In this document: piece by piece, positions 1 through 64,000 of the stretch
How positions within the stretch are numbered: position 1 is the first letter of the stretch
Layout of the letters: each line of letters starts with the position of its first letter
NCBI RefSeq assembly: GCF_037975245.1
Contig: NC_092579.1
Span: 21,272,666-21,336,665 of the forward strand
Source: Apostichopus japonicus
Taxonomy: Eukaryota; Echinodermata; Holothuroidea; Aspidochirotida; Stichopodidae
DNA: 64,000 nt
Direction of reading: 5' to 3'
The notes under the pieces: model-generated
What the model saw: only the letters and a program-made list of their open reading frames with translations
Told to the model about the DNA's origin: nothing
Database searches by the model: none
Made by a program: the position numbers and the translations under genes

Positions 1-934
1 TATTGTAGGTTTGGTAAATAGAACAGCAGCTTTGGGCCAGTAAAACACTCCTTTGGCTGGATCATTTGCATTTCAGCATCTCCATGGTGATGAGGGCAAT
101 ATCAATTTATCATTTGACCTATTAGTTGTATTTAGTTACAATGTACTCTGCAACAAGTCAACCGTTTGACGACTTCCGAAGCTACTCTTGGTCATCCATA
201 CAGCCATTTGGTCCTCTGATGATTGTTAAACATTTTCTCTGACGAGTTATGATAAATGACATCATACATATTGACATCTATAACATTATGTAACTGTAAT
301 ACGGTTTGTTGATACTTGTTAGGTTAGGTGAGCTATTTTTCAGTTCTGATTATTCTTCTCAATTTATTTGCAGTCTTTAAAACACATTTTAAATCATTTG
401 TATTTTCTTAAAAACCTTCCACTAAAAGATGTCTACATACACCCTGTGTGATGAGTCGTCCATCCAAATTTTGTAATGTGAAATTAGCTTAATTTTCTCA
501 AAGTTTTTGATTTTGAGATTATGGCTATCCAAAGTAGAACCCACTGCTTGAAAATTCTGGCAATTTTGGGGAAAAGTCACATGACTATCACTGAAGCCTT
601 GGGAAGCACTCACTGCAGAATGAACCGGTTTTTCCTTTGTAAGTTATTCTATTGTTTGTTCCTTCAGTCACATAGCTTCCCCATCAAGCTGCAGACCTAG
701 GTTATGGAATCATTAGGGAGCATCTTTGGGGGAAGAAAAACCTTAAAATAAGATCAAATCTGCAAATATTCATCTTATTTGTTGAGTAATGTATTTCAAT
801 GTAATTAACAAAGTCATCTAAATTTTTCCATCGCTGTCATGTTTATAATATTTGATTACATGTTTGGTTGTTGGATAATGCTTGTCCTTAAATTATGTTC
901 AAGCGGCGGTCATTTCCGCAAGCCGACCAATTTT

Positions 935-5459
<4,525 letters not shown>

Positions 5460-5494
5460 GGTTAAATAGAGTATTGGTTATTCAATTTCAAACT
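5460..5494 (-). other. Tektin 5' UTR, part carried on the first coding exon
   Basis: On the minus strand a pyrimidine-rich 3' splice site (ttgtttccacag) ends at 5495. This leaves 35 nt of 5' UTR before the tektin ATG at 5459-5457. The transcript should therefore begin in a non-coding exon upstream. Confidence 0.6.
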
Positions 5495-6278
5495 CTGTGG
5501 AAACAAATTAAAAGGTCATATTGTGAGTACTAAAAGTGAATGAAATGTACGTAACACAACAACAATGAATAAAACAACAGGTTAGAATAATACTAGGCGT
5601 ACATATTGTTTTCCATAAATTAAAATATGTTTCCATTAGCTTGCTCACTGGGTCAAGTGTACTTCATCTCTTGTCTTGCCAATTGTGATGGCCTCATTGT
5701 AATATAGCTGTTAAAGCTTGTCATAAGTGAAAGCATTCCTCAACACAGCCTAAGAGCAATTTTAATGTAGGTATAGTCAACACTGACAACAGCATTGCAT
5801 GGTTAAGCTTAAGGTATCAAAGACTTGAAGTTTAAGTTGTAGTTAAAAGCTAGGCATATATACACTTTCAAGAAATAACAAGGAAACAGCGTTACAATTA
5901 TATATTGCTTAAATTATGAAAAGGAACAACCTAGAGTTACTGCTGCCACAAGCTAGACCCCTAAAAGCGACCTGTGAACACACTAGGCCTTCTTACTCAG
6001 ACTATGACACCCTTAGCCTACTCTGTCTTACTACTACAATTAGCCTTGTATACTAGTAGGAGTAGGACTAGACCCATGTTGAAAATTGAGGCTAGGCCTA
6101 GCTAGTTTAGTAGAAAAAAAGGATCAGGAGGGACACTTAAGTCCCCATCAAGGACCCTATAGAGAGAAAAAAAACTGAAGACGCAAAGTGACACACACTC
6201 AGACCCCATTACAATGCTTAAACTTAAAGTGTTTGTCTTTTCTTGTTATTCATCGATGGAATATACTTCGAGGCTTAC

Positions 6279-6400
6279 CACAAGAAACATCCAAGATTAC
6301 CAAAGTGAAGTTAAGAAAATGACACTGACAGCAAGTTTCAGAGCTTCCACTTGAAAAGACAACTGAAACTGAAGTTTATGGTTCAACCAAGTTCCGCTTG
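6279..6400 (-). other. Candidate non-coding first exon of the tektin gene
   Basis: Reading the minus strand, a strong 5' splice site (TTGTG then GTAAGC) lies at 6279/6278. It could splice to the acceptor at 5494 and give an intron of about 0.8 kb. The upstream limit is a guess; nothing in the sequence fixes the transcription start. RNA reads across 6279 to 5494 would settle it. Confidence 0.35.
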
Positions 6401-6849
6401 TAAGTTGTACGTACTGTAGGACCTATTTCTTCTATCTAATATGTGCTTGTTCTAATCATTGCACACCGTTCACCCTCACATGCATCACATTATGTGTACA
6501 TCTTCACCAGTAGCAACCATTCTGTCCTTTTGTTGATAGTTGTCATAACGATGACCTCATTATGAATATTTAGTACCATATCACACAGAAACGGCTGAAA
6601 AGTATAGTCTACGAAACTTCGGCCATTTTGTTTGAATTTTAGCTGCTCACACGAATAACCCACGCGGACTCAGCGTTAGCGTTTATTTATTGTGTATGTA
6701 CGTTGTTTCTGTGAATAATTTCTGTGTGTACTGTTACTTGGTCCTCCGGGTTTGATACTGTTCCACTACCGTCCTGGGATCATCTTCATTATTCCACTTC
6801 TTCCGCAACAAGGGTTTCTTCAGAACTAACACTCGCATATATTAAAAAC
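6400..6849. promoter_or_regulatory. Divergent promoter region and ALYREF 5' UTR
   Basis: This stretch lies between the candidate tektin first exon (minus strand) and the ALYREF start codon (plus strand), so both genes probably start here. No convincing TATA box is seen. Around 6600-6680 the sequence is richer in CpG than its surroundings and contains ggccattttg, which resembles a YY1-type CCAT core; this is a plausible ALYREF start region. A half-site like that of ciliary RFX X-boxes (gtagcaac, near 6510) is present, but no full symmetric X-box is visible. Placement of start sites is inference. Confidence 0.45.
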
Positions 6850-9800
6850 ATGGGTGACAAAATTGATCAAAGTTTAGATGATATTATCAAGCAGGACAGG
6901 GCCGGCAAACGCGGAAGGGGACGTGGACGCGGTGGTCGCGGTAGAGGTGGCGGTAATAGAGGTGGTGGATTTCAAACCCGCAATAGGGGTGGAAGAGGTG
7001 GTGGTGGCCCTGTGAGACGAGGCAGAGGGTCCTCTAGAGGAAGACAAACACCCTACAGTAGAGTAAGTGTTATTTTACGATAGGCCTAGACTAGAGTGAA
7101 ATGAAGTTATGCCCTAACGTAAACAATAATAACACTAGGCTAGGCCTAGCCTACTTTAGCCTGGCTTAACTTAACCTAACATTAAGCTTATTGAATAGTA
7201 GTATGCTTAGGCTAACCCCGCATTATATTTATTTGTACTACTAACACAACTAGGCCTAGGGTGGTATGTAGGCTTGCCTAAATCCCAAAGTTGGGCTTTG
7301 CCTAACGTTAGGCCATACAAACAAATCATGCTCTGTCCCTAGGCCTATACCAAAATGTCCCATACCAAAACGTCCCCACTTTTGGTCAAAACGTCCCCGT
7401 TGGTCAAAGCGTCCCCGTCAGTTGTGAATATATATTAATTTTAAGTTATAATTTGGCTAAGTCATCGGCATGCAAGTTGGATTACAAGCGCGAAATAAAT
7501 CATGAAGGACTAGGCCTATATCACAGGGTGTTTTGACTGCGGGGACGTTATAGGCCTCAGCTGGATTGGTTCCAGTGCCATTCCGCCATATGTACAGTTG
7601 TGTTCCATCTAGGTTGACACGACTGTCCGGACACTTTCCGACGTTTTCTGAAACCCGGACATTTTTGTTCATTTTACTCCAACAATATTCACTCTTAATC
7701 CGGACGGAACATGTGGTTTACTGACTAATTTTTCACACCAGATTAATCGATCTTCTCAGTTTGTTACTATGAAAGTTACAATGGTGGTGTGTTCGATTCT
7801 GTCCAATAAACCAGATGCTTTAGCCCTACTCAAAGTAACAATACAGTAAGGATAATAGAGGCAAGAACCCTTTCATTTCAATAAAACGTCATGTGTCGGA
7901 TAATCCGGACCCTTAAAGGCATTGAAGACTAGCCACAAACCCTGTGCCCTGCTCTGAAAAAGTTAACTTGTGGCTTCAAAATGCAGAGAGTAATGAAACG
8001 TGATACCTTGTTATCTTTTATCTAGACCTAAGATGTCCACGCTGGTATGTACACTGTGTTGTGGGCATTAACAGTAGCTGCATGTATTGACTGTACACTA
8101 GTGTCTAATTACCGACATTAGCAAGCTGTGTGTGTATTTTCTGGGATCAATGGGGGTGTTTTACACTTACATTCAAAACTAGGTCAGATTACCGGCATGA
8201 GACGTTTCTTTGTGCGCGAGTCTTCACATCCTTGACTATGTTTCCTTCACATCCTTGACTATGCTAGACTATGTTTCTGTTCAAAAGCAATTTTAGAGGC
8301 AGTTCTAATACCAGATTGCAAAACGTCTGAATCTTTCCGATAATCCGGACGGAATAAACAGTACAGTGATGTACTTCTGCTACGAACAAAATCAAAGGTG
8401 ATACAAGTTTCAACAACTTGTGAATGTCACAGTGAACTGGGTACCAAGTGAGATGGCCTAGCCGATGCATGGGGTGGATGGCATAAATTATGGCAATTGA
8501 AAAGAAAAAAGAAATTTTCACTGTGAAATGTCCAAAAGTATTCTGAAATGAAAAATATAGGTTTTTCCATTAAATTAAAGGTTCATCACAGAGAAATTTG
8601 CTATGAATGTAGCTGGTTTGTGTTACCAAACTCATGTTATGATTTATAACAGCCATATGAATGGTTCTTAATTTTTCCTCAGCCCACAGAGCTCCCTGAC
8701 CAGTGGGAACATGATATGTATAATGACAGCAAAGTTGGAGGAGGAGGTCTTATCAGTGGAGGTGGAGGAGGAGGAGGAGGTGGACAGTTACTACAAGGGA
8801 AACTACTAGTCTCAAATTTAGATTTTGGTGTGTCAGATGCAGATATTCAGGTTTGTGATTGTCTGGGGTGATCAATTTGCTGTAATAATCTTTGCCTTTG
8901 CAGGGAATAATAAAGTCCTCAGGTTTGTGTAGCATTGATGAAGGCTCTGACCTTGTGACTATAACATATGTCTTATAATGTAATAAGGTTCCTATGTCAA
9001 CATCTGCTTACACAACGTTGGCCTATATAACAGATATGACCATTTTGCTAAGCACTGGATACATTATTTGCTGTTTTGGGAGATTTACCTGCAGGCTGTC
9101 TAAATGTTGATCATCATCTAGTACTACTCTTCCAATATGTATGTTATTGTCAATTGCAGCCATCTCTCCTGTGTGTCATTCCTAATTCAATCCTTTTCCA
9201 TTTCATTAACATGTTTCATGTACAATAATAAGGCTCTTAGAAATAACAATATACCCAATTTTACACTTATCAATCTTCCATATAGCTGCTTCAGTTCTTT
9301 TGTGGATTTGTATGAGAGGAAACATTGTTTCCATAACTAGTTCCTTAAAGCTCCCTTTTTGGGGTTTTTGTCCCTTGAAAAGTGTTGAACTTGAAAACTG
9401 CATACAATTTTATTATTGCCCTGTAATTTTACATCATTCAGAATCAAAAGGAATAAAGACAAACATGTTTAGTGTTGCAATTACATTAATGTGCACCTCT
9501 TCCAACAAAGCATTCCCATCGTTGCAGATTTGACCTTTTCCAGAAATCATGGCATCTTATTATTATTCTTCCCACAGGAGCTATTTACTGACTTTGGAGA
9601 ATTAGTTAAAGCAGCTGTGCACTACGACAGATCAGGCCGGAGCCTGGGAACAGCAGACGTTGTGTTTAGGAGAAAAGCGGATGCCATCAAAGCAATGAAA
9701 CAGTACCACAAAGTCCCATTAGATGGTAAGTGACTTTTTGTAATTTACACAATTGATTGAAAGGCTGTCCTTTGATGTGAGATGTCTGAACTTCTGCTAT

Positions 9801-12800
9801 AATGGCCAAGATTTATCCTTGGAACTGTCTTGTGGACAACATATATTTACCACCAAGAACAACTCAGACATTCCATTATCGAGTCCTTGTCGATTTATTA
9901 TTTAGGTGTGCTGGAAAGATTGCATTCAAATTTTTTTCGGGATGCTGTTTACTTTCGGTGTTTAATTCAGTTTGCCCTTGTGGTGTAGGATCAATTTGCT
10001 AACAATTTGCAAGCATCATCAGTAGTTGCACTGACATTGTGATCATTTATTTGAGTTACATCGACCATTCCCCAAACTTTGTCGGTTCGGAATGGTATTG
10101 CAGTTACAATGTTCCGTAGAACTATGGTTAAAGGCCTGCCAAATTTATGTAAATCACACTTGTGTAAGATCAATTCAAGTGAAGGGTGACTTTATTAGGG
10201 GGAAAATATATTTATTTCATATTTTTTTTTACATACTCGTCCCGTAAATTACACTTCTTGCAGTCATTTTAGGGGTGTGATCGCACCCCCCTCAGCTCAA
10301 AAAGAGAAATCCTGGTAGGCTATGTTGCTCCAGGAGTAACCATGCAAGTACTGGAAAGATAACAGACTTTTCCAGCCATTTTTTGAAAGTAGGGTGTACA
10401 GAAGTTTGGCATTGCAGAAGCAGTGCAAACATTGAGTGACCTTAAATGATCACCCTTCATCGTCGCAAGAAAAGTCTAGAAAGTATATTGAAATATATTG
10501 AGTTTATGGACCTGGACACTGTATATGTGCACCTGTGCGCAGCAAACAGCTAAATACAGCTAAATATTTTAGGAGTTTCAACAGTTTGTGATGTCACTTT
10601 CCCTATTTGTCACTAGATGAATTACTTCTTTCAATTTGACACTTTGAATGGCAATGTCAGTTTTCTGTGATTTCATACCAATTCTTTTCTTATTGCCAAT
10701 GAAAACAGGCATTTAATTCACACTTATTTTGTCATCCTACAGATGTAGGTAGGTAGATCAGTAGCTGAGCTTATGACTTTCTAACAAGTTTGTTCACCTC
10801 ATTCTTTACTCCACAGGTCGAGCAATGGATATACAACTGGCAACATCGGCAGTTGAAGTCAGTCAGCCACAAAGGACACAGACGTTTAACAGACCAAGGG
10901 GGCAAAGTCAAAAGTAAGGAGTAGATTAGAATTATTTTGGATACAACATTTTGACATGTTAAATATTTTTTATCATTTTTGCCAAATCAAAATTTGAATC
11001 CTGAACAGTGTGTTAACAAAAATTAGAAACTCTGTGAGAGAATTATAAATCTTGGTGAAGTTGTAATACTAGTTTTCACTAAAGGGAAATTTTGTGTTTG
11101 CTAGCAGGTTTGTTCATCTAAGTAGGGTGGTAGGGAACATAAACTGCCACACCGAGTGATTCTGGTAGGGTGGTGGCTAGGGTAAGTTCTTAATTAGAAA
11201 AATGTAATTAGCTGCATTTATTAAACTCTATCTAATTGTAAACATGCCTTTCACACTAACAGCAAGTTCTTGTTGTTCATTGTGCACAAGACGTGATAGG
11301 AGTTTTTTCGATGACATGGTATTGTGTTGTGATATTTGGAGTAGTTGAATGGTTTCCCCATTAATGGACTCCTTTGTCATTCTTGGAAGTTGCACAAGTC
11401 TGTGCTTCACCTCAGTATTTATTGAGAACAATTAATATAGAAATAGCTAAATTTATTTTGTCAGCATTATCATTCTCGCTTTTAACTCCGTTCTATTTTA
11501 GAGTTAACAAGAATCCTAAAGGGAGGTTACCATTTCAAATCAGACATCAACAGTTACACTATGCCTACAACAATATAATAGCAAATAACTATACCTTTGT
11601 TTAAAATAGTCATGTAAGATGTTAATTTTTCTTGCAAATAAATTGTAAGGATAATTACAAGCCAGTTTCGTTGTTATTATATATAAAGCTAAATTTTAAC
11701 CCAAGTGCATCAATCAATGGGCTTTTATATTGTATCCTAATTTAGGTTTGGTTGAAAAATGACAAATTTTCTTCCTAATATTGCAATAGCATAGTATAAC
11801 AGGACAATGTATTTGATGTACAACTTTAAATTCCAGTGCAAACTACAGCTAAAGTGGGTTACCCTCCTCAGTGAAATACAAATACAACTATCACACCATA
11901 TGATACAAATACGATAAGTTAGTATATTTTGTCAATTTAATATCCTGAAATTTCATTTTCCAGTTTCAGAAGAGGAGGACAAACCAGAGGGGCGAGGGGC
12001 GGCGGCAGTTTCAGGAGGGGTTCTGGAAGAGGAGGAGGAAGAGGGCGCGGTAGGGGTGGCAGAGGACGGGGACGAGACAACCGTCCAACCCCCACGGCAG
12101 AGGAACTAGATGCTGAACTTGATGAGTACAATGCACAGGTACGCAGGACACAATGTTTGTAAACTGATTACATCTGGGGCTTGTTTGTATTAGTAAACCC
12201 AGTCATAATTATTAGTGCTAGAAATACTAATCGAGAACTGTTCCTTCAGACCAGGAACTTGATGCGTCAAATTTGTCCATCGGGGAAATTACTTAAAATA
12301 TGACTAGAGAACCCCATAACTGAGATTACAGAGAGGCAGTTTGGAAGAAGATTATAAAAACACTCGAGAGTTGTGAGAAAAAATGTTTTTATTCGTTCTT
12401 GACTGTGTTTAGTATCAACGGATCCAGCAATTCATGAGCAGAATAGTGACTAGGATATGATACACAATTGTTGGCTAGAATAGAATCGAACCAGTGAACT
12501 CATGTTGACAAATTCCATGGGCTACCAAGGGAGCTATCTAGCCGTTAGGCAGTGGCAAATTGGCAGTCCCTATTAAGCATCTCTTTTGCAGAATAGTGGC
12601 GTATGAGAAGCCACTATACTTGTATGCAGCCTAATTAGGGATTACACCACAGTTGTCACTTGATCCAACTAAGAATATATAGCAGTGGTGGGAGGGCAAG
12701 GTTTCAACATATATAGTCTCCTTCACATAAGTTGATTGGACCAATTATGCTGTGGACAAAAACTTCAACTGGTTTTTGATATGTCGAGCTAGCAAGGTTG

Positions 12801-13302
12801 TTTCATAATATATTGTTGGAATATTAACATTCATCTGTAAGTAGAATGAAACAGCATAAAGCAAAACATTTATTTAATAATGATAATAAACATTTATATA
12901 ATGCTTTATTTAACCAATATCTCAACACGCTTTACAAAGAATGCAGAGAAAAACCACTACTAATTAATGTACTTAGCAAAGAGGAAGGTTTTGAGATGAG
13001 ACTTATTCCACAAACGTGGCGCTCAAACAGTGAACTTGGTATTTCCGATAGGTTGGTGGACTATATAGTACTTGAGCGAAGGGTGCGCCCACTACTGCGT
13101 ATGGTCAGTAATTCTGCCAGATAAGCTGGAGCCATGTCATGAAAGATTTTGAATGAAAGACTTATAAATTTATATTCAATCCGTTGCTGAATTGGAAGCC
13201 AGTGCAATTCTTGCAAGACAGGGGAAATGTGATCACTTGTTTTGGGGTTTTAGTTACAAATGTTATTTCCAAATGTTATTTATTTTGCAGGTTGATGGCT
13301 GA
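6850..13302 (+). CDS. ALYREF: ALYREF/THOC4 mRNA export adaptor, six exons, complete
   Basis: ALYREF is the nuclear TREX adaptor that links spliced mRNA and the helicase UAP56/DDX39B to the NXF1 export receptor. Exons are 6850-7062, 8683-8850, 9578-9725, 10817-10913, 11964-12138 and 13291-13302. All junctions are GT/AG with matching phases: 813 nt, 270 aa plus TGA. Residues 1-15 hold the N-terminal UAP56-binding motif ([10 protein letters not shown]). An RGG/RG-rich segment follows to residue 71. The RRM runs from about 111 to 187, with RNP2-like LLVSNL and the family hallmarks [16 protein letters not shown] and [17 protein letters not shown] second RGG block is encoded by exon 5, and the C-terminal motif is [12 protein letters not shown]. 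The last exon adds only V-D-G before the stop. A nine-glycine run sits just before the RRM. Length is close to vertebrate ALYREF. Confidence 0.97.
7080..7600. repeat. TAGGCCTA-rich first intron and imperfect inverted element
   Basis: ALYREF intron 1 opens with repeated TAGGCCTA-like motifs near 7081, 7141, 7251, 7340, 7511 and 7551. At about 7340-7556 lies an imperfect inverted element whose ends share AGGCCTATA. Its body repeats aaacgtcccc-type motifs. No coding potential is seen. Confidence 0.5.
7913..8234 (-). mobile_element. TTAA-flanked MITE (piggyBac-like), copy 1, in ALYREF intron 1
   Basis: This copy is homologous, in inverted orientation, to the one at 18403-18766. Both share ggtaatctgacctag, gatcccagaaaatacacac and tagacactagtgtaca (given here in the orientation of the other copy). 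The left end here is TTAAAGGCATTGAAGACT. The right end (gcgcgagtcttcacatcc) has lost its TTAA. It is non-coding. Piggybac affinity is inferred only from TTAA ends. Confidence 0.65.
12858..13250. repeat. Interspersed repeat in ALYREF intron 5
   Basis: The stretch opens with an (aataat)-rich tail followed by aacatttatataatgctttattta and cacgctttacaaag. This is the pattern of a widespread short element whose opposite-strand form ends in ggcgctatataaat plus attatt, as at 50867-50938. The following 300 bases look like a degraded body. The 92-codon frame inside it starts nowhere near a splice site, so I do not call it a gene. Confidence 0.4.
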
Positions 13303-15260
13303 ATACAAAGTCAGAGGGACTCTTCCTCCTGGATTTTCGGTCCTAATTTGAGTTGCAAAATAAGGACTGTTGGAGAGTTGTCTTACATCTGGAATTTCCT
13401 CTCTCACTTTTACTCTTACAATACTGTACAGTTTCTATTTACAACTTCTAGTTTCTGCCAGAAACGGTCAGCCGGTAGGTCCAGTATCGGGGAGTGATCG
13501 ATTACCTCATGAAAATAAAACTTTGAATAGTGGGTATTATCAGCAAGTGGAATTGCACGCCCCGATAAGAATTTGCCAACGGTCAAGAATTTTTAATCAG
13601 AGCCTTTTTCTCGTCACTGTCTGTAGAGAGTTCAGAAATGTGGCTTCTTTCTCTGTGATTATGCTTTCTCACTTTTATGGAACTTTAAGCAGAACTTTTA
13701 GCGGAACTTTAAGCTGGCAGTGACAGAAGAATTGATTTGTTACCAGGTTATTTTTGTACCCATAAGTAAGCTCAGAAAAAAGACCGAAACTAGAAGACTG
13801 TGACATGTGACAAGGTGATGCTGGTCGAGGTGGTGATATCTAGCATTTTATATCCTCTGTTTATCTTCATAAGTGAATCTCAACAGTTGTGATATGCATT
13901 GAAGGTAATCTGTTGTTTTAAGGTTTTTCCTTACTAAATATCTTCCATGGGCAGTTTTCTGTGTTGTTAACCAAAATCTGGCTAATACCATATTAAATGT
14001 CTTAACCATTGATTTTCTAGTTACTCAAAGTGGTAGGTTGACTTAGCTGTTGTTCAGAAATTAGACCGTTTCCTCTTTATCATTTTATAAAAATGCATTT
14101 TGTTATTTTATGGATTTATGGGAGTATTCATGGCCCATACTTGAACGAAATACTCATTTGGTAGCCCCTGAATTTTGTAGCGTATTTTGTTTTTGTACTA
14201 ACGATGAAATAAATTTGGGAAGGTATTGATGATTATTGAAGCATGATATTTGTATATGTCATTCACATTACTACAAATGTACCTAACATGTTTTTTTTTT
14301 AACATTTTGATTTTCATAAAGTGTTGTTGTTTTCTCTCCACATCACACTATCCCTAAAATGATACTGCTCTAATAAAATAATCAGGAAAATTGTTGGCTC
14401 ATAAGTTTCACAGTGTAATGTATTGATTTGCTTGCCCATGGAAGTATTAAAAGGCTTGGTAAAATTGTGTTGTTTTCCAAGTTTTCATGAATTGGGTTAG
14501 ATTTTGTCAAATTCATGAATAGACAAGTGTACATTTTTGTGTTAGTAGCACCTATCATGATACATGTTACTTTGCACATGCTCCAGATGGAACCTTTGAA
14601 AGGCTTTCTACTTTTGCTGATCTAATAACGCAGTGCTGCCACCTACTGTACAAGGGAATTGTCTGCTGTGTTCCATTGCAGTTAAAGGGAACACAAACTC
14701 AAACATATATTTATAACTTGTATTATAACAGGGATGCATTGCTCACAACGAATTAAATTCCACCCAAAAGTGAGAGAAACAACCTTCCTTCTTAGAGATA
14801 GAACCCCAGTGTAGATGTTTTAGCAACTTGTTATGCAATTGTGACTTATGTGAAGGCACATGATATATAGGATATTCAAATAAGTCAGTTTCTAAATATT
14901 CATGTTTTAATATATCTCACATCCTATCTGTGAGAAGGTATGCAAACATTGAGGATTCATTGATAGAGATTTTGAAGAAGTAGAAGAGATGGGAATGAAG
15001 TTATAAACGATTGTCTGAATAGCTGTCAAAAGCGTAGACAGGGATTGTCCAGTAATTTCAGTTGATGTTCATCTTTGGTTGCTCCTGTTTAACTCCCCTC
15101 CCTTCTCCCCAACCACTCTCCACTATGTCTTAAGTACTTTAGTAGCATTTTTGATTCATTTTCACTGACTGTAACATGTTTAGTAAATAAAGTTAAGCCT
15201 TTTGAAGTTTTAAAGACACACATTTGCATTTGTCCTCTTTTACTGTAAAGTTTTTTTCTT
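13303..15260 (+). other. ALYREF 3' UTR and flank with candidate poly(A) signals
   Basis: No further coding sequence is seen after the ALYREF stop. AATAAA hexamers lie at 14208-14213, 14372-14377 and 15186-15191, so the 3' UTR may be about 0.9, 1.1 or 1.9 kb long. Which is used cannot be read from the sequence. Confidence 0.5.
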
Positions 15261-15619
15261 GATTTGAAGCTTCAACAATTGTTGGTTATGTTTCATTATA
15301 TTCTTAAACTTTTTTTTGTTGCTTCCTTGTAATTTTGAGGCTAGAAGAGGCGACGGGGGTTGGACAAACAATCTCAGATTCAGTTTCTGACAAGATTTAT
15401 CAATCTCGTCAAAAGTCTTAGGCGAATGTTTTGCCATAAAGATATCCAAAGTATTTTTCAGAAGAATTGTTCGATTGCAGAAGATGTATACAGTCCAATG
15501 CTGTAAGTGATTTGGAGGGGGGAGTACTTCTTTTGGGGCCTTGCCATTGGCAGGCAAGTTATGCATTGAAGTTGCTGTGTGTGTTTGTAATGGCTTAGCT
15601 TATCAAGATGGGTAATCTC

Positions 15620-16420
15620 TGCAGATCTCATATGTGGCTTCCCCATAACTAGTACAAGAACCCTATTGTTTTGTGTTGAGGTCCAAGGTCATTTGGGGTC
15701 AGCAGAGGGCAAAATGTAAAAATTCCAAAAATGTATCTCCAGAACCAAAACATCAAAGGAGCTCACATTAGCATAGTAGTATAGCCTTATGTAGTGTAAT
15801 TTTTATATATAATTTAGTGGTCATTGTTCCTTTAAGGTCACCAGGGGTCAAATCCTTGTAAGTATGATATCTCCAGGGAGGAAACCTCTGATATCATATT
15901 TGGCATGTGGCTTCCACATAATTAGTTCAATAACTCTTATGTTTAGGGCGGAGGTCATTTGGGTCTCAATGATCACTCTTTAAAGCTAAGTATAAACACA
16001 ATCATGATATCCAAGATTGATTACATCAAATTGCCCATATTTGGCATGTTTTTCTCATAGTGAGTTTAAGATGCCTATTATTTTGAGTGGTCAAAGTTCA
16101 TTTGGGGTCAGCCGATGTCAAAAATATCAAAGTACTTTATCTTCAGAACTTACTTTACCTTCGAAAGAGATAATATGTGCATGGTAGATTACCCATATGA
16201 TAAGTAAAATTTCTCAATAATTTAATATCTATAGTGAAAGCTCAGTTAAGGTTTGCGGAAGTCAAACCCTGTGAAGTTTCTAACGGTCAGGTCTCAATGA
16301 AGATGTGAAACTTATGCTGATCTGACTTTCCCATATGTAGTAGAAACCTCATTGCTATATTAGGTGGGAGGTCGGCTGAGGTACTTGCTGTATGAATATC
16401 AGCCAGGGTTAACTTGCAAA
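15620..16420. repeat. Degenerate tandem repeat, about four units, with DR1-like sites
   Basis: At least four diverged units follow the pattern 'catatttggc / tttccataactagt / taagaaccctattg / gaggtcaaggtcatttggggtca'. They are recognisable near 15624, 15890, 16036 and 16313. Related units occur at 39096-39610 and 44330-44660. The conserved core AGGTCnAAGGTCA (15679-15691 here) resembles a nuclear-receptor DR1 element. No open reading frame of note is present. Confidence 0.55.
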
Positions 16421-16532
16421 CTATCCTTTCACTTCACATGAAATGTAATTAAAGACAGGTAACCTCTGGGAGGGGGATTTAACTCTGGATTTTTTTTTTA
16501 TGGTTTTAGCAGTCATACGTGCACATGATTTA

Positions 16533-16810
16533 AAAGCCAGGAGTCAAATCCCCACCTCCTTCCCCTACTGACTTTATTAGGGGCATGAACCATTACGGAC
16601 AGGTGTGGGTTTGTTCATTGCGACTTCCATGTAGGGGATTCGAGGGTGCTGCCCAGAACATTTTGAGGCATAAAGCCAGGAGTCAAATCCCCACCTCCTT
16701 CCCCTACTGACTTTATTAGGGGCATGAACCATTACGGACAGGTGTGGGTTTGTTCATTGCGACCTCCATGTAGGGGATTCGAGGGTGCTGCCCAGAACAT
16801 TTTGAGGCAT
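16533..16810 (+). repeat. Recent 139-bp tandem duplication
   Basis: Two adjacent copies, 16533-16671 and 16672-16810, differ at a single visible base (gacttccatg versus gacctccatg). The near identity indicates a recent duplication or an assembly duplication. The unit contains no obvious gene. Confidence 0.9.
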
Positions 16811-17229
16811 ATTTTCTTTCTTTCTTGAAGGAGAGAGGGGGTGGGGGGGGGACCTGAAGGAAAAAAAACTGACTACTGTTTTGCCCGACTGTCAACCGAG
16901 TGGGGGACTGGTACCCGACCCCTCCGGCCTCCCGATTTTGGCCTTGTGCACACGACTTGTCTTAGAACTGTGCTTACCTCACACTAAGTAAAAGTGACGG
17001 TCAGCCACATATATACGAATGGCCCGAATTTAGAGGTTCATATTACGTAGCAAATGTAACAGCTTATCATTCAAAAACAATATGGATAGTGAGGACCTTT
17101 CCCCTTTGAATCCCTTTGGCCTCAAACACACCTCAAGGTTTTTAGCAATGCACCAACCATAGTAGCCCGTCGTCTGAAATACGTCACCCAGCGAAAACCT
17201 AAAACGCGCACATGTCTTACGCATCAATC

Positions 17230-17488
17230 CGTAAGCATCTGCGTAGCGTGTTTTCTCTCATTTGCCTCAGAATTTAGCACACAAGTCAAGCTACTTAGAC
17301 AAATGCGGAAGTAGATGGCAAGCATGCGTGTGTCTTTTCCTGGTTCTCTGTAGTACACCCCGCGTCAGTGAGACTCGACTACGTAGTGCTAACATTTGTA
17401 GACAGGTGTGCCCAAGGAACTTCAACTCCGTGATTTCGAAGTTGCTAATTCGTATTGAGTTACCAACGTACGCTGGTCTTGAATTGCG
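17230..17488 (+). promoter_or_regulatory. Candidate distal non-coding first exon / promoter of RhoGDI
   Basis: CpG dinucleotides are denser here than in the flanking AT-rich sequence. A good 5' splice site (TTGCG then GTAAGAA) lies at 17488/17489, and TAGGCCTA-type motifs follow downstream, as they do after the ALYREF start. The RhoGDI first coding exon has a splice acceptor at 28942 and so needs an upstream 5' UTR exon. This is the best candidate I see, but the link is inference. Confidence 0.3.
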
Positions 17489-18402
17489 GTAAGAAAAAAA
17501 ATACATCGTGACAACGCTTCTAGTTTTGTTTAAGAATTAAGTTAAAGTTAAGTTTATTCAACTTTGTTAGATCTCCGAGTTTAACATTCAAAATTGTGTG
17601 AAGCATTACCGCCTAGGCCAAACTTACGCCCTATCTACTTCGAAGGACAGTAACGTTAGTGTTACCCTAACAAACAAGTTAAGTAACAAAGTTGGAACGG
17701 ACGCATATTTCATGAAATCTTCATAGAATAGCCTAAATGAGTTATCATCTAAGTCAATTTTAGTTTGGAGAAAATACATTTTTGTTCCATGGTGAGTCAC
17801 ATGTATTCTAATAATACCTTTGACGTTACTAATATTAGTGGTTACTTTGTTGTAAGTTGTACGGTTATCAACAATGGGTTAGGCCTACAGTAGGTCTGAC
17901 TAGTAATGTTAGATTGACCTAAGGATAGTTCAGTTAGGCCTTATACAGTAATACCTTGTACTAGTTAGGCCCCTGGTAACAATGTATCATCCATTCAAGG
18001 ATTTATTTTATTTAACTGCTGGTGGTACTGAACATTTTAAACCCAGGATAGATTACAGACTGGTTGCCTAAATCCATCTAATTTGCTGACCTAGTAATAA
18101 ATTATTGATTAGGCTAGGCTACCCTGACTCCCTGAGCCTATGTAACTTTAATTGACAGTAATGTTAGTATTTTGTGACAGCCTAGTATAGGCTACCTTCT
18201 AGAAATAACCAGAAAATTACATATAATGTTGTAAAGCCTAGAATAGGATCTCGACAGGACAGCAGCATTATTGATTTCCTCCATTGTGAACACACTTTTT
18301 CTAAGCCTTACTAGACTGTTGATAAGTGGGTCTTGTGTCTAGAGACAATTCTTTTTCTAAGCAGGCCTATTTAGACCTTTATTGAATATATTGTGATTTC
18401 AA

Positions 18403-18766
18403 TTAAAGGGTGTGAAGACTCGCGCAAATAGAAAAGTCTAATGCCGGTAATCTGACCTAGGTTCGAATGAAGTGTAACATAAGTGTTAGACACCACCATC
18501 GATCCCAGAAAATACACACACCGCTTGCTACCGTTAGTAATTAGACACTAGTGTACAATCAGTACAGCTGCGGTCAATACCCACCGCACAGTGTAAAAAC
18601 GATACAGCATTGGACATCTCAGGTCCAGCTTAAGATAACAAGCTATCACGATTCATTACTGTCTGCATTTTGTAGCGACACGAACAAAACGTCACTTGCA
18701 AGCAACAGAAAGTTAAATTTTTGAGATGGCCGCACATGGTTTGGGGTGAGTTTTCAATGCCTTTAA
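18403..18766 (+). mobile_element. TTAA-flanked MITE (piggyBac-like), copy 2, complete
   Basis: The element begins TTAAAGGGTGTGAAGACTCGC and ends with the imperfect inverted counterpart gagttttcaatgcctTTAA, giving terminal inverted repeats of about 22 bp and TTAA at both ends. The 364-bp body is non-coding and homologous to 7913-8234 on the opposite strand. Confidence 0.75.
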
Positions 18767-18769
18767 TAA

Positions 18770-21700
18770 TATTGCATATTTGACTACCCAAGCATGGTGA
18801 AAACTCAAATTGTTCTAGCTGAGTGAGATCAATGATATCAATAACTTTAGCCAGAGAAACAAAAGGGAAAAAAACATCTCAAGAATAGAAGTACAGTATT
18901 TGTTTATTAAAATATTTAAATGAACATCAATGTGAATGCTGCCTCCATTGTTACATAATCCGCCCTAGTAACGTTAGTTGTCGCACAATAGGCCAAGTGC
19001 AAAATGAGATCGATTACCAGTTTTAATAGGACAGGACTGAAAAGATGTCATACTTGAGGAAGTTAAATCCCATGAGATTTCAAAATGATTGCATTCGAAC
19101 CATTATAGAATATACACGGCTACAAATTATAATTAAAGTGATAATTGTTTCTTTCTTTCGGGCAAGTTATGTAATCGCTCCGAACATGCAGAAGTTTCAT
19201 CTATTTAGCATGCCAAAGAATGACCCATTGATCTCTCATCGAAATTGGTCCTTCGATTAAAAATTCAGCTTTGAATTTCAAGATCTTGCTTTCAACTTCA
19301 TGAATGACTAATAGCACTTTGAAGTTGTTCCACTGTAGGTTAATAAATGTTGGGGGAATCACCCTTTTCTTAATAATTGGTTATTAACAAACAGCCAAAA
19401 GTTTGTAAGGTCCACATCAGTGAAGATTAAGGGATACACACTTATGTGAAGACAGTATACACAGTATGGCTTGGTGACTCCTGATGAGTATGAGGCAATC
19501 TAACACCTCCGTGCAGACTGCAAATTTGCTATCAACATTTAAAGTCTGCAGTAACTAGGGCTATACAAAGGGAGTTCAAGGTCAACCTCAATGTGAAATC
19601 ATTGCTTTGCTTACTATATAGGAGAGTGGTGAAGTCCAATGATGTCTTTTTCAGATGTTTACCAGCAATGGACTTTGTCAAGGATCTTGCGATACTTTGG
19701 AGTTAATCGGTTTTTGATATTTATTTATCCATCCTATGGTGTATTGTCAACTATTGTATATATTGTGTATCATAGAACAAGGATTTGGTGGATGATGAAC
19801 TACATTTCTGTCTCACTAGTCAGGTACTTCCTCATGGGTTGCTTATCTATTGTAATTCTGCACTCATGCACAGTCTTATTCCAGGGATAATTTATTCAGC
19901 CTCCCAGGGATTGGAGCTAGTCTCACCGTTACACAAATTGCAAATTCCTTGTTACAAGGAAATAACAATTTGAAATTACTCTGTAGTCTATCCCTTATAT
20001 AGGATGGAAGTTAGTATAATACCAAAAAAGTAACCCAGCTTGATTTGTCTTCATAACATTAAGTTTTACGTACTTTTAAATCCTTAATTATAGAACCGTT
20101 GTTGGTGCTCTAGTGGGAGAGATGGGAGCACATTTTTCTGGGACATTACCTCCCAATCCCTAATGCCTACCCCATGGGGAAAAATATCACAATAATATTT
20201 ATAGTAGTTGCCCTCCTTCCCCCCCACCCCCTTCCGCTCCCTCTCCAATATAGTTTGTAGAGAAAAATATGGTTTCTTTGCCAAGTCTCTGGTAATAGTT
20301 TGGTCATACTGCCATTGCAACAGTGTTTCAATAAAAATAATTGTGAGGGTATATTGGATGTCACCAGATATTAAAGGTGTCTAAAGGTAGTAAGTTAACA
20401 CTCCCTGTATCATTTTTGGACTACCGCATTTACTGTTACAACAAGTGCTCGACATCTCCACCACTCTTTAACTTTAAATGCTGGAAATAAGACTTAGTTG
20501 AGTCACACAATATATTTTGGAACTATTCATAGCACATTCACTACCTAACATTCACTGTTTTTTTTTCTTTACCTCTCTTGCACTTTTAATCTGTCTCTAC
20601 CAAGTGCATGTTTTAACTTTCTTTCGATCAACATCCGTGCATTGCATGTGCCTCTCTAAATTATCTAGATATTGGTAAGAACATGAGCAATCCAAAATGT
20701 CATGCCATCTAATTTTTCATTTTGAGAAGAAGAATATACTAGATATCAGATAAATGTAAAATAACCTACATATTACATACATACAGATACACATATATAC
20801 ATACACAGTATCTACCCTGCAAAAAGTTGGTACTTTAATGTTTACATTAGTTGAACGTGCAAATAAAGGAAGATTTAAATGACACATAATGTTTACATAA
20901 TTTCGGTTAATGATATCATCAGTAAGAACTTTTATGACTCTGAAGTGTCTATTGGCAAATTAAATCAGTCAAGAACAATGCAACTTGCAAATACAGCTGA
21001 CTAATTACTAATGTGTATATAAATATGCTATTCTATCGCTTTGCAACTCGGAGTTTCACGAACACATTGAGTTCTTTTCACTGCGGCGATCATCAGGCAA
21101 CTGGATCTTCCAAGGATGACTGTTTCCTTCGTGGAGGGGGGCTTCTTTGAACAGTTGCCATGACGACATTTGGACACAAATTCGCTACGCTTGTTGATTG
21201 AGTTGAAGCTTTTGTCTGCTCTGCTTCTTAATATGAAGAACTTTTCTTCCATACAGAGATTACACTGGTCGGAGCTGTGCTCATGTGTGTAAGAGTGCTT
21301 TAGGATTGCCCAAGAAATGGAGTGATCAATTTTACTTCTGAGAGCTCAGTTACTTTTCAGTGTGATTGTTGTACCTTGCATTGCTATATATGTCTTTGCT
21401 TCACTGTAATAAATGCACAGTATATTACAGGGAATTATTTACTCTAGTATATTGCATTGCAAAATGCTATGCAAAATGATCAAACTGCTGTACAAGTGTA
21501 AATATGTATAGTAGTTTTGCACACAGGAACCATAGTACAGTTCTTCATGAGAGACAAATTTTCAGTCTTCAATAATTGCTACACAATTTGTACACTAAAT
21601 AATACCCTGCATCAACCCAGTCAGTCCTATAGGAAACATTATCCCGGAGACCCGGACAAGCATTTCCTGTTTAGTGTGGGCAGGAAATAAAATACAATAC

Positions 21701-24700
21701 TTTTACACAAGCAACATACGTATGTATAGTATAGTGTAGCTGTCCCGACACATACTCTACCCAAGACTCTTTTCTCCACCCACACCACTTTAATGCAAAG
21801 ATAGTGTTGTCAATCCACCTTATAATTTATGAGCCACCTGATACTTATAAATTATATATACTGTATTGCTCTATTCATCAGTATCACATTTACCAAGAAT
21901 TTGTTGGTACTTTTTTGTGTGTGTACATATTCAATCTATTTACAAGTAAGTTACACGTATCCTTATGGAGTTTAAGCTAGGAACCACAGAAGTAAAAGTG
22001 AAAGCAAAACACAACATACTGCATAGTTGACAAAAGATATTTATTGCATTTTAGACCTGGGATGTTTGCCAATGATCCGGCCCTATTGCACCCAAAGTTT
22101 CACAAGGATAATCATAAAGTATTGTGCGTTCTTCATCCACGAATCCATTCGCCCCGCTTTCAAATAAGAAAACAGATAATTCCTTAACTTATCCCAACCA
22201 ATTCCATCTCCCCTACAGTTTCTGTTAAAGTCTTTCATTATTTCATAGCAGAAAGATTCCTTTGGCCAGAAACTCTAGTATGTATATGTTTTTTTTTTTA
22301 TATTTTATTTTTTCCCTAACTTTTGTGATTGGATTCACTTTAATGAAGTCGAACTGCAGAAATTCCCTTTTCCACAAATAGTATATAAATGATAAATCAG
22401 CCAAATTTTACTAAAATCATTGCACCAATCTTCCTTAAAGTGATACTTTCAACTGTTAACATACAATAGTTTCTAAGTACTACAAAATGTTGGTTATTTA
22501 ACCCTTTCATGATTCTATCCTATCCTAAAAAAGTTGGTTCCCCAGAAAAATTGTCACCTTAGTGTTATTAATCTAATATCTACAAAAGTATGATATCAAA
22601 GAAATTGTTGAAAATTGTAACATGTTCTTCATTTCTTGGAATGATTCTTGGCAATTAAAGTTTATCAACCTGCATCGATGTAGGATTTTAATAGCAGTAT
22701 TGAAAAAGTTTCAAAAGTTCCAAACATGTTATTGACCACATTCTACCAAAATTAATTGCAAAAAGCTAAGTACTGTACTGTTGTTTTAAGTGAATCTTAT
22801 TTTCATTGCTTGTGTTTATTAGGAAACCACATACTGTTAAATATAATATTTTAGTGTATTAATGTTATTTATTTACTTCATTCCTCGCTTACCTGTCTCC
22901 CCACAAATCATCAATTTTCATTTGTGCTATCAGTTATCTCGCTTGATATCATGTTCATAGTACACTTACAAAAGTGAAAATAAGCTCAAGAGGTTGTGAC
23001 TGGAAAAGGAAACTAAAAGTTTGCCTCTATGGTTGTCTTTACAATTGGGAGGGTGGGGGGGGGGGGGTTGAGTATTCAACAATTTCATTGGTTTTAATCT
23101 GTTGTTCATAATGAATTAGGCTTCAATAATTGTATGGAATAGTTGATTAAATGAAAAGATTATACAGTAACTTGTGGAAAAGTGCACGACAGTCTTTGTT
23201 TTGCACTCTGATAGTTTGTGTGCAGTAGAACAGTACAATTAGTATAAATAATTAGCATGCTAGAGTGTCTCATGTCGCTCCCTTCCCAAATGTACCCGCA
23301 CCGATATTTCTTCAGAATTATTTGTTCATGTACAGAAGATCATCGTTCCTTTTCAACGTTTTTATGACCGTCTTTCATCAAGGGAAGGACTTCTCACAGG
23401 ACTTTAACAATGTTTATCCCCTGGTCATTGGTAACTTGGTAACACCATAGTACACCCACATCTACGTGTCCCCTGGAAGATTTCCCATAGGATGCAGGCA
23501 CAAACCAGTAGAGCAAACTATATTTACAAGTTACCTCCCAGGTCCCCATATATACATCTGGGTAAAGAAAGGCAATGGAGATAAAGTGTCTTGCCGAACA
23601 GACACGTCGTAATGATCTGACCAGGAATATAAACTACAATCCTTAGATTACAAGTCCATTGCCTTAGCCATTCGATCATGACACTCTGTGGCTCCATTTT
23701 CATTGAGATATGCTGACAATTGGTAGCGTATGGGCGCATGATGTTTATGCCTAGAGAGTGTCTTGTTACCTAGGCTAAACAGCTACAGTTACCAGTATTA
23801 CTCTAAAGGGGTGCAAATACTCTTTCAGGCCTGCCTTTTTATGATATTCATAATGCTCAATGGGGCATGAGACCATACAATTCTTTTCACAGATTTCACG
23901 TACCACACTCAATGTGCAACTTGGGGAAAATTATTGAGTTGACATTTGTTTTTAAAAAAAATTGTAGGCCAACTAGGCCAGCGGTGAAACTCCTATGAAA
24001 CTGTATTTGGTTATAACTTGTCTAATCAGTTTCATTTCAAATAAGGAAGTAAACTGATAATTTTTTTTAAATACTTCACAATTCGCTTTGTATAACCATA
24101 TGGTTGATACATGCACGAGGAGAGTGTCTGGGCGTCAAATTTTCCATTACAAAATGGAATTGTTAATATTAAACTAGCTCATTTGGTGAAAAGAATATTG
24201 GAAAAGTGTCTTTCATCAACTGAATTTGTTATTTGACTACATGGTAATTCAGGAGATGGTACTCTTAACTTGTCTATAGATATCTAACTCTGTTGTTTGA
24301 TAGAGATCATAGCAACAAGAATGAAGTAATTTTGTAGCTAATAATCTGATCTGTATTAAAAAAAAATAGACTTATAACAGAGAGCATTATAATAACGCTG
24401 TAACAGACTGATTGGTTAATAGTTTTTTGTTTCTGATCTTCTAATTTGAAATGAAGGGGTCTGCTCCACAGGCTTTCACCTTTCTTTGCCTTGACATTGC
24501 TTTTAAATCTATTTGTTATCATATTTTTGCCTTGAGTAGTACAGGTGGGAAGAAGAGAGAGAATTTTGGAAAATTTCCTGAGCTTGTTTAAATCTTTGCG
24601 CCAGTTCTTCCATCTTCAAGATACAGGAGTCCATACTACATGGCTATTTGATCCTCTTTGTCAATTCACTTTGAGCAGTTATTGACAAGTATGCCACACG

Positions 24701-25400
24701 ATCGGTTAAATAGGCATTGCGCTATCGAATATATACAGGAAGGCAGTGATATTTTAAATTCTAATTAAATTTGAGTTTTAGGGGTATATCTATATAACGG
24801 GAATTGACAATGCCATTCTCATCTGCTGTTGTATTCACTACATGCTCAACCTCATGAAGGCAGTAGCATCAGAAGCTATGAGGCCTAACTATTTGGTAGC
24901 TCCTGGATTCTATCCCTCGTGCCCTCCCGGGCCCAACTCGAGTTAAAAAGTGGGGTTTGATGATTGATCCAGAGGCAATCCACTTCTGCTGTTGCCATCA
25001 GAAGTTTTCTTCCAATTGGTTATAAATGGGATAAAACTTTCAGTTGTATTGCCACGTCCCCTCCTCCTCCCCCCCCCCTTCCCCGAATATGGTCGAAAAT
25101 TACATTGCATAAGCTTCTAGTGCAGTGGTCACTGTCTCAGTTGCTCTCCTGTTATAGGAATGACGTGTGTATGCTTGTGAGGGAAATTGTGGAATGAAAC
25201 GTATAATTAAATATACAGTTCTAGTATGCATGGAATACTTTTTACTGCATAATAGGCCTTTTTTCCTTGCAATTCCTGAAGAATGATGTCAACTCATTTT
25301 TACTATAGACACAATCTGCAAGGAGACTACTATATATCTAGGAGGTAGTGAATAGTCCTCATTAAGAGCATTACATTAACAATCATGTGTAAAGCCATTT
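18770..25400. other. Gene-free AT-rich intergenic or intronic DNA
   Basis: I see no exon with splice signals and recognisable protein similarity. Open frames here are short and of skewed composition. One minus-strand frame of 74 codons at 21028-21252 has mixed charge and several cysteines but no recognisable family or splice context. A G-run lies near 23050. Confidence 0.5.
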
Positions 25401-25413
25401 TGATTATTTCATA

Positions 25414-25458
25414 ATGGCATTAGACGTTTCTTTTTGCGCGAGTCTTCACACCCTTTAA
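25414..25458 (-). mobile_element. TTAA MITE end fragment, copy 3
   Basis: Only the last 45 bases remain: ggcattagacgtttc, then tgcgcgagtcttcacaccc and TTTAA. They match the termini of the copies at 7913 and 18403. The rest of the element is missing. Confidence 0.65.
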
Positions 25459-28400
25459 GTACTAAGCAATGATCCTGAATCCCGATTTCAACCACTTTCT
25501 CCACACACCCATCCATCAAACCCTCGATAATCACCTCAAATCCATCCGCCTATTCAAAATGTACGTGCTTCTACAGCAACTTTGTCCGTTTTTGAGGAAG
25601 TTTACCATGTAGGATAAACTTTAAAGTTTTAGTTTTGATTTCTCTGCACAATTCCTCACACTATTTTAGACTATTCACAATCAGTGCTAGCTATATTTAT
25701 CATATATACTATTTCAGATAGTCAATCTTTCAGTACTAGATGTGTCATGTACCCATAGGGTATTGCCAATGCATACAGTACTGGGTGTGTGTGTGTGTGC
25801 ATGGTCACAGTACTACTACAGAGCAGTACGTGTGAGTGAGTACTGTATGTCAGAGTTATTGAGGAAATGGCATTGTATAGCTAGTTGTGCAAATTGGGAA
25901 TGAAACAGGAAGTTCCTATCTGCTCTTCTACTAGACTGTAAAGTCTGTACATCATGATAGGAAGTTGGTTGAGTGACTTTATTGGAAATAGTTATTAGAC
26001 TTTGACATACAGAGCTCTACAGTATCTATACACTGACAAACATAAAGTTATGTTTTGGTCATCAATTTCATCATGTGCCAGTATACTTAATTCTTTCACA
26101 AAGATTTAAGAAAATAGTCCTTGTTCATAAAAGAAACAGCAACACCGATTTAGTAGAGCCTATTAATTTGATTTATATTTATTAGACCTGTAATTACATT
26201 TGAGGGTTCTAACCCCAAGAAGAAAACCAGAGGGGAGATGCAGACGTAGGAAGAAGGGAAACAAAAGAGTGGGACAGGGGAGCTCCTTCAGAAATTTTAA
26301 GCTAAATTTATCCCTGCTTGGTATTAAGAAAGCATGTAAGGTTACTCACTGAGAAGGAATGTGGTGGGATGGGTGGTAGAATGAGAAAGGAGGGCATTGA
26401 TCTGAGGGGTCTGGACATAGAAGGCGCACAATTGCTAAAAGGTTACCGGTTCACTCTTAGCACAGTAGAATGAGAGTGCTAAGGTTGTGAGGAGACAGGT
26501 AAGCTCGTCACTCGTAAATATCCAGACCCGGTAAGTGCAAAGCAGGCTTAACAGCAAATACCCAATCTGTTCAATGTCAGTTGTTGGGTACCCGTTCCTT
26601 CTGTCATGCCCCTCCCCCCACCCCTCCTCCCATAAACTCCTGACCAACATTTACAGGACAAAAGTGGTGAGCCTAGCTGATCTATGATATGGTACTAAAT
26701 TCTACCACACCTTGTTTCTGGACAGTGGTACTTCACTAAGCTATTAAGTACACGTAGGAGATCACTGTATCACGGTTGGCTGCAAATAATCTCTCAAGGG
26801 GTTTCCATAAGGAAGTGCCTTTACAAAAGATACCTTCCTTTTTAAAGGTTACATTTTGTATTGAAATTGTCACAATCTGGTGGTACCTGACCCTTACCAG
26901 GCTTAAGATTTCACAATGTCAGCAACTTTCTGAGAAATTCCTTGCTTATAAAATCATTCGACTAAAAGCAAGTTCCTATAGGCAGTTTCCTTAGATTACA
27001 GCCCGCATCAATTTCTTAACGTATAGGTTTATGGGAAAAACCATGAGTGACAATTGTTACCTGAAATATATATTCGTTGAAAGATGTAATTTGTTCCATT
27101 CAACTCGGCTGCGCCTCGTTGAATGGAACATTCCATCTTTCAACTCATGAAATATTTGCACTATTGCACGAATTGAAACCATTCATTATTTGTTTTATAC
27201 AACACCTTCAAATTTGGATATAATTGGATGTAAAATGCACTCATGCAACAGATTGTTTTGAACAGACAGGTTTTTCTGCTCTCTTACCATTGAAAAAGTG
27301 CTACCAAAAAAGTATAACGCATGGTTCTATCATCATAGCGTGCAATAGAGCGGATTTTACATGCAGTCGACAAGCAATTGACCAATCAAATGGCCGGAAT
27401 ATAATTAGGTGTTGTATAACATCTAATAATTATGTTCTTAATGTCACGAGTGCTCTTTTGTTTTCCTACTGGCAAACGGCCAAATCCATCTAGGCATTAA
27501 GCCAGTAAATAGTTTATATTTTGAAGCCTTCAAGATAAATGTAACTGGAGGCATATTCTGTTACTATACTAGGTTCACTGGAATTCATGATCATGCCAAG
27601 AAGTCTCTGGCTGAAAAAAATTAATGTCTGGCAGATAAAATTCTGCAATCATTTAAACGGTACATGAAGTAGATGACTTGAGTGATAATTTAGACAGTAA
27701 TAAGTGTTCGGTCGCAACTTTGTATCCTGTGAAGAATTAAGATTGTGGTGTATGCCATTACTTGTGAATATTACACATAGGTCTAGCTGTTCCGTTTCTT
27801 ATTCGTCAGAGCTGGAGACAAAGTAGCGACTGAACACTCATTACTGTTTAAAGACTACAGAACTGGAGTTGGTAACAGGTCTACCTTTATCTGCAATACC
27901 TATTACACTGTGTTGACCACTGTAAGGTTCTGTAAATCTCAAAATATTCTAATGTTGGTTGCTAATTGGTTCATTACTGTGATCATACACCTCTCCTCTA
28001 GACATTCTATGGCATTTTTGTTCCCAAACACTGATGGTAGGGTATGCTTGTGAATATCTGTAATGGTCAGAATGCTAGCATCTCAAAGTGGAAATTGTTT
28101 TTCTTCATATCAACTTCAAGTTGTATTTTTTTTTATGTTATATCATGTTTGACATGATCTACATACATGTACTGGTAGAAAATTGGCACATGCAGTAACA
28201 AAAATGTGAAATGAAAGAAATTTCTATAGTACTACTTTGCAAAACTGGTGTTGTAATAGATACAGTCTTGACCAGTATCTAGAATGAAATAGAAGAATCT
28301 CTTGCAGGTACGATGAACTCTTGTTAATGTAATTCCCACTTATGTTTGTACGTTAATTACGGCAGTGAGGGCAAAGCAACCTTTATTGTGTATAATAAGG

Positions 28401-28942
28401 AAGAAACAAATTGTGGTTTTGTTTACATGGTTGGCATGTCATTGAGACATAGAGAAGTACAAAGTGTAACAAGAAGGCAATTATCCACAGAGTTGCATAT
28501 CTCATTGCCAGCAAAACTACACTAAAATATATACATCTGACCTTAGATCATGTGAACTTTGTTACTCAGTTACTCTGGCAACTGCATATTATGATAGCGT
28601 TTGACATTCTCAAGTTGTAGGACTCATAAATATTGTTTTTCGTACATAGCTCTTATGATCATCCTAATGAAATTGATTGAAAAGCAAAGGGATGCTGAAA
28701 GGTTTGTTATCCCTTTGGCTCTATGACATATCACACATTGGCAAAATGGCAGACCCCATGACATGAAGTTTAAGGCATATATCCATAATGGAGTAAGATA
28801 GGTTGAGCTAGCTTTTTCTTCTTCTTTTTTTTACGATTACACATTTTCCTAAGAAATACTATTATTTCACTAATGTTTAAGTGGTTATTAAGTCTCTAGA
28901 GGGTTGTCTCAGTTTTGATCAAAATTCCATCTTATTTGTCAG
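25459..28942. other. Upstream flank of RhoGDI coding exons; microsatellite and palindromes
   Basis: A short GT microsatellite lies near 25786-25800. A palindrome at 27076-27144 and diverged repeat sequence up to about 27530 are listed separately. No gene is supported. If the 17.4-kb exon is the RhoGDI start, this stretch is intron 1. Confidence 0.4.
27076..27144. repeat. Palindrome with short loop
   Basis: The arms gttgaaagatg...tgttccattcaac and gttgaatggaaca...catctttcaac surround the CpG-bearing loop tcggctgcgcctc. Pairing is near perfect apart from a few bases in mid-arm. Such palindromes are typical of non-autonomous fold-back transposons. Confidence 0.7.
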
Positions 28943-29030
28943 GAATTCTTGAAGAGAAGAAACCCAGAAATTGCTGCTTTGAATGTCTCCATCTTAAAAA
29001 ATCTCTTCTTCACATTTTCATAATAGCACA
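28943..29030 (+). other. RhoGDI 5' UTR on the first coding exon
   Basis: A 3' splice site (cttatttgtcag) ends at 28942. The following 88 bases lead to the start codon at 29031 in the context cacaATGG. The acceptor implies that transcription starts in an upstream non-coding exon. Confidence 0.55.
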
Positions 29031-32000
29031 ATGGCAGAAAACGAGAACACTCCTCCGGTCGACGCTGGTGAGGAAGACGACATCGATACTCCTGGATACA
29101 AACCACCGGCACAGAAGACGTTGGAAGAGATACAGAAAGCGGACGCGGACGACGAGAGTCTGGTCCGATACAAACAGCAACTGTTGGGAGATCTTCCAGC
29201 TGGTGGTATGTAACTTTGATTACTACTGTACTGATGGATCCTTTACATGTCACACAGTGGTGGAGCTAGGGGTATTGGTCGGGGGGGGCGAGAATGGTCT
29301 GTAGGGGCGCTTTCGACACTATCTAAGCGGAGCGCCACCACAGGTTGGCGCGGAGCGTACAGACATTTTTTGAGTAAAGATACTGTACTCCCTAGATCGC
29401 CGGAAATGACCCTTTTCCGGGCCTTGCTAATTTGCAGATAAACGAAGAATAAATAGGTGCCATCACCATTTTGTCAGAAAATTAAACCAACAAAATGTGA
29501 CAAATGTCAATAGGTAGATGAGAGGGCAATAAAAGAGTCAATAATCGCGAATAAGTAAAAAGTGGTAAAAAGCTGAAAAGGGCGCCAGCAGTCCATTTGA
29601 GTCCGTCAAGAAGTTCAACTCTTGAAAGAGTAACAGACTTCAATTTGTCAAAAAAGTAGTGGAAACTCAATTCTTGAAAAGTAGCAGTCCCTAATTCTTG
29701 AAGAGCAACAGACCTTGATATTTGAAAACTAGTATATACATCTTATTTCTTGAAAACTAAACGGACCTCAATATTTTTAGCACTGTGTTCCCCATTGCCC
29801 TCCCTTTCCTCCCCTGCCCTCTTCTGCATCGCTGACAATTTCCTTTCTTATGTACATGTCATAAATCTTCTATAGCAGACCTTGATATTTGAAAAGTAGC
29901 AGACCTAGATATTTGAAAAGTAGCAGACCTCAATTCTTGAAAAGTAGCAGTCCCTAATTCTTGAAGAGCAACAGACCTTCATATTTGAAAACTAGTAGAT
30001 CTTATTACTTGAAAACTAACAGACTTCAATATTTTGAAATTTTGACTAGTTAATGCCCAATCTATGAAAAAACAGAATTTCGGGGGGGGGGGGGGGGGGG
30101 GAGGGGACAGGAGGTCTTAGTGTGACCCATAATCTTTCTTCCCTTAAGTAATACTTGGTAGGCTAGAAAAAGAAAGTTCTCTAAGAAATTACTTTATAAA
30201 CACTCTTTACAACGAATTAAGCTTTGTGATATTTTTGGCCTGTGTTGCTTGACATAGTGTGTCACAACTCGCAACCCAACCATTAAATTGAATTTTTCTG
30301 TTTTTAACCCTCATTTTTCCTTCAGATACCGCAGACGGCAAAAATGTAGTTGTCGAGAAAATGTCGTTTTTGTCCAACGGCAGAGACGATATCGAACTAG
30401 ACTTAAGAGGTGAGTCAACTAACTGGAGTACAGCTAAAAATACGGTAGCAGACATCTTGTCACCTTACAAAATGTGTGGAGGAGTTGAGAAATATTCACA
30501 TGTGGATGCGATCTGCATCACAATCCTTTAATTTTAATGTATGTATTATTCATTGGCAGTTTGAATGGAGTTCTCCAGCCATGCCCTAAGTTAACAGAGG
30601 GCACTGTCATGTCAGTTCTTTCTTGTTCTGCAAAACTCGACAGAGCTGCAACCTGCTCAAATCACTGACGATTCCTTTGTGGCAAAGTACCTGCACATTC
30701 ACTAATTAAAACATAGAGTGTGTGACCTATTCGAAATTAACATATGGTTGGTCACCACTCATAGCTAGCACATTTTTAGCAACAAAATGTTGCCCATTGT
30801 TCCTTGGGTAACTTTGAAACGCATCCGGTTGACAACCAATCAGGAAGCTTCTTTGAGGTATTTTCAGTCACGTCCGCTAAACTGAGTTTAAGGGTTTGAG
30901 CATCAGTGCAATTTTTATCCTAGTCTTCATCGTTGGAATATACTGGACTTGAATACTTTGACCTAGTCGACCTATTTACCTCGTAATTATTGAAGACAGG
31001 AACTTTTTAAAACATATTTTCACAACTAGCACATAGAGTTTAGATGTTTCACAGCGCTATGAATAAAAATCTTTGGAGATCCGTAACAGGATAGATAGGG
31101 AATTCTTGAGCAGATGTTTTTCATTTTTGAATATAACCCAAAGCAATTATTACACTATTGATTGAGAACCAAAACTAATATGCAGTTACTGTTTGTTTAC
31201 TTTTTTGTTTTATTTTAGGAGATTTAAGCAAGCTTAAGGAAAAACCGATCATCATCAAGGAGGGTTGTGAATACAGAATTAAGATCACCTTCAGAGTAAG
31301 TAGTATTTATACAGCCCTGCACTGTCAGCTGGTACAAGTTTAGGACAGTATCAAAGGGATATTCTGGTAGCAGACAATTTAACACTTCCTTAAAGAGCAA
31401 AAAAAACTTTCCACTCTGTCAGCAAAAGAACTCTTTATCCAGGCATGAGCTTTTTCCACGAATTTGCGGAATATCCGTGATTTCAGTTCTACCTAGGGGG
31501 ACAAAAACTATTATCCTTACACACTGTAGCATACGCAAACTGGAGCCTATACCGCAATTTTTGCAAAGTTCCGTGATTTTTTTTTTACCTCAGGCTCATC
31601 CTAAGGTCTGTATTGCATAGAAACAGCAACCAGCCGAATAATGACACTCAGGTCCTCTGTAACCGTTCCTCATTGCATATTTATTGACGCCAATTCTTCT
31701 TTACCCATCTCTCCAGGTGAAAAGGGAAATCGTGGCTGGTTTGAGACTTCACCAAGTGACATACAGAAAGGGTATTAGGGGTGAGTATATTAGCTCCTGC
31801 ATGGATGTTATTTGATATTCAACGACATTTAATGTCATTTAATAGATAACAAAAAATCTGTGGTGTGTCGTCTGCCTACTTTTGTTTTAGCTCGTTTAGA
31901 CATGAGACAATTACAAATTAAAACTCTGTAACAAAGAGATGGCATGGATAGGCTCAGTAGGTTCAGTGAAGAATTGGTAACTCTGAAGTGCCCTGGTTTG

Positions 32001-32777
32001 AAATCCTGTTCTATCCAAATTAAATTTTTTACTCATTTTAAAGAAATAAAGTGTTGAACAAAACAATTACCATATCCGAGGCTGTTTAAAGAGTATTTGG
32101 TTTATCCAATATAGTTAATCAAGTTGCAAGGTTTGTTGCATGTGGTTTTGAAGAGAGAAACAAATCCAGATTTGCATTTAAAAGCATATTCCAAGGGTGT
32201 TGTCTCATAGAAGCATACTCACAAACAACTATATATTAATACTTTGAAATCCCTGTGGGCGAGAGTCAGAACTTGATTCCTTTTGAAGTCAAAAAACAAC
32301 TTCAAGTTCCCCCTTTGGTACAGACTTGTTACAATTTTCAATGATCGTTGTCTCAAGAAGGCATCCACTGTTCATCAGGATGCTTAGAATGTGTTCCTCT
32401 TTTAAGTTCCTCTTGTAAGTAGTTACAGAAAAAGTTCCCCTAGTAGACTATCGTTTTCAAAGACAACATTTGCAAAATTGATCAACAGAGTAAGTCCTAT
32501 AAACGTCACAGTCCACAAATCTAACATACTCAAATTGACGTTTTTCCGATTTTTCTTATTTTAATCGCATATCATCGCAGTGGATAAAAGTAACTCAATG
32601 GTGGGCAGCTTTGGACCAAAAGCCGAATCTCAAGAATTCACTCTGCCTGTAGACGAGGCTCCTTCGGGCATGATGAGTCGAGGAAGTTATGTTATGAAGA
32701 GCAAGTTCACCGACGACGATAAGTTCGTCCATCTGGCCTGGGATTGGGCGTTTGAGATTAAGAAGGAATGGGATTGA
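29031..32777 (+). CDS. ARHGDIA: Rho GDP-dissociation inhibitor (RhoGDI), five exons, complete
   Basis: RhoGDI keeps prenylated Rho, Rac and Cdc42 soluble in the cytosol and blocks GDP release. Exons are 29031-29205, 30326-30409, 31219-31295, 31717-31780 and 32581-32777. All junctions are GT/AG and phases agree: 597 nt, 198 aa plus TGA, close to the roughly 200 residues usual for the family. Residues 1-58 form the acidic regulatory arm (EEDDIDTPGYKPPAQKTLEE, then DDESLVRYKQQLLGD). The rest is the immunoglobulin-like prenyl-binding domain with family blocks EYRIKITFRVKREIVAGLR, VGSFGPK and HLAWDWAFEIKKEWD. One invertebrate gene usually stands for the vertebrate ARHGDIA/B/G set, so the symbol names the family rather than a strict paralogue. 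The first intron holds a MITE copy just after exon 1. Confidence 0.97.
29255..29607 (+). mobile_element. hAT-like MITE, right end missing, in RhoGDI intron 1
   Basis: The stretch is homologous to the complete copy at 56815-57204. The left terminal repeat (cagtggtggagc) is present and similarity runs to ccatttgagtccgtc. The right terminal repeat is absent and is replaced by a short-unit repeat array. It lies about 50 bases after the exon 1 splice donor. Confidence 0.75.
29608..30043 (+). repeat. Short-unit array ('ttgaaaagtagcagacct' type)
   Basis: Units of roughly 20-27 bp alternate between forms such as aattcttgaaaagtagcag and gatatttgaaaactagtag. The array starts exactly where the neighbouring MITE copy loses similarity and ends before a G-run at about 30080-30100. 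Confidence 0.65.
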
Positions 32778-33601
32778 TAGAATCCTTTCAACAAACAACA
32801 GCAGCCAACACGATAGTACAATTTAATGTCCTTTTGTCTTGTTTTGTATTGTTCTTTATAGTAAACCATTTTTTTTTTTTTTTTCTGGACAGTTGGAAGT
32901 TTTGTATGTTTTTTGTGTGTTTATTTGACAATCAGTGTAGCTCCAAATTAAACTGAATAATGCCGGATGGATTTTTTATTTTTATTTTTTTATTTTTATT
33001 TTTTTCCCCTCAAAATTAATGTAAAAGTCATTGGGCGTAATGTTATCAACAGTAGAGTTATCAACATGATGTAGTGGAGGTTGCCTACATTGCTTTTTCT
33101 GTTCTCAACCTCATTGTAGTAGTAGTAGGGTTCTTACTCACTCCTTCAGGAACTTCTTCACATTTCTCACCAGGTTGCTTGTCGCCCTTTGTGAAGTTCA
33201 CTCCCACAAGCATCAATGAACTTTATATTAGTTGGCATAGTGTACCATCTTTTCTCCCTGTAACACTATCATTAAATCATTAATGTGATAAAAAGTGATT
33301 AAAAACCATGTTATGTTGGGTAATAGGTGTGTCGTTAAGGAAATGTTGGGCATCATGACCGATATAATACTGTGCTTTTCAAACTGTGTCCGATCAATCC
33401 ATAATTCCGTATACATAACTTCACCAATAATTCCAGAGATTTCATCTTTCAACTTTTTTTAGTGTTTTCTTTTAAAATTGTGGTCAACATTTTGTACTGA
33501 TCTATTGCTTGATTTTGGGGGTTTTCTTTTGTTCATTTTTCTTTTGTAAATGAAAGCCTGGGATAATCTTGAATTTTTGTAAAGCAGTAGTAATAAATAA
33601 A
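32778..33601 (+). other. RhoGDI 3' UTR with candidate poly(A) signals
   Basis: The sequence is T-rich and non-coding. Overlapping AATAAA hexamers lie at 33592-33597 and 33596-33601, about 0.8 kb after the stop. Low-complexity ttttattttt tracts lie at about 32970-33006. Confidence 0.55.
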
Positions 33602-35700
33602 CACATGGTCCCCTTACAAATTTTGCAAAAACACAACCATATGTGTACAGTTAAACAGCTGATTAGTGGGTTATAGCATGTATATATGTTTGTGTGTAAA
33701 GCTAGGGCATACCCTCTGTACTGTACGGATCTGTTAGAGAATCACTTTCAAATGTTAGGCATTTGTGTTAATATCTTCCTAGAATGATCATCTACAGTAA
33801 CTTTTCACACATTTACTCTAAATGATACCTATGATAACATGTAATGATATTCTCTCTAATCAGTGTTGTTTAAATTAAGTCACGAATCTCACTTTATATG
33901 CCTGTAACATGAAAATTTACATTTATCTTTTGCCTCTTGCTTGTTGCTAGCTAATGAAAATAAACTGTATGGTTACTGAGGGTTTTGCAGTGGTACAATT
34001 CGCATCAGGCGGATGTATACGAAAAGGATGTAACGGTTGAACGACTTTCGAGTCACTATGTTTAATCTGAGCTCTGGGTACTAATACAATTGATTCCAAA
34101 CTATTGACCGTTTTAGACAGACCGTATCTTCAATACAAAGTTTCATGGAAGGGTAAAATTGATGCCGCATTGAAATATGAAAGTGAAAATATGAGTTAAA
34201 GATTTAGTTAGTTCTTGCTTCTTTTGTTAGAAATCCTTTGTTTTAGTGTTATTAAAGGAGCATGCAGTGTTGCATCATTACATGATCAGCATTATTCCCA
34301 TTAAGGTCTGTGTTTTGCATCTTAACGAACAACTTGTGACATCATCCACAGAAATTGCCATGCTTTTTTTTTCAATAGAAGAGGCACTTAATTTACGTAT
34401 ATGGTCACTGCTCAATACATTCAGTAAGGCTAAAGTAAACCATAAAATGGTTGCATCTTGTAGGAAAAGGTAGTACTTATTGACACCAAAGATTATGGTG
34501 TGAAAGGGTTAACACCATTTGGGCCCTCTGCAATGCACCATATGCTTGCCTCTCCCAATTCCAACCTCCGTTCTCTTGCAGAAGACACAACCTAAAATTT
34601 GTAATGTCTTGCCTCGAAATTATCACAGCGGGTCATTTATTGCTGTTTGATGTGCTTTTTTGTTGTTGTTCTGTATCGTGCAGCATTCATCACAGAGATT
34701 CATATCCTGTAGCAGTAAATAGGATAGCATTGTAGTATACATTTAGTATAAATGATGATTAAGTTCCTTTAATGCAAACTCAGTGTGAACAACTTTGCAA
34801 AAGAAAATGTGGTAATAAAAAGGCTTAATGATTGATTGCCTCTGTAGTAACTAATTGAAAGACTTGTATACACTTAAATGAAATTATACAAGACAATATG
34901 CAGAGATTTGGGTAAAATACAAACTCTATGCTCACTTGTGAACGGGGAAAAAAGGCTGCCAAATTCCTGAAAACAGTCTCTGCACTTTGGAATTATTCAG
35001 AGCAGAGTAAATCTTATTGACATAATCAAGGTTATATCATTGTTTCATGTTTTCCTGTCCCAAGTTTTGGTGTCATGTTTAGCATCAAAATCATGTGGTA
35101 AGCATTGTGGGGGAGGGGCGAATTTTTTTCAGTCTGAAAGCTGGTAATGTATGAGCTGTCTTGGGTATTATGTGAACCGGACGTTTGTAATCACATGCAC
35201 AGCCTCGATCGAATGGGATGGTTGGATGGACGTCGTCTTGAACCTCAAACGTGGTGATGTTCTGAATCAAATCCTGTTAATCTGCAAGTAACATTGGGTC
35301 TATACATGGTATTTACATCATTTTCTATTGTACTAACAGTGACTTCCAAAGTGAACCAAGTTTGCCTTACTAGCAAGGATGGCTTAAAAAACAAACAAAA
35401 AAAGAAAGTAAAAGAGTGATAATTCTTGATGACTGTGTGTTTTAATGCCATACCTATCAGTGTGTGTTTTGCCATGCTTTTATGTTTGTTCATTGAAACT
35501 GGGCCAAATTGATGTACATTCTTCATTCATCAGTTCTGTTTTATTTATTTCTTTTAATAGCAAACTAGCTAAAATTTCAAATTGCAGTAAATATGTGGGA
35601 TAAATCATTGCAAGAACTGACTTTTTTCTTTCTTCTTTCTTCTTTTTAAAATAAAAACTGTAAAACCATATGACTTTTACTTTGTCGTTATTTTCAGAAA
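33602..35700. other. Gene-free DNA downstream of RhoGDI
   Basis: No exon, RNA gene or clear repeat was found here. Open frames are short and low in complexity. Part could be an extended RhoGDI 3' UTR. Confidence 0.4.
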
Positions 35701-35704
35701 TTTT

Positions 35705-35967
35705 AGATCGCCGGAAATGACACTTTCCGGGCCTTGTTAATTTGCAGATAAACGAAGAATAAGTAGGTGTCATCGCCATTTTGTCAGAAAATTACACCAA
35801 CAAAATGTGACAAATGTCAATACGTATTTGCGCAATAAAAATGTCAATAATCGCGAATAAGTAAAATGTGGTAAAAAGCTGAAAAGGGCGGCACCAGTCC
35901 ATTTGAGTCCGTCGGGGGGGGGGGGGGGGGCATCCGCCCCTCTGACTGTATGGACGCTCCGCCACTG
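35705..35967 (+). mobile_element. hAT-like MITE, left end missing
   Basis: Similarity to the complete copy starts at agatcgccggaaatgac and continues to the right terminal repeat gctccgccactg, which ends at 35967. A G-run of 18 bases lies inside, where the other copies have shorter runs. The left terminal repeat is absent. Confidence 0.75.
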
Positions 35968-36129
35968 ATCTGTGTGTCTTTATTTTACATATAGGAAGAC
36001 TGTTCTCTCTGGGTATTGAAACATTTTGGAATATAGGCTAAATTCTATATTTTTGAGTCCTTAAAAGATCTAAATTATTTTGATTGCCTAGTTGCTCAAG
36101 TAATGGTCAAGGCAACGTTTCCTGAATCT

Positions 36130-36410
36130 GCATAGCTCATGTCGCGGAGCGGTCGAAAACTTAATATACAACAACCAGTTAAAACAACAGCCTATCGGGC
36201 AGTATTTTACAACCCTCCGTTCCATTTTTGAAGAAAAATTTACCATTAAAACATTGAACATTTCTGTCGTTTAGCATACAACTTCCGAGGAACAACAAAA
36301 ACCGGAAAACGTTTTAAATTAAAGGTTTGATTTTACTGCTTTGAAATCACGTATCACGTGCAAGGTTCGTCGAGCGCCCTAGGTTTCAAATCTTTTGTTC
36401 GTCATTTTGT
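36130..36410 (-). repeat. Copy of the fold-back family seen at 46.2-46.9 kb
   Basis: In reverse complement this matches 46505-46690. Shared blocks include aaaacattgaacatttctgtcg, acaacttccgaggaac, ccggaaaacgttt and gctttgaaatcacgtatcac. It also carries the gtcgagcgcc motif of the fold-back arms. It is non-coding. Confidence 0.65.
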
Positions 36411-36560
36411 AAATCTCTTTATGTGTCCAAATACCACTCAGATATCATTTTTTTACAATTGCTTTCTTTCAACAATTCCATGGCAAAGGCCATGTTAAGC
36501 AATTATTTAGATTTCCCTTTTATATAAAATCAGTCACCATTACAGAAGATCAATGTACTA

Positions 36561-36925
36561 ATTAACGAAAAACAATCAATAAAATAAGCACATGTGGGTT
36601 CATTTTATGTAAAAAGTTGCCAGGTTTTTCTTAGTGTATATGTAGAATCCTTAAAATATCACCCAAATGGCATAAGATTTTTGTAATGGGCACAAAACTC
36701 CCCCCCCCCCAACCCCAACCCCTCACCAAAAAACTAATAATTAACGAAAAACAATAACAAAAATAACAAGCAAATTAAGCACATGTGGGTCAATATGTAA
36801 TGTATAAAATTGCCAGATTTTCTTAGTTTACATGAAGAATCCTTAAAATCTTTGATATCATTTAAATGGAATAAGATTTTTGTAATGAGCTCTCCCCTCC
36901 TCCTCCCTCCCCCCAGCCCCTTCAA
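36561..36925 (+). repeat. Diverged tandem duplication, about 180-bp unit
   Basis: Two units start with attaacgaaaaacaat at 36561 and 36740. Both contain agcacatgtgggt, agaatccttaaaat and aagatttttgtaatg, then a C-rich run. Confidence 0.65.
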
Positions 36926-37907
36926 AATTAATTTCACGTGATATAGCAGACTACGGATTGAGAGGGCGCAGTTGCCCAATAATAAAGTTTGTAGTGTAAC
37001 TGTGTCTCCGAAATAGTCCTGACATTAATCTCTCTTTTCAGGTTAGTAAATATCACCATTCTGTTGATATGTTGGTAGAGGCAAAGTTATAGATGGAGAA
37101 TAACCTAGCAGGGTGCATAAGTTATGCCTCTTGTGTAATATTGATTTGACTAGAGCATGAAACATCCATTTCGATTTCATTCGTAAATTGCTTTTCAGCC
37201 AAGGCCTTATGTAACTCGTTATTGTGTTACTAGGGCCTAGGTTGTCATGTGTGTCACGTTTTATGTGAACCAGCTTTGGGAAGACGTAAGAATCATCCAA
37301 ACATGACGGTTATTTAGTCACTTGGGACAAGGTTAGACATACACCATATTAAGTGATTATTATCCCTTTATTTAAAGCATTCATATATACATGATTTACT
37401 ATTGTAATTATGAGGTAACTATGCTTCACAAGAAATAGGGAGTGCATGTATGCACTTAGGCTAGTAAACGTACGAGTAGGCGATATAAGTGCATATGCAT
37501 ATCGGGCGGCAAAGATGTCGTGACCTATTTTCGGCAAAACGATAAATTGTATGAAAATTGCAAACAAAAATCGTAAAATTTTGACAGCACATTAACATTC
37601 CCATAAGTTAGGGTGACTTAAAAATGTTCACTGCACATTGTTGTCAAAAATTTGAATTTGTGCTAGGCTATTATTAATTAATGTAAACTGTGCTCAATTA
37701 TCATTTGTCACCAATTGGTTGAAATAATGACTCTGATGTGAGCATATTTTTTTTGTGCTCAATGTTGAACTTTATGATACTTTGTAGCACAATGTTCAAT
37801 TGCTCACTTTTATATTTACAAACACATAATATGGGATACAAAATTCAAAATGTCAAGCAAAGTTGGCAAATCCATTTGCAATTAAAGAACCAGTATAGTC
37901 ATTATTG

Positions 37908-38386
37908 CGAAGTTCGGAACACTGCGAAGTTCGGACACCCCTAAGAAATACATGATTTCACCATGACAACCTATAGTTACAGCCAATTTCACAAAAAACT
38001 TCAAAGCTACAGTTATTTTCTCTCCAAAATGACCCGTGTGCAAGTAAGTACTGTACTTACATATTTGTCAATAAAATGACGGAGATCTATGAAGTCTGTT
38101 ATAATTACTGAAAGAGCAACTGAGCCACCAAGTTTATTACCAGCGCCACACTGTGGGCCGGGTGTACGAACTTCCCACTACTCTAGCAAAGAAATACCAG
38201 TTCCACAATCACGAAGAATCTTCTTGGAATACAAGGTGAAAACAGTTTGAAGGAAAGAAAGTTTGGCCATGTATCGTAATATAACACACTACTCCCACCA
38301 TATCAAGTATATTTTCAGGTGATTTATAACAGAAGATATAGTTTTGGGGTGTTTTAAGGCTAAGGTGTCCGAACTTCGAAGTGTCC
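37908..38386. repeat. Inverted-end element with gaagttcggac motifs
   Basis: The left end carries two copies of gcgaagttcgga (37908 and 37924). The right end carries the inverse ggtgtccgaacttcgaagtgtcc (38364-38386). The interior is non-coding. Arms are short and imperfect, so a MITE is likely but not proven. Confidence 0.5.
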
Positions 38387-39095
38387 ATGCTATCATGAAC
38401 TCTGGGGGTAATAAATTACCAATGTAAAATGGTTGTTTTGTCACAATTATAGTGGAAATTTTCACATAAAGTATTCGATATTTCCAGATAATTAAATGAT
38501 TCCAAAATCTCTGTAGTCGACAACCACCAAATACCTCCACCAAATGATGCACTAACTAACCAATTCCAGTCTTCTGCCACTTACAAAGGCTCAAAATGTA
38601 GGCCTAGTATTATCATTTTTCCTGATTTTAATGCATGCTTTTAGTGATATTCTACTTCATCATTATATAAAGAAATGCTTGATTGTTCATTATATTTGGC
38701 ATATTTTATAGATATACATGCTTCCTTATGCTGAATAACTCCACCCGCCCACAAACCATCAAACAACCAACAACGAGCTACAGTATACCAGCCAATAGCC
38801 ACCACTCCCCACCAGAGAATGTACTAGAGCTACAATTTGAGGCTAAATCGATTGTAGGGCACTGTCTGGGGATGTCCAAATAGTGGATTATCCAGGTCCA
38901 TAGCAGATAAATTTGTTTGCCTATGATGCATTGGGTAATATCTATTTTTTTCAGAATTTCAACAGCTTTATAATGTTTAAATTATGAACACCTCTCTGGT
39001 TTTCTTATTCAAAAACAAAATAATTTACCCCATTCTATGTATGTATGCGTGATGGGTGTGTGTTTGTGAGTGAGTGAGCAAAATTAAGTATGTCG

Positions 39096-39610
39096 CAAAC
39101 TCCTCCTAGACTCGAAGTCCTGTCAAGTTCAAGCTTTGGTGGGTGGGTGCCTGACCATGTTAACTCATGCCTGCATGATTGATGACGTCAAAGAGGTCGA
39201 AGGTCAAGAAATCTAAAAATTGGTTTTTAGCCATTTTCTGCATGCCAACTTGTTGGACAAAGGCATTAAACCACATTATATGTAGAGAATGAAGAGAAAA
39301 AGTTTAAAACAAGACATGTTTAGCTGTTTAGGCTTGTAGTTAACAGGTCAATTGAGTTAAAGTTAAAATTGGTCTAAATTGTGCAAAAGAGTGTGTCATG
39401 GAAGTTCAAACTTCTCCTAGACTGTAAGTCCGATCAGGTTCAAACTTGTTGGGTAGGTGCCTGACCATGTACTGTAAACTTGATATTGGGTGATTGGTAT
39501 ACAGTAAATGTCATAGGTGAAAGGTCAAATACCCAGAAACTGTAGCCATTTTCTGCTTGTCAGTATGTGGAATAAAGTCATTAAACCACAAAATATGTAG
39601 ACTATAAATC
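39096..39610 (+). repeat. Two-unit tandem repeat of about 311 bp with DR1-like sites
   Basis: Units begin with caaactcctcctagact (39096) and caaacttctcctagact (39407). Each continues with gtgcctgaccatgt, a DR1-like site (39194-39206 and 39515-39527), tagccattttctgc and cattaaaccaca. The family is the same type as at 15.6-16.4 kb and 44.3-44.7 kb. Confidence 0.6.
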
Positions 39611-39959
39611 AAGTTTCATTGCTTACACTACATTTCAATACTACAATTTGTTTAACAGAATGCTGAGTGAAACTACCCACTGCTGTAGGTGATGAAACAT
39701 TTGGTGTTTAATCCGCAAGCTCCAGCTCATCCATTGGGGCTTAAATTTCTACTCCTACCCCGATCCCAACGAAGAAAGTAAGTGACGTCTGCGCCTGTAA
39801 CGCGACAATAGCATAAGAGACGGTGGTACGGACAGACCTTATGGGGATATAGTTAACACGTCATTTAGTGAAAGTGAAAATATTCCCCATCTTGGTGGAT
39901 GGAATTCATTTCCCCTGTGGGTTGTATAAGAAAAGAGAAATCTGTAAGCAATGATGATT

Positions 39960-40050
39960 ATTAATGCATCTTTGCATGATTTATTACTAATCCATCTTTG
40001 CGTGATTGATTATTAATCCATCTTTGCGTGATTGATTATTAATCCATCTT
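39960..40050 (+). repeat. Minisatellite of about 28 bp beside a splice acceptor
   Basis: Three to four units of the form attaatccatctttgcgtga run directly into the 3' splice site at 40058-40059. The last unit supplies the pyrimidine tract (atctttctgcttag). Confidence 0.75.
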
Positions 40051-40059
40051 TCTGCTTAG

Positions 40060-43000
40060 ACGTTGAAGGACAGCGTAGTAAAATCAGAGGATTCCGTGAA
40101 GAGACTGGTAGCAGAGATCAAGATGCTAGGTCAAAGGGTCGTTCAATCTCATAAAGCTGTACAGAAGGAGGAAGAGCCAGGTACATTTTCAAGTTTCTTC
40201 CTTTTGGGTTTGGTACGTTGAGAGTACAAGATGGATATGATGCTCACATTGTGTAAAATAATTGGTAGCAGTATGCTGGAGACAATGGGTTGTAGGACTA
40301 TTGTTTGCGAGCGGGTCACAGATATGGTCATGTGCGAAGAAAGTTGGAATGAATTTCTAAACTAACCAATGAGTCTGTCTTGCGTACAAAGATTTACTTC
40401 GCTGCTAAATAAACCCGAGCACGTTTAGCAGGAGTGTCAAGCATAAACCAGGGACGTTTAAATTCAGTTAAAATGTTCTATTTATGGTAGTTCGCAAGCG
40501 AAGATGTTACCTAACTTATATGGAATTGATACCAAGTTTTTGTATTGAATGAGTGCAGTTGTTAAATTTTTTGTCCCTGCCAACCCCACCCCCGGAAAGA
40601 AGTATCCCTAATCGTGATGAAATATCACTTAATAATATTCAGGCTTACCGAAGGCGATGGAGTACAACAGTTGAGGAGAGTGGAATTTTCCGAACGTTAA
40701 AGAATACATCAAGTTTATTTCCTTCGTCCTCAGATTCAGTGTAAAGTACATTGGTGAATATTGTAAGGATATCAAGCTCGTTCCCTTTTTTCCTAGAACT
40801 GAATAAGTATTCACGCAAAGCAAATTGCTCTTTTTACCCATCATGAAAGTAGCTGTGCAGTTACTAGTGTATTGGAAACAATTTTATACATGTCACTAGT
40901 TTTGTCATATGCAACTGTGCATTATTTTTTTTGGGAAGGGGGTTAAATTGTATGTGCATTGTGTCACGTTTGTTTTGACAAATAAGGCTTTGTTCTGTGC
41001 AGTGATCATTTTTTCCTATAATCCCAGAGATATAAATATATTTAGAGGAAAATCTTGAAAAGGGTGTATCAATATTAACTTCGGGTTGGGTCAGATCTTT
41101 CTGGAAACCCTACATGTAAAGAGACTAGGAGAGAATTGGTTTGGGAGAGGGGGGAGGGCGGGTCTTGGTGGAATATTTAGGGACATTGCAGTTATTGTGT
41201 CTTGTTCTTCATCTCAATTAAAGACCTGTAATTTATTTGTAAATAAACACCCAGAAACTTAATATTTTGCTGTTGTGGATGCAGCCAGGGGTGGGACGTA
41301 GATTCCCCATCTCTTAGATTTTGTCTGTAACCCCACCAAAACACATATCCAGTGCCACTAAACCCACTCCGAACTCTGTTGCGCCATATACCCGAGAGAA
41401 TCTTGCTATGAAATTGACTGACTTGCTACACAAATGCAAAGATATTGGGCATTTTTTTTTCCATTAACAGAAACTCTAGTATTATCATCAATATAATGAT
41501 AAACAAAATGGAGAAACTTTCAGCACATGTATTCAAAATAGTTAACACTTACTTATTGCCTCCACATCCACCCTCCACTTTAATATTCTGGCTTTGCTTT
41601 CTGATTATGGGCAGGTTTGAGATGTAGTAGATTTCTCCATCCGTGTTATTGTCAGATAATGAAATGAGAATAAGAATTAATAAATTGTAAAAGAAATGTT
41701 TCCTTCCTTGACAGCATGACTTCATATCTGTCACTTCTTCAGTATCTACCTAAATGACAAATGTAGGCTGAATTTTAGACACAGTAATGTGGTAGTCCAC
41801 CAGAACAAGGTTAATTTGAGATTTTACACTCATACACTGCTGATCCAGTTTCAAGCTATTCACCGTTAAAATATGCTAAACCTCCGGCATGTTCCTTTAA
41901 AGGCTAACTTGATGATGTTATCAGCTCTTCTAGTACAGGCTTAAATGTTAATGTTAACCCATTGCTTTACATAAATTCTAATAACTCACTCAACCAAAGC
42001 ATGTTCCTTTAAATTGATATTAAAACAACAACACCCTTGCACCCATTGAATGAAAATTAAACACCATCTGTCCAAAAGTTGACGAATTTGTACTACCACT
42101 GTAAACATGTCATTTGATACAGGTAAAACTCTTTTTGTGATTTCGTGTTTGATCTGAGGAACTGGGCTAAACGGTTAAAGTATTAGACTAAATAGTCTTG
42201 TCACTCTAAACTGATGAACCTCGGAAAAATGAAGGGTCGTTCCCCCAAAAATTAAAAATGGCATAAAACTCTAACCTGGCCTGATAGCACTGTTTTCAAC
42301 GGTTCACAAAAAATTAACTGAAGTTTGTTCCTAAAGTCATCTTTTTGATGTAGTTTTCCTTCATGTCTTTCCATTGTAAAATAGCTTGTAAATCTATTGC
42401 AACTCAAATACTTTTGGCCTTTATGTTGTAATATATTCTTTTTTTTACATTGTTTTTACATTTTATAATAATATTCTGTAACTACTGTAGTTGATACAAC
42501 AATACTAGACATTGTACTAGTAGATGGGTTATAAAAAATACAATTTTTTTTGACATTTCTGACATTAAATAAGTTAGGGAAATCAATATATGTTCTTACA
42601 TCTCTGTCTGTGGCTCTGACCCCCTCCCACCAAGAAAGTGTTACTCCCCCCACCCCCTCCCATCACCCAAAGCAATCCGTGTTCGCCCTTAAAATATTGG
42701 CTATCCTCGACTCATTGGAGTCTTCAAATGTAATATGCATGATCTACACTTTATGCAGAGTACTTTCGTCTACATGGCTTGTGTATTCCTATCTAGTAAC
42801 TTCTTTCATACTCTTATTTTGGCAGAACCACCTATGGTGTCCACCATGGAACAGCTCCCCCGAGAGACCTCCAGAAGACTTAAATTTGGAAGAGATTTGG
42901 GACGATGACGAAACATCAGACAGAGACAATAAATTGGAATCCCAAGCCCCTGTAGCCGATTCAGATCCCTTCTCTAGTCTCATTATGGACATGAAAGCCT

Positions 43001-43278
43001 CCATCTCATCTCCGAGTAAAGTACGGTCTTACTCGGACCAGATCAGGAAAGGCTTACCAGACGATAACCTCCTGAAGGCAGAAGAAGACAGAAAAGTTTG
43101 TTCCATTTCTGGTAGCGACGTGCCGAACGCTACATCAAACCAAAGAGACAAGCCGATGGAAGTTTCCTCCAAAGGGATTAGAAATAGGACCAAAGTTGAA
43201 GAAGAATCGGAAAGTGAATCAATCCAGCTACCAGATAGTCCTGCCGGTCTAGAACTTTCAGGATCACAAACTTTTTGA
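40060..43278 (+). CDS. 3' part of an unrecognised gene; acidic, serine-rich C-terminus
   Basis: I do not recognise this protein. Exon 40060-40180 has good splice signals on both sides. Only one frame is open, giving 40 charged residues of helical character (DSVVKSEDSVKRLVAEIKM, ending QKEEEP). It ends in phase 1. The terminal exon reads EDLNLEEIWDDDETSDRD and continues to ...LSGSQTF and TGA at 43276-43278; it is rich in Ser, Asp and Glu. Joining 40180 to an acceptor at 42875 keeps the frame (EEEP-E-DLN). The stronger-looking acceptor at 42825 would need phase 0, hence a skipped exon between. Upstream exons must exist but I could not identify them. No signal peptide or membrane segment is seen. 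It is probably a cytosolic or nuclear coiled-coil or disordered protein. Confidence 0.6.
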
Positions 43279-43529
43279 GCCACCGGTGTTGCAGCTTCTT
43301 AAAAGATATATGTATATGTATAAGCTTTTCTACTGTTTTTATTGTATGACCATGTGTGTAAATATTTAAGCACTAAGGATATGCAGTTTTTTTTCCCTTG
43401 AAATAGCAAGAGATAAAATGGAGAATATTGTATGAAAGCTGTACTTAAAACACTTGAAAAACTGCTTTCCTAAATTTTAAGGAACATTTTGGCAGAATTT
43501 TTTCTGAAGAAATCTATCTATATTTCATG

Positions 43530-43904
43530 CAAGGGCGTAGGAACCGGGGGGGGGGGGGGGCCGCCAGCCCCCCAGTGCAAAATGTGGAGGGGCGGAAGTA
43601 TCATTCCGCCCCCCCCCCCCCGCTTCGCAAGTCAGAAAACCCCTTTTTCATTTCCAAATGAGAAAAAAATCTCATTTGGAGCACCAAATTGCATCTAAGG
43701 CCAGGTGAAAATGCAAAATTATATACAAAATGGAGTGGGTGGGTTGAAGTGTGCTATATTGCACCAAATTGCATCTGAGGCCACCTGGAAATGCAAAAAA
43801 ATTCCAAAGGGGAGGGGGACACCCCCTCCCCTTAGACCCCTCCCCCAGGCCGGCCATCAGTCTTCAGCCCCCCCCCCACTCAAAAGTACCTTCCTACGCC
43901 ACTG
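43530..43904 (+). mobile_element. Second hAT-like MITE with 8-bp target duplication
   Basis: The right end is ttcctacgccactg and the left end caagggcgtaggaa is its imperfect inverse. The element is flanked by identical 8-bp direct repeats atttcatg (43522-43529 and 43905-43912). The interior contains G- and C-runs and two copies of gcaccaaattgcatct. It is non-coding, though the runs create spurious frames. Eight-base duplications fit the hAT superfamily. Confidence 0.75.
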
Positions 43905-44329
43905 ATTTCATGCATAGTCTTGAATACTTCTGTAATACCATAAGACCATCTCTGCCCTGCACCTGTTTTTTTTTCTCTCTTGCATGTTTACAAAAGTGCT
44001 CTTCTCAAGGTTATTGTATTGAAAATTTTCTCAGATTTACAGATGGAAATTATGAAAGGTTTTTCATTAAGGATGGTCATGTGATGATGCTAAAAGATAA
44101 TCTAATGCATAAAGAGTCTGTAAATTCAGAAGAGAGGAATTTATAAGTATCCTATGCCAGGAATCTTTGATTGATTCCTAGCCAAAATGCAAAAAAAGGA
44201 ATCTAGGCATGTATGTATGTAGGTAAACGTATGTATATGTGATGTTCCAACTTGTGAATGGGATGACTCATCAAGCATATCTTGCATGAATTTCATGTAA
44301 ATTAGGATTTAAGTTTACAGCTCTGAATT

Positions 44330-44660
44330 CTTTGGCTGCTCCAGTTATTGAGCGGAGTCAAAGGTCAATTGAGGTCATCAGCGGCCAAAATACAAAAACT
44401 ATGTAGTCGAGTTTAGTGAACATCTGTAGCATTGTGAAAATGTCATAGTTAGGTGGTAGGTCCCCCTCACTGAGCATTACACTTTGAGCAGCTCTGTTAA
44501 GATGTCAAATGTAAATTGGAGTCATCAGCTGCCAAAAGCCTGTAATTCTTGTCAATTAACATAGCTTCAAAATTAAAGCTGCGATTATACTCATGCTCAG
44601 AAATGTACAAGAACTAAATGTTCTATGAAGAGGTCAAAGGTCACTTAGGGTGAAATTCTG
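44330..44660 (+). repeat. Dispersed repeat with a perfect DR1 motif
   Basis: Diverged units resemble those at 15.6-16.4 kb and 39.1-39.6 kb (gtcaaaggtcaattgaggtcatcag, and later aggtcaaaggtcacttagggt). AGGTCA-A-AGGTCA at 44631-44643 is an exact direct repeat with one-base spacing. Confidence 0.55.
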
Positions 44661-45772
44661 ACCACCTTTGGATGATCTTAAAACACACCTCAAGTGATTC
44701 CTGGCAGTTGTCACTAGTTGAGTCTCAAGGAGGTAAACAGGCTCTCTGAAAAGTTGCCTTCTTCTGTGTAGTCTATATATACTAGATATGCTTTGGTATT
44801 AAAAATATTTTAGTGTATTGATTGGGTTGGTTGATGGCAGAGCTGATTTGCTAGCTCAAAAAAAGGTAAAAGGTAATGTCCATGTGCTCATACATATTCA
44901 ACATCTATGGGTCTATATTTCACATAAAAGGAAGACTGTTCTTTCTGGATTTTAGACCATTTTAAGCCATAAAACTTATGTACTGTAAAAAAGTTATCAG
45001 TGACTGCATAGGTTGATGTCCAAAGAGTGGGTTAGTACACTTGTTGTGGTCTAGGGAGTTTGAATTGTCTGATCATTTCTGGTTCGCACTTAATTTCTTG
45101 AACAAATGTTAACTCACTTGACTCTACATCAGTCAGATAGTCAAGTGGGATTGCAAATCATATGGCAAGGAATCACTATTCTTTGCCCCCTGTCTAGAGA
45201 ATGCTAAAACTCCTCTCTTTGGGTGGTTTGATATAGATGCATAATTTGTTTGCACTAAGTGGACATATTTTGGTTAATTTTTTACTTGTAAGCTGCAAAA
45301 CAAGATGTGAAAAATCGGCGATGTTTTTTACTTGGAATAATACATGTTTTTTTTTGTTTACTGTTTTTAACAATGTGTTTTTACTTGGAATAATATACTG
45401 GAAGAATAAAAGAGAATAGCATGAGATGAAATTGGAGCAGGGACCTTGTGATGCTTATTTTTTTGTCTACCACTAAAACCATTAGGTAAGATGCTACTTT
45501 TGGATGCATATCATATACTAAAAGATCCAGTTGTTGGGACTTTGGTGTTTTTAATAAAAAAACGCTTTGGGAACCTTGTCAGGTAGAGGGGTGGTGGCCA
45601 GCTCCTTTTACAGCACTCACCCACCCAGGGCTTGAAACAGTGCTGCTCAGAATCATCGCAGACGGAACTACCAATTACACCATTTTGGTTTCCAATTAAT
45701 AGACTTCGTTTCTTACCTTTATACTTCCGCCTGCTCCAACAACAAAAAAACAGAAAATTAAAAGGCTTTGGT

Positions 45773-46150
45773 GGGGTCTTGAACTCATGACAGGGTAGTT
45801 TGTTCTGTCTCTCAGTCCGCAGCACTAACCACTGCGCCACAGCAACTGTTGAGAATTAATGCTCGTTTCTAATATTTCTACTTCAGAATGGAAGGAGAAA
45901 ATGGTAAAAGACCAAAATGCTCTCTCTGGGGCTCGAACTCATGACAGTGAGTTCATCTGTCTCTGTAGTCCAGAGCACTAACCACTGCGCCACTGCAACT
46001 GATGAGAATTAATGCTCGTTTCTAATATTTCTACTTCAGAATGGAAGGAGAAAATGGTAAAAGACCAAAATGCTCTCTCTGGGGCTCGAACTCATGACAG
46101 TGAGTTCATCTGTCTCTGTAGTCCAGAGCACTAACCACTGCGCCACTGCA
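45773..46150 (-). repeat. Three tandem tRNA-derived SINE-like units
   Basis: On the minus strand each unit reads tggcgcagtggttagtgct, resembling RNA polymerase III box A, then a box-B-like gagttcgagcccc about 50 bases later. Units span about 45773-45841, 45921-45993 and 46074-46146. The last two are nearly identical with a 153-bp period. No 7-bp acceptor stem or canonical anticodon loop closes, so these are tRNA-like repeats and not functional tRNA genes. Confidence 0.65.
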
Positions 46151-46228
46151 ACTGATGAGAAATAATGCTCGTTTCTAATATTTCAACTTCAGAATGGAAG
46201 GAGGAAATAGCAAATGAATAACAAAGGT

Positions 46229-46503
46229 TTGATAAGACTGCTTTGAAATCACGTATCACTGGCAAGATGGGTCGAGCGCCATCTAGCGGCCTCTTTTTTG
46301 GTCAGTTTTCAACTTCAGAGGAACAATAGACAAGCGAAAAACTTTTAGGACGAACAAAAGATTTGAAAACCTTTGTTCGTCCTAAAAGTTTTTCGCTTGT
46401 CTATTGTTCATCTGAAGTTGAAAACTGACCAAAAAAGAGGCTTCTAGATGGCGCTCGACGCATCTTGCCAGTGGATACGTGTGATTTCAAAGCAGTCAAA
46501 TCA
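46229..46503. repeat. Large fold-back, arms of about 130 bp
   Basis: The left arm (46229-46360) and right arm (46371-46503) are near-perfect inverse copies around a loop of about 10 bases (atttgaaaac). Shared blocks include gactgctttgaaatcac, ggtcagttttcaacttcaga, caatagacaagcgaaaaac and ttttaggacgaacaaa. A third, degraded copy follows at about 46720-46880. No reading frame is conserved. Confidence 0.85.
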
Positions 46504-48227
46504 AACATTTGTTATTTTTAAACGTTTTCCGGTTCTGTTCCTCGGAAGTTGTATGCTCAGCGACAGAAATGTTCAATGTTTTAATCGTAATTTTTTCTTC
46601 AAAAATGGCACGGAGGGGGATAAAATACTGCCAGATGCTGTTTTTTTAACTGGTCATTTCATATAAATAGTTTTTAACCGATTCGCGACATGTGCCATGA
46701 AATTTTAGAAAACGTTGAAACGAGGAACAATAGAAAACTGAAAAACTTTTACGACGAACAAAGGTTTTAAGCCTTTTGTTGCCCTAAAAGTTTCTTTTGT
46801 TACTGAGCGATAGAAGTGTTTAAAGAGGGCGCTTGACGCATCTTGCCAGTGATACGTGATTTCAAAAAAGTCAAATCAAACTTTTGTTTGTAATTTTGAT
46901 TTTTTGGGGGTTTTATAAGGTTCTAATTCTTGGCAAAATTGTTCTACTGAACGTTGGGGAGGAAAGGGTGGGCTGTGTTGTAATATGCATTACAAAACAC
47001 ATTACAGAATGTTTCAATAGGCTTAAAAGGTGAAGCAAACCTGTTTTAGTTACAAGGCCATTCAAAGGGCAAAACGATTTTTTGAAAATATCCTCTAGCT
47101 TTCATATCGACTGCAATATCCTGTCTTGTCAAAACGATGTTTTTGGCAAACTAGTCTGTCAGATTATTCATAACATCCTGATATATATACGATGTGTGGG
47201 GATGTTAAGCGAGGTCAACTTCCAGTTCCATTTGTAAGGACCAGACAAGTTCTCAAATCGCTCCGTGTTTTTTTCTTCTACATACTAGAAATGCGAAAGA
47301 GAGACAGACAAGAAATAAATACGGAAAGAAAAGGAATTTCAGGACTGCCTGTTTATTTTTCCACTTCTTTTGGGACACGATATTGCAACATTTGTTATGC
47401 AAAAGTGCAAAGAACCACACGTGTGAATCGCATACCAAAAAAGCAGTTGCCATGGAGACAATGAGTACACAATAGAAATTATTGAAGTGCATTGAAAATT
47501 GAACAGAGCTTCGTTTACAGTAATAGAATTGCTTCACCCCTTCTGCAAAAAAAAAAAAAAACTGTGACGAGACGTCGCGATGTCGGAGCGTCCCCTCCCA
47601 TATTGTACCTCGGTAGAGGTTACTTACGACAACGATGATATGGCACGCGTGGGTGTTATCTGTGGTACAGGCATGGGCGGCGATCATGGTGGGGGGGGGG
47701 GCATATCCCCCCAATATTTAAGGTAGGGGATATAGTATCTAATATGCCCCCAATATTTGGTGGCAACACAATTGCGTGCCCGGGCCCCACACACGCTTAG
47801 TCCGGCCCTGACAATAGGGATGGCGCCATTTTCATTATTTCCTATAGATATTAATAGTGTTTATAATTTGGACATAGCTTATATTATCAATATATTGTAG
47901 GTCAATATTGTTTAAAAAGAGCGAATATAAATTGAAAAATGAAATCTTTATGGCATGTTACACTGCATTGTATTAAGAGCCAACTACAGAGTAGAATCTA
48001 ACTATTCAGTAGATAGGAATGTGTTTATGAACTCTATGAATCCATTATAAAACGTCAAGACTGACATATTTGAAGCACGATTTTTCGTCCAAATTTGAAG
48101 AGCTTGTAAGAATTATAATCTTATGACTTTTTTAAATTTCGGCCAATCTCACGACTTTTATTGTAACCTGAATAAATTGACGCACAGTAGAGATGGCGTA
48201 AATTTGGGTAAAGCCTTACAAAATATT

Positions 48228-48610
48228 CAAGAAAAAGGATTCTCAGCGACCAAAGATAGATGTTCCTCAACTTGAAATTAGAGTTCCTGGTAATTTTAAG
48301 CTTCATTGGTCTAATTAAAAATAGAACAAAAATAGATAAATTGTAAACTAAAAAGCCCATTATGGCTGATATATCAAGAGAAGATTGCTCTATCCCTCTT
48401 ATATGATTTTTCGGAAGAATTGAAAAAGTAGCGACATTGGCCAAAATATGAAAAAAATATTCAAGAAAAAAGGTGAAATTTCTCAAATCTGTATCACGAT
48501 GCTTATATGGATTCTAAGGGCTCAAACATGGATGTTCCTCAACTTTAAAGTGGAGTTCCTGGTAATTTTAAGCTACATTAAGACTGATTAAGAATAGAAC
48601 AAAGATGGAT
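48228..48610 (+). repeat. Diverged tandem duplication, about 272-bp unit
   Basis: The block gatgttcctcaactt...gagttcctggtaattttaagc occurs at 48259 and again at 48531. Each copy is followed by similar aatagaacaaa and gataaa sequence. It is non-coding and AT-rich. Confidence 0.6.
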
Positions 48611-49234
48611 AAAATATATACAAAATATGCCATTTTCTTTCAATAACACAAAACTGATGAATTACACCTCAAGTCCTTAGTTACAATCTTCCCGCTTAAT
48701 TAAAGCAGACGGAACCACGTCCTCCGTAAAAAATACTTTTGATTCCGTGGTATCGGAGTTTCACGAATAACAAGCAGGCACAATCCGCTGCTCCTCCCGA
48801 ACAAAGCCGAACCCAATTTCTAGGAGTATGGTGACCATCCACAACATGTTCTGAAATGTAAAGTAATCTTGTGTGAAATATATTTATCTTTCCGTTGCTA
48901 AACGTGTAATGCAATTGGGCTTATCTTATGGGAATGGTTGAGAGAGTTCACCAACGGTTCTTGAGAGTAGTAATGTGACACAAATAGAAATTCAACATTT
49001 ACAAAATCACCAAATATTCTTTACTGCACTCCGAGTACGTTTTCTCCCTGCGTCCAAACCCCGCTGATAACCAAAACCTAACTCTCTTTCTTAAGACTAC
49101 ACACACAACAACAATAGGACTCCATCATAGGCCTTAAACAAACTTTTTTCACCTAGAAAGTACATAATATAACATAAGGTTTAAAAAAAAAATTGTCGGT
49201 TTGGCCGGAACTTAAAAAAAAAATTTTCAATAAA

Positions 49235-50560
49235 TATTACAAAATCATCAAATTTGGAAGAAAACTTGAGGTTCTCATATTTCAGTCTTCTCGTTTAGAA
49301 TAGATTCATAGATTTCAGAAACACATTGCCATCTACTTAAAAGTGAGATCCTACTCGATTATTGCCTCTAAATACTATATAGATTAATATACCATCAAGA
49401 TTTCATTTTCAAATTATACCATCTTCTTAAATAACAGGAACCTCTATTATAAACACTATCTTTATCTAGGATTATAATGAAAAGGGCACCATCCCTTCTT
49501 GTTCATCAGTTCAGGAAGGTTTAAAAAGTCGAAATCGTACCCAAATTTAAAAAAAAAAAGAATAAGATTATAGCTGTACAAAATCATCAAATTTTATTGA
49601 AAAGTCGAGGTTCTCATAATTCACTCTTAAACGTTTATAATGGGTTCATAGAGTTCAGGTACACATTATAGACTACTATGCCATCAAGATTTCATAGTCA
49701 AATTATACCCTCTTTCTAAATAGCAGGTACCTTTTCTGAAGCCTGTTTACTATCTAGGATTAAATGAAAAGGGCGCCATCTATAAATTAGTTCAGAAGGT
49801 TTAAACAAAAGTAAAATATAATCAATCATAAAGCTATATTGCCTTAATACAAAATTATCACATTTGGAAGAAAATCAAAGGTTTTCATATATCACTCTTG
49901 ACATTAATAATGGGTTTATATATTTCAGATACACATTCCCATCAACTTAAAAAGTTAGATTCTACTCTGTTTGTGACTCTAAATTCAATATAGAATAATA
50001 TGCCAAAATTGATTTGATATTCAAATTAAGCTGTCTTTTTAACCTTATTATAAAATCCAAGATTTAATGAAGGGTGCCATCCCTGCTGTGCATCAAGTTT
50101 AGAAGAGTCGTGATTTTGAACAAAATTGATAAAAATCATAAAGCTAGATATTATGTAGATTTCTCGCCTCTACATACAATAGATGGATACGACCAAAAGA
50201 TTTGATATTCAAATTAAACTTATTAAGGAATATAGGGGCATTCTGTAAAACACTGTCATTGATAATGAAATGGGTGGGGGGGGGGGGCTCCTCCATCACA
50301 GTTTGGGAAGATTCAATGTGGGAAATGGTGATTTTTACTTATAGTTTAAAAGAAAAAATCACAATCAAAAGAATGTGAAAATGTGGACCGAAAATGACGC
50401 ATGATTCAATTTGATTGTAATGTATTTATAGAGTTCGGAAACAAGTTTCTCTCAAGTTAAAAGTGAAATCTTACTTAATGGCTCACCTCCAAATACCAGA
50501 TAAGCCTTGTCATAGAGGCAATACTCCACCAAGTGTATATAATAGGTTTTTTGAACCTTT
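49235..50560 (+). repeat. AT-rich degenerate tandem array, about 270-340 bp units
   Basis: Four or more diverged units carry the same landmarks in order: aaaatcatcaaattt (49241, 49581, 49851), aggttctcat, atagatttcag, acacattgccatc, gatttcattttcaaattata, and aatgaaaagggcaccatc. Later units are more degraded. No gene lies within. Confidence 0.6.
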
Positions 50561-50866
50561 ATAAAAGTTAAGAACAACATAGGGTATATTCCTACCCCAG
50601 CTATTAACTGTAACTATACAAGTGCTTGGGCAAAAAACATTTACAAGCAAAGATTATATACTGTCACAACAAAATGGCTCTAGCTGTTATGGACAGCGGT
50701 GTAACTATGTATACCTCTGGAGAGAGGGATTTACCCCACTCCCCCCCATCCCCCACCCCACAACACCAGTGGACAGAATATTACCCCCAAAACCACCCTA
50801 GTGATCAGACAGTACAGTGCATAAGAGTTACCTAAAGACACATTTCTTTACTTGTTTTATCAAGCG

Positions 50867-50938
50867 CCTTGAGCAGCTACTTCTTGTTTCTGATTTGGCG
50901 CTATATAAATCCACTGCACTAATATTATTATTAATATA
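50867..50938 (+). repeat. Short interspersed element 3' tail
   Basis: Gcgccttgagcagctact, then ttggcgctatataaat and an (att)n tail, is a recognisable 3' end of a short retroposon. The same pattern occurs in inverse orientation in ALYREF intron 5. Confidence 0.5.
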
Positions 50939-51130
50939 TAACATGTATGTCCAGTATAATGGGGGTAAACTGTTACCACATTTTCTAGCTGTTATGGACA
51001 ATCAAGAAGTGTGGATATTTTTTATATCTTTGACATTGAGACTCTGTTCACCTTAATAGAGAATAAAAACCAAAATAAAGCTAAACTGTTAACAAACTGC
51101 TTATCCACTAAAGAGCCTGTGTAAGATAAT

Positions 51131-51237
51131 GTGTAAAAGTAATTTGGCCTGAGGTTTTGATCCTAGCAGGATCTAATCACCAGCCTCTGAAGAAGATCCT
51201 GCTAGGATCGAACCATCAGGCCAACTTACTTTCACAC
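51131..51237. repeat. Palindrome with arms of about 43 bp
   Basis: The left arm 51131-51173 (gtgtaaaagtaatttggcctg ... gatcctagcaggatc) is inverse to the right arm 51195-51237 with few mismatches. The loop is about 21 bases. Each arm also contains the inner palindrome gatcctagcaggatc. Confidence 0.8.
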
Positions 51238-51239
51238 AC

Positions 51240-54200
51240 TTTAATACAGGTTAGATGTGAAGTATATGTACAAGGTTTTCATATGAATCATTTACAAGGA
51301 AAAGATGGTACATTGTAACCTTATATTATTTTTTGTTTATCATAGAAAATCGAGACTTGTAAATTACTCATTTCTTTGAGACTGAGACTCCATTTTATGC
51401 TGACTGGTTACTAGAAAAGTAATAATATATGCTTTGCTCGTCACAGCTCACAATGATTTTTTTTTAAAGTCGATTATACAGAAAGAGAGAGAGAAGAGAA
51501 AATGAAAGTATAGTAAACTGAAATTAGAGACTGAAGTTTTTACTTTTCCTAGTATTCATTTGTTACACTAAAATGGAGACCGGTCATGCATGCAGGGAAA
51601 ATGATTTTCTATGGGTAGTCTTTTATATACTTATACACAATTATGATGCTCTTATAGTCTTACATATGAGTTGCAATATGCTTCTTTCGCATAAATTAGC
51701 GCTCTTAGGAACAAGATCACAGTGAAGGCAATTCAAATGGCTATTTGCAATATCAGGAAATTAGAAACCGACATTCAATTGAGTGGCCAATTTTAAGCAT
51801 ACATGTTTAACATACATGGCACACACCTTAAGATAACTGCTTTATTACATTTGGATGTACTAGTAAACTTATAACAGTTTATAGTTAAAAGCTAGGTGCA
51901 GATTTCGGGGGTGCATGGTTGTGCCCCATCTCCCTTTCAACCCACACCCTCTGCCACAGGTGGAAAAAAAGTTTAAGTAGTTACTAGCACAACCTTGCGA
52001 GACATATACATAAATTTGATGGCCTAAATATGCCTCGAGAAGCACCATTTCACTTCAAAAATTTGAATATTTTTCTGGAGAGGCAATCCCCCAGACCTTA
52101 AATCAGAGTCTGGGGATGGCCCACACCCCTCCTTTTATAATCCAGCAATTCAGGCTATTCAAACAAACTATTTACATAAGTCAAACAATGACATTAAAAC
52201 CAAACCAACAATATATACCACCACATGGAAACAAGTGAAATTCAATGACGAAATGTTTACAAATTAATCATTTAATAAGATATTTATATACATTATTTAC
52301 ATTTGTTTATACTTTGACTTTTGTGTAGGTTGCATAGATGTTAATTAATTGTTTGTTTAGTTTTATCGATGTTTTTTTTATTATTTTTTTTATTTTATCC
52401 TGTAATTTCAAAGTATAAGTGTAACCCACTCACGGTAAGAATCAAAATTGTACATTCTAATAAAAGCATCCCTTTTTAAAAATGTCGTAAAATTTTAACA
52501 CCAATATTTACAACCTTCTGTGAATACCCATATACCCTCCCTTTCATATACCTCAAGACAAGCATTTTCAAGCTAGCTTCTAGAAGCTATGAATTTCAAT
52601 GAATTTCAACAAAACTCACTTACAGCAAACAGCTGCATTGGATCATGTCAACATCATTAGGGAAATGCCTATCACTTCCATGTCAGTCAAATCAAATAAC
52701 CAAATCTTACATTTTGTCAAAATGAAAAAGTGCAAAAATATTACAAGAAAAATGTTATATATTACATTACATAAGAAATTACTCCATAACACACTCTTAA
52801 ACTACAAAGTGGACACATGCAAACACACTTTACATTTTAAGTTTGCAACATTCTAACTTTCATAGAGTAATTCTTGAAGGAGAAACATAACCAACCATCT
52901 AGTCTAAGTAATCGAGGGATGACTTCCACAACTGGTTTTACAAAAACAGATACTAAAAAATCTTTAATATTCAATTTGAGTGAATGTCAGGATTTCATGC
53001 ACGACTTTAGACTTTGAGAAAATTGTAAATATGACATCATTGTGTCACAGGTTTTGAATTTTTGAATGGTTTTAACTTTTCTTAATTTTTCTAATTAAAA
53101 TGTTTAGTTTCTTTTATTAATCATGTGATATTGATGATACTACTTTATCACCTGACAGCATCACTGCTTTCATTGTCATGACAATAATGTTGAGAAACAA
53201 AGAAAAAAAAGAGATAAGTCAAATGGTACCACATCCTGATAATGATCCATATTCCCCAGACAAATTTGATATATTTTATATAAAATTATGGTACTTTTAA
53301 AGCAAAGTTAAAATGAACTGACGAAACACTCACTCACAACTATTTCACTACCTTTTGTTTTCATTTAGACTTTCAACAACACTTCGAAGGTGGCTGTGTT
53401 TTGTTATCTTCACTACTGCATGTTATCTCTGCTGGTATAAATGTACCTTACTACTTTAAATATGATACTGTTTGTATGCTCCACTTGAAATAAAAGGTTA
53501 GAGAAGCTAGCCTGCAATCAGAAAGAATTTTGAAAGTGAAAGCTCAGGCTGATGAAATCTATTTTCATGCCTTAATTAAGTTGGCATATTCAACAAAGAT
53601 CTGATTTGCATGAGAAGACTGTTTATATATTCAATCACAAAAGTCATCGAATTAGTTTCATAAACCCCATGACCTCTACTGTAATCAAAGACTGTTTGAC
53701 AGGGAAAATTCCCACGCATTCCCCAGTAAGCGTGTTGCAGACTTTTGAAGTTAGATATTGCAATCCGATAAAAATTATTTTGAAATAAAACTTGCTGCAA
53801 ACAAGTGGTTTTAGTATGTTTTCGTGGGTCAAAACAGTCTGATCGTACAACGCCATAATACTGCCATCTCTAGTTGACATCAGAACTGACCAAACGTAAC
53901 CTTCACAACGACTGTCTATCATTCATTAAAATCTCATAAAATACACAGTGAGACTAACACCAGAGAACGAATGCAAGTACTTTAAAGAAAAAACAAGTTG
54001 ATACCTTTCTTACATTCTGAATCAAATCCATAGTTAAATGAGTTTCTTTCTTTCTTCCTATTTGATAGCTGGACTCCATTTGTTAGTACTTTGCAATGCC
54101 AAATACCAAACATCATTTATCATCATCAGCTGCATGACAGATAGCTATATTTTCCCCCTATCATGTTTTAATCCCATTTCTTATCAAACATTTCTTAAGA

Positions 54201-55117
54201 CCCGCTGCATCACATAGAACTTTAAAAAGTGACGATTTTTCTTCCCTATGTGCAAGTTTGGGAGGTCCATCACGGACCTGTGGACTGTCTATTTTACGAA
54301 AATCGAGTCACGCCCCTCAAAGGTACCGAGGTGCTGGATTAAAAATTTCAATAAGGCCGGGCATGATGCTAGGGTGTACCTCTCTCAACAGTGATAAAAT
54401 GAATAGTCTGATACAAGTCTACTTTTGCCCAGAAAAAAATGCTTCATTTCAAAACATGTCCCTCTGAACCACAATAATATGACTTTAACCTCATCAACGG
54501 TTACACTTTGATTGTAATGCTACAATCGGTCTTGTTTACATGTCAGCAAAATGTTACATTAATACCTCCATAGGACATATTACATCCAATCACAGGATGA
54601 TGCAGCACCCCATTGGCAACCTTTGACCCTTCAAGAGCACAGTTAGCTACATTCTAAAATGGTTTACTGATATGGTAAAATGCTCCTTTCACAGATCTGA
54701 TATACTCTGCACTAGCAGGCTATTATAAATAGGTTTCCTCCCTCCCCCACCTTAACAGGTCTTTACTGAAACACCAAGATCCAACACTTTCTCTTTTAAC
54801 CTTTTATACACAGACATTAGTAACCTTTCCATGAGGCATACCCCTCTGAACTGCAAGATGCAACAACATGGGTTTACTTACAACCACAAGAAGGCAAAAT
54901 GCCTTCCTTACTGAAATATCCTAGCTCCTATTGTGGGCTTATATGTATACTCTAAAGAACAACATGCTACATGGCCAGGGAGGGGTGAGGAGGGGAAGGG
55001 AACAGCAAGATTCTACAGTGCTTCTTTTCAAAAGATGTGTTCAATGAACTGTAAGATGGTACAGTGCCCCCTTTTAAGAGATCAGTTCTGCTACCGTGGA
55101 CGACTCTATTATCGAAT
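51240..55117. other. Gene-free AT-rich DNA and 3' flank of the Ig-like receptor gene
   Basis: No exon or RNA gene is supported. Open frames are short and unspliced. The part nearest 55117 should hold the 3' UTR of the minus-strand receptor gene, but its end cannot be fixed from the sequence. Confidence 0.4.
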
Positions 55118-58100
55118 CTACTTAGAATAGCAAGATGATACGGTACTGTCTCTCTTGACATACGGATTCTCTGGCTGCATCATGTACTCGGACAACGGCC
55201 GGCTCAGCGACGGGAGTTTCCGGCGCGGCAGGGTTTGGTCTTGATGCTTGGAAGAGGAGGAGAGCCTGTGCCTGATCAAAGACCGGCGTTTGCGCCGATC
55301 CACTCGGTTTCGGATAGGAACCATGGATTTCAGCTGGTCGATCTGTTCCTTACCTTCTTCGATGATGTCGATGGCGGGGCAAGACGTGGACAGCTTATAG
55401 CGTTGGAACCAATTCTGGTAATCGCTGGCCCTTCTCTTCCCCAGCACGGACGAGGTCCTGTTGTTCAACGTGTGGTGCTTGCTGTCTCCCCCCTTCGACA
55501 GGTACGGGAACGTGAAGGCCTGGGTCTTCGGTAGGACCGTCTCCTTCGGAGACATGTCGTAAGCCGGGTCCGTAAAGAAGTAGAGCGCATTCTGAGCGGA
55601 GACGTTGGAAGCGTGGAGAGGGAGGCTGCTGCGTTTGTTGAAATGTGCCTCACTGACGTCGGAGGAGACACTGAACATGGAATGTCGGAAGCGCGCCGGC
55701 ATGCTGCTCTGGGACAGACGAAGATGAGCGTTTGCGTAGTGGAGGTCATCCTCGTGCGTCATCCTTGTACCGGGAATCGGTGGCAAGGAACGGGTCGGCC
55801 TCCGTGAGAGATCACGGTGCGGAGTATCACCCCCCTCGGACAGACTCGGGCTAAAAGTGGCATAAATGTGTCTCAGTTTCCAGATGCGACATTGCTTTTT
55901 CGAGCAAAAGAACAGCGCCAGGAGCAGCAGACAAGCGGAGAATGCCACATAGATCGTCAGGCACATCAAGATGTTTGAATAATCTTTCACCTCAAAGCGG
56001 ATTGCCTCCGATGCATGACCCCATGGCGTCTTGACGGTACAGACGATCACGGAGCTTTCGGATTTTTCGATGACCCACTTGATGTCTTCGGTAGATTCCA
56101 ACTCGGGGTCGGCATCCCGCCCTGGTGAGTTACAATAGAGATTATAGGAATATGGAACGGGTAACACGTTAATACGGATTGTTTTATCGTCGATCTGCTG
56201 CCCTCTCAGCGGGAGAAGGAAATTGCACGACACTCCACCGTCGGTAGTTGCATTACAGTTCAAACGTTGATCGGTCCTTTCCGTTCTTGTCTCGCGGAAG
56301 AGTGTCGAGTCGTTGCCACTCAGACATGTGACGCAGGCTTCGTTCGTCTCACTAAACGACCGGCTGAAACAGCTAACGGAGGATGTGTTCTGCTGTACGT
56401 TAACAAACACTTCCAGGGATTTTTCCTCGCCCCAAGCACAGTGATAATAACCGCTACCACTACTACTCGAGACTGAAAAACGTGCGGCGGTGTAATCGCA
56501 AGCTTCCTCCTCCCTTACGCTCCTATTATGTGTGGTGTAATTAATCTCTCCAGCGTCCTCTTTCTCCGGTCTATACTTTAATAAGACAACATCCTGCAGA
56601 GGAACAATAAAAAAGAAGAGAGGGATTTAACTTCAGAAAAAGAAATCATAAATTCATATTCAGGCGGTGCATGATGCAAACAGGCTGAGCTTGGAACTCA
56701 AACATTGATTTTTTTGTCAGAAATGAAAAGAATGACCTGTACTGCATCATCCAAGTGTATTCATGATAGATGACGTGTATTTCAGCTTTACTCTAACACT
56801 CAAACCAGTCTATACAGTGGCGGAGCTAGGGGTATTGGTCAGGGGGGGCGAGAATGGTCTGTAGGGGTGCTTTCAACCTTATCTAAGCGGAGCGCCACCA
56901 CACTGGTTGGCGCGGAGCGTACAGACATTTTTTGAGTAAAGATACTCCCTAGATCACCGGAAATGACCCTTTCTGGGCCTTGCTAATTTGCAGATAAGCG
57001 GGGAAAAAATAGGTGTCATCGCCATTTTGTTAGAAAATTACACCAACAAAATGTGACAAATGTCAATAGGTATTTGAGAGCGCAATAAAAAAGTCAATAA
57101 TCGTGAATAAGTAAAAAGTGGTAAAAAGCTGAAAAGGGCGCCAGCAGTCCATTTCAGTCCATCAGGGGGGCATCCCCTCTGACTGTATGGATGCTCCGCC
57201 ACTGAGTCTATAGCTACACTGGTTGGAAAGATACACATTTTGCAAACTGTTTGGTTTTTGGGGGGGGGGGCACAATCCACCCAGAAAAGGGTTGGAGAGT
57301 TAATACATTACAATTGAAAAACCAACTGCATCCCTCCGTTCCGTATTTGTAAGTTTAATGCTGTGTGTAGTGTAATTGCAAAGGTATAAGTGTAAATTGT
57401 GAGATCTAACATTATAACTGTTTTTTTCCATCTGATTTGTAGATAATATGCAATGTTTATAGAGCATATCCAAATGAGATCCAACGTTATAATTGTGATC
57501 TACATTTGTTGACGTACCGTTGTACAGTACCATTTTAGTAAACATGCGATGTAATAGAAAAAAACAGTTTGGGATTCAGCAAAACGGTACGAATGAAGAA
57601 ACAAAATGTCCTGCTATAGTTTTTGCCATCATAAATGATATTTAGCCATAACTATAAGCGAGCCTAGAAATATCACAATTTTTAACCACTGGATATTTAA
57701 GAAAATGCGAGAGCTTAAAGTATCAACTGACTTGGAAAATCATGTTCCCACTGGCAATTTCTTGTATTACAAAAACAGGTAAGTAATACTGCCCAATACT
57801 ATTCTTTGCTGAACAATAATAAGCAGTAATAATACAGAGCTTATGTTATAGGTACAGAAATCATGCCAATTATTTGACTGATAATTATTATTAATTAACA
57901 GACTTAACATATGTCTATGTTTATACTTTATGTCTACCTGCAGAAAAATGCCAGTGCCCTTTTTCTTCTACTGGCAAAACTGAGAAATCTACTGGCATTT
58001 AGCCAGCAAATACAGTAGCCTGAATTTTGAGGCCTGGTATTGCAGCAACATACAGTAATAAAGCTGGATACTCAGGTAAAATTATTATGACCATAAAATA

Positions 58101-60531
58101 TGTTTCTTCCGTAATTCAGTTAATGATTCAACGAACATGACCATATTTTATGCATAGTTCATCAACAATGGACTAAATCAGTCTTCAAGAATTTCTCTTT
58201 TTAAATTGTGTCTAGGAATGAAAGAAAGTCAAACAGTTTTTGATATAATTGTGAGGATCAATAACAATTATAAAAAAATGCACTGTCACTAGGGCAATGT
58301 TAATATAGCTAATTGAAAGGTTATTATCCATGTTGGTCTAAAATCTAGCATAAAGAGGAAAGAAACTTGATAATAAAACTCTTCAGTAAACAAAAATAGC
58401 TGTCAAAACTGACACCATGTGCATTTATATTTTTCTAAGGTCTTTAATCTGAGAATAATTATTCTTTACTGATGAAAAAAAAAATCAAGAGGCAATATTG
58501 ATGTTCGGGGAAAAGTTCTAGTTTTTTATCATAAGCAGATCACGTTACCCACATGTGACAGAACATTACCTCATATTAACAACCTTTAAGTATAAGGCTG
58601 ATATATCGACACCCTTAATAAATATTCATTGCTGAAATAACATGAATAACGATAGTGTCAATCAAGGCATCCTATTGGTGTATCTGTACATAGAGACATG
58701 TCGTAGATTGTGATTGGTTAATTCTAACAGACAGAATTGTCATTGTTTGAATATTCATGACAACTGCTCCTCGTGTACTTGCACTGTATTTACTTTCAGA
58801 AGACAAAAAGAAATTTCAAAGATGCCATATATGACTCCAACAGTGTAAGATGTAAGGACCAAACAAGCACAAATGGATTAATTAAACACAGATCTATTAA
58901 GAGCAGCTAAAACTGACATTGCTTTTAACAGACCTCTGGTATTCAAACTACTTTGCTTGGTGACCCCAATTATCACATTCAATTTTTTTTCGGATTTCAG
59001 GGTGTTAAGTCACAAAATGGAGTTATACTGTGCAGCATTTAAAGTAATTTGAGTCCATGTATTTTTTTCCTGCAAACATTGGAAATTATTTTCTTTTGAA
59101 TTTTTGGTGGACCTCCAAAACTGTTTTGGCCAACCCAAAAAAGGGTCTACGACCCCGACTTTGAACAATGGGGCTGTAGACAACAGACTAATGCTATTCA
59201 TTATTCTCCACAGCCATGATTACATATTATAAACCATTAGATATATTCTGACAATTTATTCTAATCAAAAGCCTTAACTTATGATTATATTAATTTTACC
59301 AGAACTTAGTCTATTAAATCTCTATCATTGCTATTGGTATTTACAAAAAGTTGATATATATAATCATGGGGGGGGTTCTTTTGGAAGATGTTTTGTTGTC
59401 ATGATCAAGGGGGAGAGGGGGAGGCTGTATTATAAGCTGTTATTCAACTAACGGTAGATGGGATTCTTGAAACATGTTGCACTCTAGGTTCTGTGTTTCT
59501 GATTTGACACCATACTATAATTCATTAGTGTTATTTTAACTGTTTAGATGAGACGGTATTGTGCTGAAGATGAGTTCCCCTACAAAGAAGTTGAAGAGGC
59601 GAAGAGTCCATGGAAATGGTTCTCCCTAATCCACTCAAGATTGGGCTGGGTGGAAAATGTACAAATGTACCATGAGGAGGGGTCTGATCTAAGGGAACGG
59701 AATATACTGCAATGGTTGGGCTAGTTTCCTGTTTAATTGTTACATCACAAACAAAATTCAAAGTTAATGTTTAATCCTTCTTGGGTGGCAACAGTATAGG
59801 CTGAATCTCTTGATCAATATGGGCTTACTTGACTTTATACTAACTTACAGATTCCTACAGCTAATAGCGGTTTGCTGATGACAATATTATCGACATGGAA
59901 ATTTCAATGAGTGAATTAACATGGCGATGATGGCACAAGCAAACAGCAATTTGGGCCATAGGTGGGGTCACTTTATTTAACGAGTAGCCATGACTATACT
60001 TTTGTAAAAAAGACAGTGAGTGCATGGACTGGCTGGATTTTAGCTCTTGGTCAAGCTGTTAATAAAATATAGGGGAATGGTATTGGGTTAACTTAAATCC
60101 TCAAAAATGCTTTCCCCACAATATCCAATCTGATGAGTGATACACTTGCCTACAGGTAATGAATATGAAATTCTTTTTATAGGTAATATGGGGAAAGAAA
60201 ACAGCTACAAGAATTAAGGCATATCCTGCTTGAAACAACACACTTGAAAAGATCGCTAATGCTTTGACACCGAAGCCCTGTGCCAAAAGTTTGCCTTGAT
60301 ATTTTAATAAATAGAACAAATATAATCTTGACAAGAAAAAAACAACAAGAAAAAAAGGCAGAAAATCTTGTTCACCTGTGTGGAATTACGATCACTGAAG
60401 AGGCAATAAAATGTCTGATTTTTGCCGTCCCGAACGTTTTCAGACGGAACCATCAGATGAACTTCTGCTTGTGAAACACGGATGATAAAAACTGCCAAAC
60501 AGGCGATGATACCCAAAACGTACGATGCCAT
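55118..60531 (-). CDS. Single-pass Ig-like receptor with long cytoplasmic tail, two coding exons
   Basis: Coding exons are 60531-60376 and 56593-55118, joined in phase 0 across GT/AG: 1632 nt, 543 aa plus stop. Residues 1-22 form a signal peptide (ASYVLGIIACLAVFIIRVSQA). Residues 23 to about 120 look like one V-type Ig fold, with Cys43 in TFYCLF and Cys104 in the hallmark SGYYHCAW. A second cysteine-bearing region follows, with Cys175 and Cys237 (VIVCTVKTPWG) possibly bridging another Ig-like fold. Residues 260-282 are the membrane helix (ILMCLTIYVAFSACLLLLAL). The 261-residue tail is basic and Ser-rich, with a class I SH3 motif RSLPPIP (320-326) and a YxN motif (Tyr338). An in-frame ATG at 60585 would add 18 residues and weaken the signal peptide, so I chose 60531. 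I do not recognise an orthologue. A cell-surface recognition or adhesion receptor is inferred. Confidence 0.8.
56594..60375 (-). other. Intron of the Ig-like receptor gene
   Basis: The 3.8-kb intron has donor CAG|GTGAAC and acceptor ctctgcag. It contains the complete hAT-like MITE near its 3' end and a diverged repeat at about 57950-58045 that resembles 27465-27530 (actggcaaa ... agccagtaaata). No coding exon was found within it, but small extra exons cannot be excluded. Confidence 0.6.
56815..57204 (+). mobile_element. Complete hAT-like MITE with 8-bp target duplication
   Basis: Terminal inverted repeats cagtggcggagc and gctccgccactg bound a 390-bp non-coding element. Identical 8-bp flanks agtctata lie at 56807-56814 and 57205-57212. 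An 8-bp duplication and CAG...CTG ends fit the hAT superfamily. Two truncated relatives lie at 29255-29607 and 35705-35967. Confidence 0.88.
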
Positions 60532-60585
60532 GATGTAGCGGTTTGATATAGCTTCAGATATAGAATTGCTTTGAGGACTAAACAT

Positions 60586-62387
60586 ATCACTTGTCCATAC
60601 GGAGCATCACTTTATACTTTCTCCAACTGCACGAGACACTTGTCAAAATTATTGCCACTCAGATAACATGGTTTGTTACACAATCCATCTTTTAGAATTA
60701 TATCGTAAACTTTGTTTTAAGTTATTAACTTGCTACACAAATGTTCCAAAAACTTGTAAAATGGAGTCTCGTCCAAGAGAAGTCAAATTATACAAAGACC
60801 GGCCAGAGTGATAGATATACTTTTCCAGGATGATCTCAGACATGTGGTCACCGTAGTAACTGTCCTGCAGTGAATATTAGTTATTTTCACGTCCAGATCA
60901 AGATAGGTTTTACAACGGTAAAATTACCAGCAGATTCAACAAAGATCTTTGTCTGAAAAAAACCCTCTTTTGACATATGGACATCACCAAAAAGCTAAGG
61001 TCTGGTATTTTTTTTCTGTGATATGAGTCGGTGGACATCTGACTGCTTCTACATCAAACATTTGCAAATGTGCCTCTGACCTCTACATAAAATCGAGCTA
61101 CTGCTCTATGTCTATGCTTTCGTAATAAAAATATCTCACATACATTAATGCGAAACCAAACCTCGAAAATAGATGAATGCATCTTAACAAAAGTGCTCTC
61201 TGCATTATTTCTTTATCTGACCGATACGAAAGTGAAAAAAACAGTACTCGGAGTGCCTGTAATGTGGTTATTTTAAAAATAGCTTTCAATTTTAATCATC
61301 TCTCGATGGGTATATAAAAGCGGCTAACGATCAATTTCTTTGATTGACAACCCAAACAAAGATATAAAAACAGTTCTGCTAAAGACCTATGAATACTCAC
61401 GCCATATAATTGCCACCATTGAGGGTGGCCATTTTTACTTTCGTTAGGGTTTTTCTAGGCATCTGTTTGTCTTATTCCCTTTTGTGAAATTGTGAGAACT
61501 GCAGCGTTCGCAAGTTAAGGTGAACTGATTATCATTCTGCACGTCAACACTGTAGGATTAATGACCTCGAAGCTGCTACAAGAATATAAACAATATCTGC
61601 CCACGTTTCAGGGTCTTTCAAAGAGATCGAGAGAGACAGCATGGTTTCGTTTACTTCGTCGTATTACTTAGATGAAAAGTCCCGCAACGATCCAGATTTG
61701 GATATGTACTGGTGGCCAGCTTACCTTCTTCATCATAATAATAATCTCCTTTATAATAATAATCAACAGATATTTTTACGAGGCTTAAGCGACCGCAGAT
61801 GTGGGAAAATCTGCAAGGGCTTATGGATTACACACTTACATGTCGGGTAGCTTCCAGTTCAACATTTTAACTCAAATTTGGAATCTTTTCAATTAGAAAG
61901 TCATATCAGATGGGAAAACCGGCAGATTGCTCTTGGATGAAAAACCCACCTAACTATGACCCCGGCCGGGTATCGAACCCGGAAGCTCCCGATTGCTAAG
62001 CCTGATAGCTTCAAATGCCACTGCCTTTATCCACTCGGCCACAGCACCTGTTTCTGTCTCCTCATAACCTCATCACCCCAATATGGCCTTCAAAACGGAA
62101 AAAAGGGTGGAAACCACTCTTCACCCCAAAACTCCCCGAATCATAAAACAGATACTCATCGGGCTGTGCGAAACTGATGATCCAACAATTCCAACTCCTC
62201 AGTGAACGCTGAAAGAGGTCTCGATTACAAACAGTTCTGTAAGATTGAAACAGATATTATCTGAGTCGGCAAAATTCAGTTCTAAGCACTTTGAGTGGCA
62301 AAGTGAGGAGGAAGGTCATTGACCGGTTCGGGTCTGGTCAAAGTGGGTGCATAATGCTTAAAAGATTACAATTTCACTCTAGGCATA
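60586..62387. other. Upstream flank of the Ig-like receptor gene
   Basis: The receptor promoter should lie near 60600-61400 on the minus strand, but no TATA box or initiator can be assigned with confidence. No other gene is seen apart from the SINE at 61957-62049. Confidence 0.35.
61957..62049 (-). repeat. tRNA-derived SINE head
   Basis: The minus strand reads ggtgctgtggccgagtggat, a good box A, then gggttcgataccc, a good box B, about 50 bases later. The spacing suggests a type II (Ser/Leu-like) ancestor. The acceptor stem does not pair, so this is a SINE head or a tRNA pseudogene. Confidence 0.6.
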
Positions 62388-64000
62388 GCATTACCAAAAC
62401 CATGTCCGTTTTCTCCACTTGATCCTCCAATTTTAATAGTGTGTTACCAAAACCACGTGCAGTTCTCTCCACTTGATCCTCCGAGTTTAACAGCGTGTTA
62501 CCAAAACCACGTACAGTTCTCTCCACTTGATCCTCCGAGTTTAATAGCGTGTAACCAAACCATATACAGTTCTCTCCACTTGACCTCCGATTTTATTAGC
62601 GTGTTACCAAACCATATACAGTTTTCTCCACTTGATCTCCGATTTTATTAGCGTGTTACCAAAACCACATACAGTTCTCTCCACTTGATCCTCCGAGTTT
62701 GATAGCGTGTAACCAAACCATATACAGTTCTCTCCACTTGACCTCCGATTTTATTAGCGTGTTACCAAACCATATACAGTTTTCTCCACTTGATCTCCGA
62801 GTTTATTAGCGTGTTACCAAAACCATGTATAGTTCTTTTCACTTGGATCTTCTGATTTTATAGCGTGTTACCATAACCACAAACGTTTCTCTCCACTTGA
62901 TCCTCCAAGTTTAATAGCGTGTTACCAAAACCACATACAGTTCTCTCCACTTGATCCTCCGAGTTTAATAGCGTGTTACCAAACCATATACAGTTTTCTC
63001 CACTTGATCTCCGAGTTTATTAGCGTGTTACCAAAACCATGTATAGTTCTTTTCACTTGGATCTTCTGATTTTATAGCGTGTTACCATAACCACATACGT
63101 TTCTCTCCACCTGATCCTCCGAGTTTAATAGCGTGTTACCAAAACCATGTACAGTTCTCTCCACTTGATCCTCCGAGTTTAATAGCGTGTGACCAAACCA
63201 TATACAGTCCTCTCCACTTGACCTCCGATTTTATTAGCGTGTTACCAAACCATATACAGTTCTCTCCACTTGACCTCCGAATTTATTAGCGTGTTACCAA
63301 ACCATATACAGTTTTCTCCACTTGATCTCCGAGTTTATTAGCGTGTTACCAAAACCATGTATAGTTCTTTTCACTTGGATCTTCTGATTTTATAGCGTGT
63401 TACCATAACCACATACGTTTCTCTCCACTTGATCCTCCGAGTTTAATAGCGTGTTACCAAAACCACATACAGTTCTCTCCACTTGATCCTCCGAGTTTAA
63501 TAGCGTGTGACCAAACCATATACAGTTCTCTCCACTTGATCTCCGAGTTTATTAGCGTGTTACCAAAACCATGTATAGTTCTTTTCACTTGGATCTTCTG
63601 ATTTTATAGCGTGTTACCATAACCACATACGTTTCTCTCCACTTGATCCTCCGAGTTTAATAGCGTGTTACCAAAACCACATACAGTTCTCTCCACTTGA
63701 CCTCCGATTTTATTAGCGTGTGACCAAACCATATACAGTTCTCTCCACTTGACCTCCGATTTTATTAGCGTGTTACCAAACCATATACAGTTCTCTCCAC
63801 TTGACCTCCGATTTTATTAGCGTGTTACCAAACCATATACAGTTTTCTCCACTTGATCTCCGAGTTTATTAGCGTGTTACCAAAACCATGTATAGTTCTT
63901 TTCACTTGGATCTTCTGATTTTATAGCGTGTTACCATAACCACAAACGTTTCTCTCCACTTGATCCTCCAAGTTTAATAGCGTGTTACCAAAACCACATA
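62388..64000 (+). repeat. Satellite array of 52-54 bp units with higher-order pattern, runs off the window
   Basis: About 31 units of the form gtgttaccaaaaccatatac / agttctctccacttgatc / ctccgagtttaatagc are visible. Five variant types recur in a regular order (see findings). Frames inside it come from the repeat and are not treated as genes. The array continues past the right edge. Confidence 0.95.

Follow-up and report, generated by a model that had tools for sequence, protein, structure and literature searches.

Among the described molecules that come closest to the gene analysed here, KirrelL is an Ig-domain transmembrane protein needed for skeletogenic cell fusion in echinoderms; its gene, kirrelL, is intronless in all echinoderms examined, and an origin by retrotransposition has been suggested (PMC8903837). 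Because kirrelL is intronless, Ig receptors without introns are already known in kind from this phylum. Compared by description, our receptor and KirrelL are both Ig-domain transmembrane proteins, and KirrelL shares its intronless condition with a set of single-exon receptors that we found elsewhere in the same genome, whereas the gene under study has an intron. Vertebrate ITIM/ITSM receptors, nectin and CD80-like V-C2 proteins offer a second comparison, with a layout of V plus C2-set domains and a tyrosine-bearing tail, but our gene matches none of these models and carries no ITIM. A third is with class I receptors of the gp130 type, in which an Ig domain is followed by a four-cysteine domain and which also share YxxQ, the STAT3 site of gp130; in contrast to them, our receptor gives no profile match and has neither WSXWS nor a membrane-proximal Box1.

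Gene model of the receptor

The window, that is, the whole stretch of DNA that was analysed, comprises 64,000 nucleotides of Apostichopus japonicus (C19:21272666-21336665) and holds on its minus strand a predicted receptor gene with the following features:

60531-60376, minus strand: exon 1, 156 nt, residues 1-52, with a signal-peptide-like start and V-type Ig strands A-B including C43
60375-56594, minus strand: phase-0 GT-AG intron of 3.8 kb, between both Ig cysteines
56593-55118, minus strand: exon 2, residues 53-543 plus stop, 491 open codons, with the remainder of domain 1, the cysteine-rich ectodomain, the transmembrane helix and the entire tail
56396-56593, minus strand: second half of the V-type Ig domain, residues 53-118, with SGYYHC
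55976-56395, minus strand: cysteine-rich region predicted to be all-beta, residues 119-258
55907-55972, minus strand: transmembrane helix, about residues 260-281, placed by hydropathy and family comparison
55121-55906, minus strand: cytoplasmic tail, about residues 282-543, with RSLPPIP, YANA, YQNW and YMMQ

When joined as predicted, with CAG/GTGAAC at the exon 1 donor and TTGTTCCTCTGCAG/GATG at the exon 2 acceptor (the slash marks the junction), the two exons give a single open frame of 543 aa from the ATG at 60531. The start codon is uncertain, as a second in-frame ATG lies upstream at 60585 with no stop before the one at 60531. An upstream exon is required, since exon 2 has no methionine ahead of the membrane helix, and exon 1 supplies the first Ig cysteine and a hydrophobic, signal-peptide-like start (residues 1-22), which an earlier, sequence-only reading of this DNA had called a signal peptide and which indeed reads as one. 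Against a profile of the N-terminal half of domain 1 of the single-exon set, exon 1 obtained the top single-domain score among all ORFs of the window (11.2 bits, E 0.023), and the family HMM matched the joined protein continuously from residue 6 to residue 103, across the junction at 52/53, with 17 bits, whereas none of 500 shuffles exceeded 5.7. There is good indirect evidence that exons 1 and 2 belong together through the predicted splice. We infer, furthermore, that chance does not account for a 491-codon frame together with a signal-peptide-like start, Ig pattern and membrane helix that follow in the correct order; codon usage is uninformative here, all six frames of the gene stretch scoring alike.

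Much of what the sequence-only reading had described is borne out. The intron does interrupt the predicted Ig domain between its two cysteines (C43 in exon 1, C104 in exon 2), one membrane helix (~260-281) precedes a 261-residue tail that stands wholly on one exon, and this tail is rich in Ser (15%) and Arg (10%). SGYYHCAW, N38QT, N49ST, RSLPPIP, YMMQ and YANA are all present, and five N-x-S/T sites besides N38QT and N49ST are found in the ectodomain.

The intron also houses a hAT-type MITE (56815-57204) that has many copies in the genome, with a 12-bp TIR (CAGTGGCGGAGC) and an 8-bp target duplication (AGTCTATA); pieces of the window near 28.9-29.7 kb and 35.8-36.0 kb resemble it. Elsewhere in the window we noted two exons of a tektin gene, at 2287-2820 and 4680-5477 on the minus strand (Pfam Tektin, E 1e-25 and 2e-38, respectively), a satellite-like tandem array with a 54-bp unit and a 214-bp higher-order period, which runs from 62391 to the window end at 64000, and an RGG-rich frame at 6715-7080 on the plus strand, which has no Pfam match and presumably is an exon of an ALYREF-type mRNA export factor.

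A single-exon V-C2-C2 receptor set in the same genome

A V-set scan of the A. japonicus genome, in which 21 long single-exon genes were read, yielded at least 21 long single-exon Ig receptors (loci L013-L034 and L055), a count that is a lower bound, as the scan scored the top candidates only. These genes lie on C21 (5.16-5.26 Mb and 19.08/19.83 Mb), C13, C15 (13.20-13.22 Mb), C16 (28.66 Mb), C18 (5.80 Mb) and C11, and several of them are clustered, at 5.16-5.26 Mb of C21, on C13 and on C15. Nearly all of their coding sequence is on one exon, and the 21 have a common layout of signal peptide, V-set domain, C2-set_2-like domain with an extra cysteine pair, C2 domain, stalk, transmembrane helix and a tail of 48 to 461 residues. 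Their second domain (D2) bears cysteines in the A, B, F and G strands and in several members matches Pfam C2-set_2, while the third (D3) is the C2 domain. In the tails, ITIM/ITSM-like motifs number 23 versus 7.6 expected (0 of 2000 shuffles) and are present in 11 of the 21; the dipeptide YA is found 21 times versus 6.5 expected (0 of 2000 shuffles), LPPxP 3 times versus 0.1 and PPxP 10 times versus 1.6 (0 of 2000 shuffles), and YAN occurs in three tails versus 0.4 expected. With such motif counts, the tails of this set resemble docking sites at which SH2 and SH3 proteins could bind. A literature search, which had most subscription journals outside its reach, found no paper on the larger single-exon set in sea cucumbers.

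A multi-exon relative, L056 (C12:24513000-24518500), has several V domains together with the same C2-type domain, and one of these V domains is split by an intron at a position that differs from that of the window gene; it is possible that this locus was the source of the single-exon set. Dense clusters of C2-set_2 frames at C8:4.69-4.93 Mb (about 340 aa) and C16:4.9-5.06 Mb were also seen, suggesting further expanded Ig families.

The ectodomain and the place of the window gene

The assignment of residues ~24-110 to a predicted V-type Ig domain is supported. C43 and Y102HC104 provide the B- and F-strand cysteines and the Y-x-C of IgSF V-set domains, and hhalign of the ectodomain against the same-genome V-set family scored 43, with shuffles at <=24 (n=60), in an alignment of 92% probability that covers residues 24-145 and spans the exon junction. 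The strand-C Trp is missing from domain 1, no Pfam model, V-set included, matches anywhere in the 543-aa protein, a PDB sequence search gave no match for the receptor, and domain 1 alone reached a sub-threshold match with the CD3-epsilon Ig model (E 0.03). The picture of a V-type Ig receptor with a tail holds for domain 1, the membrane helix and the layout, with the profile running across the junction, but the ectodomain extends beyond a single V domain. Region 119-258, about 140 residues that were absent from the first description, contains C127, C139, C142, C165, C175, C206 and C237 and is predicted to be all-beta. In the hhalign alignment C127 and C142 fall on the conserved A- and B-strand cysteines of family D2, and C206-W225-C237 resemble, by eye, a shortened C2 domain. 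When the region was compared on its own with the family D2/D3 profiles, it scored no better than shuffles, and a profile in which a large gap was left free for D2 and D3 did not rise above them either. Structure prediction, which the sequence-only reading had proposed for residues 23-259, covered the exon-2 pieces 53-259 and 116-259 with single-sequence AlphaFold without relatives; both models were weak (pLDDT 43 and 51), speaking neither for nor against an Ig fold, and fold searches with the weak 116-259 model returned beta proteins of various unrelated kinds, with Foldseek TM-scores of about 0.2-0.4 at the top and a VIA Z of <=7.0. Such poor models and mixed matches are uninformative as to whether residues 119-258 could form a new fold.

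As for the relation to the single-exon set, domain 1 reached a score of 35.6 with the family domain 1, compared with 14.1 when set against 20 further V-set domains of this genome; most leave-one-out controls for this comparison landed on the expected side. Window gene and set have in common a signal peptide, a V-type first domain, a cysteine-rich ectodomain, a transmembrane helix and a long Tyr-bearing tail, and LPPxP and YAN are shared by the window tail and some tails of the set. They differ in that the window gene has an intron inside domain 1, while the coding regions of the set are in one exon, in that its transmembrane helix starts at residue 260 rather than at 316-414, and in that it lacks both a sequence match for 119-258 and an ITIM, which is itself not universal in the set. 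On these sequence comparisons, the balance tips slightly toward the window gene being a diverged, shortened outlier of the V-C2-C2 set. By sequence the gene is nonetheless the orphan it had been called, with a single copy and no Pfam or PDB match, as the paralogue search of the genome, queried with the whole window protein and with portions of it at tblastn sensitivity, retrieved only the gene itself. Separate profile searches of ectodomain and tail gave a divided answer: the ectodomain matches the V-set family of the same genome (43 versus <=24), but the tail has no alignable partner among 20 family tails (best pairwise z 1.8). The statement that no known family could be recognised is in turn half right, in that databases give no match but domain 1 resembles at least 21 receptors of the same layout. 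What is weakened is the claim that this gene is the strongest candidate for new biology, because the genome holds receptors of the same layout, to whose V domain the first domain of the window gene is much closer than to other V-sets, and because intronless echinoderm Ig receptors have been described (PMC8903837). Most likely, the window gene would not represent a new kind of molecule.

Alternatively, and with a distinctly smaller though real chance, the gene could encode an independent IgSF receptor or adhesion molecule that shares only the V fold with the set, this fold being followed by a small beta domain of a novel type. Such a reading is consistent with domain 1 being the sole part that matches, 119-258 and the tail matching nothing, and with a gene structure that differs from that of the single-exon set; it is at odds with domain 1 scoring 21 units higher for the set than for other V-sets, with an alignment that reaches both D2 cysteines, and with the shared layout. 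It is unlikely, in our estimate, that the gene is instead a set member on its way to decay, with Ig strands lost and function gone. By eye, each Ig-like unit is indeed shorter than its counterpart in the set, domain 1 being without an E-strand stretch and D2 and D3 without their middle strands, but 491 stop-free codons, intact splice sites, a signal-peptide-like start and a transmembrane helix argue against decay. A gp130-like class I cytokine receptor, with an Ig domain, a four-cysteine domain, a short second half and a JAK/STAT tail with YMMQ, is very improbable: the C127-x11-C139 and C165-x9-C175 spacing resembles the class I N-domain, but hhalign against a profile built on six human class I receptor sequences scored within shuffles, WSXWS (nearest WGHAS), C-x-W, a membrane-proximal Box1 and a Pfam match are all lacking, and a separate gp130-like exon, L012 (PVTNVECQSRDMLAFWCTWQPGED), exists elsewhere in the genome, so that an assignment made from cysteine spacing is mostly refuted, without profile support. 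L012 itself (C2:4457158-4457256; PVTNVECQSRDMLAFWCTWQ) is a gp130-like class I exon with a partial IL6Ra-bind match (19 bits, E 0.78); a PF06328 profile search of the genome found nothing.

The cytoplasmic tail and proposed function

We give about an even chance to the explanation that we consider best, namely that the gene encodes a single-copy type I IgSF membrane receptor, a diverged outlier of the V-C2-C2 set, engaged in Tyr signalling or adhesion. Beyond the layout and domain 1, we infer its receptor function from sequence. The signalling-type tail that had been proposed is plausible, yet the motifs listed for it are, taken alone, close to chance: in shuffled tails, YxxQ (YMMQ) has p~0.33 and a class I SH3 or PxxPx[RK] motif p~0.34. 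A class I SH3 motif and YxN appear jointly in ~6% of shuffled window tails, LPPIP in 0.8%, and a second YxN, Y444QN (YQNW), stands beside YANA, giving 2 versus 0.35 expected (p~0.04). Some ~40 residues separate RSLPPIP from the membrane. The ITIM/ITSM-like motif [ILVST]xYxx[ILV] has no occurrence in the window tail.

Because the tail has LPPIP and YANA and no ITIM, a Tyr signal driven by ligand or contact and passed through Grb2-type adaptors would be the most probable mechanism. The Ig part would bind either a soluble ligand or a partner displayed by another cell, a Src-type kinase would phosphorylate tail tyrosines, and the pYxN sites (Y338 and Y444), together with the RxxPxxP site, might recruit Grb2-type SH2/SH3 adaptors by putative binding, which could then bring in Ras/ERK or actin machinery. 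If the ITIM-bearing cousins, about half of the set, inhibit, the ITIM-less window receptor would rather activate or anchor. A broader version, which we hold to be doubtful though less so than gene decay, is that the window gene, with its intron and without an ITIM, would be the outlier of a paired-receptor-like recognition system specific to echinoderms, comprising more than 20 mostly single-exon Ig receptors whose tails bear ITIM-like, LPPxP and YxN motifs, and having an origin separate from that of its vertebrate counterparts.

Taken alone, the window gene adds one further lineage-specific Ig receptor. Its main importance is as a pointer to a large set of single-exon Ig receptors, apparently little described, whose tails are strongly enriched in ITIM-like motifs, and, if this set acts in coelomocytes, it would show how an echinoderm built both activating and inhibitory recognition at the cell surface.
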